From: Adhaeribacter pallidiroseus
GTDB lineage: Bacteria; Bacteroidota; Bacteroidia; Cytophagales; Hymenobacteraceae
Direction of reading: 5' to 3'
Length of the DNA stretch: 64,000 bases
Assembly: GCF_003340495.1 (NCBI RefSeq)
Contig: NZ_QASA01000001.1
Span: forward strand, 4,154,001-4,218,000
Part shown: positions 1 through 64,000 of the stretch, one piece after another
Layout of the letters: every line of letters starts with the position of its first letter
How positions within the stretch are numbered: the stretch's first letter is position 1
The notes under the pieces: model-generated
The model's input: only the letters and a program-made list of their open reading frames with translations
Databases searched by the model: none
What the model was told of the DNA's origin: nothing
Made by a program: the position numbers and the translations under genes

Positions 1-873
1 CTTTTCTGCTACCACCAACTGGTATTTACCTTTCTCCCCTTTCCGGTAAGTGGGTACAAACCGGTAGCCTAGTATCTGAAAATCTACGGGTCGTCTAATG
101 CCGCTCTTTTCCCGGTTGATGGGTAGCCTTAGCTTATTCTTCAGGAACAGGAAAAGGTTGTTGCCCACCTGCCGGGCCTCCGACTCACTTTTGGTATAAA
201 CACTAAAGTCATCGGCATAGCGCACGTACCGCAAGCCTTGCTTTTCCAACTCTTTATCCAGCTCGTGAAGCAGAATATTGGAGAGCAGCGGACTCAACGG
301 ACTGCCCTGTGGTACCCCTTTCCGGCGTTTGGTTAACTTTCCCCCAATAAGGATAGGGGCCCGAAGCCATTTGCGGATCAGGCGCAGCGTGAGCGGGCAT
401 TTTACTTTCTGGTATACCAGTTGCAGGAGCAGGCAGTGCTCTACTTCATCAAAGAAGCTTTTCAGGTCCATATCGACAATATGCTGATAGCCTTCATTAA
501 TGTTCTTCTGGGCTTGCCACACCGCCTGATGGGCGTTGCGGTTGGGCCGGAAGCCGTAGCTGTACTCTTTGAACTCCAGCTCGAAAAGCGGGGCTATGGC
601 TTGGTTGACTGCTTGTTGTAGCAGCCGGTCGGTTACGGTAGGAATGCCTAACCGGCGCTTCTGGCCGTTGCTCTTAGGTATTTCTACCCCTAAGATGGGT
701 AGAGGAAAGTACTGGCTGCTCCGGATAGCCGTAACTAAGGCCTCCTGATTTACTTGCAGATGCCCAGCTAGTTCAAGTACGGACATACCGTCTACGCCGG
801 CTGCCCCTTGGTTAGCCTGCACTTGCCGGTAGGCTAGCAGCAGGTTGCCCCGGTGCAATACTTTCTCAATCAT
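1..873 (-). CDS. ltrA: Group II intron reverse transcriptase/maturase, partial
   Basis: Open reading frame of 291 codons starting at ATG 873 and running off the left edge, so the C-terminal maturase (X) and any endonuclease domain are not visible. The protein opens with MIEKVLHRGNLLLAYRQV, typical of IIC intron proteins. It shows the RT palm motifs in order: VDMDLKSFFD at residues 133-142, QGSPLSP at 189-195 and the catalytic YADD at 219-222. It would splice its own intron RNA and drive retrohoming. It is antisense to the cassette-like genes to its right, as is usual for introns in attC sites. No frameshift or stop is seen in the visible part. Confidence 0.93.
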   Translation of the reverse strand, partial: MIEKVLHRGNLLLAYRQVQANQGAAGVDGMSVLELAGHLQVNQEALVTAIRSSQYFPLPILGVEIPKSNGQKRRLGIPTVTDRLLQQAVNQAIAPLFELEFKEYSYGFRPNRNAHQAVWQAQKNINEGYQHIVDMDLKSFFDEVEHCLLLQLVYQKVKCPLTLRLIRKWLRAPILIGGKLTKRRKGVPQGSPLSPLLSNILLHELDKELEKQGLRYVRYADDFSVYTKSESEARQVGNNLFLFLKNKLRLPINREKSGIRRPVDFQILGYRFVPTYRKGEKGKYQLVVAEK

Positions 874-1357
874 CCTACTTTCTACTTTATCTGTAATCCC
901 TGTTCCGCTTACGCTAAGGCTGGCCAGGCCTCCTTACCACATTTGGAACAACTTCACGTTCGGCCCTTCGTCATCTTGTGAGACCTCCGCAGCGCTTACG
1001 GCTCGTTTCCTGATGGCTACTATGGCTTCTGCTGACTTCTCTCTTACCAACCCGTGGCCGAGAGACCTCCCCAGGTAAGAGCATATTCCTTCCTCCGATT
1101 CCTGGAACATCTACCCACTAGTACTTGTTGGTCAGGGGCTTTGCAAAGAGGTGCTTGCTTACCCGCACTAATGGGCCTCTTATGTACTTTCTGTTCGTCA
1201 GTACCGGATTTTGTAGTCCCGCTTTCTTCCCTGCTTATCTCACGATAAACCAGCTTGCGGCTTACTAACAGGCTGCACCAACTCGCCTGTAAGGGTCTTG
1301 CACCCTCTGGAATAATTTGGTACCTTTCAGTACCAGATGCCCATACTGGGCGCACAC
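1..1357 (-). mobile_element. Group IIC intron, 3' end beyond the window
   Basis: On the minus strand the intron appears to start at 1357 or 1355, where GTGTGCGCCC is followed by AGTATGGGC. This closely resembles the 5' end of group IIC introns (GUGUGCCCGGCAUGGG in the Oceanobacillus type). Further in, GAGGGTGCAAGACCC and CTTACCTGGGGAGGTCT match the conserved early domain I and late domain I/III strings of that class. The ribozyme portion spans about 1357-880. The reverse transcriptase ORF starts at 873 and leaves the window, so domains V and VI and the 3' splice site cannot be seen. The 5' exon ends just after a hairpin, the usual IIC target context. Confidence 0.85.
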
Positions 1358-1404
1358 CACACCTATACGGCAGCTGTGCCGCCGCATAGCAAAGAACGTT
1401 GGGC
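1358..1404 (+). other. Candidate half attC-like site (intron 5' exon)
   Basis: The imperfect hairpin 1363-1389 (arms CTATACGGCA and its near complement TGCCGCCGCATAG) is followed by AAAGAAC and GTTGGGC at 1398-1404, which fits the integron core consensus GTTRRRY. The other half (RYYYAAC) would lie beyond the intron, outside the window. IIC-attC introns are known to sit in the bottom strand of attC on this side of the hairpin. The match is from motif and layout only. Confidence 0.45.
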
Positions 1405-1443
1405 GGAATATTTAAGAATGAAAGAAGTTTACACTAAAAGAAT

Positions 1444-1980
1444 GTGAAGAGAAAACTCGTGAAGCAAGCAGTAATATTTGTGCTAGCGTTTGCTATAATC
1501 TCATGCACAGACCCAAAATCACACAAAGTAAGGGAAACAGCTCCTGCTGTTCCAACAACAGTTCAAAAGCAAGTTGAAAAAGAACCAGTAATTATAACCG
1601 AAGAAAGAGAACCTGCCGAAACTCCCAATGTTTCAAAATTGGAATTAGAAACATTCACTTCATATCCGGATGAATTTAGCGGATGCGGTTGCTCCCTCTT
1701 CCTTACCGAGCAAGACAAACAAGAGCAGAAATACATTTATCTTGATGCGGGTGACATTGCCATGATAAAGCTGAATGAGGAGGTCCACACATTCGAGTAT
1801 AAAGGAAAGGTTAAAGGAAACACTCTTTATACTAGTAACTCGATGCAAATTGAGGTGAATATAACAAAGACCGTAGAAAATACTGAAATGGAAGAGACAT
1901 CAGATGTTGAGGGGACTTTTACTGTTACTAAAGGAAATGAAAAGTTAGTGCAAAAATTTATTGGATACTGCGGTTGCTAA
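1444..1980 (+). CDS. Predicted lipoprotein, unknown function
   Basis: 178 residues starting at GTG 1444 (the upstream ATG at 1442 is followed directly by a stop). A basic n-region and hydrophobic stretch end in the lipobox AIISC, so the mature N-terminus should be a lipidated Cys near residue 21. Residues 30-60 are a charged Pro/Glu/Thr-rich linker. The rest is acidic beta-type sequence with CGCS near the middle and a C-terminal YCGC, so paired cysteines are likely. I do not recognise a family. It is much more AT-rich than the housekeeping genes and sits alone between two attC-like motifs, as a mobile cassette gene would. Confidence 0.7.
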   Translation: MKRKLVKQAVIFVLAFAIISCTDPKSHKVRETAPAVPTTVQKQVEKEPVIITEEREPAETPNVSKLELETFTSYPDEFSGCGCSLFLTEQDKQEQKYIYLDAGDIAMIKLNEEVHTFEYKGKVKGNTLYTSNSMQIEVNITKTVENTEMEETSDVEGTFTVTKGNEKLVQKFIGYCGC

Positions 1981-2007
1981 ATTAGAAATTAATAAAAAAG
2001 ACACTTC

Positions 2008-2075
2008 GCCCAACAAAGTGCATAAGCCATGCTTTGGCTGATAGCCTCGCACACCTCATGCACAAGCCGGTAGGC
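2008..2075 (+). other. Candidate attC-like site between cassette genes
   Basis: GCCCAAC at 2008-2014 fits the inverse core RYYYAAC. GGTAGGC at 2069-2075 is one base off the core GTTRRRY. Between them GTGCAT (2018-2023) pairs with ATGCAC (2058-2063), giving a long imperfect hairpin of 68 bases, within the size range of attC sites. It separates the lipoprotein from the MNT/HEPN pair. The core mismatch makes this a degenerate or uncertain site. Confidence 0.4.
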
Positions 2076-2131
2076 AAAATGCAAAGAAGAAAAAAACAGG
2101 TTACCAATAAAAATCGTAATTTAAAATTGTT

Positions 2132-2434
2132 ATGAAAGTAATTAGCGACCATATAGGGCAAATTCGAAACCTCTGTGACCTGCACAGTGTAAGAAGCCTC
2201 TTTGCATTTGGATCGGTTACGAACGATAGATTTAAAGCCGATAGTGATATTGACTTAGTTGTTGATATTGACACGTCCGATCCAATCGAATATACAGACC
2301 ATTATTTTGAATTAAAGTTTCAATTAGAGCAAATTCTACAAAGAGAAATTGACCTATTAGAACAAAAAGCAATCAGGAACCCATTCCTCAAACAAGAAAT
2401 AGACCGAACCAAAGTTCTTGTTTATGGAAAATGA
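2132..2434 (+). CDS. MNT-type nucleotidyltransferase antitoxin
   Basis: 100 residues with the minimal nucleotidyltransferase signature: GSV at about residues 27-29 followed by DSDIDLVVDI, the GSx10DxD metal-binding motif. Proteins of this family (MntA-like) act as antitoxins that AMPylate their HEPN partner RNase. The partner is the next gene, which overlaps it by 11 bases, so they are translationally coupled. The catalytic Asp pair is intact, so an active enzyme is expected. Base composition is AT-rich like the neighbouring cassette genes, consistent with acquisition by transfer. Confidence 0.9.
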   Translation: MKVISDHIGQIRNLCDLHSVRSLFAFGSVTNDRFKADSDIDLVVDIDTSDPIEYTDHYFELKFQLEQILQREIDLLEQKAIRNPFLKQEIDRTKVLVYGK

Positions 2435-2756
2435 CCTAAAATTATGGTTAGCTGACATAAAAAAGTCTATAGTTGAAGTTTACGATTTCCTACCAGAAGA
2501 AAAGAGTTTTCCTGTCTTCCAAAAAGACCTAAAGACCAGGAAAGCAGTGGAGCGAAATCTTGAAATTATTGGAGAAGCATTAAACAGAATATTACGCATA
2601 CATCCAGACATAAATATTACAAACGCCCGTCGGATTGTAAATACAAGAAACAGAATTATTCACGGATACGACACGGTGTCAGAAGACATAATTTGGGCTA
2701 TTGTTATGAAAGAGCTTCCAAAACTTGAAGAAGAAATAGACCGGCTGCTTTTGTAA
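2424..2756 (+). CDS. HEPN-domain RNase toxin (DUF86 family)
   Basis: 110 residues if started at ATG 2424 (MENDLKLW); ATG 2418 two codons earlier is also possible. All-alpha protein with the HEPN catalytic motif RNRIIHGY near residues 78-85 (R-x4-H), and the conserved ERNLEIIGEA helix typical of DUF86. Such proteins are ribonucleases, probably cutting tRNA, held in check by the MNT partner encoded immediately upstream. The active-site Arg and His are present and no truncation is seen, so the toxin looks functional. Confidence 0.9.
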   Translation: MENDLKLWLADIKKSIVEVYDFLPEEKSFPVFQKDLKTRKAVERNLEIIGEALNRILRIHPDINITNARRIVNTRNRIIHGYDTVSEDIIWAIVMKELPKLEEEIDRLLL

Positions 2757-2767
2757 AAATGTACCCT

Positions 2768-2774
2768 GCCCAAC
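2768..2774 (+). other. Inverse-core-like heptamer after the HEPN gene
   Basis: GCCCAAC, the same heptamer as at 2008, lies 12 bases after the HEPN stop. No GTTRRRY partner is found in the next 70 bases, so at most this is a remnant half site marking the end of the cassette-like block. Confidence 0.3.
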
Positions 2775-2841
2775 AATAGCGATAAAGCATTTAGACACTT
2801 TTTAGCTCAACCTTTACTTACCAACTAATACTAATTACTCC

Positions 2842-3507
2842 ATGGTACGCGTTATTCTGATACTGTTATTATGTAGTCTAATTACCTCCTGTGAAAAGGA
2901 ATGTGGTGGTAATTGTGCCGAAATAACCATTGTGGGGCAAGTTGTGAGTGCTTCTACTAATCAAGGAATAGAGAAAGTGCCCATTGCCGTTTATTGGCAA
3001 TCCAGTGGCTTTGGCTTTTTCAACGCAACCCTTAAAGTAGCTAAAACAAAAACGAATAAACGCGGCGAATTCAAAATTTCCAAAACAATTGATAAAGCCC
3101 GTTTCCAAAATTATTATTTAAAAGTAGAAACCAGTATGCCGGGAGGGTTTATTGATAACTATGGGCAAAAAGAAAAACTCACTGAATACATTAATCAATA
3201 CCAACCCGTTGCTGATTTAAGAATGATGGTATACCCGGAAGCGAAGCTCTTGATAAAACTGGTAAAAAATCAAACTGATAATTTTAATTCTTTCGACGTT
3301 AGTTATTCGTATCACCGACCATACAGTGGGAGTGGATTTGCATCAAACAGCCGTTTAAGAGATACCATTTTAATTGTAAAAACAGCGGCCGATGTGTACA
3401 CCCGGATAACCTGGAGCAAAAACTATGGTCCGGGGCAAAATACATCTTTTACCGATTCTATTCGCTGCTTTTCTTCCAAGGATAATGTTTTCGTGATCAA
3501 CTATTGA
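2842..3507 (+). CDS. Predicted lipoprotein with carboxypeptidase-regulatory-like domain
   Basis: 221 residues. A short signal peptide ends in LITSC, so the protein should be lipidated at Cys17 and exported. Residues about 29-100 read as a transthyretin-like/carboxypeptidase-regulatory fold (VGQVVSASTNQGIEKVPIAV, then KTNKRGEFKISKTI), common in Bacteroidota surface proteins. The C-terminal half is beta-rich and not recognised. It is convergent with yceI across a strong terminator. AT-rich composition groups it with the preceding accessory genes. Confidence 0.72.
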   Translation: MVRVILILLLCSLITSCEKECGGNCAEITIVGQVVSASTNQGIEKVPIAVYWQSSGFGFFNATLKVAKTKTNKRGEFKISKTIDKARFQNYYLKVETSMPGGFIDNYGQKEKLTEYINQYQPVADLRMMVYPEAKLLIKLVKNQTDNFNSFDVSYSYHRPYSGSGFASNSRLRDTILIVKTAADVYTRITWSKNYGPGQNTSFTDSIRCFSSKDNVFVINY

Positions 3508-3620
3508 GTAAAAAGGTTTCCGTGCAAGTTATAAACGTTTGTATTTTTAAAATTTTAAATTTCGTAGAGCATAAGAGGTTATTCAAAAAATTTTGCTCAC
3601 GATTTACGTATGAGTCACTA

Positions 3621-3668
3621 CTGTAAAAACAAAAAAGCTGGCCTGGGCCAGCTTCTTTGTTTTTACAG
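3621..3668. terminator. Bidirectional terminator
   Basis: A nearly complete inverted repeat from CTGTAAAAAC to GTTTTTACAG with core AGCTGGCC/GGCCAGCT, rich in A on the left and T on the right. It can terminate both the lipoprotein gene and yceI, which converge here. Confidence 0.9.
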
Positions 3669-3730
3669 GTAATTTAATTTCGGCTGGGTAATACCCCAGC
3701 GCAGTACGGAATGGGTGAGAATTGTAAAAA

Positions 3731-4381
3731 TTACTGCTTGGCTACTAAATTAAATTTAACGGTAAAGTCGTCGTAAATCGCTTTGTCGGCAATATTCGGG
3801 AAAAAGCTTTTGGAATTGTATTTAATATCCCACTGCGTACGATCTAAAGTGGCGGTACCATTAGCCGAAGCTACGCCGTCTTTTACGCTAACCGTAGCCG
3901 GGAAAGAAATAGGTTTGGTAATGCCTTTTAAAGTTAAATCGCCTTTTACGGTGTAATTAGCAGCACCGGCTTGGGCACCTTTAATCGGGCTTAGGCTCGT
4001 AATTTTAAAAGTACCGGTCGGGTGTTTTTCCGCCGAGAAGAAATCGTCGGATTTTAAGTGACCCAGTAATTTTTGCTTGTAGCTATCGTCGGTAAGGTCT
4101 TTGTTGGTGATCGAGTTCATATCAATTAATACATTACCACCCACAATTTTATTTCCGTTTACTAAAATATCACCTTTCGAGATCGCAATGTTGCCGGTAT
4201 GTTCGCCGGTAACTTTTTTACCGTTCCACTCCAGGTTACTTTGCGACGTTTCTACTTTATAGGCCGTAGCCGCGGTGGCTACTTTTTTAATTTTAGTGGC
4301 CGATGCCAATGTTTGTGCAGAGCTGGTATTAGCCACTAATAAGCTGGCTACAACGGCAGCCGATAAAAAAAACTTTTTCAT
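3731..4381 (-). CDS. YceI family periplasmic protein
   Basis: 216 residues with a Sec signal peptide (about 1-22, ending in a SSAQ-type site). The mature protein carries YceI-family landmarks: VETSQSNLEWNGKKVTGEHTG at the start, DMNSITNKDL, LKSDDFF, FKITSL and the closing VKFNLVAK. YceI proteins are lipocalin-like barrels that bind polyisoprenoids or other lipids in the periplasm. It lies 57 bases downstream of marR in the same direction, so joint transcription or control by that repressor is likely. Family is clear; ligand is not known from sequence. Confidence 0.92.
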   Translation of the reverse strand: MKKFFLSAAVVASLLVANTSSAQTLASATKIKKVATAATAYKVETSQSNLEWNGKKVTGEHTGNIAISKGDILVNGNKIVGGNVLIDMNSITNKDLTDDSYKQKLLGHLKSDDFFSAEKHPTGTFKITSLSPIKGAQAGAANYTVKGDLTLKGITKPISFPATVSVKDGVASANGTATLDRTQWDIKYNSKSFFPNIADKAIYDDFTVKFNLVAKQ

Positions 4382-4438
4382 AAAAATGGAATTGATTGAG
4401 ATTTTATATTTTAAAATTTTGGTAATACTGAATTTGAT

Positions 4439-4888
4439 TTATTCCCGCATTTTATCGAGTAAGCGGCTAAGTTCTTCTGCCTCCAAAGCGCTTATATTTT
4501 GTAAGCCCTTAATCTGGGTGCCTTCGGCCTCGTCAATCTGCTGGAGCAAGGCCAATCCTTTGTCGGTAATTAAAATATCTACCGTGCGGCGGTCCTTGGG
4601 GCATTGGTGCCGGGTTACTAACTCTTTCGCTTCTAACTTATCAACAATGCGCGAGGCGTTCGACGTTTTATCGAGCATGCGCTCAATGAGTAAATTTACC
4701 GTAGCGGGTTTAGGATGCTGCCCCCGTAAGATGCGTAAAATATTAAACTGAGGTAAGGTAAGGCCATATTTTTTAAAAATAACCGCTTGTTGTTCCTGCA
4801 ACCACCCCGAAGTAAATATCAGGTTGATGTATACTTTATGGTACACATCTTTAAATGTTCGTTGTTTAATTTCTTCCTCTATTTTCAT
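4439..4888 (-). CDS. MarR family transcriptional regulator
   Basis: 149 residues with a MarR winged helix: recognition region FNILRILRGQHPKPATVNLL, followed by RMLDKTSNASRIVDKLEAKELV and the wing CPKDRRTVDILITDKG. Length and layout are normal for MarR dimers. The gene precedes yceI on the same strand and probably controls it together with its own promoter: a 12-base palindrome overlaps the predicted -33 element upstream. The inducer cannot be read from the sequence. Confidence 0.93.
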   Translation of the reverse strand: MKIEEEIKQRTFKDVYHKVYINLIFTSGWLQEQQAVIFKKYGLTLPQFNILRILRGQHPKPATVNLLIERMLDKTSNASRIVDKLEAKELVTRHQCPKDRRTVDILITDKGLALLQQIDEAEGTQIKGLQNISALEAEELSRLLDKMRE

Positions 4889-4904
4889 AACCTTAACTAC
4901 GATA

Positions 4905-4935
4905 CAAATATATGTACCTACATTTAATGTTGCAA
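4905..4935 (-). promoter_or_regulatory. marR promoter (-33 TTG, -7 TATATTTG)
   Basis: On the minus strand TTG (4935-4933) is followed after 20 bases by TATATTTG (4912-4905), a full match to the Bacteroidota TTG-N20-TAnnTTTG pattern. The -7 box lies 17 bases before the ATG of marR at 4888, so the leader is very short. Confidence 0.8.
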
Positions 4936-4938
4936 CAT
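4927..4938. promoter_or_regulatory. Candidate MarR operator
   Basis: Perfect 12-base palindrome ATGTTGCAACAT covering the -33 TTG of the marR promoter. MarR proteins usually bind palindromes of this kind over their own promoter, so autorepression is inferred. The rest of 4939-5215 shows no gene. Confidence 0.5.
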
Positions 4939-5215
4939 ATTTCTACTTTATTTTTGCTTTCTCATTTGTATATGGCTCCTTGAAACCATCGAGCTATGTA
5001 CCCGTACTTTCTATTGTTCTATTTTGCGAGGCCTAATAATTTGTTTATCAGTTGATCTTTCTTTATGAAACATAAAAAAATCAAAAACGGGTTATTTATT
5101 ACATTCTAAATTATGACCTATTACCTTTTCTACCTTTAAAAATACAGACCGTCTATTACCTCGTATTCTACGCTATTAAACTGGGGATAGTCGCCTAATA
5201 CACGACCCAAAACGG

Positions 5216-6364
5216 ATGGATGATGCTCCCAAAACCGGTTCTACCCAAAACGAGGACCGCCACGCTACCTGGTTAGAACTTTTTTACGATTTAATATTTG
5301 TAATTGCCATTTCGCAACTTACTACGTTTTTTTCCAAAGACTTAACTTTGGTAAGTTTATGGCAGTTTGTGTTGCTGTTTTTTCCAATTTGGTGGGCCTG
5401 GACTGGTCACACGATGTACGCCAACCGCTTCGAAATAGAGGACTCAGGTCACCGGGTGCTTACTTTAACGCAAGTGTTAGGCTCGCTTTTTATAGCTGTT
5501 TTTATTCAGGAAGCATTGCTCGAAGAATCTTATTTATTTGCCTGCGCTTACCTGTTTATTCGGCTGATACTATTGGTAATGTACCTTCGCATTTACTTTA
5601 AACATACTGATTCCCGCGGCATTATTGTGCACTTTATTGTTGGGTTTTCCATAGGAGCAGCTATCTGGCTTGTTTCTATTTTTACTCCTCGCCCTATCCG
5701 TTTTTATCTCTGGGGACTGAGCTGGCTCATAGAGGTAATCACTCCCTGGACAAACCATAAAAGATTAAAAGTTGTGCCTATTCATAGCACGCATTTACCG
5801 GAACGTTTTGGCTTATTCGTGATTATCGTGCTGGGCGAGAGTATTCTCCGGATAACGAAAGCGGTATCTAACCTGGAACTATGGCAGTTTTTTAGTGGGG
5901 CCAACGCTATTTGCAGCTTTATCCTAATTGTGCTCATCTGGTGGATTTACTTTGATTACATTGAGGAGTATGTAACCGGTAAAATAACCGGCACGGGTTT
6001 AGTCTATACGTACCTGCACTTTTTTATTTATTTAGGGATTGTTATTACAGGCGTAGGTTTAGAATATAGCATTTTAAGTCATATTAGTACGTTGGCCAAC
6101 GTCGCGAATTTTTTAATAATTATTGGCATTGCACTTTTTATTTTACCGCTTGGCATTATTCAGGGAGTTAGCTTAAAACAAGTACCTACCCGCCGGTTTA
6201 TCATGAGCAGTGTAGTTCTAATAATCGCGATGGTTATTATTTATATTCTAGAATATAATTTAAAAACCTTTTACTTTCTGCCGGTTTTAACGCTGGTAGT
6301 TCTGGCCTATATGCTTTACCAGCGGCGCGAGTATGCCCGAATTTCTGAGGCACCACCCGTTTAA
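5216..6364 (+). CDS. Low temperature requirement A (LtrA) family membrane protein
   Basis: 382 residues with about 10-11 membrane segments. The N-terminus HATWLELFYDLIFVIAISQL is the hallmark of the bacterial low-temperature-requirement A family, with the conserved Glu-Leu-Phe-x-Asp at the first membrane helix, followed by ERFGLFVIIVLGESIL near the centre, another family signature. It is unrelated to the intron LtrA despite the name. The biochemical role is not established. The gene stands alone, with an AT-rich leader of more than 300 bases. Confidence 0.9.
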   Translation: MDDAPKTGSTQNEDRHATWLELFYDLIFVIAISQLTTFFSKDLTLVSLWQFVLLFFPIWWAWTGHTMYANRFEIEDSGHRVLTLTQVLGSLFIAVFIQEALLEESYLFACAYLFIRLILLVMYLRIYFKHTDSRGIIVHFIVGFSIGAAIWLVSIFTPRPIRFYLWGLSWLIEVITPWTNHKRLKVVPIHSTHLPERFGLFVIIVLGESILRITKAVSNLELWQFFSGANAICSFILIVLIWWIYFDYIEEYVTGKITGTGLVYTYLHFFIYLGIVITGVGLEYSILSHISTLANVANFLIIIGIALFILPLGIIQGVSLKQVPTRRFIMSSVVLIIAMVIIYILEYNLKTFYFLPVLTLVVLAYMLYQRREYARISEAPPV

Positions 6365-6647
6365 TTTTAAAAATTCAATTATAGCGCCTTGCTTTTTGCT
6401 CATTACAGTTTAATTAACACAGAAATTTTAAATTGGCTCGTTCCAAAATGGAGCCTATTCGTGTTTGTAATTTTATATAAGCTTGAATAACCGGTATAAA
6501 CCACAAAGGTGCTCTGTAACGTACCGACAGAAAAATTTAAAATTTTTAATTACCAAACCCGCCGGTATTAAGAATGAACCCGAAAAATTAACCTAAAAGC
6601 CAAGGAATGCGTTAAATAAATCTAAAAGACTTACTAAAAAACTTATT

Positions 6648-6953
6648 ATGAAAAGTATAAAAATTAATTTGATCACGGCAACTGTTGCTTTAAGCAGTTG
6701 GTCGGCCTTGGCGCAAACCACCAACCCCGCTTCTAGTAAACCTAACCAAAATACTGCACCAACTACCAGCACAAATTCTAATACCGACAAAAGTATTTCT
6801 ACTAATACAAATAACGCAACTCCTACACGCACTGATTCGGTAGTTACTATTCCGAAAGAAGGTACTAGTATTACCACTGCACCTGGTACTAAAAAGGAAA
6901 AAACAACTCCTAAATCTAGCTCGGCCAAAAACAAGAAAACTAATCCCCGGTAA
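6648..6953 (+). CDS. Small secreted Thr/Asn/Ser-rich protein
   Basis: 101 residues. A Sec signal peptide (about 1-22, ending ALAQ) precedes a mature chain made almost wholly of Thr, Ser, Asn, Pro and Ala, with a basic Lys/Arg-rich tail (KNKKTNPR). No globular domain is evident, so it should be extended and exported to the periplasm or surface. It lies upstream of the Thr/Ser/Gly-only protein at 7411 in the same direction with a similar signal peptide. The two may belong together. No function is assigned. Confidence 0.7.
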   Translation: MKSIKINLITATVALSSWSALAQTTNPASSKPNQNTAPTTSTNSNTDKSISTNTNNATPTRTDSVVTIPKEGTSITTAPGTKKEKTTPKSSSAKNKKTNPR

Positions 6954-7410
6954 ATTAGCTCGGTAATAAACCTTTTAAATGGAGGTAGCAGGTACTATAA
7001 TGTACAAGAAATTTAGCTGGGCATGCCGCACTATAATTTAATTATTTACTAAAAAAGTACAAAATTTAAAAGTATTCTTTATTAATTTCCATCCAGTGCT
7101 TTCCCAGAAGCAACTTAGCCCATCTCTCCCAAAATTGTATTTTATCTTTTATAAATGCTATCCAGCAGTAATTTTACGTATTTATCAGACTAAAATTAAG
7201 TATTTAATTTTTAGTTGCTATCGGTAAACCAGCGTAAAAGGAATGTGTACTTTAAATCAATAATAAATTTAAAATAAAAAAGTACAACAATTAAAAATTA
7301 CTTAGAGTATGAGGGTATAAGTAAAACTGTTGGTACATGGTTGTTTATTTTTTACGACAATCAGCCAATAGCCCTTAACACATTTTAAGTTTAAATTAAA
7401 TAACAAAGTT
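6954..7410. other. AT-rich intergenic region
   Basis: 457 bases with no ORF of note and no clear terminator hairpin. It probably holds the promoter of the 7411 gene, but I see no full TTG-N20-TAnnTTTG match. Confidence 0.5.
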
Positions 7411-8130
7411 ATGACGAACAAATTAAAGTTATTACCAGCAGTGGCCTTAGTTTTTGCCAGCTATCTAGCTAACGCACAAACTACCAGTGGTGGAACTACT
7501 TCCGGAACTGGTTCAACTACCGGATCAACCAGTGGAACAACAGCAGGCTCAACTACTTCCGGCAGTACAGCCGGTACAACTTCTGGTACCATGAGAAGTG
7601 GTACTACCGGTACTACCTCTGGTTCCATCAGCACTACTTCTGGTACAACCAGTGGATCTACTTCGGGCACGCTTGGAACTACTTCGGGCACAACAACTGG
7701 TGCAAGTACTACTTCAGGAACTACCAGTGGTACAACCGCGGGTGGAACTACAGTAGGTACTACCAGTGGGACTACCTCCGGAACCACTGTAGGTACTACT
7801 AGCGGCACTACTACTGGCAGATCCGGCAGAACCACCAGAGGTACCACGTCTGGTACAGGTACTACTTCTGGAACTACCAGAGGAATGGGAACTACTTCCG
7901 GAACTACAACTGGCAGTGGCAATACAACAGGCAGTGGCACAACTTCCGGCGGTACCACTTCCGGGTTAGGTACTACTAGCGGCACTACTACAGGTAGCAC
8001 AACTTCTGGCGGAACCACTGCTGGTGGTACTACCTCAGGAGGCGGTACAACATCTGGTGGTGGCACCACTGCGGGTGGCTCTACTTCCGGATCAACTGGC
8101 GGTTCCGGCACTACTACCGGAGGCCAATAA
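7411..8130 (+). CDS. Secreted low-complexity Thr/Ser/Gly repeat protein
   Basis: 239 residues: a signal peptide of about 22 residues (LANAQ end) and then about 215 residues built from TTSGTTSG-like units, with only scattered Ala, Val, Arg, Leu, Met, Asn and Ile and one C-terminal Gln. There is no Asp, so the known Bacteroidetes O-glycosylation motif D-S/T-x is absent. There is also no Cys and almost no charge. Codons within the repeats vary (ACT, ACA, ACC), so this is not a simple recent DNA expansion. A long opposite-strand ORF (7461-8111) is only the Val/Pro/Glu shadow of the repeat. A strong terminator follows. Function unknown; a flexible surface or matrix polymer is a guess. Confidence 0.75.
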   Translation: MTNKLKLLPAVALVFASYLANAQTTSGGTTSGTGSTTGSTSGTTAGSTTSGSTAGTTSGTMRSGTTGTTSGSISTTSGTTSGSTSGTLGTTSGTTTGASTTSGTTSGTTAGGTTVGTTSGTTSGTTVGTTSGTTTGRSGRTTRGTTSGTGTTSGTTRGMGTTSGTTTGSGNTTGSGTTSGGTTSGLGTTSGTTTGSTTSGGTTAGGTTSGGGTTSGGGTTAGGSTSGSTGGSGTTTGGQ

Positions 8131-8186
8131 TAGTAGTTAAAAAATTTTTAAGAATAAGATTTTATAGTTTTTTCATAATAGGCGCT

Positions 8187-8221
8187 AAAAAGCTAACTGA
8201 CTTTGTCAGTTAGCTTTTTTT
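8187..8221 (+). terminator. Rho-independent terminator
   Basis: Stem AAAAAGCTAACTGAC / GTCAGTTAGCTTTTT with a TTT loop and a T run, about 55 bases after the Thr/Ser/Gly gene. Nothing else is seen between here and 8485. Confidence 0.92.
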
Positions 8222-8485
8222 ATGTCGCAGTTATAGCAGCCGTTAGCTAGAGTAATTTGATTTAGCGTAGATGAAAGATAAAAATTAAAAAAAACAAAGC
8301 TTCTGGTATTAGCAGGCATTGCTAAGCACAGGAAAACCTAAATAGCAAAAAGCAATTGTTTGTTGTTTTACTTATACATCTCAGCAAACTGGTCAATTAT
8401 AATTAACGGTAGCTTAAACTAGTGTGGCCGAAATGATTCTTAGCTAAATAGCGCGTTCTTATTAATAGGCAAAAAGTAAATTATG

Positions 8486-9499
8486 TTAAAGATGCTTAAC
8501 CATAAAATAATCGGAAGCAATTAGATCACCATCTTGTTCTCTGACTAAACCCATCGGCTCTTCTTTTAAAATCAGAAATCCGTCTAAATCGGCGTACCGG
8601 ATTCCGGCGCATAACTGCATGGCCGACCAAATACCCAGCGAAGTTTCTACCATACAGCCAATCATGGGCAACAGTCCTTGTGCTTGGGTTTCTTGCAAAA
8701 TGCGTAACCCGTTTAAGTAACCTCCGGCTTTCATTAATTTCATGTTTACACCGTGAAACTGGTCGCGGAGCATTGAAAAGTCAGGTTGATCGGTTACGGA
8801 TTCATCGGCAAATACGGGATAAGGGCTGTGTTTTTTTAGATACCGGTATTCGTCGGTTTTATAGGCGGGTAAAGGTTGTTCTATAAAAACTACCGGCAAA
8901 CCTTTTAATTGGTGCAGAAACACCAGCACTTCCTCCGGATTGTTCCAAGCTTCGTTGCCATCAATTATTAACGGCCGAGTGCTAACCGCCGCGGTAGCCT
9001 GCACCAGAGCCAAAGCATCGGTTTGATTTACTTTTACTTTTAAAGTTTGAAACCGATTTAAGTTATTTTCCCGGATAAAGTTCGTAATTAACGTGGGTGC
9101 CATAATAGGCAAAGTAAAAATAGTAGGCACCCGTGCTGTAAACCTTATCCCCAGAAATTGACTAACCGATATATTTTGCTGCGCACAAAGCAAATGCACG
9201 TACGCCGACTCTACCGCAAACCGCAGCGAATTAGCCACTGGGTAAAATTTTAAAAAATCCTGTAATTCCGCCAAAGACTGCACGTGGGTTAAACCCTGGC
9301 GGAGTAAATCCTGAAATTGTTTTTGCAACACCTCCGGGGTTTCTTGGTAACGAATGTTGGGCGCCGCTTCGCCCATCCCCCAAAGCAGTTCCTCCGACAC
9401 GCGTACAAACAAATTTATTTTACTATCCGACGCATTCCGCGCAATTTTCCAAGTGTAGCGTAAATGCAGTTCTCTGGATTCGAGGTGCCAGCTGAGCAT
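8486..9499 (-). CDS. Dipeptide epimerase, enolase superfamily
   Basis: 337 residues from ATG 9499 (MLSWHLESRELHLRYTWKIA); an in-frame ATG at 9547 would add 16 hydrophobic residues not expected in the family. The catalytic layout is that of L-Ala-D/L-Glu epimerases: KVK near 154-156, metal ligands Asp in IIDGNEAW, Glu in FIEQPLP and Asp in VFADES, then the second catalytic Lys in MKLMKAGG. It epimerises dipeptides such as L-Ala-D-Glu from murein turnover. Acts in the cytoplasm. Exact substrate is uncertain because the family is diverse. Stands alone, divergent from the symporter at 9759. Confidence 0.88.
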   Translation of the reverse strand: MLSWHLESRELHLRYTWKIARNASDSKINLFVRVSEELLWGMGEAAPNIRYQETPEVLQKQFQDLLRQGLTHVQSLAELQDFLKFYPVANSLRFAVESAYVHLLCAQQNISVSQFLGIRFTARVPTIFTLPIMAPTLITNFIRENNLNRFQTLKVKVNQTDALALVQATAAVSTRPLIIDGNEAWNNPEEVLVFLHQLKGLPVVFIEQPLPAYKTDEYRYLKKHSPYPVFADESVTDQPDFSMLRDQFHGVNMKLMKAGGYLNGLRILQETQAQGLLPMIGCMVETSLGIWSAMQLCAGIRYADLDGFLILKEEPMGLVREQDGDLIASDYFMVKHL

Positions 9500-9758
9500 A
9501 TAAAAGAGCGTTAAAATAAACCGAGGTAAGATATAAATTACCCGCAACTATTACGTTAATTAAAAGTAGAAGCCTTATCCCGTTTTGCTTACCAGATACG
9601 GCCTACCGGCCGGGAGAAAGTCCGGTATCCGCTGAAATCAAAAATAAATAATATATTTGTTACTAACGGAACCCAACATTACTACTGGTTGGCCCATGCT
9701 CGAACCAGAATTTTAAAAATTTAAAAATTCGTGGGCTTACTGGTTAATTCTTCTTTTT

Positions 9759-11144
9759 ATGCGCAACTCCCGCTTTGTCATTCTCCTGCTTCTTTCGCTT
9801 GCTATTGCCTTGGGTCTTTCTTTATTTGCTGAATACAATTATTTGTCAATTTCGCCCAGGGTACTTATGAGTATCCGGTGGGCGGTTATTGCTTTGCTGG
9901 TTTTTTACGCTTACCGTAAACGCTCCCTTACCACCTGGATTTTGGTGAGCATGGCCATCGGGGCCGAAATTGGTTATGATTTTCCGGCTTTTGCGCAAAA
10001 TTTAAATGTACTCAGCAAGATTTTTCTAAAGTTGGTAAAAACCATTATTGCGCCTTTGCTTTTTGGTACCTTGGTAGTGGGCATTGCCGGCCATTCGAAC
10101 TTAAAACAAGTGGGCAGCATGGGCATAAAAGCTTTAATTTACTTTGAAGTAGTTACCACCCTGGCTTTATTCATTGGCTTAGCGGCCATCAACCTGAGTA
10201 AAGCCGGCGAAGGCATTCAACTAAAAGCACCGGTATCCAACGAAATTAAAAAACCAGCACCGCAAACGGTTTCGGATATTATTCTGCACATTTTTCCGGA
10301 AAACATTGCCAAATCAGTAGCGGAAGGCGACGTGTTGCAGATTGTGGTATTTAGTATTTTGTTTGGGATTGCCTTGGCGATGCTCAGCGAAAGCAAACGG
10401 CGTCCCATGCTGGATTTTGCCGAAAGCCTTTCGGAAACCATGTTTAAGTTTACCAACATCATCATGTTGTTTGCGCCTATTGCGGTGGGAGCCGCCATTG
10501 CTTACACCGTGGGGCACATGGGCTTTGGTATTTTGGTAAACTTATTTAAGCTTTTAGCAACGCTTTACGTATCGCTGGTGGCCTTTATATTGCTGGTATT
10601 GCTGCCGGTGGCGTATTTTTTCCGGATACCTATTAAAAAGTTTGCGGCCGCGGTAGCCGAACCGGTTTCCATTGCTTTTGCCACCACCAGTTCCGAAGCC
10701 GCTTTACCCCGGGCCATGGAAGCCATGGAAAGTATTGGCGTACCCCGCAAAATTATTGCTTTTGTCATGCCCATGGGGTATTCCTTTAACCTCGACGGTA
10801 CTACTTTGTACTTGTCATTAGCTTCTATTTTTGTGGCGCAGGCAGCGGGTATTGATATGCCGTGGGGCCAGCAATTACTTATGGTATTTACTTTAATGCT
10901 TACCAGCAAAGGCGTAGCCGGGGTTCCGCGGGCATCTTTGGTAATTTTACTGGGTACCGCCGCCTCGTTTAATCTCCCCATTGAGCCGATTTTTATTATT
11001 CTGGGGATTGATGAACTCATGGACATGGCCCGCACCGCCGTAAACGTTACGGGCAATTGTTTGGCTTCGGCGGTAATTGCCCGCTGGGAAGGCGAGTTTA
11101 TTGATAATCCTACCCCGGAACAAGTGCTGGTAGAAGAAGTTTAG
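9759..11144 (+). CDS. Dicarboxylate/amino acid:cation symporter (DAACS family)
   Basis: 461 residues, an inner-membrane transporter of the GltP/DctA type. Family signatures: KTIIAPLLFGTLVVGIAG in the early helices, the serine-rich hairpin FATTSSEAALPRAMEAME, MGYSFNLDGTTLY and the C-terminal DMARTAVNVTGNCLASAV. The conserved NVTGN substrate/cation-binding stretch is intact. About 60 extra N-terminal residues contain two membrane segments (residues 5-25 and 38-54) before the usual start of homology. Substrate (glutamate, aspartate, C4-dicarboxylates) cannot be fixed from sequence. Divergent from the epimerase; both may serve peptide or amino acid recycling, which is inference. Confidence 0.9.
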   Translation: MRNSRFVILLLLSLAIALGLSLFAEYNYLSISPRVLMSIRWAVIALLVFYAYRKRSLTTWILVSMAIGAEIGYDFPAFAQNLNVLSKIFLKLVKTIIAPLLFGTLVVGIAGHSNLKQVGSMGIKALIYFEVVTTLALFIGLAAINLSKAGEGIQLKAPVSNEIKKPAPQTVSDIILHIFPENIAKSVAEGDVLQIVVFSILFGIALAMLSESKRRPMLDFAESLSETMFKFTNIIMLFAPIAVGAAIAYTVGHMGFGILVNLFKLLATLYVSLVAFILLVLLPVAYFFRIPIKKFAAAVAEPVSIAFATTSSEAALPRAMEAMESIGVPRKIIAFVMPMGYSFNLDGTTLYLSLASIFVAQAAGIDMPWGQQLLMVFTLMLTSKGVAGVPRASLVILLGTAASFNLPIEPIFIILGIDELMDMARTAVNVTGNCLASAVIARWEGEFIDNPTPEQVLVEEV

Positions 11145-11218
11145 CTACTCTTTAAACAACCCCTTACCCCTCCGGTTACCGCCTTTTATTTAACCTGCTA
11201 TTTTCTAAAATTTAAAAA

Positions 11219-11743
11219 ATGGATGCTGTACTTGCCCGTTTAGCCATGGCCGGACCTACCTATCCTGAACAGGCAAAGCTATTGGTGCAGGAAACCGGCA
11301 ACGACCCGGAAAAATTTAAAATTTTCATCCGGGCCATGCTGCACCCTAATACGGAAGCTCACGTAGCCCGACACGCCGCCAGCATTACCGAGAAAGTGGC
11401 CCGGCGGTATCCTTATTTAGTACTGCCTTACCAACCCGACCTACTGGCGGCTCTTCCCAACAGGCAAACCTCTCCTATGCGCTGGCACGTAGGTTTGCTC
11501 TTATCTTATTTACGGCTTGCGGATGATTCTTTAGCCCTAGTATTAGATTACCTTTATGACTGGCTTCAAAACGATCCGAACAAATTTATGAAGGTGCACT
11601 GTTTGCAGGCTTTAGCAAACTTTTCCACCCGACATGATTGGTTAAGAGCAGAAACCATTCAGTTAGTAAAAGTGGAAATGGCTAAAGGGGGCGCCGCGGC
11701 GAATGCCAAAGGCCGCAAATTACTCCAGCAACTTCAAGCCTAA
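11219..11743 (+). CDS. Hypothetical HEAT-like helical protein
   Basis: 174 residues, all helical by pattern. It reads as HEAT/ARM-type repeats: HVARHAASITEKVARRYPYL, then SLALVLDYLYDWLQNDPN, then MKVHCLQALANFSTRHDWL. No signal peptide or membrane segment, so cytoplasmic. Begins 75 bases after the symporter in the same direction, possibly in one transcript. The sequence ends KGRKLLQQL. Function not recognised; such repeats usually mediate protein contacts. Confidence 0.75.
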   Translation: MDAVLARLAMAGPTYPEQAKLLVQETGNDPEKFKIFIRAMLHPNTEAHVARHAASITEKVARRYPYLVLPYQPDLLAALPNRQTSPMRWHVGLLLSYLRLADDSLALVLDYLYDWLQNDPNKFMKVHCLQALANFSTRHDWLRAETIQLVKVEMAKGGAAANAKGRKLLQQLQA

Positions 11744-12311
11744 GGTAAAACCAGCGGGCGCTTTCCATCTTTTAAAGCCACAATTCCTTTACTATTCAGG
11801 TAACATCTGCCATTTTCAATCTACTTATCTGTAGCTAGCAGCAAATAAAGCAACAAAGCCTTTTTGGTACTTTCCCCGGAACAGAAACATTTGACCAATG
11901 GTAGTATTAAATTATTAAAAACCAGCCTTTTAAACACAACTTTTGAGCAACAAACCTAAACTAAGTATTTCGTCCAATGTCTTTTTTTAAAATTTAAGGA
12001 GTTTTGCTATTGCGGAGCAAACCCATATAGTAAAACAACATTTATAATTTTCCCGGCTACAGCTACTTTGTATTTAAAAGCTTCTATTCTATCGTTATAT
12101 TAGAATAGTTAAAATTTACGTATTTCATTTTAGCTCATTATAATCTAGTTTTGCCTATCAAAAAATGGTTTAACTACTTAAAAATGCTTATCGGATTAAC
12201 ACTTTTACCTCATCTTTTCCATTCCTACTCTTCTAGTATAACAAAAGGACATGAATTTACCAATTGGGGCACTTATTTAAATAATACTATAGCTTTTGCT
12301 TCTTCTTGTAA
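11744..12311. other. Intergenic region without recognised content
   Basis: 568 AT-rich bases. No ORF, terminator or palindrome of note is seen. Confidence 0.5.
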
Positions 12312-13718
12312 ATGAAAGCAGGAAGATTATTGGTTTTGGCAATTGCATTATTTTTAGCGAGTTGCCAAAAAGAAGACGGCGACTTGGTAGCACCAAGCCC
12401 GAGTTTGTCGCAAAATTATTTAACCGCGTTTAAGTTTTTAAAAGTTGTAAATCCGCAGTTGCCGCAGGATTTAGTAGGCCAGGTATCCAGTAAAAACATA
12501 AGCCTGCAAGTACCCGCCGGAGTAGCTTTTAACAAGCTTATTGCTTCTTTCACGAACACCCAGGAAACCAAAGTTTACGTGAACAACACGGAACAGGTAA
12601 GTGGCGAAACGGAAAACGATTTTTCTAATCCGATAGTTTACAAAGTTATTGCCCCGAATGGCTCTGCCCATTATATTAACGTGGCGTTAAATTCCAGGTT
12701 CCCGGAAATGGATCAGGCCATGGAGGAACTGCGTCAGAAATACCAAATTCCCGGCTTAACCCTGGCAATCGTAAAAAATGAGAAACTGGTGTTTGCCAAA
12801 GGCTACGGCTACGCGAATGTAAAAACTAATTTACCCGTTGATAATCAAAGCTTATTCCGGATTGCCAGTATTTCCAAGCCCATTACGGTGGTGGCTATTT
12901 TAAAACTGGTACAAGCCGGCCAATTAAAATTAACCGACAAAGTTTTTGGTACAAATGCTATTTTGGGCCAGGAATATGGGGCTGTGCCGGTTCACTCCAA
13001 TGTTGCCGCTATTACGGTACAAAACTTAATAGAACATAAATCCGGCTGGACCAACCAACCGAACGATCCCATAGTGGCTCATCCGGATTACACCCATAAG
13101 CAATTAATTACCGAAGTAGTACAGAACCGGCCGTTAACTTACGCTCCCGGCACCGAATTTTATTATTCTAACTTTGGCTATTGCGTGCTGGGCCGTATTA
13201 TTGAAAAAATAAGTGGTAAATCGTACGCTGCCTTTGTGCAAACCGAGGTTCTGCAACCTATGGGCATTATTGATATGCAAATTGCCGGCAACTCTCCGCA
13301 GCAAAGTGCCTTAAACGAAGTAACGTATTACCAAGCCGATGATAATCCTTACGCGTATAATATCAGCCGCATGGATGCTAACGGCGGCTGGTTGGCCACC
13401 GCTGCTGATTTAATGCGTTTTATGGTGCACATTGATCGGAACAGTAAAAAAGGGGATTTGATTACAAGCGATTTACTAAACCAAACGTACATGGGGTACT
13501 ACAATTGGAGCCATACGGGTTCTTTACCAGGCACTTCCACGCTGCTTACCCGTTTAGATGATGAGTATAGCTTTGCTGTATTAGCCAATACCCGCAACAA
13601 TTCCCAACCGTTTCAAATAACCGAAGCGTTTAGTGACACAATAAAAAATCAAATTTTGTTAAAAACGGATTGGCCAGAACTGGATTTGTTTACCAGCAAC
13701 CTGGCTGGTACGCAGTAA
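12312..13718 (+). CDS. Serine hydrolase lipoprotein, class C beta-lactamase/PBP fold
   Basis: 468 residues. A signal peptide ends LFLASC, so it is a lipoprotein anchored at about Cys18. Residues 35-125 form an Ig-like domain of the kind that ends in a YKVIAPNGSAHYINV strand. The catalytic domain follows: SxxK as S186-I-S-K189, YSNFGYCVLGRI supplying the Tyr-x-Asn motif, and SHTGSLPG as the third motif. Class C-like enzymes of this type include D-aminopeptidases and esterases as well as beta-lactamases, so the substrate is open. Periplasmic or surface-exposed. Confidence 0.88.
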   Translation: MKAGRLLVLAIALFLASCQKEDGDLVAPSPSLSQNYLTAFKFLKVVNPQLPQDLVGQVSSKNISLQVPAGVAFNKLIASFTNTQETKVYVNNTEQVSGETENDFSNPIVYKVIAPNGSAHYINVALNSRFPEMDQAMEELRQKYQIPGLTLAIVKNEKLVFAKGYGYANVKTNLPVDNQSLFRIASISKPITVVAILKLVQAGQLKLTDKVFGTNAILGQEYGAVPVHSNVAAITVQNLIEHKSGWTNQPNDPIVAHPDYTHKQLITEVVQNRPLTYAPGTEFYYSNFGYCVLGRIIEKISGKSYAAFVQTEVLQPMGIIDMQIAGNSPQQSALNEVTYYQADDNPYAYNISRMDANGGWLATAADLMRFMVHIDRNSKKGDLITSDLLNQTYMGYYNWSHTGSLPGTSTLLTRLDDEYSFAVLANTRNNSQPFQITEAFSDTIKNQILLKTDWPELDLFTSNLAGTQ

Positions 13719-13850
13719 GGCCTCTTTGCAGGCGAACTGCTTCCGGCTTTTTAAATATGGAAAATGTTTGCAGCCGGTTTTAAGGTGAAATTTTAAATAC
13801 AAGAGTTTGCATGCAGCTAACCGATTCCAATCAAAAAAGAACATAAAAAA

Positions 13851-13870
13851 GCCGGCTAATTAGCCGGCTT
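13851..13870. terminator. Terminator after tRNA-Leu
   Basis: GCCGGCTAATTAGCCGGC is an 18-base palindrome flanked by A and T runs. It lies just downstream of the tRNA on the minus strand and could also stop the serine hydrolase transcript from the other side. Confidence 0.85.
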
Positions 13871-13876
13871 TTGCAT

Positions 13877-13963
13877 TGGTGCGCACGGGGAGACTCGAAC
13901 TCCCACGGGACAACTCCCACAGGCTTCTGAGACCTGCACGTCTACCAGTTCCGCCACGTGCGC
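13877..13963 (-). tRNA. tRNA-Leu (CAG)
   Basis: 87 nt with encoded CCA. Acceptor GCGCACG pairs with CGTGCGC, the D-arm is leucine-like (GGCGGAACTGGTAGACG), and the anticodon stem-loop CAGGT-CTCAGAA-GCCTG gives anticodon CAG. There is a long class II variable arm and a normal T-arm with GTTCGAGTC. Confidence 0.96.
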
Positions 13964-13978
13964 TCATTTTTGAGAGGG

Positions 13979-13986
13979 CAAATGTA
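13979..13986 (-). promoter_or_regulatory. -7 box of the tRNA-Leu promoter
   Basis: TACATTTG on the minus strand, a full TAnnTTTG match, ends 15 bases before the tRNA. A matching TTG 20 bases further up is not seen. Confidence 0.6.
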
Positions 13987-14196
13987 AAATAAATATTCTA
14001 TTATCTGCTTATAGCCGTTAATATTTTTAAATTTTTGATTTGTTTACTCCTAACCTTCATTACCAGGTTTGTTTACCCAATCTAGCGAACCCCAGTAAAG
14101 CGTTCGGTAAACCTTAATTGTTTTAATAGAAAGCAAATCTACTGAAAACTCTTTGGGATGAACACCAGTATCTTTCCGGAACAGGCCCCTGCATTT

Positions 14197-14745
14197 ATGA
14201 TATTAACCCAACGTTTATTTATAGCGGTACCTGTACCGGACAACCTGAAATTATTCTTTCAGGAGCAACTACTCCACTATACCAGCCATGCCATCCGGTT
14301 GGTACCATGGGATAATCTGCACCTGACCGTTCATTTTTTAGGAGAAACGCCCGCTGATAATTTAGAAAGCATCGTTACCATTTTGCAAACAGTGGCTGCC
14401 CGTACGGAGGCTTTTACCTTGCATTTAGAATGCCTGGAACCAGGACCGAAACCTAATTCACCACGGCTCATCTGGGCCCGTTTTGCTGCTCATCCGGCTT
14501 TTACGGCCTTGTGCACCGCGATTACCACGCAACTTGGGGTAAAACCTGGCAGTCAGGATTACATACCCCACATTACCCTGGCCCGCTTCCGGAAAGATGT
14601 GGCCAAACCCACGGCATTACCTATTAAAAATTTAAAAAATCAGCAGATAAGTTTGCCGGTAAATTCCCTGGCTTTGTGGCAATCGGAGTTAAAAAGTCCG
14701 CACCCCGAATACCGCATCTTGGTTAGGCACCCTTTAGCGCCGTAA
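14197..14745 (+). CDS. thpR: RNA 2',3'-cyclic phosphodiesterase (LigT/ThpR)
   Basis: 182 residues from ATG 14197 (MILTQRLFIAVPVP); ATG 14158 would add 13 residues. The two HxTx motifs of the 2H phosphoesterase fold are present: HLTVHFLGE near residue 50 and HITLARFRK near residue 130. The enzyme opens 2',3'-cyclic phosphates and can ligate 2'-5' RNA ends in vitro. Cytoplasmic. It is followed by the CinA-C gene 59 bases later, a pairing also seen elsewhere, so an operon is likely. Confidence 0.9.
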   Translation: MILTQRLFIAVPVPDNLKLFFQEQLLHYTSHAIRLVPWDNLHLTVHFLGETPADNLESIVTILQTVAARTEAFTLHLECLEPGPKPNSPRLIWARFAAHPAFTALCTAITTQLGVKPGSQDYIPHITLARFRKDVAKPTALPIKNLKNQQISLPVNSLALWQSELKSPHPEYRILVRHPLAP

Positions 14746-14804
14746 AAGAGTAAACCTAATCTGTTTAAAAGCAGTATAGGGGTGGCTACCTTACTGCTTT
14801 TTTT

Positions 14805-15299
14805 ATGAATGCAACAGACTTAACCCGAATTGTTACGAAGCTCCGCGACAAAAAATTAACCATTGCATTTGCCGAAAGTGTAACCGGCGGCATGTTGATC
14901 TCAGAATTTGTAAAAGCCAAAGGCGCCAGCGACGTGTTGCTGGGCAGTATTGTAACGTACGCCGAAGAAGTAAAGCAAAAAGTGTTGGGGGTAAAAAAAC
15001 AAACCTTAAAGCTCTACACCGCCGAATCGCAGCAAGTAACCAACGAAATGGTACTGGGCTTATATAAACTGCTAAATGCCGAAATGTGCGTAGCCGTAAC
15101 GGGCTTAAGTGGCCAGGGCGCTTCTGAAACCAGCGAAAAACCCGTAGGTACCGTTTTCTTCTCGATTTACTGCAAGAGCCGGGTAGAAGAGTTCCGGCAA
15201 GAGTTTGCCCAAGAAAACGGGGATATCCGGAAACAAGCCGCCGAATTTATCTTTGAAAAAATTGAAACGACCATCGACCGCCACTTTGAGCGGGAATAG
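14805..15299 (+). CDS. CinA C-terminal domain amidase (nicotinamide-nucleotide amidohydrolase-like)
   Basis: 164 residues, the size of a stand-alone CinA-C/PncC domain. FAESVTGGMLISEFVKAKGAS matches the family's AES-TGG motif, with Thr-Gly-Gly retained and Val in place of the common Cys. Further landmarks are LGSIVTYAEEVKQKVLGV, then VTGLSGQGASE and KPVGTVFFSI. Members deamidate NMN to recycle pyridine nucleotides, but not all single-domain members have been tested, so the reaction is inferred. Runs in the same direction as thpR. Confidence 0.87.
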   Translation: MNATDLTRIVTKLRDKKLTIAFAESVTGGMLISEFVKAKGASDVLLGSIVTYAEEVKQKVLGVKKQTLKLYTAESQQVTNEMVLGLYKLLNAEMCVAVTGLSGQGASETSEKPVGTVFFSIYCKSRVEEFRQEFAQENGDIRKQAAEFIFEKIETTIDRHFERE

Positions 15300-15447
15300 A
15301 TTTAATCCTGAATCCATCTGCCTTGTTGCTTGTACTGCAGCAAGGCACATCGAAACCGGGAATACCGGTGGATAATGATGCCGGTAAAAAGCCTCGGCCA
15401 CTTCATTTAAAAATTTAAAAACTGATTGTACAGTGGAAGCAATAAAA

Positions 15448-15479
15448 AAGCCCGTCATTTTTAAAAATGGCAGGCTTTT
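15448..15479. terminator. Bidirectional terminator
   Basis: Imperfect 15-base-pair hairpin AAGCCCGTCATTTTT / AAAAATGGCAGGCTT between the converging CinA-C and cytochrome genes, flanked by A and T runs. Confidence 0.8.
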
Positions 15480-15512
15480 GCACGGTTAGCGGATATTCTA
15501 TTATTACATTTC

Positions 15513-16400
15513 TTACCCTTCGGCCGGCAAGTTTTTTAAAAATAAGTAAACCGATTTTATTTCGGTATCGCTGAATTCTTTGGTCATGGTCCAGGGCATG
15601 TTTCGGGGGTCCATTTGCTTTCCTTCGGGAGTTTTACCGGTGCGTAAGGTATTAATAAATTCGGCTTCGGTCCATTTACCAATATTGCCTGTTTTGGTGA
15701 TATTAGGCACCACCGGCGATCCGGGCACTAAGGGTTCTCCCCCCTTGTAATTCTCGCGATGGCAGCCAACGCAACCTACGGCGATGTACTGACCATAATT
15801 AGCCGATATCTCGGAATTAACCGTTTGCAGGCTTTGCTTCCGATGGTCTATTTTTTCGGCGGGTAATAATGGAAACTTATCAAAGGCGGTTAAAACGCGT
15901 AATAAAGGTTTAATTTCATGTTTAGGTAATTCCCGGTCTATGGGTCGCAAACTTTTAATATAAGACATTAATGCTCCTAAATCCTCCACCGTAAGCGAGT
16001 TGTATTCGTAGGATGGCATAAGCAAAGCTGATTTACCATCTTTTCGTACGCCGTGCTTTAAAGCCCGGGTTAAGTCGGCTTTAGTGTACTCGCGCATAAT
16101 ACCACCTTTGCCTTGCGTTAGATTAGCGGCCACAATCCGGCCTAACTGCGGATCATCAAGAAAAACTTTGCCGCCTAAATCAGCGCCGTGGCAATCGCGG
16201 CAACCTTTAATTTGCACCAGGTGGGCCCCTTGCACTAAAGCGGCAGAATCCTGGGTGACGGCAATTTTCTGCACCGCTACCGTATACCGTTTATTTATCC
16301 GGCTTTCGGTTTTAAAATAAATAAACGCGTAAGCTACTAACAATAATAAAACGAAGGAACCAATGCTAATTCCCAGCCATTTAAGTACTTTCTTTGCCAT
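15513..16400 (-). CDS. Membrane-anchored diheme cytochrome c
   Basis: 295 residues. An N-terminal membrane helix (about 7-28) is followed by two cytochrome c domains, each with one CxxCH: CRDCH near residue 62 and CVGCH near residue 210. Distal Met ligands are likely in LLMPSYEYN and in the DPRNMPWTM stretch. The layout fits electron-carrier subunits anchored to the inner membrane and facing the periplasm. No oxidase or dehydrogenase gene is adjacent, so the partner is unknown. Confidence 0.9.
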   Translation of the reverse strand: MAKKVLKWLGISIGSFVLLLLVAYAFIYFKTESRINKRYTVAVQKIAVTQDSAALVQGAHLVQIKGCRDCHGADLGGKVFLDDPQLGRIVAANLTQGKGGIMREYTKADLTRALKHGVRKDGKSALLMPSYEYNSLTVEDLGALMSYIKSLRPIDRELPKHEIKPLLRVLTAFDKFPLLPAEKIDHRKQSLQTVNSEISANYGQYIAVGCVGCHRENYKGGEPLVPGSPVVPNITKTGNIGKWTEAEFINTLRTGKTPEGKQMDPRNMPWTMTKEFSDTEIKSVYLFLKNLPAEG

Positions 16401-16514
16401 GTAATTTTTGGAAGATTAATTGTAAGATCAGGAGTATATAAAAACAAATATTAAAAACAAACGCCTACTTGTCAATTAATTACAACTAAATTTTAAATTT
16501 TTAAAACAAATTAC

Positions 16515-17180
16515 GTGGAACTACGTAACCCCGCCGCTTTCAACCGATCGGTATGGTTTTATGATAAGCTGGCTCACTTTATTTTCCGGGGCGCCATCCG
16601 GCAATCCCAGGTTGGGCTGCTTTCTTTTATACCGGCCCAAGCCTCGGTTTTACTGATAGGGGGAGGTACCGGCTGGATTCTGCAGGACCTGGCGCAGCTT
16701 CAGTTGCCTTTAGAAATTACCTACCTGGAAGCCTCGCCGGGTATGCTGGCCCAGGCCCGCCGGGTAGCCGAACAGCTGCCAACCCATTTTTTAAAAATTT
16801 ACTTTCGGCCAGGCACCGAAGCTACCTTAAAACCCGATGAAAGCTTTGAAGTAATTTTTACCCCCTTCGTGCTGGATCTTTACCCCGAGGAGCAGGTCTG
16901 GCGAATGATCCAACAATTATACGCTTATTTAAAGCCGGGTGGTTTATGGTTATTGGCTGATTTTATGATAGCGCCCGAGCAAAAAGGTTGGTCTAGGTGG
17001 TGGCAGTTAAAACTCGCGCACCTGATGTACACTTTCTTTGGTTGGGTAGAAGGCCTTACTACCACCCGTTTACCCGACCTCCGGCGTTTATTCCGGCACT
17101 TACCCGTAACATGGCAACACCGCCAGACTTATTATAAAAATTTTATTCAAAGCCACGTTTTTCAAAAACCCCGGACTTAA
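16515..17180 (+). CDS. Class I SAM-dependent methyltransferase
   Basis: 221 residues from GTG 16515. A Rossmann-type SAM-binding loop VLLIGGGTGWILQDL sits at residues 45-59, with LEASPGML as motif II, and FEVIFTPFVLDLYPEEQ plus LKPGGLWLLADF as the later motifs. Resembles small-molecule or quinone-type methyltransferases (Methyltransf_25 class). The substrate cannot be told. It is divergent from the cytochrome gene. A 208-base gap follows. Confidence 0.86.
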   Translation: MELRNPAAFNRSVWFYDKLAHFIFRGAIRQSQVGLLSFIPAQASVLLIGGGTGWILQDLAQLQLPLEITYLEASPGMLAQARRVAEQLPTHFLKIYFRPGTEATLKPDESFEVIFTPFVLDLYPEEQVWRMIQQLYAYLKPGGLWLLADFMIAPEQKGWSRWWQLKLAHLMYTFFGWVEGLTTTRLPDLRRLFRHLPVTWQHRQTYYKNFIQSHVFQKPRT

Positions 17181-17388
17181 TCAAAGATAGTTGCATGGGA
17201 TATTTGTTTTGGATTAACAAAAATATCCGTTCTTTTAAGTTAAAATCTAAATGTTCGGGCAAACCCGTATCAGGATGCGGGTAGTCTGGCATGCGATTGA
17301 ACGCCAAGAGAGGAATAGCATGGGTAATAAGTAACTGCTCTGGCAGCCTGTATCGGCCTAATAACGAACCACGAATTACTACTTTTAT

Positions 17389-19215
17389 ATGCGCACGCTT
17401 TGTATTTGGATTTTTTTAAATTTTTGGTTTGCCGGGAGCCTCTGGGCGCAATCGGAAGTTAATTATACCCTGGCTTTTCCGAACGCGGTGCACCACGAAG
17501 CCGAAGTAACGGCAGCGTTCCGCAACGTAAAAACGCCTGTTCTGGAAGTACGCATGAGTCGTTCCTCGCCGGGCCGCTATGCCCTCCACGAATTTGCCAA
17601 AAACGTGTACAACGTAAAAGCGGTAAACGGACAAGGTAAGCCCCTTAGCATAACCCGTCCTAATCCGCACCAATGGAACGTAAGCAACCACGATGGTACC
17701 GTAAAAATTACCTACACCTTATTCGGCGACCGGGCCGACGGCACCTACAACGGCATCGACGAACAGCACGCGCATTTAAATATGCCCGCTACCGTAATGT
17801 ACGCCTCTGGCTTTGAAACCAGTCCGGTCACGGTAAATTTTAGTATCCCGGCCGGTAAAAACTGGACCATCGCCACGCAGTTAAAATCGGTAAACGAAAC
17901 TACATTTACAGCTCCTGATCTACAGTATTTAATGGATAGCCCGACAGAGCTCAGTAATTTTGTCTGGCACCAGTGGCCAGTAAACAGTAAAGGCAAAACT
18001 AAAACTATCCGCATAGCGCTGCACCACGCCGGTACCGAAGCCGAAGCCAACCATTACACCGAAGCCACCCAGCGCATCGTCGCGCAGGCCCAAGCCGTTT
18101 ACGGCGAGTTACCCGATTACGATTACGGCACCTACACGTTTATTGCCTGCTACATGCCCCAAGCCGTGGGCGACGGCATGGAACACCGCAACTCCACCAT
18201 TGTTACCAGCACGCATCCGTTAGCTACCCATTCTCGGGATCACCTGGCCACGGTTTCGCATGAATATTTTCATTCCTGGAACGTGGAGCGCATCCGGCCC
18301 AAAAGTCTGGAACCTTTTAATTATGCCGAAGCCAACATGAGCGGCGAACTCTGGCTGGCCGAAGGATTTACCAGTTACTACGGCGACTTACTTTTGCACC
18401 GCAGCAAAAACAGCACCCTGGACGAAGTTTTAGCCAGCTTTGGCAACGAACTAAACTTTGTATTAAACGCTCCGGGTAAAAATTATTTTTCGCCGGTAGA
18501 AATGAGCATGCAAGCGCCCTTTGTAGATGCTGCCCAGTCCATTGATCCGGTAAACCGCCCGAATACCTACATTTCGTACTATACCTACGGCAGCGTTATT
18601 GCTTTGGCTTTAGACCTGGAACTACGGCAAAAATTTAAAAATTTAACTCTGGACAGCTACCTGCAAGCCTTGTGGCAAGCGTACGGTATACCCGAAAAGC
18701 CTTATGTGCTAACGGATTTACAAACCACCCTGGCGAGCTTAACGAAGAACGAAACTTTTGCCCGCAACTTCTTTCAGGAACATGTTTATGGCAAAACCCT
18801 GGCCGATTACAAAAACCCGTTAACCGCAGCGGGCTTGGTATTACGTAAAAGCCAGCCCAACAAAGCCAGTTTGGGTTTGGTGCCTTTAACTTTTCAGGAC
18901 AGCCAGGCCGTCATTACGAACTATACCTTTGTGGGTAGCCCTTTGTACCAGATCGGACTGGATAAGCAGGATGTTATTTTGAGCCTGGATAATCAGCCGA
19001 TAAAATCCTGGGAAGATTTAGCCGCCGTATTAGTTAAACACCAACCCGCCGACCAAATTACAATTGCGTATAAGCACCTCGGCGAATCCAGAAAAAGCAT
19101 TGTAACCTTGATCGAAAATCCGTATTGGGAAATAGTAACGGTCGAAAAAGCCGCCGGTAAACCCACCAAAGCTCAGCAAACCTTCCGGGATAGCTGGCTG
19201 GGCAGTAAGTTGTAA
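17389..19215 (+). CDS. M61 family metallopeptidase with PDZ domain
   Basis: 608 residues with a signal peptide (about 1-21, LWAQ end). The N-terminal beta domain is typical of M61 glycyl aminopeptidases. The zinc site is HEYFH at residues 291-295 with the extended VSHEYFHSWNVERIRPK, and the second Glu is in ELWLAEGFTSYYGDL. A C-terminal PDZ-like domain spans about 480-570 (GSPLYQIGLDKQDVILSLD). Exported enzyme likely to trim peptides with N-terminal Gly or Ala. A small secreted protein gene follows in the same direction. Confidence 0.93.
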   Translation: MRTLCIWIFLNFWFAGSLWAQSEVNYTLAFPNAVHHEAEVTAAFRNVKTPVLEVRMSRSSPGRYALHEFAKNVYNVKAVNGQGKPLSITRPNPHQWNVSNHDGTVKITYTLFGDRADGTYNGIDEQHAHLNMPATVMYASGFETSPVTVNFSIPAGKNWTIATQLKSVNETTFTAPDLQYLMDSPTELSNFVWHQWPVNSKGKTKTIRIALHHAGTEAEANHYTEATQRIVAQAQAVYGELPDYDYGTYTFIACYMPQAVGDGMEHRNSTIVTSTHPLATHSRDHLATVSHEYFHSWNVERIRPKSLEPFNYAEANMSGELWLAEGFTSYYGDLLLHRSKNSTLDEVLASFGNELNFVLNAPGKNYFSPVEMSMQAPFVDAAQSIDPVNRPNTYISYYTYGSVIALALDLELRQKFKNLTLDSYLQALWQAYGIPEKPYVLTDLQTTLASLTKNETFARNFFQEHVYGKTLADYKNPLTAAGLVLRKSQPNKASLGLVPLTFQDSQAVITNYTFVGSPLYQIGLDKQDVILSLDNQPIKSWEDLAAVLVKHQPADQITIAYKHLGESRKSIVTLIENPYWEIVTVEKAAGKPTKAQQTFRDSWLGSKL

Positions 19216-19261
19216 ACAGTGTGTTGCTACCCCTTTCCTAAAGTTGCTTGCCATTTTAAAT

Positions 19262-19615
19262 ATGCGAATACTGTTGGTGCTTCTCTTATTATTAATGACA
19301 ATTAGCGTATCGTACAGCCAGGAAAAAACCATTCCCACAACCGACAACTTTAACAAGAACTATTATCCGGATATCACCTTTTTATCGGAAGGAGAAAGCC
19401 ATAGGGCAACGACTAAAAACAGGGCAGAAATAGAAACTGCCTTCCGGGTGATTATTACTACTTCGGAAATATACGATAACCTGGTGGTGGGAAAAGCTAC
19501 GTATGGAGCCGAGGGAGGCCATAAGACCTTAACGCATATAAAGAAAATCGAACTGGAAGCTGTTTGGGAGGCTTACAAATTAACCGGGGAAACCGCAGGA
19601 CTGGAATTTATTTGA
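19262..19615 (+). CDS. Small secreted protein, unknown function
   Basis: 117 residues from ATG 19262 (MRILLVLLLLLMTISVSYSQ), chosen because it gives a clean signal peptide; an ATG at 19244 would add six residues. The mature part has no domain that I recognise. It starts 46 bases after the M61 peptidase in the same direction and could be co-transcribed. Confidence 0.65.
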   Translation: MRILLVLLLLLMTISVSYSQEKTIPTTDNFNKNYYPDITFLSEGESHRATTKNRAEIETAFRVIITTSEIYDNLVVGKATYGAEGGHKTLTHIKKIELEAVWEAYKLTGETAGLEFI

Positions 19616-19864
19616 ACTAAAGATACAGAACAAAAAATACGTAATAAAGAATATAGACGCCGCGACAGTTAAAATTATACCGAGATAACTGTTGCCCATT
19701 ACCACCTTTATAAAGCAGCATTATTATCGTATAGCTCGTAAATTCAGGCAAAGACCTAAACGCTTATTTTTTTAAATTTTTAGCTAGATCACACTGAATA
19801 ACTTTTTAACCTTACAACTTTACAACTTTCAACCTGTAACCTGCAACTTTTAACCTAGCAAACC

Positions 19865-20863
19865 TTGACAACCATCCGCTACCAGCGCAACGAGCACCTG
19901 AAAACCGTTAAACCAGATTACCCGGGCAATAAAGTAATAGACGGCCAGTTTGCGAACGGCGACGACTTGTACACGCCTTCTTTTAAAACCGTACTCAAAT
20001 GGCAGCTTTCCCGGAATCCACAAAAAGCAGAAAAAGAAAAAGACAAGTATATACCAACGGTTATCCCGGATGCGCAGGCCTTTAACGCCAATAACGATTT
20101 ACTCATGTGGCTGGGGCACGCTTCGTTTTTACTGCAACTAAACGGCGTATCGTTTCTGCTGGACCCGGTTTTAATCGACTCGCCATTTCTCCACCGGCGG
20201 CATCCCTTGCCTTGTTCCATTAACGACATTCGCCACATCGATTACTTGGCCTTGTCGCACGGCCACCGCGACCACTTCGACGAAAAATCCGTTAAGGCGG
20301 TTGTTAAAAATAATCCGCAAATCAAAGCCCTTATTCCGCTGGCCATGGGGCCGTTGCTGCACCAGATGGTACCGGGCATTACTTACCAGGAAGCCGGCTG
20401 GTACCAGCAATATAACTTGCCCGAAAACGCCGGCATCGGCGTGTATTACTTACCGGCCGCCCATTGGCATCGCCGGGGCTTAAACGATATGAACAAAGTG
20501 TTATGGGGCAGTTTACTTTTTCAAACGGCTACCCAGCTTATTTACTTTGGCGGCGACAGCGCGTACGAGCAACACTTTGCCGAGATTAAAGAATTATTCG
20601 GCGCGCCGGATGTCGCCATTTTACCCATTGGGGCCTACAAACCGCCTTACATGATGCAACTCAGCCACATGAATCCGCCGGAAGCCGTTAAAGCCAGCAA
20701 CGATCTGGACGCTAAAACCTTTATTCCCATGCATTACGGCACCTTCGATCTTTCCGACGAACCCGCCGGCGAACCCGTCCGCTGGATGCAGGAACTAGCC
20801 GCCGCCGGCCAGCTCCACGCCCGCCTGCAAATTCCCGCCGTTGGCGAAAGGGTGCTTTTGTAG
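19865..20863 (+). CDS. Metallo-beta-lactamase fold hydrolase (NAPE-PLD/UlaG-like)
   Basis: 332 residues from TTG 19865; an in-frame stop lies six bases upstream and no ATG gives full length. The metal motif LSHGHRDHFD has H132, H134, D136 and H137. Further ligands are probably in AAHWHRRG, FGGDSAYE and the final MHYGTFDL. The architecture matches bacterial N-acyl-phosphatidylethanolamine phospholipase D relatives, including the LWLGHASFLLQLNG strand at the start. No signal peptide. Substrate unknown; a phospholipid is possible. Confidence 0.88.
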   Translation: MTTIRYQRNEHLKTVKPDYPGNKVIDGQFANGDDLYTPSFKTVLKWQLSRNPQKAEKEKDKYIPTVIPDAQAFNANNDLLMWLGHASFLLQLNGVSFLLDPVLIDSPFLHRRHPLPCSINDIRHIDYLALSHGHRDHFDEKSVKAVVKNNPQIKALIPLAMGPLLHQMVPGITYQEAGWYQQYNLPENAGIGVYYLPAAHWHRRGLNDMNKVLWGSLLFQTATQLIYFGGDSAYEQHFAEIKELFGAPDVAILPIGAYKPPYMMQLSHMNPPEAVKASNDLDAKTFIPMHYGTFDLSDEPAGEPVRWMQELAAAGQLHARLQIPAVGERVLL

Positions 20864-20876
20864 TTGCAGGTTACAG

Positions 20877-21210
20877 GTTGCAGGTTGCAGGTTGATTTAG
20901 TTGGAAGGTTAGAAAGTTGGAAGGTTAGAAAGTTGGAAGGTTAGAAAGTTTAAATATTTAAGAATTACAGCTGGAAGCTATTGTTTCTGGAAAACGGCTG
21001 GGTCTTGCAATGGTAAGGCTAATGATACTGGAACTGCCATAATTACATTTTTTTAAAAAATAGTTGGTAAGAAAGCCCCGGAAGTAACTTCCGCACCAGC
21101 AAAAAAATAGCGAGGCTTTAAACTCTTCAACATTGCAACCTTTTAACCTTTCAACCTTCCAACCTTAAAACTTTCCAACCTTTCAACTAAATCAACCTGC
21201 AACCTGCAAC
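20877..21210. repeat. Paired inverted GTT/AAC arrays (34-base inverted repeat)
   Basis: Left array 20877-20950 is built from GTTGCAGGTT and TTGGAAGGTTAGAAAG units, the latter tandem with a 16-base period. The outer 34 bases (20877-20910) recur inverted at 21177-21210 with one mismatch. Right-type units (AACCTGCAACTT and similar) continue to about 21285, just before the symporter start. The 266-base spacer holds a CGGAAGTAACTTCCG palindrome at 21079-21093. No ORF. Possibly a long hairpin in RNA or DNA. Confidence 0.8.
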
Positions 21211-21290
21211 TCCCAAAATAACTTGCAACCTGTAACTTGTAACCTGCAACCTTTTAGAATAACTTGCAACCTGCAACTTCCAACTAACTT

Positions 21291-22757
21291 ATGTCGCCTA
21301 TAACCATTATCAGCATTATTGCGGCTTACTTTTGCATATTAATTCTGATCTCGTTTCTTACCAGCAGCAAAACGGATAACACCGATTCTTTTTTTCTGGC
21401 TAACCGCAAGTCGCCGTGGTTTGTGGTGGCTTTTGGCATGATTGGCACTTCCTTGTCGGGCGTTACTTTTATTTCCATACCGGGCATGGTAAATAAGGCC
21501 GAGTTTTCGTACCTGCAGTTTGTGTTTGGTTACTTGCTGGGCTACTTGGTTATAGCTACTATTCTCATGCCCTTGTACTACCGTTTAAATTTAATTTCTA
21601 TTTACGCCTACCTGGAGCAACGCTTTGGGTATTGGTCGTACAAAACCGGGGCTTTTTTCTTTTTACTGGCCCGTACTATTGGGGCGGCTTTACGTTTGTA
21701 CGTGGTAGCCGGCGTGCTGCAATTAGCGGTTTTCGAAGCCTTGGGCGTACCGTTTTACGTGTCGGTTTTTATTACCATTGCCCTGATTTGGGTATATACG
21801 TTCCGGGGCGGCATGAAAACCATTATCTGGACCGATACTTTTCAGACCCTGGCCATGCTCATCTGCGTGGGTACCAGCATTGTTTTAATTTCCGATGAGT
21901 TGAATTTATCGTTTCAAGGGTTAGTAAAAACCGTGGAAGAAAGCAGCTTTTCGAAAGTATTTTTCTGGGATGTAAAAGACAGCCGCTATTTTATGAAGCA
22001 ATTCTTCTCGGGCGCTTTTATTACCATTGTCATGACCGGCCTGGATCAGGACATGATGCAGAAAAATTTGAGCTGCAAAAACCTCGGCGAAGCCCAAAAA
22101 AATATGTTCACCTTCAGCATTATTCTGGTGCTGGTAAACATCTTGTTTTTGTCTTTAGGCGCGTTGCTGTACATTTTCGCCCAAGCCAAAGGCATTACTT
22201 TACCTACCAAAGGCGACGATGTATTTCCGTTTTTAGCGCTGAACTACTTCCCGGCTTTCGCGGCCATTGCTTTTATTCTGGGCATTGTGGCCATTACCTA
22301 CGCCAGCGCCGACTCGGCCCTTACCGCGTTAACCACGTCGTTCTGCGTCGATTTTCTCGATTTTAAAAACCGGCCCGAAACGGAACGCCAAAACCTCAAA
22401 TTTTACGTGCACATTGGTTTCTCGCTCTTGCTGATGCTGGTGATCATTATTTTTAAATTAATTAACGACGAAAGCGTGGTAACCGCGGTTTTTAAAATTG
22501 CCGGTTATACTTATGGCCCTTTGCTGGGTTTGTACGCGTTTGGTTTATTTATCCGCCGGGATTTACAAGACAAGCTGGTGCCCGCGGTGTGCTTTGTCGC
22601 CCCGATTCTTACCTACATCATCAACCTGAATTCCAAGGCGTGGTTCTGGGGCTACGAGTTTGGCTTCGAAATTTTAATGCTGAACGGTTTTATCACCATT
22701 TTGGGTTTGCTGGCGATCTCCCGGCCCTCGGCCAATGCCCTGCCGGCCACGGCTTAA
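21291..22757 (+). CDS. Sodium:solute symporter (SSS family)
   Basis: 488 residues with about 13 membrane segments. Family signature: the early DSFFLANRKSPWFVVAFGMI followed by GTSLSGVTFISIPG, then TFRGGMKTIIWTDTFQ, GLDQDMMQKNLSCKN and ASADSALTALTTSFCVDF, which supplies the Ser residues of the second sodium site. Imports an organic solute, such as a sugar, acid or vitamin, with sodium across the inner membrane. The specific substrate is not evident. Convergent with the lipoprotein gene at 22810; no terminator hairpin is seen between them. Confidence 0.92.
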   Translation: MSPITIISIIAAYFCILILISFLTSSKTDNTDSFFLANRKSPWFVVAFGMIGTSLSGVTFISIPGMVNKAEFSYLQFVFGYLLGYLVIATILMPLYYRLNLISIYAYLEQRFGYWSYKTGAFFFLLARTIGAALRLYVVAGVLQLAVFEALGVPFYVSVFITIALIWVYTFRGGMKTIIWTDTFQTLAMLICVGTSIVLISDELNLSFQGLVKTVEESSFSKVFFWDVKDSRYFMKQFFSGAFITIVMTGLDQDMMQKNLSCKNLGEAQKNMFTFSIILVLVNILFLSLGALLYIFAQAKGITLPTKGDDVFPFLALNYFPAFAAIAFILGIVAITYASADSALTALTTSFCVDFLDFKNRPETERQNLKFYVHIGFSLLLMLVIIIFKLINDESVVTAVFKIAGYTYGPLLGLYAFGLFIRRDLQDKLVPAVCFVAPILTYIINLNSKAWFWGYEFGFEILMLNGFITILGLLAISRPSANALPATA

Positions 22758-22809
22758 ATACCAGTATTCCTTTTAAATCAAAAGCGCGCAACCGCTAATC
22801 AGCATCTAT

Positions 22810-23565
22810 TTATCTGCCTAAATTCCGGCCACCGATATTCACGACTAAACCCAAACTAAACACCGAGTATCCGGCGGTTAAAGCTTTCCGGTTTTTCAGG
22901 CCAATGTTACCGCCGCTGGTGTATTGCAACTGTACCGCTGGCGTAATCGCCAACCGGGTGTAAAAGATAGGTTCTAAAAAGATATTATCTTCGGTAGTTT
23001 GTATTTCGCCGTTACGCACGTGCCGGAACATATCTACGTAGCTCATGCGCAGGGCCGTACCATAATTTAAAGGAAAATAACTGCCAAACAGGCGTAAGTC
23101 TTTTTTGCGTTTGGAGGTAAAATTAACCTGCAAGAAATACTTATCGAAATTACCCGAAACCCGGTCGCTGATAACGGTAGATTCGGCAGTAACGTCTTTT
23201 TCGGTACGGTTGCTGCTACCCCGCCCGATGCCAGCATAAGCTTCTAAAATACGGTTTTTATTAGCGCCGAAAGTAGTAAAATACCCCCCACCTACTTCGA
23301 ACAAGCTGTGCCGGAAATTTTCTTTTTCGCGTTGGTTATTTAAATGCGAGGCGTTCATCATCACCCCAAAATGATCCGAAACAGCGTATGCCCCGTTAAA
23401 ACTAAAATTTCCTTTTAAGGTAACGTGGCCGCCCGCGCTAATTTCGCCTTGCTGGGTAAACATAGGCGTATTGGGCACATTGGGCATGTACACCGAAGAA
23501 CAACCGGCCAGCAGCCCGGTAGAACAAGCTACTAATAAGCCTAAAAAGTATTGAATATGTCGCAT
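22810..23565 (-). CDS. Outer-membrane-type lipoprotein, unknown function
   Basis: 251 residues. A signal peptide ends in LLAGC (Cys22), so it is lipidated. The mature part is made of alternating strands (GGHVTLKGNFSFNGAYAVSD, HFGVMMNAS, EVGGGYFTTFG, EAYAGIGRG) and ends in SLGLVVNIGG, as in small beta-barrel or porin-like Bacteroidota proteins. No specific family is assigned. Confidence 0.75.
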   Translation of the reverse strand: MRHIQYFLGLLVACSTGLLAGCSSVYMPNVPNTPMFTQQGEISAGGHVTLKGNFSFNGAYAVSDHFGVMMNASHLNNQREKENFRHSLFEVGGGYFTTFGANKNRILEAYAGIGRGSSNRTEKDVTAESTVISDRVSGNFDKYFLQVNFTSKRKKDLRLFGSYFPLNYGTALRMSYVDMFRHVRNGEIQTTEDNIFLEPIFYTRLAITPAVQLQYTSGGNIGLKNRKALTAGYSVFSLGLVVNIGGRNLGR

Positions 23566-24114
23566 AGCTAAAACAAATTTAACGGTTCTATCACCATGCG
23601 AACTTGCAATTTAAATAGCAACTAAGCCTTATGCCGCAGCTCCTATTTATACAATTTTTATACAACTTTTATCCACCGGTTTACAAACATTCCGGGCGGT
23701 TAATATTGTTATAGCAATCTATAGCCATCCTCCATCATAAGTGAAGCAAGCAGCACTAATTTTGTGGCTGATTACAACAAATAGCTCCAAGGTTATTCGG
23801 GAAAGGTGTTAAAAAACAAGGAGGCCTATTTAATTTTAAAAAAATCACTGGCCTACGCAAAAGCAATCCAGTTAATTTGGTTATTAAGCAGGTGTGCCCC
23901 GTACCAGTTTTCCTGCTTTCTGGTTACCTCGTTGTTCGCTAGTGGTTGGGTACCACCCTAACCTCTTAGTCTAGGTAATTGTACAAATTACATTTAACTA
24001 TTGCATTCTCCGGTAATTTTCAGTAACATTAATGTTTCTTTTTTAACAATAATAGCTAATTCAAAAGCTTAAATCTTACCTGTATCTTCATTCATCTTAT
24101 TAACAACTAACCCT
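23566..24114. other. Intergenic region without recognised content
   Basis: 549 bases upstream of the Tat-type isomerase gene. It probably holds promoters for both flanking genes, but no full consensus match, hairpin or ORF is convincing. Confidence 0.5.
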
Positions 24115-25004
24115 GTGAATACAAATAATTCGCGCCGGAAAGCGCTTCAAAAATGGCTGGGTCGGTGGCGGCTGTTACGCTGGGTACTTCGCTCACCAAC
24201 CGCCTGGTTGCCGCGGATGCTGGCCTGGACGAGAAATTAAAAGGAAAAATAAACCACTCGGTTTGCCGCTGGTGCTACGATAAAATCTCTTTAGATGATT
24301 TGTGCAAAGCCGCCACCAAAATAGGTTTAACTTCTATAGAATTAGTAGGTCCTGAGGAATGGCCCACGCTTAAAAAATACGGCTTAACGTCGGCTTTGCC
24401 CTGGGGAGCGGGCATGGGTATAGAAAAAGGTTTTAACGATCCGCAATACCACGATGCCTTAATAAAAAGCTACGAAGAAGTTATCCCGAAGGTAGCCGCC
24501 GCCGGGTTTAAGCAGATTATTTGTTTTTCGGGCAACCGTAAGGGTATGGCGGATGAGCAAGGACTTAAAAATTGTGCCGTGGGTTTAAAACGCCTGATGC
24601 CGACCGCCGAAAAGTACAAAGTAACGATGGTGATGGAGTTGCTCAACAGCAAGGTAAACCATAAAGATTATATGTGCGACCGGACACCTTGGGGAGCAGC
24701 GCTAGCTGACCAGGTTGGTTCCGACCGTTTTAAACTGCTCTACGATATTTACCACATGCAGATTATGGAAGGCGACGTAATTGCCACCATTAATAAGTAC
24801 CAGCAATATATTTCGCATTACCACACGGGCGGCGTACCCGGCCGCAACGAAATTGACGAGACTCAGGAACTAAACTACCCGGCCATTATGAAAGCGATTG
24901 TGGCTACCGGCTATAAAGGCTTTGTTGCCCAGGAGTTTATTCCGAAACGCGAAGACAAGCTGGCCTCTTTAAAACAAGGCGTTCAGATTTGTGATATCGC
25001 TTAA
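24115..25004 (+). CDS. Sugar phosphate isomerase/epimerase-like TIM-barrel protein, frameshift in Tat signal
   Basis: The body (from ATG 24153, 283 residues) is an AP-endonuclease-2/xylose-isomerase-like TIM barrel close to hydroxypyruvate isomerase: SIELVGPEEWPTLKKYG, MVMELLNSKVNHKDYMCD, LLYDIYHMQIMEGDV and HYHTGGVPGRNEID, which provide the metal-binding Glu, Asp and His residues. Upstream in another frame, GTG 24115 encodes MNTNNSRRKALQK, a twin-arginine motif. One added base in the A run at 24149-24153 would join the frames and continue into the hydrophobic SVAAVTLGTSL. The true product is therefore probably a Tat-exported protein of about 297 residues. Its pairing with the following cytochrome/propeller gene is common in Bacteroidota. 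Confidence 0.85.
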
Positions 25005-25044
25005 AAATTTAAAAAATTACCTAAAAACAAAAACAGGCACCCTG

Positions 25045-28000
25045 ATGATCATGAAAAACTTACCGCGTTCGCTCCAATCCGTAAGGCAGCACCGGTTATT
25101 TCGGCCCGGCGCCGGCTTGGTTCTGGCTTCTTTGCTCAGCGCCAGCCTGGCTTTTAACCTGAATAAGGCTAAACTTTTTCTGGCCGATTCGGAAACCGAT
25201 GGCTTAGAAACTGCCGCTGGTCTGGAAACCAAAACTTTTGCTACGGCCCCCATGACCCTGAACTTAACCAACATGGACATTGATGTCAAAGGCCGGGTGT
25301 GGGTTACCGAAGCCATCAACTACCGCCTGCAACACAACCCAGAAAACAAAGCCCGTCCCGAAGGCGATCGCATTCTGATACTGGAAGACCAGGACGGCGA
25401 TGGCAAAGCCGATAAGCAAAAAGTATTTTACCAAGGCAAAGACGTGGATGCAGCTTTAGGCATAGCCGTAATGGGCAACCGGGTAATTGTATCGGCTTCG
25501 CCCAACGTGTTTGTGTTTACCGATACCGACGGCGACGATAAAGCCGATAAGAAAGATTTGCTGTTTACCGGTATTGGCGGCGTGCAGCACGACCACGGCA
25601 TGCACACGTTTACCTTTGGCCCCGATGGTAAATTGTATTTTAATTTCGGCAACGAAGGCAAACAAATTAAAGATAAAAACGGTCAACCGATCGTGGATCA
25701 GGCGGGCAACGTGGTAGCTGATAACGGCAAACCGTATCGCCAGGGCATGGTGTTCCGGTGCAACCCCGACGGCAGCGAATTTGAGGTACTGGCGCATAAT
25801 TTCCGGAACAACTACGAAGTAGCTGTGGATTCTTACGGTACCTTATGGCAATCCGATAACGACGACGATGGCAACCGGGGCGTACGCATTAATTACGTGC
25901 TGCCTTACGGCAACTACGGCTACCAGGATGAGAAAACCGGCGCTGGCTGGAGCGCTTACCGCACTGGTCTGGAAACCGAAATTCCGTTGCGCCATTGGCA
26001 TTTAAACGACCCGGGCACGGTACCTAACTTGTTACAAACCGGGGCCGGCTCCCCTACCGGTATGTTAATCTACGAAGGCAAATTATTACCTAGCCAATTT
26101 CAAGGCCAAATGATTCATTCCGATGCCGGGCCAAATGTGGTACGATCTTACCCGGTTACGCCCGATGGGGCGGGTTATAAAGCCGAAATCGTAAACATTG
26201 TAAAAGGCGTGAAAGACCAGTGGTTCCGGCCATCGGATGTAACGGTAGCGCCGGATGGTTCTTTGTTTATCTCGGATTGGTACGACCCGGGCGTAGGTGG
26301 CCACCAGCAAGGCGAAACCCAGAAAGGGCGCGTGTTCCGGGTAGCGCCGGCTAATACACCGTACACGGTCCCTAAAATGGATCTGAGCTCGGCCAATGGT
26401 GCCGTAAAAGCTTTGCAAAGTCCGAACCTCGATACCCGGTACCAAGCTTATACCGCCTTGCAGCAAATGGGCCGAAAAGGTGAAAAAGCCTTAGCGAAAC
26501 TCTGGAAAACCGGCGAATCGCGGCAGCGGGCCCGGGCTTTGTGGTTGTTAAGTAAAATAAACGGCCGCGGCGAAAAATATTTAAAACAAGCTTATCAAGA
26601 TAAAGACGACAACATCCGGATAACCGGCTTACGCGCCGCGCAGGAATTAAAACTTGATATCATTCCTATTTTAAAAGCCTGGGCGAATGACCCGAACGCG
26701 CAAGTTCGCCGGGAAGTAGCCATTGCTTTACGCTACAGCAAATCGCCGGAAGCCCCGGCTATCTGGGCCGATCTGGCCCGGCAGTACGACGGCAAAGACC
26801 GCTGGTACCTGGAAGCTTTAGGCATTAGTTCCGATTTGCAAGCCGATGCATTCTTTACCGCCTGGACCAGTAAAGGAGGTGGCGATATCACCAAAGCTAC
26901 CGATCAGGATATTATTTGGCGGTCTCGCTCCGCCCAAGCTTTACCCAAACTGGCCCAGATAATTCAAAAAACGAGCAACGCCGCGGAACTGCCGCATTAT
27001 TTCCGGGCTTTCGATTTTCACGCTAATTCGCCGGAAAAACAACAAGCTTTAGCCAGCTTGCTCGACGGCAACAGCCCGGCGCAAAATCAAATTACTACTT
27101 TAGCCTTACAAGCCAGCGATCAGTCGGCGCAAAAAGATGCCAAGTTTCAGGCGGCTCTGCGCCGGACCATTGAGGCGTCACGCGGTACCAAGCAATTTGT
27201 GATGTTGCTGGAACAATATGGTTTGCCCGAATTTAACCAGGATTTACAAGCCCTGGCCCTTACCAACCCCGAAAGCGAAATGGCCCGTGATGCGGCCCGT
27301 GCTTTAGTAAAAGCACCCGGCGGAATAGATGCGGTAGCAAAAGCATTCAACAGCAAAGATCCGCAAGTTACGCAGGGCATGTTAACTGCCGTGGGCAATT
27401 ACGAAAGCAACCAGGTAAAAGACTTGCTGCAAGCCGTAATGCTGGACACGAAACGTCCGCTGGAAATCCGGCAATTAGCTTTACGCAAACTAGGCTCCGG
27501 TGGCAGCGGCGAAGACCGACTGGTAGAGTTAGTGAAAAACAAGAAAATCCCAACGGAACTGGAAGAAACAGCGGGTACCATCTTGTTACGGGCCTGGCGA
27601 CCGGATATTAAAGAGGTAGCTGCTATTTATTTTAAAAAACCTAGTCGCGAAGGCAAACCTTTGCCTCCAATAGCGCAGTTAGCCACCATGTCCGGCGACC
27701 CCGTGAATGGCAAAGCCGTATTTGCGCAATCGTGCTCCGTTTGTCACAAAGTTAATAACGAAGGTGCCTGGTTTGGTCCGGAGTTATCGGAGATTGGCGG
27801 TAAACTACCCAAACAAGCCTTGTATACCGCTATTTTGCACCCCGATGCCGGGATTAGTTTCGGCTACGAAGGCTATACCATTAAGCTGAAAGACGGCAAC
27901 CAGGTGGTAGGCATTGTATCCAGCCAAACCGAAGATAAAATGGATGTGCGCTTACCCGGCGGGCAAGTCATGAGCTATGCCATCAAAGACGTGGTATCTA

Positions 28001-28119
28001 AAAAACAAATGGATAAATCGCTGATGCCGGCCAATTTACAGCAAGGCATTTCGGAAAAAGAACTGGTGAACCTGGTAGAATATTTAAGTTCTTTAAAGAA
28101 AGCCACCGCTAAAAATTAA
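25045..28119 (+). CDS. Large secreted beta-propeller/HEAT/cytochrome c protein
   Basis: 1024 residues from ATG 25045 (ATG 25051 is equally possible; an upstream in-frame ATG at 24991 overlaps the previous gene). A signal anchor (about 22-40) precedes a six-bladed propeller with glucose/sorbosone dehydrogenase-like strands (MDIDVKGRVWVTEAINYR, then GDRILILEDQDGDGKAD, HGMHTFTFGPDGKLYFNFGN). A HEAT-repeat region follows (about 440-850), then a cytochrome c domain with CSVCH near residue 897 and a C-terminal heme-binding extension (LYTAILHPDAGISFGYEG). This is the PVC-type membrane-bound dehydrogenase architecture. It likely oxidises a sugar-like substrate in the periplasm; the substrate is unknown. 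Operon with the isomerase-like gene. Confidence 0.9.
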   Translation: MIMKNLPRSLQSVRQHRLFRPGAGLVLASLLSASLAFNLNKAKLFLADSETDGLETAAGLETKTFATAPMTLNLTNMDIDVKGRVWVTEAINYRLQHNPENKARPEGDRILILEDQDGDGKADKQKVFYQGKDVDAALGIAVMGNRVIVSASPNVFVFTDTDGDDKADKKDLLFTGIGGVQHDHGMHTFTFGPDGKLYFNFGNEGKQIKDKNGQPIVDQAGNVVADNGKPYRQGMVFRCNPDGSEFEVLAHNFRNNYEVAVDSYGTLWQSDNDDDGNRGVRINYVLPYGNYGYQDEKTGAGWSAYRTGLETEIPLRHWHLNDPGTVPNLLQTGAGSPTGMLIYEGKLLPSQFQGQMIHSDAGPNVVRSYPVTPDGAGYKAEIVNIVKGVKDQWFRPSDVTVAPDGSLFISDWYDPGVGGHQQGETQKGRVFRVAPANTPYTVPKMDLSSANGAVKALQSPNLDTRYQAYTALQQMGRKGEKALAKLWKTGESRQRARALWLLSKINGRGEKYLKQAYQDKDDNIRITGLRAAQELKLDIIPILKAWANDPNAQVRREVAIALRYSKSPEAPAIWADLARQYDGKDRWYLEALGISSDLQADAFFTAWTSKGGGDITKATDQDIIWRSRSAQALPKLAQIIQKTSNAAELPHYFRAFDFHANSPEKQQALASLLDGNSPAQNQITTLALQASDQSAQKDAKFQAALRRTIEASRGTKQFVMLLEQYGLPEFNQDLQALALTNPESEMARDAARALVKAPGGIDAVAKAFNSKDPQVTQGMLTAVGNYESNQVKDLLQAVMLDTKRPLEIRQLALRKLGSGGSGEDRLVELVKNKKIPTELEETAGTILLRAWRPDIKEVAAIYFKKPSREGKPLPPIAQLATMSGDPVNGKAVFAQSCSVCHKVNNEGAWFGPELSEIGGKLPKQALYTAILHPDAGISFGYEGYTIKLKDGNQVVGIVSSQTEDKMDVRLPGGQVMSYAIKDVVSKKQMDKSLMPANLQQGISEKELVNLVEYLSSLKKATAKN

Positions 28120-28159
28120 TTTTTTAAAAATTAGGTCTGCCGCCCAGATCAGCAACGCT

Positions 28160-28196
28160 AAAATCCCGGTTACAACAACGTAACCGGGATTTTTTA
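28160..28196 (+). terminator. Rho-independent terminator
   Basis: AAATCCCGGTTAC / GTAACCGGGATTTTTT hairpin with a short AACAAC loop, about 40 bases after the cytochrome/propeller gene. Confidence 0.92.
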
Positions 28197-28311
28197 TGGT
28201 CTATGAAAACTTAATGGGGTTAAAGCAGGTATTCATTTTCAAAAAAGAATGTACGCAACCTTATAATGCTGAATTTAACAGAAAGACAGTAGCTACAAGT
28301 AAACTACATCA

Positions 28312-28434
28312 GTTTGGCTCAGGACGACCTTCTGGGTTCTGCGAACCTTTGGTTCTGGTGCGGAGGCACGAGGCATTGTGAGATAATGTAGGAACGTGCC
28401 GCGGCACGTTCCTACCAGCCCGGAAGAGCCAAAC
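28312..28434. repeat. Nested inverted repeats with a perfect 28-base palindrome
   Basis: GTTTGGCTC (28312-28320) pairs with GAGCCAAAC (28426-28434). Inside lies the perfect 28-base palindrome 28388-28415 (half GTAGGAACGTGCCG). GC is higher than in other intergenic DNA. No ORF is supported in 28197-28575, so this may be a structured RNA or a short mobile palindrome. Confidence 0.7.
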
Positions 28435-28575
28435 GGGGCCTGCCGGCCAGGAGGCAAACTCAGCCTTGTCAAGTTAGATAGCACCAACGCCTGGAGGCGG
28501 GAACCGGCTCCAACGATAAAAAGGCGAATACATCTTTCTAAAAATGCGGTTTAAACATTATAAAAAATTTAAAAA

Positions 28576-29427
28576 ATGACCTTGATCCAAAAAATAGATT
28601 TTGTGTTAACCCCGCCACACGGCCGTGCTTTCCGCGTTGATGCCCGTTTTATTCCTGATCAGCAAGCCAAGCCAGTAGTCATTTTTGTGCACGGGTTTAA
28701 AGGATTCAAAGATTGGGGTCATTTTAATCTAATTGCGGACTACTTTGCGCAACAAGGCTTTGTATTTATAAAACTTAACTTATCGCACAACGGCACTACC
28801 CTCGACAGCGAAGATTTAACGGACATGGAGGCTTTCGGGCAGAATAATTTTTCCATTGAACTCGATGACCTGGACACTTTACTCAATTACTTGTTCAGTC
28901 TTCCGGAGAACCTGCCAAAGGCCGAACTAAACCTGGATAAAGTATCTTTAATTGGTCATAGTCGCGGTGGTGGCTTAGTAATTCTAAAAGCAGCCGAAGA
29001 AGAGCGGGTAAAAGCAGTAGTGGGTTGGGCACCCATTAGCGACCTGCTCATGCGCTGGCCCGAAGAAGTACTCACCAACTGGCAGAAAACGGGCGTGCAT
29101 TACATCTATAATTCCCGCATTAATCAGGATATGCCCTTGTATTACCAGCTCGTCGAGGATTTTAAAGCGAACCAGGAACGCCTGGATATCCCAGCGGTAG
29201 TTAAAAATTTAAAAAAACCATTTCTCATTATTCACGCCGAAGACGACGAAACTTTACCCGTAAGCATGGCCGACGAACTAAAAGCAAATCAACCCCAGGC
29301 CGAAGTAATAATTTTACCGGCAGGCGGACACACTTTTGGCGGCAAGCACCCTTTCCCGGATACTAATTTGCCACCTTCCGCGCAAACAGTAGCGGAGCGC
29401 ACCGTAGAATTTTTAAAAAAATTATAA
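28576..29427 (+). CDS. Alpha/beta hydrolase
   Basis: 283 residues, no signal peptide. Nucleophile elbow GHSRGGG near residue 130, oxyanion region VIFVHGFKGFKDWGHF near residues 35-50, with a probable acid in IIHAEDDETLPVSMAD and the catalytic His in GGHTFGG. Resembles dienelactone hydrolase-like or acyl-peptidase-type serine hydrolases of the cytoplasm. Substrate unknown. The start codon follows an exact copy of the 13-base AT motif (28563-28575). Confidence 0.9.
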   Translation: MTLIQKIDFVLTPPHGRAFRVDARFIPDQQAKPVVIFVHGFKGFKDWGHFNLIADYFAQQGFVFIKLNLSHNGTTLDSEDLTDMEAFGQNNFSIELDDLDTLLNYLFSLPENLPKAELNLDKVSLIGHSRGGGLVILKAAEEERVKAVVGWAPISDLLMRWPEEVLTNWQKTGVHYIYNSRINQDMPLYYQLVEDFKANQERLDIPAVVKNLKKPFLIIHAEDDETLPVSMADELKANQPQAEVIILPAGGHTFGGKHPFPDTNLPPSAQTVAERTVEFLKKL

Positions 29428-29498
29428 AAAAGAAAAATTACAGAAGACCAAAGCAGAAGTATTTGATTTCCGGATTAACGCAAAAAGTTTTTAAAGCT

Positions 29499-29675
29499 GG
29501 TTGTGCAGACACAACCAACGGCGTATGCCCATTAACACTGTCTTTGCTGAATATTAAGAACATTGCACGGTTATGGGGAGAGTTCGCGTCAGCGGTCTCT
29601 ATCCATTTAACGACAGCCAATCTCTGATTGGCGTTTACTTAAATTCCCCGCTACGCCAATCAGAGATTGGCTGTC
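29499..29675. repeat. Hairpin-rich intergenic DNA with a 23-base inverted repeat
   Basis: A 7-base hairpin GGTTGTG-CAGA-CACAACC lies at 29499-29516. The perfect 23-base inverted repeat 29612-29634 / 29653-29675 (arm begins GACAGCCAATCTCTG) has an 18-base loop. No gene is evident in 29428-29893, and no T run follows, so it is not a plain terminator. Confidence 0.75.
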
Positions 29676-29893
29676 CAAAAGTACTTAGAGCGCTTTGCTA
29701 ACTCTAAGCACAATTATGAGATCTAATTACTGCTGCTTTTTTCAAAAAGATCGTTTAAGTACTTGGACAGAATTAACCGAAAGAAAAGAGTAAATTAAGC
29801 ACTTGATTTTAAAAAATTAATAGGCTAGCAACGAATAACTAATCACGATTAACTACTACTATGGTCTATCGACCATGGACTATCGACTAAAAC

Positions 29894-30379
29894 ATGCCTA
29901 CCACTTATTTATTATTAGGCAGTAACTTGGGTAACCGCCTGGATTTACTGAAACAAGCCCGCGATCTGATTGCGGGTCGCTTGGGAGCTATTTCGCAACT
30001 TTCCGGTATTTACGAAACCGCCGCCTGGGGCCTGGAAAATCAACAAGCTTTTTTAAACCAGGTACTGGCCGTTGAAACTACTTTAATGCCCGAAGAACTT
30101 TTGCGCCAAATAAACAACCTGGAAGCGGAGTTAGGCCGGGTGCGGCTGGAACGTTGGGGTGCCCGGGTGATTGATATTGATATTTTATACTATGATCAAT
30201 TAGTTCTGCAAACGCAACGGCTTACTGTTCCGCATCCCGAACTGCAAAATCGCCGCTTTACTTTGGTACCCCTCGTGCAAATTGTCCCTGATTTTGTTCA
30301 TCCTGCATTACAACAAAGCAATTTACAACTTCTGGAACAATGTCCTGATCAACTACCCGTTACGCTACTTAAATTGTAA
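29894..30379 (+). CDS. folK: 2-amino-4-hydroxy-6-hydroxymethyldihydropteridine diphosphokinase
   Basis: 161 residues. HPPK signatures: LLLGSNLGNRLDLLKQA at the N-terminus, YETAAWGLENQQAFLNQVL, the ATP and magnesium motif RWGARVIDIDILYYD and VPHPELQNRRFTLVPL. Transfers pyrophosphate from ATP to the pterin in folate synthesis. Cytoplasmic. The usual GPR in the magnesium motif reads GAR here. Stands alone and converges with fabD across a palindromic element. Confidence 0.95.
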   Translation: MPTTYLLLGSNLGNRLDLLKQARDLIAGRLGAISQLSGIYETAAWGLENQQAFLNQVLAVETTLMPEELLRQINNLEAELGRVRLERWGARVIDIDILYYDQLVLQTQRLTVPHPELQNRRFTLVPLVQIVPDFVHPALQQSNLQLLEQCPDQLPVTLLKL

Positions 30380-30416
30380 AATCGTCTTTTTATTAAGTAT
30401 ATAAACTTCGTGGAAG

Positions 30417-30472
30417 GTTATTCTGGAGGAACCAATAAAACTACGCAGCAGAATAGGTTCCTCCGGAATAAC
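30417..30472. repeat. Palindromic element, family member 1
   Basis: Arms GTTATTCTGGAGGAACC and GGTTCCTCCGGAATAAC (17 bases, one mismatch) around a 22-base loop containing CTACGCAGC. Related to the element at 47568. It lies between converging folK and fabD and may act as a terminator, though no T run is present. Confidence 0.75.
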
Positions 30473-30532
30473 TAGAGATTAGATATTCAAAGGTTAAGCA
30501 AAAATTTAAAAAATTTACTTTTTGAACCAGGC

Positions 30533-31408
30533 TTATAACGCCGAACTTACCTCAGCTTCTTTATTGATTTTTTTAACTAAACCCTGCAATACTTTACCCG
30601 GACCACACTCTACAAATAAAGTTGCGCCATCGGCAATCATATTTTGTACGGTTTGGGTCCAGCGGACGGGTGCCGTTAATTGCTTAATTAAATTTTGTTT
30701 TATTTGTTCCGGGTCGGTGTAGGGCTTAGCATCTACGTTTTGGTAAACCGGGCAAATAGCCGCATTAAATCTGGTATTTTGAATAGCTTCGGCCAACTCG
30801 GCTTCGGCGGGCTGCATCAACGGCGAATGAAAAGCCCCTCCTACCGGCAAAGGTAAAGCGCGTTTGGCCCCAGCCGCTTTTAGTTGCTCACAAGCCAAAG
30901 CTACTCCCTGGTTACTCCCCGAAATTACCAACTGGCCGGGGCAATTATAATTTGCAGCTACTACCACTTCTTCGATTTGCGCACATATTTCTTCTACTAC
31001 GCTGTCTTCCAAACCCAGAATAGCCGCCATGGCCGAGGGGTTTGCTTCGCAGGCTTTCTGCATGGCCTGTGCTCTTTTAGAAACCAGCAATAAAGCATCT
31101 TCAAAAGCCAGTACTTTGTTCGCTACCAAGGCCGAAAATTCGCCTAAGGAATGCCCCGCCACCATTTCGGGTTTAAAATCCGGCGCTACTGCCGCCATGG
31201 CTACCGAATGTAAAAAAATAGCCGGTTGCGTTACACTGGTTTGTTTTAATTCTTCGTCGGAGCCCGCGAACATAATCTGGGAAAGGTTGAACCCCAGTAA
31301 GGCATCTGCCTGATGAAACAGGGCTTTTGCCCCCGGATATTGTTCATACAAATCGCGCCCCATACCGGAAAACTGCGAACCCTGTCCCGGAAAAATATAT
31401 GCTTTCAT
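30533..31408 (-). CDS. fabD: ACP S-malonyltransferase
   Basis: 291 residues, full length. Opens with AYIFPGQGSQFSGMGRDLYE. The nucleophile Ser is in GHSLGEFSALV, and GAFHSPLMQPA supplies the catalytic His. QNVDAKPYTDPEQIKQNL and VECGPGKVLQGL close the domain. Loads malonyl groups from CoA onto acyl carrier protein for fatty acid synthesis in the cytoplasm. No other fab gene is adjacent. Confidence 0.96.
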   Translation of the reverse strand: MKAYIFPGQGSQFSGMGRDLYEQYPGAKALFHQADALLGFNLSQIMFAGSDEELKQTSVTQPAIFLHSVAMAAVAPDFKPEMVAGHSLGEFSALVANKVLAFEDALLLVSKRAQAMQKACEANPSAMAAILGLEDSVVEEICAQIEEVVVAANYNCPGQLVISGSNQGVALACEQLKAAGAKRALPLPVGGAFHSPLMQPAEAELAEAIQNTRFNAAICPVYQNVDAKPYTDPEQIKQNLIKQLTAPVRWTQTVQNMIADGATLFVECGPGKVLQGLVKKINKEAEVSSAL

Positions 31409-31450
31409 GTGGTAGTTTTTTTGTTGAAAAGTTGGAAGGTTGAAAAGTTA

Positions 31451-31660
31451 GAAAGTTGAAAGGTTAGTAGGTTTTAAAGTTAAAAATTTAAAAAAATTCT
31501 TGTGTATCCTGCATATTTCAGAAATACGTGTTACGTATTTAACGAAGCAAAATAACGCATAATCCGGTAAAACAGAAAGGGCCGGCAAATTTGCCGGCCC
31601 TTTCTGTTTGCTTACCAAGGAAAAAAATCAACTTTCCAACCTACTAACCTTTCAACTTTC
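31451..31660. repeat. Paired inverted GTT/AAC arrays around a 40-base palindrome
   Basis: A perfect 23-base inverted repeat, 31451-31473 and 31638-31660 (ends GTTAGTAGGTT and AACCTACTAAC), within longer arrays of GTTGGAAGGTT- and AACTTTCCAAC-like units (31425-31475, 31627-31683). The terminator palindrome is in the middle. No coding content. Confidence 0.8.
31570..31609. terminator. 40-base perfect palindrome, terminator of the T9SS type B copy
   Basis: AAACAGAAAGGGCCGGCAAA is followed directly by its exact reverse complement, ending in a T-rich tail on either strand. Lies 75 bases beyond the 3' end of the frameshifted copy. The equivalent site at 34709 follows the intact copy. Confidence 0.85.
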
Positions 31661-31683
31661 CAACTTTCCCACCTTCCCACCAA

Positions 31684-34429
31684 CTATCTAACAATCTCCA
31701 CCCAGCCTTTGTAGGTTTTGCGAGCATTCTGCGGATCCAGGGTAAAGAATTCTACTTCGGCCTGGTAGTAGTAAATGCCATCCGGTACCCGGCTGCCGCC
31801 TTTATCTACTCCGCTCCAATTAATCTGCGGATCAGCACTGCTTTCGTAGAGTTTGGCTCCCCAGCGATTAAATACCGTAAACCGGGTGGCTTTAATAAAG
31901 CTCGGCCGCTTGTCGTCGGGTTTAAACACGTCGTTCTTGCCATCGCCGTTCGGGGTAAAGATGTTAGGCAAGCTAAAGTAAAAACAATTGTCTTTAAACA
32001 CTTCATTGCTTACCGGGCTCTCATTTCCAGCCGCATCGGTAGCTGTTACCACGTAATAACCCGCAAACGACTGCAGGTTTTGGTGGGTATAAGTGGTAAC
32101 ATTGCCAGCTGTAAAAGCAATGGAATCATACTCCACGGTTGGTGAGGATTTGTAGTAAATGGTATAATAAGCGATATCGGGGCTGCACGGTGGGGTTACG
32201 TTCGGTACCCAGCTTAATACGTTTTGGATAGGCGTTTGCGCCGTGAGTAGTTCGCAGTTAATTTCGTTAAGGCTCAGAACCGGCGGACACGGCGCGGTTA
32301 CGTCTTCAAACATCGCACACGAAATCTGGCTGTCGTTGAGCAACAAGTACGGAATTCGGGGATTGGAGTAACGGCCTTTGGTAACTACATAGTAACAGTA
32401 TTCCTGATTTTCTACCAGTGGTTGGTTGTTAAAAGTACCCCGGTCCACGTATGTCCCCCGTTAATGGTCGCGTCTACGCTGTCGATCAAAACAAAGGCAT
32501 TACCGATTTGCCGGTAGATCAAATGCTTGCGGGCGGTGTTGTTCCAAGGCACTCGGTACGTCCAGTTTAAAGTAATGGCTCTATTTTCCGAAGCCGTTGT
32601 TAAACGCACGCTCGAACCCGGCGAAGCCGTGTCTACCAAAGCCGCCGTGCCATTCGGCGAATGAAACAATTCTATTTTGTACGTATAAGCCAGTTCCTCA
32701 GTGTTCAGACTGTTGTCGGTAAAGGTAGTGTCGTTTAAGTTGTTCGACTGGAAAACCGGGGCAAAAGCCGCTACCGGACCTACCTGGCCTTCGGAGCGGT
32801 ATAAACGATACTGCAAGGGCGGAGTTAAACCATCCACACCTTCGCGCGGTTGGGTCCATTTTACCAGAATCTTACCGGTAGTGGTTGCTGTTTCGGTAAC
32901 GCTTACATTGGTAAGCATAGGTACATTATCCGGCAGAATTACGCAAGATGGCAGAGCCGCCAAGCTTTCGCCGTTGCCCGGAGCAGGCCAGGCCGCGTAA
33001 ATAGTATAGCAATACGTTTGGCCGCGCTTTAAACCACCGGCAATGCCGTTATCGTAAAAAGTAACCTGGTCTTTATTCACTTCCCCGATGCGTACAAAGC
33101 CCGTGGAAGCGGGTACTCCTGTCACGCACACTTCCGGCACAAAATTCGACTCGCCTTCTTTGCGGTAGATGTACAACTTCTCGGCGCCCTGGCACTGGTA
33201 ACTTTCCCAGTTCAACCGAATCCCACCGCCTTCAATCTTGGCAGTAAAGCCCGTCGGAGAAGGACCAATTACCCGGATATTCCAGGGTTTAATATCTGAA
33301 AGTGGAACAGCGGCATTGTCAAAGGCTCGAAAAATTACTTGGTAAGGCCTTTCCCGGACATCTGTACAATTGGTTTGCCAGCTAAATTGGCCATTGTTAT
33401 TATTAATTTGGCTAAAGGTAGCCTGGTTTTTGGAGGTAGGAGGCAAAATACCACTGTAGGCTTCTAAAGTAATAATATTGCCCGGATCGGGATCAGTTAC
33501 GGTTACAATTTCTTGAATGGCCGTGCCCGCAATCACGCATAATTCTTTTTCAGCCAACCGGGGTGGTTGATTATCGGAAGGTAAAACACGGATTTGCATA
33601 TCCCGGAGTACTTCTCCAATCTTGCGGCCATCGCGCCATTCTTCTACAAAAAAGGCTACGTTATAATCGCCTAAGCGTCCGGGTGTGTTCCAGGTTAATT
33701 GGCCCGTTCTGGCATCAATGGTAAACGTAGGTGGCCCCCCGGCGGATTAGGCAAAGCTGTACCGCCAAAGTTGTTTGGGTATTGAAAACCAAATACATCG
33801 GCTATCTGAGGTTTATCCCGGTCATCGGTTAAGTTTTGTTGGGAGGGAAATAAGCGAAAAGCTAAGCTATCACCATCCGCATCAAAGGCACCTGGGTTAT
33901 GTACAAAAAGTTGCCCGGAAGTGGCTACATCAATGGGAGGAACCAACAACTGCGGCGTATGATTAATCGGCTCAAAAACATCAATCGTGATAAAAGTAGT
34001 TAACACAAAATCCTGCTGATCCGACTGGGTCATGTTTACTACGTTTTTGCTGCGGTTTACCTCGTAATAAACAAGCCTATACGTGTCGCCTCCGGTATAA
34101 ATATGTTCAAAATAGTACACATTTCGCCAGGTATCCGGGGTAATTTTCTTATGATCAGCCCGCTCCACTTCTTGTGATGTACCATCACCAAAACTTAATA
34201 TAGCCGTTGGGTTATCCGCCGCAGAGTTTACGTCGGCGTATTGCACCATTTTAAAAAAATAACGAAGCGGGTTGCGATTAGCGACAGGTAAGGTGGTATC
34301 GCTTTGCGCTGTAATTTCGCCGGCCCGGATGTGCGTGGCCTGCACCGTGGTAGAAAAGCCCAAACACCAAACCAGCACCCACACGCAGAAAAACGATATT
34401 GCTGTTTTAGAGGGTAAGTTTATTCGCAT
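31684..34429 (-). pseudogene. Frameshifted paralogue of T9SS type B surface protein
   Basis: Reconstructs to about 915 codons alongside the intact neighbour at 34779. Two one-base deletions relative to that copy break it: one in a run of six C near 33734 and one in a run of five C near 32453. The resulting pieces are 34429-33695, about 33735-32412 and 32448-31684. All domains remain recognisable: signal peptide, ATHIRAGEITAQSD start, Ig/fibronectin-like modules with cysteines, and the C-terminal type B sorting domain (FTPNGDGKNDVFKP to YKGWVEIVR). Both shifts are in C runs, so assembly error is possible and the gene may be intact in the cell. Confidence 0.85.
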
Positions 34430-34544
34430 AGAAAAAGCATTTTAACAATAGAACGTAGGTGCGCGTGAATTTGATATTATTTCGCGAAATAATTTACTTT
34501 AATAAACCTATCATTATTCAACAATAAAACAAAAATAAATTGAT

Positions 34545-34785
34545 TAGTTGAATAGTTAGAAGGTTAGAAAGTTGAAAGGTTGAGAAGTTGAAAAGCTAGA
34601 AGGTTGAAAGGTTAAAAATTTAAAAATATTGCCATTCACAGCCTATAAGTTAACCTTACGTCTTACGCACTTGCCCTGGTAAAATAACGCATATTCCGGC
34701 AAACAGAAAAGGCCGGCAACTTTGCCGGCCTTCTAATTTTAAAAACGAAATATTAACTTCAACCTTCTAACTTTCCAACTACCGA
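34545..34785. repeat. GTT/AAC arrays around a terminator hairpin, second copy
   Basis: Left array 34545-34612 (AGAAGGTTAGAAAGTTGAAAGG-like units), terminator hairpin 34709-34732 (AAGGCCGGCAA / TTGCCGGCCTT), right array 34752-34783. The AACGCATA and CCGG strings before the hairpin match those at 31550-31570, so it was duplicated along with the gene. Confidence 0.8.
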
Positions 34786-37520
34786 ATAATCTCCACCCAG
34801 CCTTTGTAAGTTTTGCGGGCATTCTGTGGATCTAAGGCGTAGAATTCTACTTCGGCCTGGTAGTAATATACCCCATCCGGTACCCGGCTGCCGTCCTTGT
34901 CTACTCCTGCCCAATTTATGCGCGGATCGGCGTTGCTCTCGTAGAGCTTGGCCCCCCAGCGGTTAAACACCGCAAACTTCGTTGCTTTTATAAAACTCGG
35001 CCGTTTTTCGTCGGGTTTAAACACGTCGTTTTTGTTATCACCGTTCGGGGTAAAAATATTGGGTAAACTAAAGTAAAAACAGCTGTTTTCTTTACAAACT
35101 TCGTTACTTACCACACTCTCGTTGCCCGAAGCATCCGTAGCCGTAACTACGTAGCACCCCGCAAACGAAAGCAAGTTTTGGTGCGTAAAGGTGGTAATTT
35201 CCGGGGTCGTGAAACCGATAGAATCGTACTCGCTTAGGAGCGAAGCTTTGTAATAAATAGTGTAATAAGCTATATCGGGACTGCAAGGCGGGGTTACGTT
35301 CGGTACCCAGGTTAACAAATTCTGAATAGGCGCTTCGTCTGTTAACTGGTCGCAATTTAATTCATTTAAACTAAGTACCGGTGGACACGGTGCGGTTACA
35401 TCCTCGAATAGCACGCAAGAAATTTGGCTGTTGTTAGGCAATAAATTTGGGAGCCTTGGGTTGGAGTAGCGACCTTTGGTAATAACATAGTAACAATACT
35501 CTTGATTTTCTACCAGCGGCTGGTTATTATAGGTACCCCGGTCCACGTAGGTTCCGCTGTTAACAGTCGCATCCACGCTGTCAATCAGGATAAAAGCGTT
35601 ACCAACCTGACGGTAGATTAAATGCTTGCGGGCGGTATTATCCCAAGGTACCCGATAGGTCCAGTTTAATGTTATGGCCTTACTTTCCGAAGAAGTGCTT
35701 AGCCGTACACTCGACCCCGGCGAAGCGGTATCCACCAAAGCAGCCGTACCACCCGGCGAATGAAACAACTCTATTTTGTAGGTATAAGCCAGTTCTTCGG
35801 TATTCAAATTAGTATCGGTAAATGTAAGTTCATCCAGATTATTGGTCTGAAATACGGGTGTATAAGCAGCAATGGTCCCTACCTGTCCTTCGGCGCGGGA
35901 AAGCCGATATTGCAAGGGAGAAGTTAACCCTGTAACTTCGCTTGGTTTAGTCCATTCTACTAAAATTTTACCGGTAGTAGTGGAGGTTTCGGTTACACTA
36001 ACTTTGGTTAATAAAGGCACATCGTCCGGCAGTATTACACAGGCCGGTACAGCGGCCAAGCTTTCGCCTTTACCCGGAGCAGGCCAGGCCGCGTAAACCG
36101 TGTAGCAATAAGTCTGGCCCCGCTTTAATCCGCCGGCAATGCCGTTGTCGTAAAAAGTAACCTGGTCTTTATTCACTTCCCCGATGCGTACAAATCCCGT
36201 GGAAGCCGGCACCCCCGTCACGCATACTTCCGGTACAAAGTTCGACTCGCCTTCTTTGCGGTAGATGTACAACTTCTCGGCCCCTTGGCACTGGTATCTG
36301 TCCCAATTCAGCCGGATGCCGCCGCCTTCAATCTGGGCCGTAAAGCCGGTCGGCGAAGGACCAATTACCCGGATGTTCCAAGGCTTTAAATCTGCCAAGG
36401 GAACAGCCGCGTTATCCACTGCTCTGAAAACAACCTGGTAAGGCTTGGCCCGTACGTCCGTGCAAGTGGTCTGCCAGCTAAACAGGCCGTTGTTGTTATT
36501 GATTTGACTAAACAGAGCGGGCGGTAAAAAGCCACCAAAGGCTTCAATTTTTAAAATATTTCCCGGATCGGGGTCAGTTGCCGTAATGGTTTCGCTAATC
36601 GTGGTGCCGGCAATAACGCACAGATCTTTTTGGTTAAGTACCGGTGGCCGATTATCTGTAGGTAAAACCCGGATCTGCATATCGCGGAGTACCTCCCCCA
36701 GCTTACGGCCATCGCGCCATTCTTCTACGTAAAATGCCACATTATAATCACCGGCTCGCCCAGGCGAATTCCAGGTTAACTGCCCCGTTTGGGCATCAAT
36801 GGTAAAGGTGGGCGGACCTCCTGGCGGATTAGGCAAGGCCGTACCGCCATAGTTATTCGGGTATTGAAAACCAAATACATCTCTTATAACGGGGTTTTCT
36901 AACTCATCATTTAGGTTTTGCTGAGAAGGAGATAACCGAAAAGCCAAGCTATCGCCATCAGCATCAAAAGCCCCCGGATTATGCACAAAAATTTGCCCAA
37001 TGGTGGCAAAGTCTAAGGGAGGAACCGGGAGTTGTGGGGTATGATTAATCGGCTCGAATAAATCAATAGTAATAGTGGTTTTTAAAACAAAATCCTGCTC
37101 CTGAGAATTAGTCATATTTATCACGTTGGTACTCCGGTTTACTTCAAAATAAACGAGGGTATAAGGACCAGGGCCGGAATAAATATGTTCAAAATAATAC
37201 ACATTGCGGTAAGTATCGGGTCTGATTAAATCTTTATGCACCCGTTTAGCCCCTGGCTCTGCTGTAAAGGTGCCATCGCCAAAGCTCACCATTGCGAATT
37301 CATTATCGGCGGGAGATCTAGAATCTGCGTATTGTACTAATTTAAAAAAATACCGCAGTGGATTCCGGTTTGCAACCGGCAAAGTAGTGTCGCTTTTAGC
37401 GGTAATTTCCCCGGCCCGGATGTGAGTAGCCTGTACATGGATAGGAAAGGATAAGCAACAAACGAGTAACAAAAAGCAAAAAACTGCTATTACCGTTTTG
37501 GAGGGTAAGTTTGTTTGCAT
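34779..37520 (-). CDS. T9SS type B sorting domain surface protein
   Basis: 913 residues. Signal peptide about 1-31 (VQA cleavage), then ATHIRAGEITAKSD, a start seen in many gliding-associated proteins of Bacteroidota. PKD/cadherin-like and fibronectin-like beta modules follow, with several Cys residues and PGAFDADGDSLAFRL repeats of the Asp-rich type. The C-terminal ~90 residues (FTPNGDNKNDVFKPDEKR, NRWGAKLYESNAD, KGWVEIIR) are the gliding-motility-associated C-terminal domain (type B signal). This sends the protein through the type IX secretion system to the surface. Role unknown; adhesion is a guess. Tandem paralogue downstream. Confidence 0.92.
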   Translation of the reverse strand: MQTNLPSKTVIAVFCFLLLVCCLSFPIHVQATHIRAGEITAKSDTTLPVANRNPLRYFFKLVQYADSRSPADNEFAMVSFGDGTFTAEPGAKRVHKDLIRPDTYRNVYYFEHIYSGPGPYTLVYFEVNRSTNVINMTNSQEQDFVLKTTITIDLFEPINHTPQLPVPPLDFATIGQIFVHNPGAFDADGDSLAFRLSPSQQNLNDELENPVIRDVFGFQYPNNYGGTALPNPPGGPPTFTIDAQTGQLTWNSPGRAGDYNVAFYVEEWRDGRKLGEVLRDMQIRVLPTDNRPPVLNQKDLCVIAGTTISETITATDPDPGNILKIEAFGGFLPPALFSQINNNNGLFSWQTTCTDVRAKPYQVVFRAVDNAAVPLADLKPWNIRVIGPSPTGFTAQIEGGGIRLNWDRYQCQGAEKLYIYRKEGESNFVPEVCVTGVPASTGFVRIGEVNKDQVTFYDNGIAGGLKRGQTYCYTVYAAWPAPGKGESLAAVPACVILPDDVPLLTKVSVTETSTTTGKILVEWTKPSEVTGLTSPLQYRLSRAEGQVGTIAAYTPVFQTNNLDELTFTDTNLNTEELAYTYKIELFHSPGGTAALVDTASPGSSVRLSTSSESKAITLNWTYRVPWDNTARKHLIYRQVGNAFILIDSVDATVNSGTYVDRGTYNNQPLVENQEYCYYVITKGRYSNPRLPNLLPNNSQISCVLFEDVTAPCPPVLSLNELNCDQLTDEAPIQNLLTWVPNVTPPCSPDIAYYTIYYKASLLSEYDSIGFTTPEITTFTHQNLLSFAGCYVVTATDASGNESVVSNEVCKENSCFYFSLPNIFTPNGDNKNDVFKPDEKRPSFIKATKFAVFNRWGAKLYESNADPRINWAGVDKDGSRVPDGVYYYQAEVEFYALDPQNARKTYKGWVEIIR

Positions 37521-37733
37521 AGATGAAGCTTTATAGCAACAAAACGAAAGTGCAAGTAGAAATAATATTAATTTGTAAAAATATTTAATCCACTAAAGCA
37601 ATCATTATCACGCAACAAAACCCAAGAACTAATTGTTATAATTACAGTTTGAAATGCGGAAAAGGCAGGGGTGAGGAACCGCAAAAAAGGCTGGTATAAG
37701 CTTTAATTTAGATTTATTCAAAATAGGTTTTTG

Positions 37734-37766
37734 TTTTGGTTTATAAACCACCCGCCATTACCTTTG
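37734..37766 (+). promoter_or_regulatory. sdhCAB promoter
   Basis: TTTTG (37734-37738), then 20 bases, then TACCTTTG (37759-37766): a full match to the Bacteroidota promoter pattern. It lies 52 bases before sdhC. Confidence 0.82.
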
Positions 37767-37818
37767 AAAACGTAATAAACTAATTTTTTAACTTATCACT
37801 TAAACATTACCCACATAA

Positions 37819-38490
37819 ATGAGTTGGCTCACGAAAACATTCTCCAGTACCATTGGCCGGAAAGTGATTATGTCCCTAACCGGGCTGTTTCTCTGTTCTT
37901 TCCTGGTGGTACACTTAATCGGCAACTTACAATTATTTAAAAATGACGGCGGCGAGGCGTTCAACGTTTATTCCGAGTTTATGGGGCATAACCCCGTTAT
38001 CCGGACCTTGGAAATTGTGCTTTTGCTGGGTTTCGCTTTTCACATCTACGACGCTTTGGTGCTCACCCGGCGTAATCAAAGCGCTCGTTCGGTAAAATAC
38101 GCCGTGAATCATTTAGATCAGAACAGTAACTGGTCGTCGCGGAACATGGGCCTTTTAGGCACGGTTATCCTGGTTTTTCTGCTGGTACATTTGTATAACT
38201 TTTTCTGGCGCGCCCGCTTCGGCGATATACCCGCTGACCCGCGGGGCAACGAAGATTTATATGGCGTAGTAGTCGAGTCGTTTCAGATCTGGTGGTACGT
38301 GTTATTATACGTTATTGCGCAGGCGGCTTTATGTTTCCACTTAATTCACGGCTTTGCGAGTGCTTTCCAGACCTTAGGTTTAAACCACCGCAAGTATACC
38401 CCGGCCATTAAAGCGGTGAGCTACGGCTTTTCTATTTTGGTTTGCCTAGGCTTTGCCGCCATGCCGCTTTACTTTTTCTTTCAGAGTTAA
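37819..38490 (+). CDS. sdhC: Succinate dehydrogenase cytochrome b subunit
   Basis: 223 residues with five membrane helices, the Bacteroidota/Epsilonproteobacteria type B membrane subunit. Starts MSWLTKTFSSTIGRKVIMSLTG; conserved His residues for two hemes occur in VVHLIGNLQLF, AFHIYDALVL, LVHLYNFFW and CFHLIHGFASAFQTLGLNH. It anchors the enzyme and passes electrons between succinate and menaquinone. First gene of sdhCAB; sdhA starts 18 bases after its stop. Confidence 0.95.
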   Translation: MSWLTKTFSSTIGRKVIMSLTGLFLCSFLVVHLIGNLQLFKNDGGEAFNVYSEFMGHNPVIRTLEIVLLLGFAFHIYDALVLTRRNQSARSVKYAVNHLDQNSNWSSRNMGLLGTVILVFLLVHLYNFFWRARFGDIPADPRGNEDLYGVVVESFQIWWYVLLYVIAQAALCFHLIHGFASAFQTLGLNHRKYTPAIKAVSYGFSILVCLGFAAMPLYFFFQS

Positions 38491-38508
38491 TTTAATTCAT
38501 CTGCTTAT

Positions 38509-40422
38509 ATGACATTAGATGCTAGAATCCCCGAAGGCCCTTTAGCCGCCAAGTGGGAACAACATAAATTTAACGTGAAGCTGGTAAACCCGGCTAACAA
38601 ACGAAAATACGATATAATTGTAGTGGGTACCGGTTTGGCGGGTGCTTCGGCCGCGGCCACCCTGGCCGAGTTAGGTTACAACGTAAAAGCTTTTTGCTAC
38701 CAGGATAGCGCCCGTCGGGCGCACAGTATTGCGGCGCAGGGTGGTATTAACGCGGCCAAAAATTACCAAAACGACGGTGACAGCGTGTACCGTTTGTTTT
38801 ACGATACCATTAAAGGCGGTGACTACCGCGCCCGCGAAGCCAACGTGTACCGGCTGGCGCAGGTTTCGGTAAATATTATTGACCAGTGCGTGGCGCAAGG
38901 TGTACCGTTTGCCCGCGAGTACGGTGGCTTACTGGCTAACCGCTCGTTTGGGGGGGCGCAGGTTTCGCGTACGTTCTACGCCCGGGGCCAAACCGGTCAG
39001 CAGTTGTTATTAGGGGCGTATAGCGCGCTTAACCGGCAAATTGCCTACGGTAAAGTAAAAATGTACCCGCGTACCGAAATGTTGGATTTAGTAATGGTGG
39101 ACGGCAAGGCCCGCGGCATTATTACCCGTCATTTAATTACCGGTAAAATAGAAAGACATAGCGCCCACGCGGTTATTCTGGCTACGGGTGGTTACGGCAA
39201 CGTATTCTACTTGTCAACCAACGCCATGGGTTCCAATACCACGGCTATCTGGCGGGCCCATAAAAAAGGCGCTTACTTTGCCAATCCGTGCTTTACCCAA
39301 ATTCACCCCACCTGTATTCCGGTTTCCGGCGAGTATCAGTCTAAATTAACTTTAATGTCGGAATCGTTGCGGAACGATGGCCGGGTGTGGGTACCGAAAG
39401 CCGTAGGTGACAAGCGGGCGCCGCAGGACATTTCGGAAGAAGAACGCGATTACTTCCTGGAACGCAAATACCCTTCGTTTGGTAACCTGGTGCCGCGCGA
39501 CGTGGCATCCCGGAACGCCAAACAAGCCTGCGACGAAGGCCGGGGCGTAGGTTCTACGGGCTTAGCCGTTTACCTTGATTTCGCCGATGCGATTCAGCGC
39601 GACGGTCTGGATAAGGTAAGCCAGAAATATGGTAACCTGTTTGATATGTACGCCAAGATCACCGGCGAAAATCCGTACGAATCGCCGATGCGTATCTATC
39701 CGGCAGTGCATTATACCATGGGTGGCTTGTGGGTGGATTATAACTTAATGACTTCCATTCCGGGCTTATACGCTACGGGTGAGTGTAACTTCTCCGACCA
39801 CGGCGCTAACCGCTTAGGAGCTTCGGCTCTGATGCAAGGTTTGGCGGATGGCTATTTTGTAATTCCGTACACCATCGGTGATTACTTGGCCCAGATGAAA
39901 ACCGAGAAAGTACCAACAGATCATCCGGCCTTTAACCAAGCGGAACAAGAAGTAGTAAGCCGGGTAAACCGGTTTCTGAACACTAAGGGTACCAAAACCG
40001 TGGATCAATACCACAAAGAATTAGGTTTACTCATGTGGGATTACTGCGGCATGGCCCGGAATGCGGAAGGTTTACGATTTGCCAAGCAAAAAATTAGCGA
40101 GTTAAAAGCTGATTTTTGGCAGAACGTGCGGGTGTTAGGTGCTAACGAAGAGTTAAACATGACCCTGGAAAAAGCGGGTCGCGTAGCTGACTTTATTGAA
40201 CTGGGCGAGTTGATGGTGGACGATGCTTTGCACCGGAACGAATCCTGCGGTGGTCACTTCCGGGAAGAATACCAAACGCCGGAAAACGAGGCTTTGCGCG
40301 ACGATGAGAATTTTGCCTACGTTGCGGCATGGGAATATACCGGCGATAACCAACCGGAAAACCTGCACAAAGAGGCCTTAAATTTCGAAAATGTGAAGCT
40401 GACGCAGCGGAGCTATAAGTAA
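38509..40422 (+). CDS. sdhA: Succinate dehydrogenase/fumarate reductase flavoprotein subunit
   Basis: 637 residues. FAD-binding Rossmann loop [19 protein letters not shown] near residues 38-56, covalent-FAD His in [15 protein letters not shown], catalytic region with HPTCIP and the substrate Arg in ALMQG-adjacent helices, and [14 protein letters not shown]. Oxidises succinate to fumarate in the TCA cycle at the inner membrane. Followed by an unusual 191-base gap before sdhB that holds GTT repeats and a copy of the 13-base AT motif (40485-40497). Confidence 0.97.
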
Positions 40423-40613
40423 GTTGCAGGTTACAAGTTGCAGGTTATTTAAATTTTGAAATAACTGATACTTACCCTACTTGCAAAAATTTAAAAATTG
40501 AAAGTAAATTTATAAAATCTGTTATATAAAGTTCTGAATTAGATTTCTATGAATTGTTTCTTTTATGAGCAATTTCTAATTCATAATTTTTAATTCATAA
40601 TTTGAAATAGAAA

Positions 40614-41399
40614 ATGGCTGGTAACAATCCTAATGCAAAGCCCATGAACCTGACGCTTCGGGTGTGGCGCCAAAAAAATGCAAATTCGCCAGGTCAACTG
40701 GTTACTTATAATGCCAATAACATTTCTCCCGATATGTCTTTCCTGGAAATGATCGACGTGGTAAACGAAGATCTAACTATTAAAGGCGAAGACCCGATTG
40801 CTTTTGACCACGACTGTCGTGAAGGTATTTGCGGCATGTGCAGCATGTACATCAATGGCAGGGCCCATGGCCCCGAAAAGGGGACTACTACCTGCCAGTT
40901 GCACATGCGTAAATTTAACGATGGCGAAACCATTACCATTGAGCCGTGGCGCGCTAATGCTTTCACCATTAACAAAGATTTAAGTACCGACAGATCGGCG
41001 TTAGATCGAATCCAGCAGGCGGGCGGTTACATCTCAGTTAACACCGGTGGGGTACCCGATGCGAACGAAATTCCGATTCCGAAAAATATTGCCGATAAAG
41101 CTTTTGATGCGGCTACTTGTATCCAGTGCGGTGCTTGCGTGGCAGCTTGTAAAAACGCTTCGGCTATGTTATTCGTGAGCGCCAAAGTATCGCAGTTAGC
41201 TTTATTACCGCAAGGTAAAGTAGAGCGCAAAACCCGCGTCGAAAATATGCTGGCCCAGCACGATGCCGAAGGTTTTGGTGCCTGCTCCAACATTGGTTCC
41301 TGCGCCGCCGAGTGTCCAGTAGGTATTTCCCTGGAAAATATTGCTATCCTGAACCGGGAATACCTGGGAGCTAAATTAACTTCCGAAAACGTAGGTTAA
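40614..41399 (+). CDS. sdhB: Succinate dehydrogenase iron-sulfur subunit
   Basis: 261 residues. [2Fe-2S] cluster ligands in [12 protein letters not shown] plus a later Cys (TTTCQLHM); [4Fe-4S] and [3Fe-4S] ligands in [11 protein letters not shown] and [14 protein letters not shown]. Relays electrons from SdhA to the membrane subunit. Final gene of sdhCAB, ended by the terminator at 41417. Confidence 0.97.
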
Positions 41400-41416
41400 T
41401 ACTTGTTTGAATTTTT

Positions 41417-41447
41417 AAAAAAGCGAGCCCTTCAGCTCGCTTTTTTT
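41417..41447 (+). terminator. Terminator of the sdh operon
   Basis: AAAAAGCGAGC / GCTCGCTTTTTTT hairpin with a CCTTCA loop, 18 bases after sdhB. Confidence 0.93.
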
Positions 41448-41562
41448 ATGGACTGTTAAAAGTGGATTCTGGTTTATCACTGGTATAAAATTTAGTTTTA
41501 AAACAAAAAGGTACTTTTAATGGTAGCAGATACAAAACATTCTATTTTTTAAATTTCTGTTC

Positions 41563-42087
41563 ATGATCACCATTATATCCGGCACCAATCGTCCTCGTTC
41601 CAACGCCCGCGTAATTTCAGATATTTATGCCCGCTTGCTGGATCAACGCCAAATGCCCAACCAGATTCTGGATCTAATGGATTTACCGGCTGATTTTGTA
41701 TTTACGGCCTTATACCACAATGCCGGCAAAAACGACCAGTATAATGAGTTAAATAAATTAATTGAAAGTACCGATAAGTTTGTTTTTGTAGTACCGGAGT
41801 ACAATGCGTCTTTTCCGGGCGTGTTAAAAGCCTTTATTGATGGGTTAAGTTACCCGGACAGTTTCAAAAACAAAAAAGCCGCTTTAGTAGGAATATCCAC
41901 CGGTTCGCAGGGAGGTGCTTTGGCACTCAGTCATCTCACGGATATTCTGCATTACATGGGCATGCACGTACTGGCCGCCAAGCCCCGGTTAAATTACATT
42001 TCCAAAAGCCTAGCCAACGGCGAACTCACCAACCCTTTATACGAAAGCTTATTACTCGAGCAAATCGATTCTTTTATCAATTTTTAG
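41563..42087 (+). CDS. NADPH-dependent FMN reductase family protein
   Basis: 174 residues with a flavodoxin-like fold: IISGTNRPRSNARVISDIYA binds the FMN phosphate, VVPEYNASFPGVLKAFIDGL and GISTGSQGGALALSHL complete the flavin pocket. Likely a cytoplasmic NAD(P)H:flavin or quinone/azo reductase. No partner gene beside it. Confidence 0.88.
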   Translation: MITIISGTNRPRSNARVISDIYARLLDQRQMPNQILDLMDLPADFVFTALYHNAGKNDQYNELNKLIESTDKFVFVVPEYNASFPGVLKAFIDGLSYPDSFKNKKAALVGISTGSQGGALALSHLTDILHYMGMHVLAAKPRLNYISKSLANGELTNPLYESLLLEQIDSFINF

Positions 42088-42231
42088 ACAGAAGTAAGCA
42101 CGCAAACCAATGTGAGACAGACTACTTTGTCATTTTCCAACTATAATGCGTAAGTTACTTCTGCGCCATAATTGGAAAAGACCATCTAGTTTGAAGAAAC
42201 TGTCAAGCCGTCGGTACAAATTAAAAAAACA

Positions 42232-42675
42232 ATGAGGAATTTACTTATATCTTTCCTGCTGTGGGCCTTGATTTCTTGTAAGCCTGATGATAAAAAAATT
42301 AAAAAGGATAAAATACAAGTTATTGATTCTCATTCAATAAAAATTGATTCAAGCTCAATTGTTTTTAAACAAATTTTAGGGAAATGGGGAATTTACGAAA
42401 GAATCAATAAAGGCTTAATAGTTAATTGTTATGCTTGTCCTAAAATGATTTTTAAAAGTGACTCAACTGGAGAAATAATCAACCCTTCAAAAGAAAGAGA
42501 AGTTATAAAATGGGCTACGGACGGAAGCACCTTGACAATAAAGAACTTAAAAGCTATACCAAATAGAACATTTCCAGATGGTAAATATGCAATAACCTTT
42601 ACGCCTAAAAAGAAATATGCTGACTTAAAACTAACTTACCTATTGACAGGCGAAACTTACATCTTGAGTAAATAA
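42232..42675 (+). CDS. Small lipoprotein, unknown function
   Basis: 147 residues. Signal peptide with lipobox ALISC (Cys16). Mature chain is Lys-rich with a short CYACPKMIF pair of cysteines near the middle and beta strands afterwards (ITFTPKKKYADLKLTYLL). Markedly AT-rich compared with flanking sdhB and htpG, like the cassette lipoproteins at 1444 and 2842. No attC-like heptamers are seen around it. No family recognised. Confidence 0.7.
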   Translation: MRNLLISFLLWALISCKPDDKKIKKDKIQVIDSHSIKIDSSSIVFKQILGKWGIYERINKGLIVNCYACPKMIFKSDSTGEIINPSKEREVIKWATDGSTLTIKNLKAIPNRTFPDGKYAITFTPKKKYADLKLTYLLTGETYILSK

Positions 42676-42798
42676 AATACCTTGCAACAACAAAGTATAT
42701 ACTAAACCCTTGGTTCACTTTAGGATTCGCATATATTCAAAATGATATATGGAAGCAAAAGCCGATGAAACTTGTATGCAATTAAGTTCGGCAAGTCA

Positions 42799-42893
42799 CG
42801 GAAGTAACTTCCGCGACATATTGGGACATAGTGGATATTACAACTATGACGTCTAAAACAAAAAGGCCGGAACTGCTCCGACCTTTTTGTTTT
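42799..42893. terminator. htpG terminator with a nearby short palindrome
   Basis: The hairpin 42855-42893 (AAAAAGGCCGGA / TCCGACCTTTTT with outer AAAAC/GTTTT) serves htpG on the minus strand and possibly the lipoprotein on the plus strand. CGGAAGTAACTTCCG at 42799-42813 repeats exactly the 21079 palindrome. Confidence 0.85.
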
Positions 42894-42911
42894 CATAGAA
42901 AATTTAAAAAA

Positions 42912-44735
42912 TTAGTCCTTCTCGATCAACTCCACGCTGCGTTTCACGAAAGCCGTTAAAGCCGGACCAGTCAGCATGTTTTGCGATAAAAGAGCCAGGT
43001 CAAAGGCTTGTTTGGCAATTTTTTCTTTGCTGTCGTCCTGGGCACTTAAAATCCGGTTGTTGATGGCATGATTCGCGTTAACACTTACGTTGTAAGTATC
43101 CGGCATATTGCCCATAAATAGCATCCCGCCCCCACCGGTTTTGCTCATATCTTTCATGCGGCGCATAAACTCCGGTAAAGTAATTACCACCGGTTGGTCT
43201 TGCGGCGAAAGCGGCTCAATGGAAACGTGCATGTTGGTGTTGTTGATGGCCTTTTCGTAGATTTCTTTCAGCTGGGTTTTCTCGTCTTCGCTCAACACCG
43301 ATTCTTTGGTTTCATCTTTTTCAATGAGCTTATCAATCGTATCGGAATCCACGCGTTTCAAGGTTACTTTTTCCAGCTTCTGCTCCAGCATGCCGATGAA
43401 GTGGCTATCGATCATGGAGTCCAGCTTTAAAACGTCGTAGCTGCGGTCCTTCGCTGATTCCACGAAAGCGTGCTGCTTTTCTTCGTCGGAAGTATACAAA
43501 ATCACCAGGTTGTCGCTTTTATCTTTCTGGTTGGCCTGGATGTATTCTTTATACTCCTCAATGGTGAAGTACTTGCTATCGGTATTTTGCAATAAGGCAA
43601 AATCTTTAGCTTTTTCGTAGAACTTATCGTCGCTCAACATGCCGTATTTCACGAACACGTTGATGTCGTTCCATTTTTCCTGGAAGTTTTCGCGCTCTTT
43701 TTTGAAAATATCAGCCAGCTTATCGGCTACCTTTTTGGTGATGTAAGTATTAATCTTCTTCACGTTCGAGTCGGCCTGTAAGAAGCTCCGGGAAACGTTC
43801 AACGGAATATCCGGAGAGTCGATAACGCCGTGGAGCAACATCAAGAACTCCGGCACTACGTCTTTTACTTCGTCGGTAATAAATACCTGCCGGCTGTAAA
43901 GTTGTATTTTGTTTTTCTGGAACTCAAACTCGTTTTTCAGTTTCGGGAAATACAGAATACCGGTTAAGTTAAACGGATAATCTACGTTTAAATGAATCCA
44001 GAACAGCGGGTCTTCGGAGAACGGATACAGTTCTTTGTAGAAGGTTTTGTAATCTTCGTCGGTTAAATCCGACGGTGATTTGGTCCAGATGGGGTTGGGA
44101 TTGTTGATAACCTCACCTTTAAACTCTACCGGTACCGGTAAGAATTTGCAGTATTTATTCAGAATCGTCTGGATGCGGGCTTCTTCTAAAAACTCATCCG
44201 AATCGGCCGCAATGTTCAACACAACGTCGGTACCACGCTCGGCCCGTTCGGTATCGGTAATGGTAAATTCCGTAGAACCGTCGCAAACCCAATGGGCAGC
44301 GGTAGTCCCTTCCTGATACGATTGCGTGATAATTTCCACGGTATCGGCTACCATAAAGGACGAGTAAAATCCTAAACCAAAATGACCGATAATCTGGTTG
44401 GCGTCGGGTTTGTCTTTGTATTTTTCAACGAACTCGGTAGCGCCGGAAAACGCAATCTGGTTAATGTATTTTTTAATTTCTTCGGCCGTCATCCCAATGC
44501 CGTTATCACTTACGGTAATAGTGCGGGCTTCTTTATCCACGGCTACTTTTACTTTTAAATCGCCGAGTTCGCCTTTGTACTCGCCAATCGCCGATAAACG
44601 TTTCAGTTTTTGCGAAGCATCTACGGCGTTAGAAACCAGCTCGCGCAAAAAGATTTCGTGATCGGAGTACAGGAATTTTTTAATGATCGGAAAAATATTT
44701 TCGGTGTGAATCGAAATATTACCTTTTTCTGCCAT
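42912..44735 (-). CDS. htpG: Molecular chaperone HtpG (Hsp90)
   Basis: 607 residues. The N-terminal GHKL ATPase has FLRELVSNAVDASQKLK, TVSDNGIGMTAEEIKKYINQ, SGATEFVEKY and IGHFGLGFYSSFMVAD. The middle domain contains RQVFITDEVKDVVPEFL and the SPDIPLNVSRSFLQ catalytic-loop Arg. The C-terminal dimerisation domain is somewhat short but typical for Bacteroidota. Cytoplasmic ATP-dependent chaperone. Transcribed alone; no obvious heat-shock promoter is recognised upstream. Confidence 0.97.
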   Translation of the reverse strand: MAEKGNISIHTENIFPIIKKFLYSDHEIFLRELVSNAVDASQKLKRLSAIGEYKGELGDLKVKVAVDKEARTITVSDNGIGMTAEEIKKYINQIAFSGATEFVEKYKDKPDANQIIGHFGLGFYSSFMVADTVEIITQSYQEGTTAAHWVCDGSTEFTITDTERAERGTDVVLNIAADSDEFLEEARIQTILNKYCKFLPVPVEFKGEVINNPNPIWTKSPSDLTDEDYKTFYKELYPFSEDPLFWIHLNVDYPFNLTGILYFPKLKNEFEFQKNKIQLYSRQVFITDEVKDVVPEFLMLLHGVIDSPDIPLNVSRSFLQADSNVKKINTYITKKVADKLADIFKKERENFQEKWNDINVFVKYGMLSDDKFYEKAKDFALLQNTDSKYFTIEEYKEYIQANQKDKSDNLVILYTSDEEKQHAFVESAKDRSYDVLKLDSMIDSHFIGMLEQKLEKVTLKRVDSDTIDKLIEKDETKESVLSEDEKTQLKEIYEKAINNTNMHVSIEPLSPQDQPVVITLPEFMRRMKDMSKTGGGGMLFMGNMPDTYNVSVNANHAINNRILSAQDDSKEKIAKQAFDLALLSQNMLTGPALTAFVKRSVELIEKD

Positions 44736-45110
44736 AATGATTGGTATAAGTTATATGTGGTCTGTTTTGCCTAACGTTGTACTGCAACAGGCAAACTTCA
44801 AAAGTTATTCCAGCTGCCTTAAATAAGTTAAAACGTGACAGCTTGACAGTTTTACAGGGTACCAAAATTGCAAAAATTTAAAAATTCCACTTTTCTGCTG
44901 GTTTAATTTGTGGATAAAGCCTGTGGAAAAAATGTAGAGAAGTAATCGCCTTAAAAATTTACAATTTGGTTGGAAATCGGGTACTTTGTCCCGATAGTAT
45001 ATTACGCACATTTAATATACGCTGTTCTAATCCACCGGCCTCAGGGGCGGCTCGTGTAATTTGTAATTTAATAAGTAAACCTACATTAATAGTACTTTTC
45101 GCTGAATACC
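44736..45110. other. Intergenic region between htpG and the LysM gene
   Basis: 375 AT-rich bases that must hold the divergent promoters. One copy of the 13-base AT motif is at 44872-44884. No ORF or hairpin of note. Confidence 0.5.
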
Positions 45111-47435
45111 ATGAGGAATAATCTCTTACTGCTTCTGTTAAGTTTGTTTAGCCTGACCGCCCAGGCTCAAACGGTAATGGTGCCGGATAATATTTATTTC
45201 GCGGATCAACGATTAGTAATAAGCGACGATGCCCGCAAAGCTATTCAGAAACAGGTAGATGCTTTATTAAAGTACCCTTTGTATTTTCAGGCCAAAGTAG
45301 GTCGGGCCGATACGTACTTCCCGATTGTGTCGCGCCTTTTTGCCGAAGAAGGTTTACCCGACGATTTTAAATATTTAGCCTTACAGGAAAGCGGTTTGGT
45401 ATCCGATGCCGTTTCAACTTCTAACGCTGTGGGATTCTGGCAATTTAAAAAAGAAGCCGCCGCTGATCATGGATTATTGATAACGCCCGACGTGGATGAA
45501 CGCAAACACATTGTAAATTCCAGCCGCGGGGCCGCCAAATACTTTGTTAAAAACAACAAGGTTTATTATAAAAACTGGTACAACACCTTACTTTCGTACT
45601 ATTTAGGTTTTACCGGCGCCAAAGCTTACGCCAAACCCGAGCATGTAGATAGCAAAGAAATGGAGGTAAACGGAAAAACCAACTGGTACATTATCACCTT
45701 TCTGGCCCACAAAATCGCTTTTGAAAACTTTATCGGTAAAAATCCGGCTCCTGAGGTAGTACTGCAGGAAGTTCCGGTGAGTGTGGGCCAAAGTTTAAGC
45801 GATGTGGCATTATCAACCCAAACCGATTACGCCGAAATTCAAAAATACAATAAATGGTTAAGCGGTAGCGTCGTGCCGGGCAACAAACCATACACGGTGC
45901 TGGTACCCATAACGAACCCGAACCAACAGCAAGCGATTTTAGCAGCTAACAGAGCGCAGGCTCCGGTAGCTGTTCCCGGCAGAAATCCTGCTGCTTCGGC
46001 GAGTCCGGCGGTAGTTACCACCAGTAATGGTTTAAAAGCGGTTATTGCCCGCACCGGCGACTCAGCGGATAAGCTGGCTAAAGCCGGTAAATTCAGCACG
46101 AAACGTTTCCGGCAATATAATGATATGGCCAGCCATGAAGGTGTGAAACCTGGCGGAACCTATTACTTAGAACGCAAAAATAGCAAGGCCAACACGGCTC
46201 ATTACGCCGCTGCTCCGGGCGAGCAAACCTGGGACGTTGCCCAAAAATTTGGGGTAAAAGTAAAAAGCTTGTTGTGGTATAACCGTTTGCGGAAAAATGA
46301 AAATCTACTCGCGGGCCGGGTAATGTGGTTGCAGCAACGCCGCCCGAGCAATACGCCAATAGAGTATCAGGAGGCTCAACCAGAAACGCCGCAACCGCAA
46401 GAGGAGGAACAGCCGCTTATTATTGCTAATAATACCCCGGCCGTTCCGAAAACGCAACCCACTGCTACAAATACCACAAAGGCACCAGTTCCTAAAAAAA
46501 CCGTAGAAGACAAGTTAGCCAATATATTCGGTGTAAAACCAAATCCGGAACTACCTGTGGCGGTTAAAACAGCTCCCGTGGAAGTAGACGAAAACCTGGC
46601 TGACGTAAACGAAACGGTTATTATTACCGAACCAGTTGCCACGGCCTCGGTAATTCCCAATGCACCATCCAAGGCCGAAACCGAAACGGACCCTACCATG
46701 CCTGCTGACGAGACAGAAACCACGCCGCCCGTAGTAGCCGAAGCCACCCCGGATAACGATTTAGAGGTAGAAACCATTAATGATACCACGCTAGCCAGTA
46801 CCGAAGAACCAGTACTTGTTGTGGCCGAATCTGCTCCGGCAGCTAAACCCGGAAACTTGTACCCGATTAAAAAGAACCCAGTTCCTGCGCCAGTAGCGGA
46901 TGCCAGCATTTTTAAACCGGAGCCAACAACTACAGCACCGCAAAAGCAACCGGTAGGATCATCCGATTCCATTAAAGCTCCAGCACCGGCTGGAAATGCC
47001 TACCCGGTTTCGGTTACCATTACCGAACACGTGGTTTCGAAAGGAGAAACTTTTTATAGCATTTCCCGGCTTTACGACATTCCGGTAAACCAACTGCAAA
47101 CCTGGAACAACTTAACCAACCTGGGTTTAGCCATTGGGCAAACCCTGCGGCTTACGGCACCCGATGGCACTACGGTACAAAAACCAATTGTAGCAGCACC
47201 GGCTCCGGTTATTACCGCCGCGGCCATGTCGGCGGCGCCGGTTACAGAGCGCGCCCTGGTAGCGAATGCGGTAACCACCCAACACGTGGTATCTTCCGGC
47301 GAATCGATGTACCAGATTTCGCGCAAGTACGGCGTTACCATTAAGGAAATTATGGAATGGAACAAGAAAGCCGATTTCAGCGTATCGCCGGGCGAAAAGC
47401 TCACCATCAAACCCAAATCCAGCAGCCGGCGGTAG
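45111..47435 (+). CDS. Lytic transglycosylase with LysM domains (MltD-like)
   Basis: 774 residues with a signal peptide (about 1-20). The N-terminal SLT domain carries the catalytic Glu in LALQESGLVS (E93) and AVGFWQFKKEAA. LysM-like modules follow near 225-265 and 365-405, and two clear C-terminal ones are at about 645-690 (EHVVSKGETFYSISRLYD) and 725-770 (QHVVSSGESMYQISRKYG). Between them lies a ~230-residue Pro/Ala/Thr/Glu-rich linker. Periplasmic murein-cleaving enzyme. The catalytic Glu is intact. Confidence 0.92.
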   Translation: MRNNLLLLLLSLFSLTAQAQTVMVPDNIYFADQRLVISDDARKAIQKQVDALLKYPLYFQAKVGRADTYFPIVSRLFAEEGLPDDFKYLALQESGLVSDAVSTSNAVGFWQFKKEAAADHGLLITPDVDERKHIVNSSRGAAKYFVKNNKVYYKNWYNTLLSYYLGFTGAKAYAKPEHVDSKEMEVNGKTNWYIITFLAHKIAFENFIGKNPAPEVVLQEVPVSVGQSLSDVALSTQTDYAEIQKYNKWLSGSVVPGNKPYTVLVPITNPNQQQAILAANRAQAPVAVPGRNPAASASPAVVTTSNGLKAVIARTGDSADKLAKAGKFSTKRFRQYNDMASHEGVKPGGTYYLERKNSKANTAHYAAAPGEQTWDVAQKFGVKVKSLLWYNRLRKNENLLAGRVMWLQQRRPSNTPIEYQEAQPETPQPQEEEQPLIIANNTPAVPKTQPTATNTTKAPVPKKTVEDKLANIFGVKPNPELPVAVKTAPVEVDENLADVNETVIITEPVATASVIPNAPSKAETETDPTMPADETETTPPVVAEATPDNDLEVETINDTTLASTEEPVLVVAESAPAAKPGNLYPIKKNPVPAPVADASIFKPEPTTTAPQKQPVGSSDSIKAPAPAGNAYPVSVTITEHVVSKGETFYSISRLYDIPVNQLQTWNNLTNLGLAIGQTLRLTAPDGTTVQKPIVAAPAPVITAAAMSAAPVTERALVANAVTTQHVVSSGESMYQISRKYGVTIKEIMEWNKKADFSVSPGEKLTIKPKSSSRR

Positions 47436-47943
47436 TTGCAAGTTACAGGTTACAGGTTGGAAGGTTTTAAAGTTGGAAGGTTGAGAGTTGCTGGTACAAT
47501 TTAGAGTAATCAGGTAAGAACTTGCTCCATTTTAGTACTTAAATCCAGACAATTTAATTTTATCAGGGTCCTTCAGGAGGAATCTATTTGGCTACGTAGC
47601 GTAATAGGTTCCTCCTGAAGGACTCAATATTAATTAGAAGTAGTAACTTCTTTGATTTTTTAAATTTTTGCTCGCCTGCCATGCAACAAACAGCCTCAGC
47701 TAGGTGCAAGAGATGACGCTAAACTGTCTGAGCGTTCAGCGAGTTTTTAGCGTCTTGCGTTTTTTTGGTTCTTTTTGTATCAAGACAAAAAGAACAGAAC
47801 CTGAGCAATGAAACAACTTCAATTAGAAACCAAAGCAACTCCGCTAGCTATGCGAACAAAAATCAATTAATAACTAAAGCAATAGTAGCCACTATGTGAA
47901 CAAAAATTTTAAAACCCAAAGAATTTACTTACAACAAACCTCA
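47436..47943. repeat. Repeat-rich intergenic region
   Basis: Holds a GTTACAGGTT/GTTGGAAGGTT array (47436-47485), a 21-base inverted repeat 47568-47588 / 47603-47623 with one mismatch (family member 2 of the 30417 element), a copy of the 13-base AT motif (47657-47669), GACGCTAAA/TTTAGCGTC (47715-47754), and an 11-base hairpin GTTCTTTTTGT/ACAAAAAGAAC (47768-47795). No ORF is credible. Confidence 0.75.
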
Positions 47944-49284
47944 TTACCGCTGCTCCGGCGGCATCGTTAAATTAGTAGCGGTTTGTACACCCGTCGCCAC
48001 CTGCGGTAAAATTCCTAACTGCTGATAGATTGGCCGCACCAACAACCGTAGTTTTGGCAATTGTAAGGCAAACGGAACTACTGCCAGTAAACTCAAGCAA
48101 CCGGAAATTAACAAAGTATAGGGTACGCCAATACGATTGGCGACCGTACCGGCCAGCAAGGACCCAAACGGTGCCATCCCCAGAAAAGCCATGGAGTAAA
48201 AACTCATCACTCGGCCCCGTTTATCATCGTCCACGATGGTTTGCAAAATGGTATTGTTGGCGGCCATTTGCACAATCATCCCAAAACCGATTACCAATAT
48301 ACACAACAGCGACATCCACAAGACCCGCGTAAACGAAAAACAAATCAGGCCAATTCCTAACAAGATGGTAGCCACCACAATTACCCGACCCAACCCGAGC
48401 ACCGTTGGGCGTCGGGCTAAAAACAAGGCCCCGGTTAATGCCCCAATGCCCGAAGCTCCCATTAAATAACCGAGCGTATTGGCGCCACCGTGCAAAATAT
48501 CGCGGGCAAAAACCGGCATTAACACGCTAAAAGGCATCCCCACTAGGCTAATTAATCCAATCTGAATAATAATGGCCCGAATGGGTGGAAACCCAACAAC
48601 GTAGTTAAAACCTTCGCGCAACGATTCCCAAACCTTGGTATCTTTATTAGCGGCAGTTGTTTTAACGAGTACTTTAATAGAGAATAGCGAAAACAATACG
48701 GCTACGTAGCTCAATGCATTAATGGCAAAACACATCCCCTCCCCTACTGCCGCAATTATCAACCCGGCTACCGAGGGACCCACTAAACGGGCCACGTTAA
48801 ACATCGAAGAGTTTAGCGCAATGGCGTTACTTACATCTTCCCGCTTATCAATCAGGTTAATGACAAAGGATTGCCTGGTGGGCGTATCGAAGGCGTTTAC
48901 CATGCCTAAAAAAATACTCAGACCCACAATCCAGTAAATCGTTACGGCTCCGGTAATTACCAGTATGGCCAAAACGGTAGCCTGCACCATCGCCAGCGAT
49001 TGCGTTAGAATTAAAATGCGGTGTTTATTAAACCTATCCGATAGCACTCCGGCAAAAGGGCCTAATAAAAAAGCGGGAACCTGACCCGCAAAACCTAAAA
49101 TACCCAATAAAAACACCGAATCGGTGAGCCGGTAAACGAGCCAGCTCATGGCCACTTGTTGCATCCAGGTACCAATTAACGATACGCCTTGCCCCATAAA
49201 AAAATAACGGTAGTTGGGGTACTGCAAAGCCCGAAACATTTCGGATAAGGTAACTTTGTTCTTAGGTTCTGCTGCCGCGGCCAT
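47944..49284 (-). CDS. MFS transporter, EntS-like exporter
   Basis: 446 residues with 12 membrane segments. MFS signatures: GQGVSLIGTWMQQVAMSWLVYRLT in helix 1, GVLSDRFNKHRILI as the loop 2-3 motif, FDTPTRQSFVINLI and the second-half DDDKRGRVMSFYSMAFLGMAPFGSLLAG. This pattern is the MFS_3 (enterobactin exporter-like) type. Exports an unknown compound. Stands alone; no siderophore genes are nearby. Confidence 0.9.
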   Translation of the reverse strand: MAAAAEPKNKVTLSEMFRALQYPNYRYFFMGQGVSLIGTWMQQVAMSWLVYRLTDSVFLLGILGFAGQVPAFLLGPFAGVLSDRFNKHRILILTQSLAMVQATVLAILVITGAVTIYWIVGLSIFLGMVNAFDTPTRQSFVINLIDKREDVSNAIALNSSMFNVARLVGPSVAGLIIAAVGEGMCFAINALSYVAVLFSLFSIKVLVKTTAANKDTKVWESLREGFNYVVGFPPIRAIIIQIGLISLVGMPFSVLMPVFARDILHGGANTLGYLMGASGIGALTGALFLARRPTVLGLGRVIVVATILLGIGLICFSFTRVLWMSLLCILVIGFGMIVQMAANNTILQTIVDDDKRGRVMSFYSMAFLGMAPFGSLLAGTVANRIGVPYTLLISGCLSLLAVVPFALQLPKLRLLVRPIYQQLGILPQVATGVQTATNLTMPPEQR

Positions 49285-49689
49285 GTACTTTTTTAAAAAA
49301 TTTAAAATTTATCTGTCTGCTTTACGGAAAACCCAGGCCAAGCGCTTATTTATTTTCGGCGATAGCCGTTGGTAAAAATTTAAAGCTGCTCCAAACGACT
49401 CTACATTTTTTAAATTTTTATTCAGACAAAGCCTTCAGCACAGACTAATAATCGCTAAACGCCAATATTCCAGGAGTGGCCCATCAAACCAATTTAAGAT
49501 AATAACACCCAAACAATTAAGAAATAAGACACCTCAGGAAGCAAACATTTACTTTCGGAACTGCTACTTTTTGCGTAATTTCAATGTTAAACTCAGAAGG
49601 CTATTATAGTTTTGGGTAGACATGCTAATCCCTCTTAGTTTTCTAATACAAACTCATAACTCTAAACTTTAAACTCTTAACTAAATACA
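49285..49689. other. Intergenic region upstream of dnaE
   Basis: 405 AT-rich bases with one exact 13-base AT motif (49407-49419) and a near copy at 49290-49310. No ORF, hairpin or consensus promoter is convincing. Confidence 0.5.
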
Positions 49690-52600
49690 GTGCCTGAATT
49701 CTCGCATTTACACTGCCATACGCAATATTCTTTACTCGACGGAGCGGCCAGCATTGGCGGCCTGATGAAAAAAGCCCAAGCCGACGGCATGAAAGCCGTA
49801 GCCATGACCGACCACGGCAACATGTTCGGGGCTTTTAACTTTGTGGCCGAAGCGAATAAGTACAACGTAAAACCCATTGTGGGCTGCGAATTTTATTTGG
49901 TACAAGACCGCCACCAAAAAGTTTTCACCAAAGAACAGCGCGATAACCGGTATCATCAATTACTGTTAGCCAAAGACCAGGACGGCTACAAAAACCTCTC
50001 GAAACTTTGCTCGATGAGCTACATCGAGGGTTTGTACAGCAAATGGCCCCGCATTGATAAAGATATTTTAAAAAATACGCCAAAGGCTTAATTGCTACCA
50101 GCTGCTGCATTGGCGCCGAAGTACCGCAGGCCATTCTATGGAAAAGCGAAGAAGAAGCGGAAAAAACTTTACTGTGGTGGCTCGATTTATTCGGCGAAGA
50201 TTACTACATCGAGATTCAACGCCACGGCCTGCAAAACATTGATAATACGGGCAAAAGCCAGGAAGACGTAAACCAGGTGCTGCTCAAGTGGGCCAAAAAA
50301 TACAACATAAAAGTAATCTGCACCAACGACTCGCACTACATCGAGCAAAACGACTGGAACGCCCACGACATTTTATTGTGCGTAAATACCGGCGAAGACG
50401 AAAGCATTCCGGTCGGTGATTTTCAGACGAAATACTTCCGCTTGCTCACCAACAAAGGGGATGTCGCTTACGACCATATCGATAACCTGCGGAAAAACCT
50501 GGGCAACGACGACGTAGCGCGCCGCATGCTGTACCGCATCGAAGAAGAAATGCAGAAGCCCCGGCCACAAAGCCGTTTTGGTTTTCCCAACGACGAATTC
50601 TACTTCAAGACGCAGGCGCAGATGAACCAGCTGTTCCGCGACGTGCCGGAATCAGTTGACAATACCAACGAAATCGTTGATAAAATTACGCCGCCCAAAC
50701 TTCAGCGCGATATTCTTTTGCCCAACTTCCCCATTCCGCCGGAACACGCCGGACCGGATGCTTTTTTGCGCCATTTAACCTTTGAAGGGGCCAAAAAACG
50801 GTACAAAGAATTTACGCCCGAGGTAGAAGAACGCCTGAACTACGAACTGCAAATCATCGAAACCATGGGGTTTGCCGGTTACTTTTTAATTGTGCAGGAC
50901 TTTATCAACCAAGGCCGTTCCATGGGCGTGGTGGTGGGCCCGGGCCGGGGTTCGGCCGCGGGTTCGGCGGTAGCCTACTGCGTAGGGATTACCAACATCG
51001 ACCCGATTAAATACTCGCTGCTGTTTGAGCGTTTTTTAAATCCGGAACGGGTATCCATGCCCGATATTGATATTGACTTCGACGACGAAAACCGCCAGCG
51101 GGTAATCGACTACGTGGTCGAGAAATACGGCAAAACCCAGGTAGCCCAGATTATTACGTTTGGTACCATGGCGGCCAAATCGAGCATAAAAGACGTGGCC
51201 CGCGCTACCGAATTGCCTTTATCCGAAGCGAACGAACTGGCCAAAATGGTACCCGATACCCCCGGCACCACGCTCGCCCGTGCCTTTATTGAATCGCCGG
51301 AACTAGCCAGCATTCGCGCGGGCAACGACCACCGCGGTAAAGTCATGCAACTCGCCGAAAAGCTGGAAGGTTCGGTGCGCAATACCGGTATTCACGCGGC
51401 CGGGGTAATTATTGCCCCCGATGATATTACTAATTACATTCCGGTTTCTACTTCCAAAGACTCCGACCTGCTCGTAACGCAGTTCGACGGGAAAGTAATC
51501 GAAAGCGCCGGCATGCTCAAAATGGACTTTCTGGGTTTAAAAACCCTCACCATTATTCGGGATGCTTTAGAACTGATTAAAACCAACCACGGCGTAGCTA
51601 TTGATATTGACGAGATTCCGCTGGAAGACGAAAAAACCTTTGCGCTCTACCAACGCGGCGATACCATTGGTACGTTCCAGTTTGAATCCGAAGGCATGCG
51701 GATGTATTTGAAAGATTTGCAGCCCACCAATATCGAAGATTTAATTGCCATGAACGCCTTGTACCGCCCTGGTCCGATGCAGTTCATCCCGAACTTTATT
51801 AACCGGAAACACGGTCGTGAACCGGTAGAATACCCGCACGAGTTGCTCGAACCCATCCTGAATTACTCTTACGGGATTATGGTATACCAGGAGCAGATTA
51901 TGCAAACGGCCCAGATTCTAGCGGGCTACTCCTTGGGCGGTGCCGACTTGCTGCGCCGCGCCATGGGTAAAAAAGACATGGCCAAAATGGCCAAAGAGCG
52001 CGAAAAATTTATAAAAGGTGCCAAAGAACTCCACAAAATACCCGAGAAAAAAGCGTCGGAAGTGTTTGACGTAATGGAGAAATTTGCGCAGTACGGTTTT
52101 AACCGGTCGCACTCGGCGGCCTACTCGGTGGTTGCTTACCAAACCGGATACCTCAAAGCACATTACCCGGCGGAGTACATGGCGGCGGTGCTCACGCACA
52201 ACATGAATGATATTAAAAAGGTAACGTTCTTTATCGAGGAAGCGCGTCGGCAACAAGTACCGGTTTTGGGTCCGGACGTGAACGAATCGATTTATAAGTT
52301 TAACGTAAACAAAGAAGGCGCGATTCGTTTTGGTTTGGGAGCGGTAAAAGGCACCGGCGAATCAGCGGTAGAGGCTATTCTGGAAGAACGCGAAAAGAAA
52401 GGGACGTACTCCGACATATTTGACTTTGCCAAAAGAGCCAATTTGCGGGCCGTTAACAAAAAAACCTTTGAAAGTTTAGCCCAAGCCGGCGCTTTTGATT
52501 CGTTTGAACGCTACCACCGGGCGCAGTACATTGAAATACCGGAAGGCGATAGCCAGAACCTACTCGAAAAAGCCATGCGCTTTGGCAACCAGCACCAGGC

Positions 52601-53324
52601 AGAACAAAGCTCCGCGCAGCAATCGTTATTTGGGGGTGGCAGCGCCGTACAAATTCCTTTACCCAAAGTACCGGATATTGCTCCCTGGAGCCAAACCGAA
52701 ATGCTGCGTCGCGAAAAAGAAGTAGTCGGTTTCTACATTTCGGGCCACCCGCTCGACCAGTTTAAACTGGAGATAGATTCGTACTGCACCTGCCCGCTGG
52801 ATCGTATTGCGGAGTACAAAAACCGCGATATTTCGGTAGCGGGCATTGTGAGTAATATTGTGATCCGCACCGGTAAAAACGGCAACCCATTTGCCTTGTT
52901 CACCCTGGAAGATTACGACTCTACGCTGGGTTTGGCCTTGTTCGGGGAAGATTACGTGAAGTTCTCGCCTTATTTAAAAGACGGCATGTTCTTGTTCGTA
53001 AAAGGCAAAGTAACCCTGCGTTACAAATCCGAAGATCAATGGGAACTGAAACCGACCAACATGCAATTACTCGGCGACGTAGCCGATAAACTGGCCCAAG
53101 GCGTGCGCCTGGACATTGATATCCGGACCTTAAACGCCTTGCAAATTGATAACATTGAACTGGCCGCCCAGGAATCGCCGGGCCAGAAAAAGCTGGAACT
53201 CCTGCTCTGCGAACCTAACGAACGCCTTACCGTGGAAATGTTCTCCCGCAAATACCGCATCGACCCCAAAACGTTTATTCAGAAGGTAAAAGAGAAAGAG
53301 TTGGGGCAGTATAAGTTGATATAG
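49690..53324 (+). CDS. dnaE: DNA polymerase III alpha subunit, frameshift in an A run
   Basis: GTG start 49690. The PHP domain opens with FSHLHCHTQYSLLDGAAS. The frame stops at 50091, but the next frame continues DnaE without overlap loss (ATSCCIGAEVPQAILW and onward) to 53324. One extra A in the A6 run at 50070-50075 restores a single protein of about 1211 residues. The polymerase catalytic PDIDIDFDDENRQ and FGTMAAKSSIKDVARA, the helix-hairpin-helix region and the OB domain (DISVAGIVSNIVIRTGKNG) are all present. dnaE is essential, so sequencing error or -1 frameshifting/slippage must apply; a TTTAAAA heptamer lies in the right frame. Confidence 0.93.
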
Positions 53325-53406
53325 TTGTTTGATTAACAAATGACGATTAAAAGTTAATTGTAGTTTCAAACTAATAATCAAAATTCAAATAAGCATTTGT
53401 TTATAC

Positions 53407-54387
53407 ATGGATTTAAATTTATTAAAAAGAAATCAAGGCATTTCATTTGAACTGAAGAAAAAAGCAATTGAAAAGAGCCGTAAATGTTCTCTTTTTAACT
53501 GCACTACTCCTTCTATTTTATCACATACTATACAAAAGAGTAAATTGAAGGAAATCCTTGCTCCAGATGGACATGTTTATACTATTGATTCAACAGGCTT
53601 CATTGAAGTAGGTACGTTATCTAAATTTAAAAAAGTAGGCGTAGGTAATGCTCTTACATTTAAGGGGTTCTGTTCGGTACATGATAATCAAATTTTTCAA
53701 CCAGTAGAGAGAATTAATGCTGATTTTACTACTTATGAAAGTTTCCTTTTATTTTCATTTAGAGCTGTAATGAATGAAATTCGAAAAAAAGAAATAATTA
53801 TTGATTGGTTTGAATCATTATTAAATCATCCAAAACTTCATGTTAGTATCAATAAGGAGAATGTTAAAGCAGGGCTTAGAGGACAACTTTTAGGTATCCA
53901 AGATTTAAAGTACGTTGAAGATGAGATATTGAATGAAATTGCCAGATTACCGAATCATAATAGATCATTTGTTTATAAAGTCTTAATTTTACCATCTATT
54001 CCTGTTTGTGGTTCAGCAATTTATAATGAAGAATCTTTTGAAGATATGGCCTCGCATACGTACGGACCAAATGGCGAATCCCCTTTAAATAGTAGATTAA
54101 TTCACATCATTCCAGATTTAAATTCGACATATTTAATTATAGGCTATCACTCAAGTTTTAACAACAAGAATAGCCAATTCTTCAGCGAACTAGAGCAAAG
54201 AGATAATTCTTCTCTATTAAGTTTAGCTAATGACTTGCTTGTTAAAAGAATCGAATCTTGGGCTTGCTCTACTCAATTTTACTTAGAAAAGGTGAGACCA
54301 GTAGAGGAAGAATTTTTAAGATTATTTTCACACCCAAATACTAAAAGATTTATGGAAAGTCAACTTGCAATTAATATTTTATCTTAA
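53407..54387 (+). CDS. Unknown protein with zinc-site-like motif
   Basis: 326 residues, no signal peptide. Near the N-terminus are C27 and C32 (RKCSLFNC), H40 in SHTIQKSKLK and C89-x2-H92 (GFCSVHD), a spacing that fits a treble-clef/HNH-like zinc site. A conserved-looking ILAPDGHVYTID lies between. The remainder is mixed alpha/beta and not recognised. Strongly AT-rich against dnaE, and set between dnaE and an aberrant tRNA, so probably acquired. A nuclease or defence role is only a guess. Confidence 0.75.
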   Translation: MDLNLLKRNQGISFELKKKAIEKSRKCSLFNCTTPSILSHTIQKSKLKEILAPDGHVYTIDSTGFIEVGTLSKFKKVGVGNALTFKGFCSVHDNQIFQPVERINADFTTYESFLLFSFRAVMNEIRKKEIIIDWFESLLNHPKLHVSINKENVKAGLRGQLLGIQDLKYVEDEILNEIARLPNHNRSFVYKVLILPSIPVCGSAIYNEESFEDMASHTYGPNGESPLNSRLIHIIPDLNSTYLIIGYHSSFNNKNSQFFSELEQRDNSSLLSLANDLLVKRIESWACSTQFYLEKVRPVEEEFLRLFSHPNTKRFMESQLAINILS

Positions 54388-54475
54388 AAGATCATGCAGG
54401 AATACTTACTAGATAAATGGAAAGAAATAAAACTTTTCTGTTTAAGTAATTACGTTTTAATCTAAAAAAAATAAC

Positions 54476-54483
54476 TATCTTTA
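54476..54483 (+). promoter_or_regulatory. -7 box before the aberrant tRNA
   Basis: TATCTTTA, one base off TAnnTTTG, ends 12 bases before the tRNA-like gene, similar in spacing to the tRNA-Leu promoter. Confidence 0.45.
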
Positions 54484-54495
54484 CATAACGATTAC

Positions 54496-54590
54496 GGCCC
54501 ATTCGTCTAGTGGTTAGGACAAAAGACATTTTGGGTAGAGAGTTAAAGACTTTTAATCTTTGAACGTGGGTTCGATTCCCACATGGGCTA
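54496..54590 (+). tRNA. Aberrant tRNA-Lys-like gene (anticodon TTT) with 23-nt insertion
   Basis: Acceptor GGCCCAT/ATGGGCT, D-arm GTCTAGTGGTTAGGAC and T-arm GTGGGTTCGATTCCCAC are all sound, and the body resembles Bacteroidota tRNA-Glu. Between D-arm and anticodon, 23 extra bases (54528-54550) repeat AAAGAC at their end, so the first AAAGAC is followed by ATTTTGGGTAGAGAGTT and a second AAAGAC. Removing them leaves a normal 72-nt tRNA whose stem-loop AAAGA-CTTTTAA-TCTTT has anticodon TTT. CCA is not encoded. The inserted GGGTAGAG recalls the D-loop of tRNA-Lys. Either a chimera or pseudo-tRNA, or one needing processing. Confidence 0.7.
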
Positions 54591-54620
54591 CAATTATAAT
54601 ATTGACTCTCTACTCCTTAA

Positions 54621-54645
54621 ATGCCAGCATATGCTGGCATTTTTG
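54621..54645 (+). terminator. Terminator after the tRNA-like gene
   Basis: Perfect 20-base palindrome ATGCCAGCATATGCTGGCAT followed by TTTTG. The rest of 54646-54905 contains two short imperfect hairpins (54691-54720 and GGAAGTC-TCCT-GACTTCC at 54734-54751) but no gene. Confidence 0.85.
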
Positions 54646-54905
54646 TTTATAATAACTTATTATGTTAATTTTTTGAAAAGAATCGCCTAGTGCAAGTATT
54701 TAGCGCAGCGCTACTTGTACTTTACAGACTAGAGGAAGTCTCCTGACTTCCGTAGGAAAATAATGTGTTACCCACCAGTCCGGAAACTGGCATTTGTCTT
54801 CTAGGTCCAAGAGACGCTGCGCTTAACTCTTGAATCAACAGGTTGCAACTTAACTTATACCTGATAAACTGTTTTTATAAAATTCGTATATTTAACAAAA
54901 AAGCC

Positions 54906-55109
54906 ATGATCATCGAGCGGACAGAAAATGAGGTAATTTTTAAATTTTCGGGCAATATCAACGTGGATGATCTGCAAGATATAGCGGATTTTTTGGAGTT
55001 CGCGGAATTAGCAAACAAATCAAAGGCGACTCAAAACGAGGTAGATGCATTAGTAAAAACTGTAAAAAAAGGCCGTTGGGATAAAACTAAGTCCAGATTG
55101 GGTTTATGA
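54906..55109 (+). CDS. Antitoxin of a PIN-domain toxin-antitoxin pair
   Basis: 67 residues from ATG 54906 (MIIERTENEVIFKFSGNINV); an upstream in-frame ATG at 54843 gives an unlikely leader. Acidic helix DDLQDIADFLEFAELANKSKA and basic tail KKGRWDKTKSRLGL, like many small VapB-type partners. Its stop overlaps the start of the PIN gene as ATGA, so translation is coupled. The family is inferred from the partner. Confidence 0.75.
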   Translation: MIIERTENEVIFKFSGNINVDDLQDIADFLEFAELANKSKATQNEVDALVKTVKKGRWDKTKSRLGL

Positions 55110-55549
55110 GAATTGTTGTGGATACCAACATTGCATTTAGTGCTATTCTTAATACCAATAGTAAAATTGCCTGAATATTTCTTCAGCCAAAATCACGTTT
55201 AAACTTCTACTCAACGGAACAGCTTTTAACAGAGATCGAGGAGCATAAAGGTAAACTTCAAAAAATTTCAAAATATTCTGATTCGGAACTAAATAGAGCT
55301 ATTTTGTTGATTACTAACCGAATAAGATTTATAAACGTAAAGCTTATACCTAAAGAAATTTACCAAAAAGCGGTAAATTTAACTATAGATGTAGATATTG
55401 ACGACACCGAATTTGTAGCCTTAACGGAACATATTAAAGCAAAACTATGGAGTGGTGACAAAGAATTGTTTCAAGGTTTGAGAAAGAAAAAGTGGAATAA
55501 AATAATCACCACGGATGAACTCTACAACCTTGCTTTCGGCAAACTTTAA
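55106..55549 (+). pseudogene. PIN-domain RNase toxin with in-frame nonsense codon
   Basis: 147 codons from ATG 55106. The first 22 residues (MRIVVDTNIAFSAILNTN) hold the conserved first Asp of PIN domains. TGA at 55172-55174 stands where CGA (Arg) would be expected (then IFLQPKSRLNFYSTEQLL). The rest of the frame is open and keeps the later acidic residues (EIEEHK, DIDDTEFVALTEHIKAKLWSGDKEL). So one point mutation, not a homopolymer slip, disables it. Re-initiation at ATG 55304 would lack the active site. VapC-like tRNA or mRNA cleaver by family. Confidence 0.8.
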
Positions 55550-55576
55550 AGAATCTTTTAACCTAGTTAACACCCC

Positions 55577-56650
55577 ATGCAAGCAGGAGAAATTGTAACG
55601 AAAAAGAAAGTGGTTTACCCCATTTCCAAACGGCTTCGGAAGTACCTGCGTACCTACGACCGGGAAGCCAAGCTGCCCGTCCGGTACGAAGATCTACTGC
55701 ATAACAGCGAGTCGTTTCCGTATTACGATAAGTCCGGGAAAGACACGCTTTGGGAAACCGTGTTGTACGAGCAAACCCGCCAGCAGGAACTAAGCGAAGG
55801 CCTCACCATGAACTATGCCTTACTCAAAACCGCCGGCGATATTTCGGTGATGGAACATTTGCGGGTATCGCGGATTGATTATTGTACTTTTGGCAACACC
55901 AACCCGTTCCGGGTGCAGATTAAAAACCAGCTCAACGATAACTACGATTATTTCTACGTGAAACGGGCCGATGCGTCGCGGGTATACGGCCTGGAACTGG
56001 AGCATATTTTATCGCCGAGCCGCATTAATTATCGGGTCGATGGCGAAACCTTGATTGAAGAACACATTGCCGGCATCCCCGGCGACGTATTTATCAAAGA
56101 ATACCTGGACCGGCCCAACACCAACAAAGTGCGCATTGCCAAAGAATTTGTAAAATTTAACGAGCGTTGCTTTATCCGGCTGCTCGGCGACATGCGCTCT
56201 TATAATTACGTAATTGATGTAACCCCCGATTTTGAAGACGAACAATACCGCGTGCGCTCCATTGACTTTGACCAGCAATCGTACGAAGGGCGCCGCTCGA
56301 AGTACCTGCCCCAGTTTTTTAAAGACAACAACAAGGTAGTAGAACTGGTACTGCAATTGCTCAACCCCCAAACACTACAACAATACCAAAGCGAAGAACG
56401 CACTTTGCTGTACCAGCGGTTAAAGTTAGCCCGCTACCGTTTAAAAGATTTAATTGATGCCATGCGCGTTGATACACTTTCTACTCCCGATAAAATAGAA
56501 CAATTAAAACAAGAGCTGGCGCAGTTTCATCAATCCGATGATTTTTTAAAATGCAACAACATGGGCGATTTGGTACGGCTTAATATCAAAACTATTCTTA
56601 CCCGCGAGCCCCGCATTGTAGTTAACAAAACCAGACGTAAAACCAGTTAA
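55577..56650 (+). CDS. Conserved-looking hypothetical cytoplasmic protein
   Basis: 357 residues, no signal or membrane segment. Possible kinase-like landmarks are YFYVKRADASRVYGLELEHI (Lys), CFIRLLGDMRSYNYVIDV and RVRSIDFDQQSYEGRR (an Asp-Phe-Asp), but the match is weak and I do not assign a family. The C-terminus is helical with a possible short coiled coil (DKIEQLKQELAQFHQ). GC content is like the housekeeping genes, unlike its upstream accessory neighbours. Confidence 0.75.
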   Translation: MQAGEIVTKKKVVYPISKRLRKYLRTYDREAKLPVRYEDLLHNSESFPYYDKSGKDTLWETVLYEQTRQQELSEGLTMNYALLKTAGDISVMEHLRVSRIDYCTFGNTNPFRVQIKNQLNDNYDYFYVKRADASRVYGLELEHILSPSRINYRVDGETLIEEHIAGIPGDVFIKEYLDRPNTNKVRIAKEFVKFNERCFIRLLGDMRSYNYVIDVTPDFEDEQYRVRSIDFDQQSYEGRRSKYLPQFFKDNNKVVELVLQLLNPQTLQQYQSEERTLLYQRLKLARYRLKDLIDAMRVDTLSTPDKIEQLKQELAQFHQSDDFLKCNNMGDLVRLNIKTILTREPRIVVNKTRRKTS

Positions 56651-57841
56651 GCGCACAATTGCCTTTTACCGCTAGTAGCTTTCCGTACGTAATGGTATAT
56701 TCAGGCAAGAAGTTATTCGTTATTAGTGGTTTGTTAATCGCTCCACTGCTATAACTTTTAATACCAATTAACCTTAACCAACCTCGGTTAAAAGCCTGGT
56801 ATTTTTACTCTTTTGCTCGTTTTTAAGAATAAAAATAACTCCGGTCGTTTGCTGCTGATAGAGGCCGCCGATTTTTACAAGTGCTGGTGGCTTTTTGTTC
56901 TACTGGAATAAAACCCACCTATTTAACCCCACGTGGCCCCTTACGCCAAATTTCACGACAGCATAACCATTGGGCTGGGCTCTAATCTGGTCGGAGCCAG
57001 CCTTTATTTGATGCAAAAGAAAACCGGTGCCCAAACCTGGCAGTTGCAATGGGGTTCCTTGTTGCCAACTTTTTTCTGGGTAGCCCAGGCCGCTTCTTTT
57101 GCTAGGCGCCAGAGGCTTACAGCAGATTTTCCGGATAAAAGTACCTCGATTAGGTTCCAGTTGGTTGAATGAAGCACCTACTTTGTTTATTAATGCACTC
57201 GGTATTAGGACTAGGTTACGTGTTAAGCAAAAAAATTCTTTTATTCCAACCAATACTCATCACCTATTCTGCCGCATAAAGTTGATGGTGAGTTACTTGT
57301 TACTAGTTAACTCACCATCAGCTAAATTTTAAAAAATTAATTATTCGAACCGCAAAAAAGCACCAAGTAACTTCGTAAAGGTCAAATGCCTCGTTGTAAG
57401 ATTCAGTTAGATTTATAAATAACTAGTTGCGTTCATCCATTTAATAATTTGGTATTTACTCCGTACACACTATTACCTCCCGCTAAGTAGGGCCAAAACT
57501 ATCTGGGTTTATTTCCGTTATTTTATAAGCTACATTCCTTTTACAAGAACTTTTATAACTATATCCTGTATTTCTGTTTTCTGTTTTCACTATGACTTAG
57601 GTTTACTACTTTCCGACTAAGGCTGCGGTATCTATTCCGTTTATCGGCTATTTGACCAAGCACCTTTATTTTTAACTCTTTTCTGCCCTGAATACGCCAA
57701 AATCTACTGGGTAAGGGTTATTAGGGTAGCAAATGCTATTGCTTTTGCTGTTTTTTTAAATTTTCTGCGGGCAGGTAGTATTTAATTCTGTGGTTTTGGT
57801 TTACTTCAATTCAAGAATTTACTTTTAAAAGCCTATTCTTT
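56651..57841. other. 1.2 kb region without a convincing gene
   Basis: Overlapping small frames on both strands around 56900-57330 (the largest 117 codons, minus) lack a recognisable start, signal or family and may be decayed coding DNA. A 13-base inverted repeat with TGATGGTGAGTTA / TAACTCACCATCA lies at 57283-57320. The last 500 bases are AT-rich leader of the repeat protein. Confidence 0.5.
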
Positions 57842-60800
57842 ATGATTAAATTTTTATTTGTTGTGCGTAACGCTTTTTATTTCTTTCTGCCAAAGTGTTA
57901 CCGGCTCCTTTTTACTTCAATCTTTTTTTGCCTGTTTACCGGTATAGTAGGCGCTCAAAATAGTATTATTAAAAAATGGGATAAAACCTTAGGGGGCAAC
58001 GCCGATGACTTTATGAGTACCATGGTAGCTACTCCGGACGGCGGGTACTTACTGGGAGGAACTTCTTTTTCCACTAAAAGCGGCGATAAAACCGACGACA
58101 ATCAAGGCGAATCGGATTGTAGCCACGGCTCTTGTTTCTTTACTTCCGAAGATTTTTGGTTGGTAAAAATAAACGCGCAAGGGCAGAAAGTATGGGACAA
58201 AACTCTGGGCGGCCGGGGCAGCGATCAACTAAAAGCCCTGGTGGCTTTACCCGAAGGCGGCTACTTAGTAGCGGGTATTTCTTACTCCAACGCCAGCGGC
58301 GATAAAAGTACCGATAGTAAAGGCTTCAGTGATTACTGGGTAGTAAAAATTGATTTGTACGGCAATAAAATATGGGACCACACGTACGGGGGCAGCAGTG
58401 CCGACGATTTAGCTAGTCTTGTAAGCACAACCGATGGCGGCTTTCTTTTAGGAGGTACTTCCTTTTCGGGTCAGGGAAACGATAAAACAGATCGGAACCG
58501 GGGCGAAAACAACTCGGATTACTGGTTAATTAAAATAAATAGCGAAGGCCATAAAGAATGGGATAAAACCTTTGGCGGCATTAACACCGATTACTTAACT
58601 TTCCTCACGGTTACGCCCGATAACCATTATTTAGTAGGCGGTTCTTCTAATTCCCGGGTAAGCGGCGACAAAACCGCCGCCAACAAGCAATCCGCTACGG
58701 CCCGAGCAGAAAACACGTACAACGGCTGGGTAGTAAAAATAGATAGCCGGGGCAATAAAAAATGGGACAAAACCTACGGCTATTCCGACCGCGACAATCA
58801 CTTGACGGCCGTTTATTATGATGCCACTACCCACGGGTTCTTACTTGGCGGCTCCACCGCCGGCTTATCGCTGAACGACTACGATTATGATTATTTATTG
58901 GCGCGGATAGATGTAAATGGCAACCAGGCTTGGCTCAGCACTTACGGCGGCGAAAGCAATGATTTTCTGAGTGCGATTACGGTAGCTCCGGATGATAATA
59001 TTTTATTGGGAGGCACTTCTACGTCGCAGGCCGGTAAAAACAAAAGCGAAAAAAACAAAGGATTCGAAGATTTCTGGTTATTACGCCTCGCTAACCGCCG
59101 GATCGTGTGGGATAAAACCATTGGGAGCGGCAACTCCGATCAACTCCGCACCATGCTTTTTACCCAGGATCAAAGTTATTTATTAGGAGGTACTTCAAAC
59201 TCTGGCCGTAATCCGGATAAAAGTGAAAATAGCCGGAGTAGCCGCGACTATTGGGTGATGAAATGGCGGGAAGCGGTTCCCGCAACTGCCTCTACGGCTG
59301 ATTTCCGCTTTGGTGGCGCCCAACACGATAACTTTACGCAATTGCTGAAAACCGGCGATAATGGATACCTGCTCGGCGGTTATTCCGAATCCGACAATAC
59401 CGGCGACAAATCAGAAGTTGGGCGGGGAGGCTTTGACTATTGGGTAATAAAAACCGATGCCACGGGTAAAGAACTATGGAATAAACGATTTGGTGGGGTT
59501 AAAAACGATTTCCTGAACAGCATGCTGCAAACCCCAGACGGCGGTTACTTACTAGGTGGCAGTTCCGAATCGGGCGTTGGTGGCGATAAATCGGGCGTTA
59601 GCCGCGGCGACCGGGATTTTTGGGTAGTAAAAATTAGCAGCACCGGCGCTAAAGAATGGGACCGCACCTTTGGCGGCAGAGGTTTCGAAGATTTGCGCCA
59701 GCTCCGGCAGCTGGCTTCCGGTAATTATATTTTAGGCGGCTATAGCATTTCGCCGGCCGGCGACGATAAAAGTGAGGGCAGCCGGGGTGGCTACGACTAC
59801 TGGGTGGTTACGCTCAATCCGCGGGGCAATAAAATCTCCGATCATCGGTTTGGCGGCAATGCCCACGATTACCTGCAAGATGTAATAGTAAATCCGGATG
59901 GCAGCTTATTGCTAGGCGGAACGTCGGTATCGGGGTTGAGCGGCGACAAAAGCCAGATAAGCCAGGGCAGCGCCGATTATTGGGTAATTAAAGTAGCGCC
60001 CGATGGCCGGGCGCTCTGGGATAAAAGTTTTGGCAGTACCGAGCAGGATTATTTACAGGCTTTAGCGGCCGTCGGCGACAACTACATTCTGGCTGGTTAC
60101 AGCAACTCCCCCGGTAACGGCCACAAGAGCCAGAATAGCCAGGGAGGTCATGATTTTTGGTTTTTAAAAATAAATGCCAATGGGCAGAAAGTATGGGACA
60201 AAACTTACGGGGGAGCTGGCTACGAAGAATTACATTCTATATCGATAACTACTAATGGCAACTTACTACTGGGCGGCACTTCTTTTTCGGAAGCAAGTGG
60301 TGATAAAACGCAAAACAGCCGGGGCAGTAGCGATTACTGGATGGTTCAAACCAACAGTGCTGGCACCAAACAATGGGATAAGCGGTACGGTGGCCAAGGG
60401 AAAGACGAGTTACGCACCTTATTGCAAGACAGCGACGACAGCTACCTGCTCGCGGGCCGCTCTAACTCCGACATTAGCGGCGACCAGACCAATGCCAGCC
60501 AGGGAAACAATGATTACTGGCTCGTTAAAGTTAGCTTACCCGCTACCTCTACCTTTATCCGAAAAGCTACGCAGCCGGAAGCACCTGTTCATCCAACCGA
60601 AAGTACGCTGGTAAAAGCTTACCCTAACCCGTTTCAGGAGCAAGTTACCATTCGTTTTACGCTGCCCGAAACCCAACTTGCTACGGTAAAAATACTCGAT
60701 AACCAGGGCAGAGAAGTTACTACTTTATTTCAGCAGGAAGCAAAAGCTCACTACACGTACCAACTGGAATGGCTAGGAAGTAAGCAATCCAATGGATTAT

Positions 60801-60862
60801 ATCTACTGCAGCTCCAAACCCCTACTGGGCAAAACACTCAAAAAATACTCCTCCACAAGTAA
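57842..60862 (+). CDS. Giant beta-propeller-like repeat protein, T9SS type A
   Basis: 1006 residues with a signal peptide (about 1-38). Fourteen repeats of 60-70 residues follow the pattern WDKTxGG-x-DxL-x-DGGYLLGGTS-x-SGDK-x-DYWVVKI, i.e. propeller-like blades of a kind common in Bacteroidota exoproteins. The C-terminal ~85 residues (AYPNPFQEQVTIRFTLPE, then QGREVTTLF and NGLYLLQLQT) are a type A T9SS sorting domain, so it is secreted or surface-held. Function unknown. A paralogue lies directly downstream. Confidence 0.92.
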   Translation: MIKFLFVVRNAFYFFLPKCYRLLFTSIFFCLFTGIVGAQNSIIKKWDKTLGGNADDFMSTMVATPDGGYLLGGTSFSTKSGDKTDDNQGESDCSHGSCFFTSEDFWLVKINAQGQKVWDKTLGGRGSDQLKALVALPEGGYLVAGISYSNASGDKSTDSKGFSDYWVVKIDLYGNKIWDHTYGGSSADDLASLVSTTDGGFLLGGTSFSGQGNDKTDRNRGENNSDYWLIKINSEGHKEWDKTFGGINTDYLTFLTVTPDNHYLVGGSSNSRVSGDKTAANKQSATARAENTYNGWVVKIDSRGNKKWDKTYGYSDRDNHLTAVYYDATTHGFLLGGSTAGLSLNDYDYDYLLARIDVNGNQAWLSTYGGESNDFLSAITVAPDDNILLGGTSTSQAGKNKSEKNKGFEDFWLLRLANRRIVWDKTIGSGNSDQLRTMLFTQDQSYLLGGTSNSGRNPDKSENSRSSRDYWVMKWREAVPATASTADFRFGGAQHDNFTQLLKTGDNGYLLGGYSESDNTGDKSEVGRGGFDYWVIKTDATGKELWNKRFGGVKNDFLNSMLQTPDGGYLLGGSSESGVGGDKSGVSRGDRDFWVVKISSTGAKEWDRTFGGRGFEDLRQLRQLASGNYILGGYSISPAGDDKSEGSRGGYDYWVVTLNPRGNKISDHRFGGNAHDYLQDVIVNPDGSLLLGGTSVSGLSGDKSQISQGSADYWVIKVAPDGRALWDKSFGSTEQDYLQALAAVGDNYILAGYSNSPGNGHKSQNSQGGHDFWFLKINANGQKVWDKTYGGAGYEELHSISITTNGNLLLGGTSFSEASGDKTQNSRGSSDYWMVQTNSAGTKQWDKRYGGQGKDELRTLLQDSDDSYLLAGRSNSDISGDQTNASQGNNDYWLVKVSLPATSTFIRKATQPEAPVHPTESTLVKAYPNPFQEQVTIRFTLPETQLATVKILDNQGREVTTLFQQEAKAHYTYQLEWLGSKQSNGLYLLQLQTPTGQNTQKILLHK

Positions 60863-61145
60863 GTTTTTTAAATTTTTTTATTTTTCAAAGCCAATGGAAG
60901 TTACTCTTTAACCAACTTTTCTTATTTGTATTAAAAAATACAAGCAACTTTATATATAATATTACATATTTACCATAAATTTTTAAAGACTAGTAATAAA
61001 TACCTAAGTTTAGGTATTGTGCCCAGAGGCAAGACCCTGTACCTTTAACTGATTTATGTAGCGGTGCTGCAAATTCTATAACTCCATCGGGTAGTTTTTG
61101 CCAGTAAACGCTTTTGCGTATTTACCTATTCAACCAATTTAATTA

Positions 61146-64000
61146 ATGAAAAATTTTTCTACTCCTGTGTTCCGGCTTTTAACAACCCTGCCGGAGACGA
61201 ACCCTTGGTGGTGCCGTTTAAGCACTACCTTCTGTTTTTGCCTTGGCCTCTCGGCCGCTACTTCGGCGCAGAACCAACTCTGGGATAAATACCTGAATAG
61301 CGGTTATAACGGCAAAACCATCGTACTCCCTACCACCGATGGCGGTTATATTGTGGGCGGCTCTTCTTCCAGTGGCATCAGTAAAGATAAAAGCCAGGCC
61401 AGCCGGGGTGGCAGCGACTACTGGATCATTAAACTGGATGCTGATCGCAATAAAGTTTGGGATAAAACTTTGGGGGGTACTGGCACGGAACAATTAACTG
61501 CCTTGCAACTTACCCAAGATGGTGGCTACATTCTGGGCGGTTTCTCCGATTCAAATAAAGGCGGCGATAAAACGCAAGTCAGTAAAGGAAAATCGGATTA
61601 CTGGGTTGTAAAAATTACCGGCACAGGCGCGAAAGTATGGGACCAAACCCTGGGGGGCATAGAAGAAGACAGATTAGGGGCTCTGCAACAAACCCAAGAT
61701 GGCGGTTTTATTCTGGGCGGCTCTTCTATTTCAGATAAAAGCGGGGATAAAACGCAGGAAAATTGGGGCGGCTTAAACCCGGATGGTGTGCCTTACAATG
61801 ATTACTGGGTCGTAAAGCTCAACGCCAGCGGTGCTACAGTGTGGGATAAAACTTTGGGCGGCACTAGTACCGATAACTTCTCAGACTTGCAGCAAACGCA
61901 AGATGGGGGTTATATCCTAGGAGGAACTTCGTACTCCGGCATTAGCGGCGATAAAACAGAAGTTAGCCGGGATCTCCGGGGCGCAGATATTAAAGGGGAT
62001 TACTGGGTTATAAAACTCGAAAGTGATGGCACTAAAGCCTGGGACAAAACAATTGGTGGTACCTATGGAGACCGGTTATTTGTTGTGCGGCAAACAAAAG
62101 ATGGTGGCTACATTCTGGGCGGCACTTCTAATTCCTACACATCTGGTGATAAAACAGAATCTTTCCTAGGAGAGTATGATGGCTGGGATAATGGTGATTA
62201 CTGGGTAGTAAAACTAGACGCCACGGGTAAAAAGATCTGGGATAAAACCCACGGGGGATCCGAGAACGAGGATCTAAACTCCCTGGAGCAAACCCAGGAT
62301 GGCGGCTATATTCTGGCGGGTGAAACGAATGCATCGGGGGAAATCTTAAAATTAACGCCGAACGGCGATAAAGTATGGAATACGGGCCCCGATCTAAACG
62401 GAAATGATTACGAAAAACGATTAACCTCCATTGTGCAAACCAGCGATGGCGGTTATCTGGCCGGAGGAGAAGATACTTTCGAAGGAGGCGTTTATATCCT
62501 CAAGCTAGCCCAGAACAAAGCTCAAACGATCACCTTCACGCCTATTCCTACTAAATTATACGGCGTAACTCCTTTCACGGTATCGGCTAAGGCCAGCTCC
62601 GGTTTGCCCGTAACCTATGAAGTGCTATCCGGCTCGGTGGAACTCAAGGGTACTACCCTTACCCCCACCGGAGTGGGCACCGTAACCATAATAGCCTACC
62701 AGGCCGGTAACGAAACGTATGCACCTACCCAAGCGAAATACACTTTTAACCTTGTTTATCCATCTCAGGTAACTACTAATAAAGTAATTGGAGGTAGTGC
62801 CGAAGACAAGTTAGCGGTAATGCAAAAAACCAAGGATGGGGGCTATATTCTGGGCGGCTCTTCTAAATCCGGCGTTAGCGGCGATAAAACGCAAGCTAGT
62901 AAAGGAGAATTGGATTTTTGGATAGTTAAACTGAAGGCGGATGGCCGTATCGAGTGGAACAAGACGCTGGGTGGTAGTAAAAGCGATCAGTTAAAGGCGC
63001 TCCAACAAACCCAGGATGGCGGTTACATTCTCGGCGGCACTTCTTCTTCCAGTATCAGCGGCGATAAAAGCCAGGCTGGCAAAGGACAGGCGGATTACTG
63101 GGTTATTAAGTTAAACGCTGATGGCAGCAAAGCCTGGGATAAAACCTGGGGTGGTACCAGCCAAGATAGTTTATCGGCGCTGCAACAAACAAAGGATGGC
63201 GGTTATATCCTAGGTGGGTACTCCTACTCCAATAAAAGTGCCGATAAAGCGGTAGATAGTAAAGGAGCTGCTGACTTCTGGGTAGTAAAACTAAGCGCTA
63301 CTGGCGCCAAGGAATGGGATAAAACTTTTGGCGGCAGCGGCCTTGATATCTTAACCTCGCTCCAGCAAACCAAGGACAACGGGTATATTTTGGGTGGTGC
63401 TTCCGCTTCCAACATCAGTGGCGATAAAACCCAGGTCAGTCGAGGGGGTTTGGATTATTGGATAGTAAAGCTCCAGGCCGATGGTAGTAAAGAATGGGAC
63501 AGAACTGCGGGTGGCGATCAAAAGGATTATTTAACCGTGGTGCGTCAAACTGCCGATAATAATTATATTCTAGCCGGTAGCTCTAATTCTTCGGACATAG
63601 GCGGCGATAAGTCACAACCATCCAAGGGGAAAACAGATTATTGGATCGTAAAGGTAGATTCTTACGGAATAGACTGGAACAGCACCTACGGGGGTAACGA
63701 AGATGATTATTTAACTTCCATTCAGGAGCTAGACAATCAAAAATTTTTACTTGGCGGCTATTCCGCTTCCGGTGTTTCGGGTGATAAAACGGAACCCAAT
63801 AGAGGCAATGCCGCTGAATCCGGAACATTAACCGCTGATTACTGGGTAGTAAAAGTGGAAAAAAGAGAAGGAATTTCCGGCACTTATAAAGTATGGGATA
63901 AAACCATCGGCGGGAACGGTCAGGAGGAGTTAATAGCGGCGCTACCCACCAGCAACGGAAACTATGTTTTAGGCGGCAGTTCCAACTCTGGTGTTAGCGG
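61146..64000 (+). CDS. Giant beta-propeller-like repeat protein, 3' end beyond window
   Basis: ATG 61146; more than 951 residues open to the right edge. A signal peptide (about 1-41, ending SAQ) precedes the same blade unit as the upstream gene (WDKTLGG, then DGGYILGGSSSSG and DYWIIKL). A ~75-residue immunoglobulin/MBG-like module (TITFTPIPTKLYGVTPFTV, then GVGTVTIIAYQAGNETY, about residues 458-535) interrupts the repeats. Repeats resume with higher internal similarity after it. A C-terminal sorting domain is expected but not seen. Tandem duplication with 57842 is likely. Confidence 0.9.
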   Translation, partial: MKNFSTPVFRLLTTLPETNPWWCRLSTTFCFCLGLSAATSAQNQLWDKYLNSGYNGKTIVLPTTDGGYIVGGSSSSGISKDKSQASRGGSDYWIIKLDADRNKVWDKTLGGTGTEQLTALQLTQDGGYILGGFSDSNKGGDKTQVSKGKSDYWVVKITGTGAKVWDQTLGGIEEDRLGALQQTQDGGFILGGSSISDKSGDKTQENWGGLNPDGVPYNDYWVVKLNASGATVWDKTLGGTSTDNFSDLQQTQDGGYILGGTSYSGISGDKTEVSRDLRGADIKGDYWVIKLESDGTKAWDKTIGGTYGDRLFVVRQTKDGGYILGGTSNSYTSGDKTESFLGEYDGWDNGDYWVVKLDATGKKIWDKTHGGSENEDLNSLEQTQDGGYILAGETNASGEILKLTPNGDKVWNTGPDLNGNDYEKRLTSIVQTSDGGYLAGGEDTFEGGVYILKLAQNKAQTITFTPIPTKLYGVTPFTVSAKASSGLPVTYEVLSGSVELKGTTLTPTGVGTVTIIAYQAGNETYAPTQAKYTFNLVYPSQVTTNKVIGGSAEDKLAVMQKTKDGGYILGGSSKSGVSGDKTQASKGELDFWIVKLKADGRIEWNKTLGGSKSDQLKALQQTQDGGYILGGTSSSSISGDKSQAGKGQADYWVIKLNADGSKAWDKTWGGTSQDSLSALQQTKDGGYILGGYSYSNKSADKAVDSKGAADFWVVKLSATGAKEWDKTFGGSGLDILTSLQQTKDNGYILGGASASNISGDKTQVSRGGLDYWIVKLQADGSKEWDRTAGGDQKDYLTVVRQTADNNYILAGSSNSSDIGGDKSQPSKGKTDYWIVKVDSYGIDWNSTYGGNEDDYLTSIQELDNQKFLLGGYSASGVSGDKTEPNRGNAAESGTLTADYWVVKVEKREGISGTYKVWDKTIGGNGQEELIAALPTSNGNYVLGGSSNSGVS

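Follow-up and report, generated by a model that had tools for sequence, protein, structure and literature searches.

A tRNA-Glu-type gene with a 21-23-nt insert and an insert-complementary 3' trailer in Adhaeribacter pallidiroseus and Sediminibacterium sp. Gen4

Results

Layout of the tRNA-like gene

The window analyzed here, a stretch of 64,000 nucleotides of the Adhaeribacter pallidiroseus genome (NZ_QASA01000001.1, positions 4,154,001 to 4,218,000), carries at 54496-54590 of its forward strand a gene for a tRNA-like RNA that has a body of the tRNA-Glu type, a Lys anticodon loop (UUU), and a 23-nt insert. The RNA extends to the discriminator base, and its stems are intact: the 5' strand of the acceptor stem (54496-54502) pairs with 54583-54589 at 7 of 7 positions, the tRNA-Glu-type D arm (54505-54520) at 4 of 4, and the T arm (54566-54582) at 5 of 5, with standard pairs both here and in a homologue from Sediminibacterium sp. 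Gen4, where the D arm is identical. The anticodon loop, CTTTTAA, occupies 54550-54556 with the anticodon TTT at 54552-54554. The motif AAAGAC stands twice, at 54522-54527 and 54545-54550, with a spacing of 23 nt, and because of this repeat two placements of the insert are possible. A preliminary description made from this DNA had reported an insert-bearing tRNA with intact acceptor, D, and T arms and a repeat of AAAGAC, and the sequence is as it described, with the same layout around a 21-nt insert in Gen4.

Downstream of the gene, a stem-loop at 54619-54642 followed by a T-rich tail has the form of an intrinsic terminator; its stem is 10 bp, shuffled sequences give an expectation of 0.2 on average, and it has a counterpart at L097:2353-2382 in Gen4, so the terminator claimed earlier is well founded. 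As to the promoter element claimed with it, the letters TATCTTTA at 54476-54483 can be read by eye as a possible -7 box of a Bacteroidota promoter; a sigma-70 scan returned no plus-strand site upstream of the tRNA-like gene.

The gene is present in a single copy in its own 6.43-Mb genome, which also holds two tRNA-Glu(TTC) genes close in sequence to the window body and, among the loci scanned with ARAGORN, one further tRNA-Lys(ttt) gene. Compared with its own tRNA-Glu, the RNA is identical at 23 of the first 25 bases and at 20 of 25 in the T arm and 3' acceptor strand, and one acceptor pair and two T-stem pairs are changed on both sides (by eye). The earlier account of a Glu-like body with a Lys anticodon is thus correct: the D arm, variable loop, and acceptor are of the Glu type, and the anticodon loop is of the Lys type. 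What sets the RNA apart from the ordinary genes for tRNA-Glu and tRNA-Lys in its genome is the 23-nt insert, a 3' trailer complementary to that insert, and its failure to be reported by ARAGORN.

In the native window sequence, ARAGORN reported only an unrelated tRNA-Leu, and the Rfam tRNA model scored the gene at 30.0 bits against a cut-off of 29, with limits (54524-54590) that miss the real 5' end. When the sequence was cut between the AAAGAC repeats, the remaining 72 nt were called tRNA-Lys(ttt) by ARAGORN in the window and Gen4 alike, with loops (CTTTTAA and ATTTTAA, respectively) in which U33, the UUU anticodon, and A37 are all present, as the preliminary description had foreseen for excision.

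With respect to known classes, the RNA has the stems of a canonical tRNA, but it exceeds the canonical length (72-76 nt, or ∼90 nt with a long variable arm) by 23 nt, or by 21 nt in Gen4, and its anticodon arm is not uninterrupted; if the second AAAGA copy is used, the anticodon arm of the window RNA becomes continuous, but the 23-nt insert then stands ahead of it. At 23 and 21 nt, the inserts fall far short of the size of a group I intron, and no Rfam intron family matched within 54400-54860 at a threshold of E 5. A tmRNA has no D stem and carries a tag reading frame, whereas a D stem is present here; ARAGORN found no tmRNA in the window, and the Rfam model for permuted tmRNA reached 11.3 bits against a cut-off of 47. 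A coding or tmRNA-like insert was rejected, the window and Gen4 inserts having no common reading frame by eye. Elsewhere in the window, a group II intron match (RF02001, 109.6 bits) lies at 1079-1249 on the minus strand.

A homologue in Sediminibacterium sp. Gen4

We scanned 84,980 species with a pattern that specified a tRNA-Glu-type body with 38-62 bases between the D stem and the T arm and obtained 18 stretches, 14 of them with archaeal titles and four bacterial. Three of the bacterial stretches (L082, L090, and L095) resemble local duplications by eye, one of them with Ns; that in Candidatus Kaiserbacteria (L090:4664-4734, minus strand) is a tRNA-Glu-type gene with an apparent exact 21-nt tandem duplication around the anticodon arm. 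The fourth, at L097:2238-2330 in Sediminibacterium sp. Gen4, is a clear homologue with a 21-nt insert and shares with the window the D arm, AAGACATTT at the start of the insert, AAAGA, and TTTTAATCTT. Given this homologue, the window RNA is not a one-off, and the recurrence of its arrangement in an independently assembled genome makes it unlikely that the insert is an assembly artefact. At 50060-50095 of the window, dnaE is split into two frames where three genus mates have one base more; this is either a sequencing error or a true frameshift and warns of indel errors in the window assembly.

The homologue also bears on where the insert lies. With the first AAAGA copy (54522-54526) as the likely 5' strand of the anticodon stem, opposite 54557-54561, this stem pairs at 5 of 5 positions in both genomes and so does every other stem, whereas use of the second copy leaves an A-A mismatch in Gen4. 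The preferred position for the insert is therefore at the 5' side of the anticodon loop (54527-54549 in the window; 21 nt in Gen4), with the second AAAGA copy (54545-54549) at its end. A position between the D and anticodon arms, as originally proposed, can be accommodated at 54522-54544, but Gen4 favors the former. Between the window and Gen4, six stem pairs differ on both sides (three in the acceptor stem, two in the T stem, and one in the anticodon stem), and all still pair. Gene conversion may explain part of these paired changes in Gen4, since the T arm and 3' acceptor strand of the Gen4 RNA are identical over all 25 positions to those of its own tRNA-Glu.

There was no full-length match in 58 relatives: 44 of 59 genomes, the own genome included, gave a match at E ≤1, and the own genome alone gave one at full length. 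A model built from both sequences scores the window at 119.8 bits and Gen4 at 116.3 bits, both by construction, and across 395 genomes of the class the next best match reached 73.3 bits, the others among the matches listed being of ordinary tRNA length. Pattern searches of 395 class, 394 Gen4-family, and 390 order genomes, which are overlapping samples, returned only the window genome or Gen4. Three patterns were run against viral contigs: that for the insert start gave 10 stretches, none a tRNA by eye; the second gave one stretch, in which no tRNA was reported; and the third gave 11, all of which appeared by eye to be ordinary tRNAs adjoining a TAGGAC. BLAST against phages and plasmids found no record with one place covering 80% of the query, and the five records examined among the matches listed have no such insert; a longer stretch of the window found no match in plasmids. 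Among the open-licence papers listed on tRNA introns, tRNA splicing in bacteria, non-canonical tRNAs, phage tRNAs, phage tRNA-like RNAs, and anticodon nucleases, no title or opening of an abstract describes such a gene, and no paper was listed on tRNA-like genes in Bacteroidetes.

Complementarity between insert and 3' trailer

A feature that is new here, and missing from the preliminary description, is the complementarity between the insert and the 3' trailer. In the window, 54533-54546 of the insert can pair with 54602-54615 of the trailer in 14 consecutive pairs (G-U allowed); Gen4 has 12 pairs in the same layout with partly different letters, and in both sequences the terminator follows directly after the complementary stretch of the trailer. 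In 2000 dinucleotide shuffles of the window trailer, the run was reached 7 times and the duplex energy 2 times. The corresponding counts for Gen4 are 59 and 29 of 2000, so that the Gen4 test, taken alone, is weak evidence. Alignment of the two on a shared GTAG leaves 11 comparable insert-trailer pairs, of which two differ on both sides, three differ on one side, and none is broken.

When folding is restricted to nested pairs, the insert-trailer helix excludes the acceptor stem. The predicted energy of the window precursor is -46.9 kcal/mol with this clamp and -45.2 kcal/mol with the acceptor stem forced, and that of the Gen4 precursor is -53.1 versus -44.5 kcal/mol; nested folds cannot show pseudoknots, in which clamp and acceptor stem may form together. 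When the trailer is left out, both RNAs are predicted to form their acceptor and T stems, but the minimum-energy folds contain another D-region hairpin (GTCT with AGAC), no standard anticodon arm, and no full cloverleaf, which counts against a simple tRNA reading. Forcing the anticodon arm in the window RNA gave -23.7 with the first copy of the repeat and -25.5 with the second, compared with -28.6 for a sequence 3 nt longer. The excised form is predicted to fold as a cloverleaf in the window but not in Gen4. Such folds take no account of modified bases or tertiary contacts, which may be important.

The preliminary description saw in the insert a likeness to the D-loop of tRNA-Lys and, from it, a hint of recombination between two tRNAs. 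Neither point is sustained: the 8-mer concerned, GGGTAGAG, occurs in the organism's own tRNA-Val(gac) and tRNA-Thr(ggt), and a run of seven of its letters is all that tRNA-Lys contains; a match of at least 7 nt to some tRNA of the genome arises in 776 of 1000 shuffled inserts, which puts the D-loop match at chance level; and the match is absent from the Gen4 insert, which nevertheless keeps the trailer complementarity. A chimera of tRNA-Glu and tRNA-Lys was rejected on this ground. Slipped tandem duplication was also tried and rejected. The 23-nt units of the window match at 13 of 23 positions, and at 5 of 14 outside the repeat, which 2326 of 5000 shuffles reach; in Gen4 the match is 10 of 21, again with 5 of 14 outside the repeat (2437 of 5000 shuffles).

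Genomic setting

In the window, dnaE precedes the RNA at a distance of 1.2 kb. Six genus mates have sequence beyond dnaE; their similarity to the window ends with that gene (1.5 kb examined), and none has the RNA there; the contig of a seventh ends inside dnaE. The next right-hand gene common to relatives is elsewhere in one of them, G004, which has dnaE at ∼37 kb and that gene at ∼931 kb. In Gen4, the RNA follows dnaK, and a copy of the dnaK 3' end stands on either side of it; these two copies are separated by ∼2 kb and have similarities of 93% and 86%. The break in similarity on the dnaE side in the window, together with the insertion flanked by dnaK 3' ends in Gen4, suggests lateral movement. 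The insertion between the diverged dnaK 3' ends (∼2 kb, L097:1963-4295) contains, besides the tRNA-like RNA, two ORFs (67 and 312 amino acids) that matched no family and, on the minus strand, another unusual tRNA-like sequence (L097:3895-3967, 45.9 bits).

No integrase family was matched by the nearby proteins that were scanned. The 326-amino acid ORF at 53407-54387 matched no Pfam, PADLOC, or NCBIfam family and a PHROG at E 0.3 only; with tblastn, it found two Listeria phage records (1e-5, 31% over 30% of the query), and it has no similarity to the 312-amino acid ORF of Gen4 (best E 0.095). Downstream of the RNA, 54906-55549 holds a small ORF and then a PIN-domain gene (PIN_2, 2.3e-10) that is seemingly interrupted by a stop near its start, a possible toxin-antitoxin remnant. 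The intergenic stretch 54687-54837 has an 80% copy in the same genome (G000:C1:4813125-4813275), and a neighboring protein carries a T9SS sorting domain (TIGR04183, 42.1 bits), in keeping with an origin in Bacteroidota.

tRNA-like RNAs in viral contigs

Glu-type bodies also occur in five viral contigs (L099:2535-2626, L100:9633-9724, L101:6105-6190, L104 near 4399-4487, and L105:9102-9188), the last adjoining phage genes that by eye resemble portal and terminase. Like the window RNA, these phage tRNA-like RNAs have a tRNA-Glu-type body, by eye with the anticodon loop replaced by 20-27 nt; unlike it, they have kept no Lys-type anticodon loop, and their inserts do not resemble that of the window. 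The window RNA, which keeps CTTTTAA with U33 and A37, stands outside the phage tRNA-like RNAs with a replaced anticodon region.

Two of these contigs hold Leu-type bodies in addition (153 nt in L099 and 131 nt in L101), and others are found in viral contigs L101 and L191 onward (for example L255:5788-5891 and L260:5023-5125). A pattern with a tRNA-Leu-type body and 74-104 bases between the D arm and the T loop yielded at least 96 distinct sequences, 88 of these 96 having at least 6 of 7 acceptor pairs and at least 4 of 5 T-stem pairs. The anticodon and variable arms are replaced by a hypervariable middle of 71-101 nt, and the sequences form at least 58 clusters. The folding energy of these middles is modestly better than that of shuffles (median z -1.07; 17 of 60 below -1.5), and RNAalifold found no pair in the middle of the largest cluster (n = 15), both of which argue against a strongly conserved middle. 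By eye, some members of that cluster share a pseudoknot-like pairing; L255 and L260 share such pairing with changed letters, and RNAalifold does not return it. The complementarity of Leu-type middles to their own trailers does not go beyond chance (mean longest run 7.5 versus 7.3 shuffled). Rfam, run on 11 Leu-type loci, called four of them tRNA and left seven uncalled. In Tenacibaculum phage pT24, two near-identical 79-nt tRNAs (L167:1986-2064 and 2353-2431) are annotated as undetermined.

Discussion

On the sequence evidence, a Glu-type body, an insert, a tRNA on removal of that insert, insert-trailer complementarity, and a terminator recur in two distant genomes. The reading that we rank first, although we hold it tentatively and at somewhat short of an even chance, is that the RNA gene is genuine, very rare, and probably spread laterally, and that its product would be tRNA-like, insert-bearing, and gated in its folding by its own trailer. 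It comes first because it makes use of the pairing between insert and trailer, for which the other readings either have no explanation or need an addition; the existence of only two members counts against it. The primary transcript would be held in the insert-trailer clamp, in competition with the acceptor stem, and cutting off the 3' trailer, as in ordinary tRNA 3' processing, would allow the tRNA-like fold to form and present the Lys-type anticodon loop. The insert might then be removed to give tRNA-Lys(UUU) or be retained in a tRNA-like regulator or decoy. Formation of the clamp in cells, its release by trailer processing, and presentation of the Lys-type loop by the product are our inferences.

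It is unlikely, in our estimate, that the insert is a tiny intron, spliced at the RNA level by an unrecognized activity to give tRNA-Lys(UUU), with the trailer pairing positioning or exposing the splice sites. The ARAGORN call of tRNA-Lys(ttt) on removal in both genomes, with U33, UUU, and A37 in place, agrees with such an intron, as do the complete anticodon stem that the first copy of the repeat gives in both genomes, with a two-sided change, where the second has the Gen4 mismatch, and the presence of RtcB ligase genes in the window genome. However, RtcB was found in seven of eight genomes and not in the Gen4 assembly, the excised form of Gen4 is not predicted to fold as a cloverleaf, and the archaeal-type splicing endonuclease (PF01974) was found in none of the eight genomes, with four archaeal controls positive. 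Archaeal tRNA introns, with their bulge-helix-bulge and EndA, also offer short inserts near the anticodon, and archaeal titles predominated among our pattern stretches (14 of 18), but the host here is bacterial and the EndA family is absent from all eight genomes searched; moreover, we know of no trailer pairing of this kind for archaeal introns. Group I introns of bacterial tRNA genes likewise lie at the anticodon loop, but the inserts described here are 21-23 nt and have no Rfam intron match, and the self-splicing introns among the bacterial tRNAs used to train tRNAscan-SE 2.0 are mostly >200 nt (PMC8450103). About as unlikely is a minute non-group-I intron that is removed by an unrecognized activity and gated by intron-trailer pairing, so that a mobile, switchable, Glu-bodied tRNA-Lys would be released after trailer processing.

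We give a similarly low probability to the RNA being a decaying, functionless relic of a tRNA gene on mobile DNA. Rejection of the window RNA by ARAGORN and its bare acceptance by Rfam would fit decay, as would its absence from all six genus mates that continue past dnaE, the interrupted appearance of the neighboring PIN gene, and the position of the Gen4 copy between diverged dnaK 3'-end copies. Decay is at odds, however, with stems that stay intact through paired changes, with insert-trailer complementarity that is kept with partly different letters, and with the intact terminators after both copies.

A decoy or replacement for tRNA-Lys, by which mobile DNA would carry a Lys-loop RNA that blunts an anticodon nuclease, is improbable. 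The loops CTTTTAA and ATTTTAA are kept, the window has a fragment of a PIN-domain gene ∼0.7 kb further downstream, and phage tRNA-Lys can restore infection despite PrrC (PMC11555353). Both that system and the present RNA involve an extra Lys-loop RNA, here on seemingly mobile DNA, but the window RNA differs from the phage tRNA-Lys in its insert, its Glu-type body, and the lack of a recognized phage around it. The Glu-type body itself speaks against a decoy, and the Gen4 neighbors of 67 and 312 amino acids have no PADLOC match.

Least probable is a chimera formed by recombination between tRNA-Glu and tRNA-Lys, or a slipped duplication of the D-arm region, which can call on the AAAGAC repeat 23 nt apart, on GGTAGAG and CTTTTAAT being common to the window RNA and its own tRNA-Lys, and on the exact duplication of a similar sort in L090, but which has a D-loop match at chance level and leaves the insert-trailer complementarity unexplained.

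Viral contigs often carry tRNA bodies with non-standard middles, so a class of structured RNAs may be concealed among the phage tRNAs whose annotation is intron-bearing or undetermined. Known bacterial tRNA introns are self-splicing and mostly >200 nt. Against that background, an insert of 21-23 nt that is kept in two distant bacteria, that leaves a tRNA on removal, and that has a co-changing trailer would mean either an undescribed route of bacterial tRNA splicing or a tRNA-like RNA under the control of its own 3' end.
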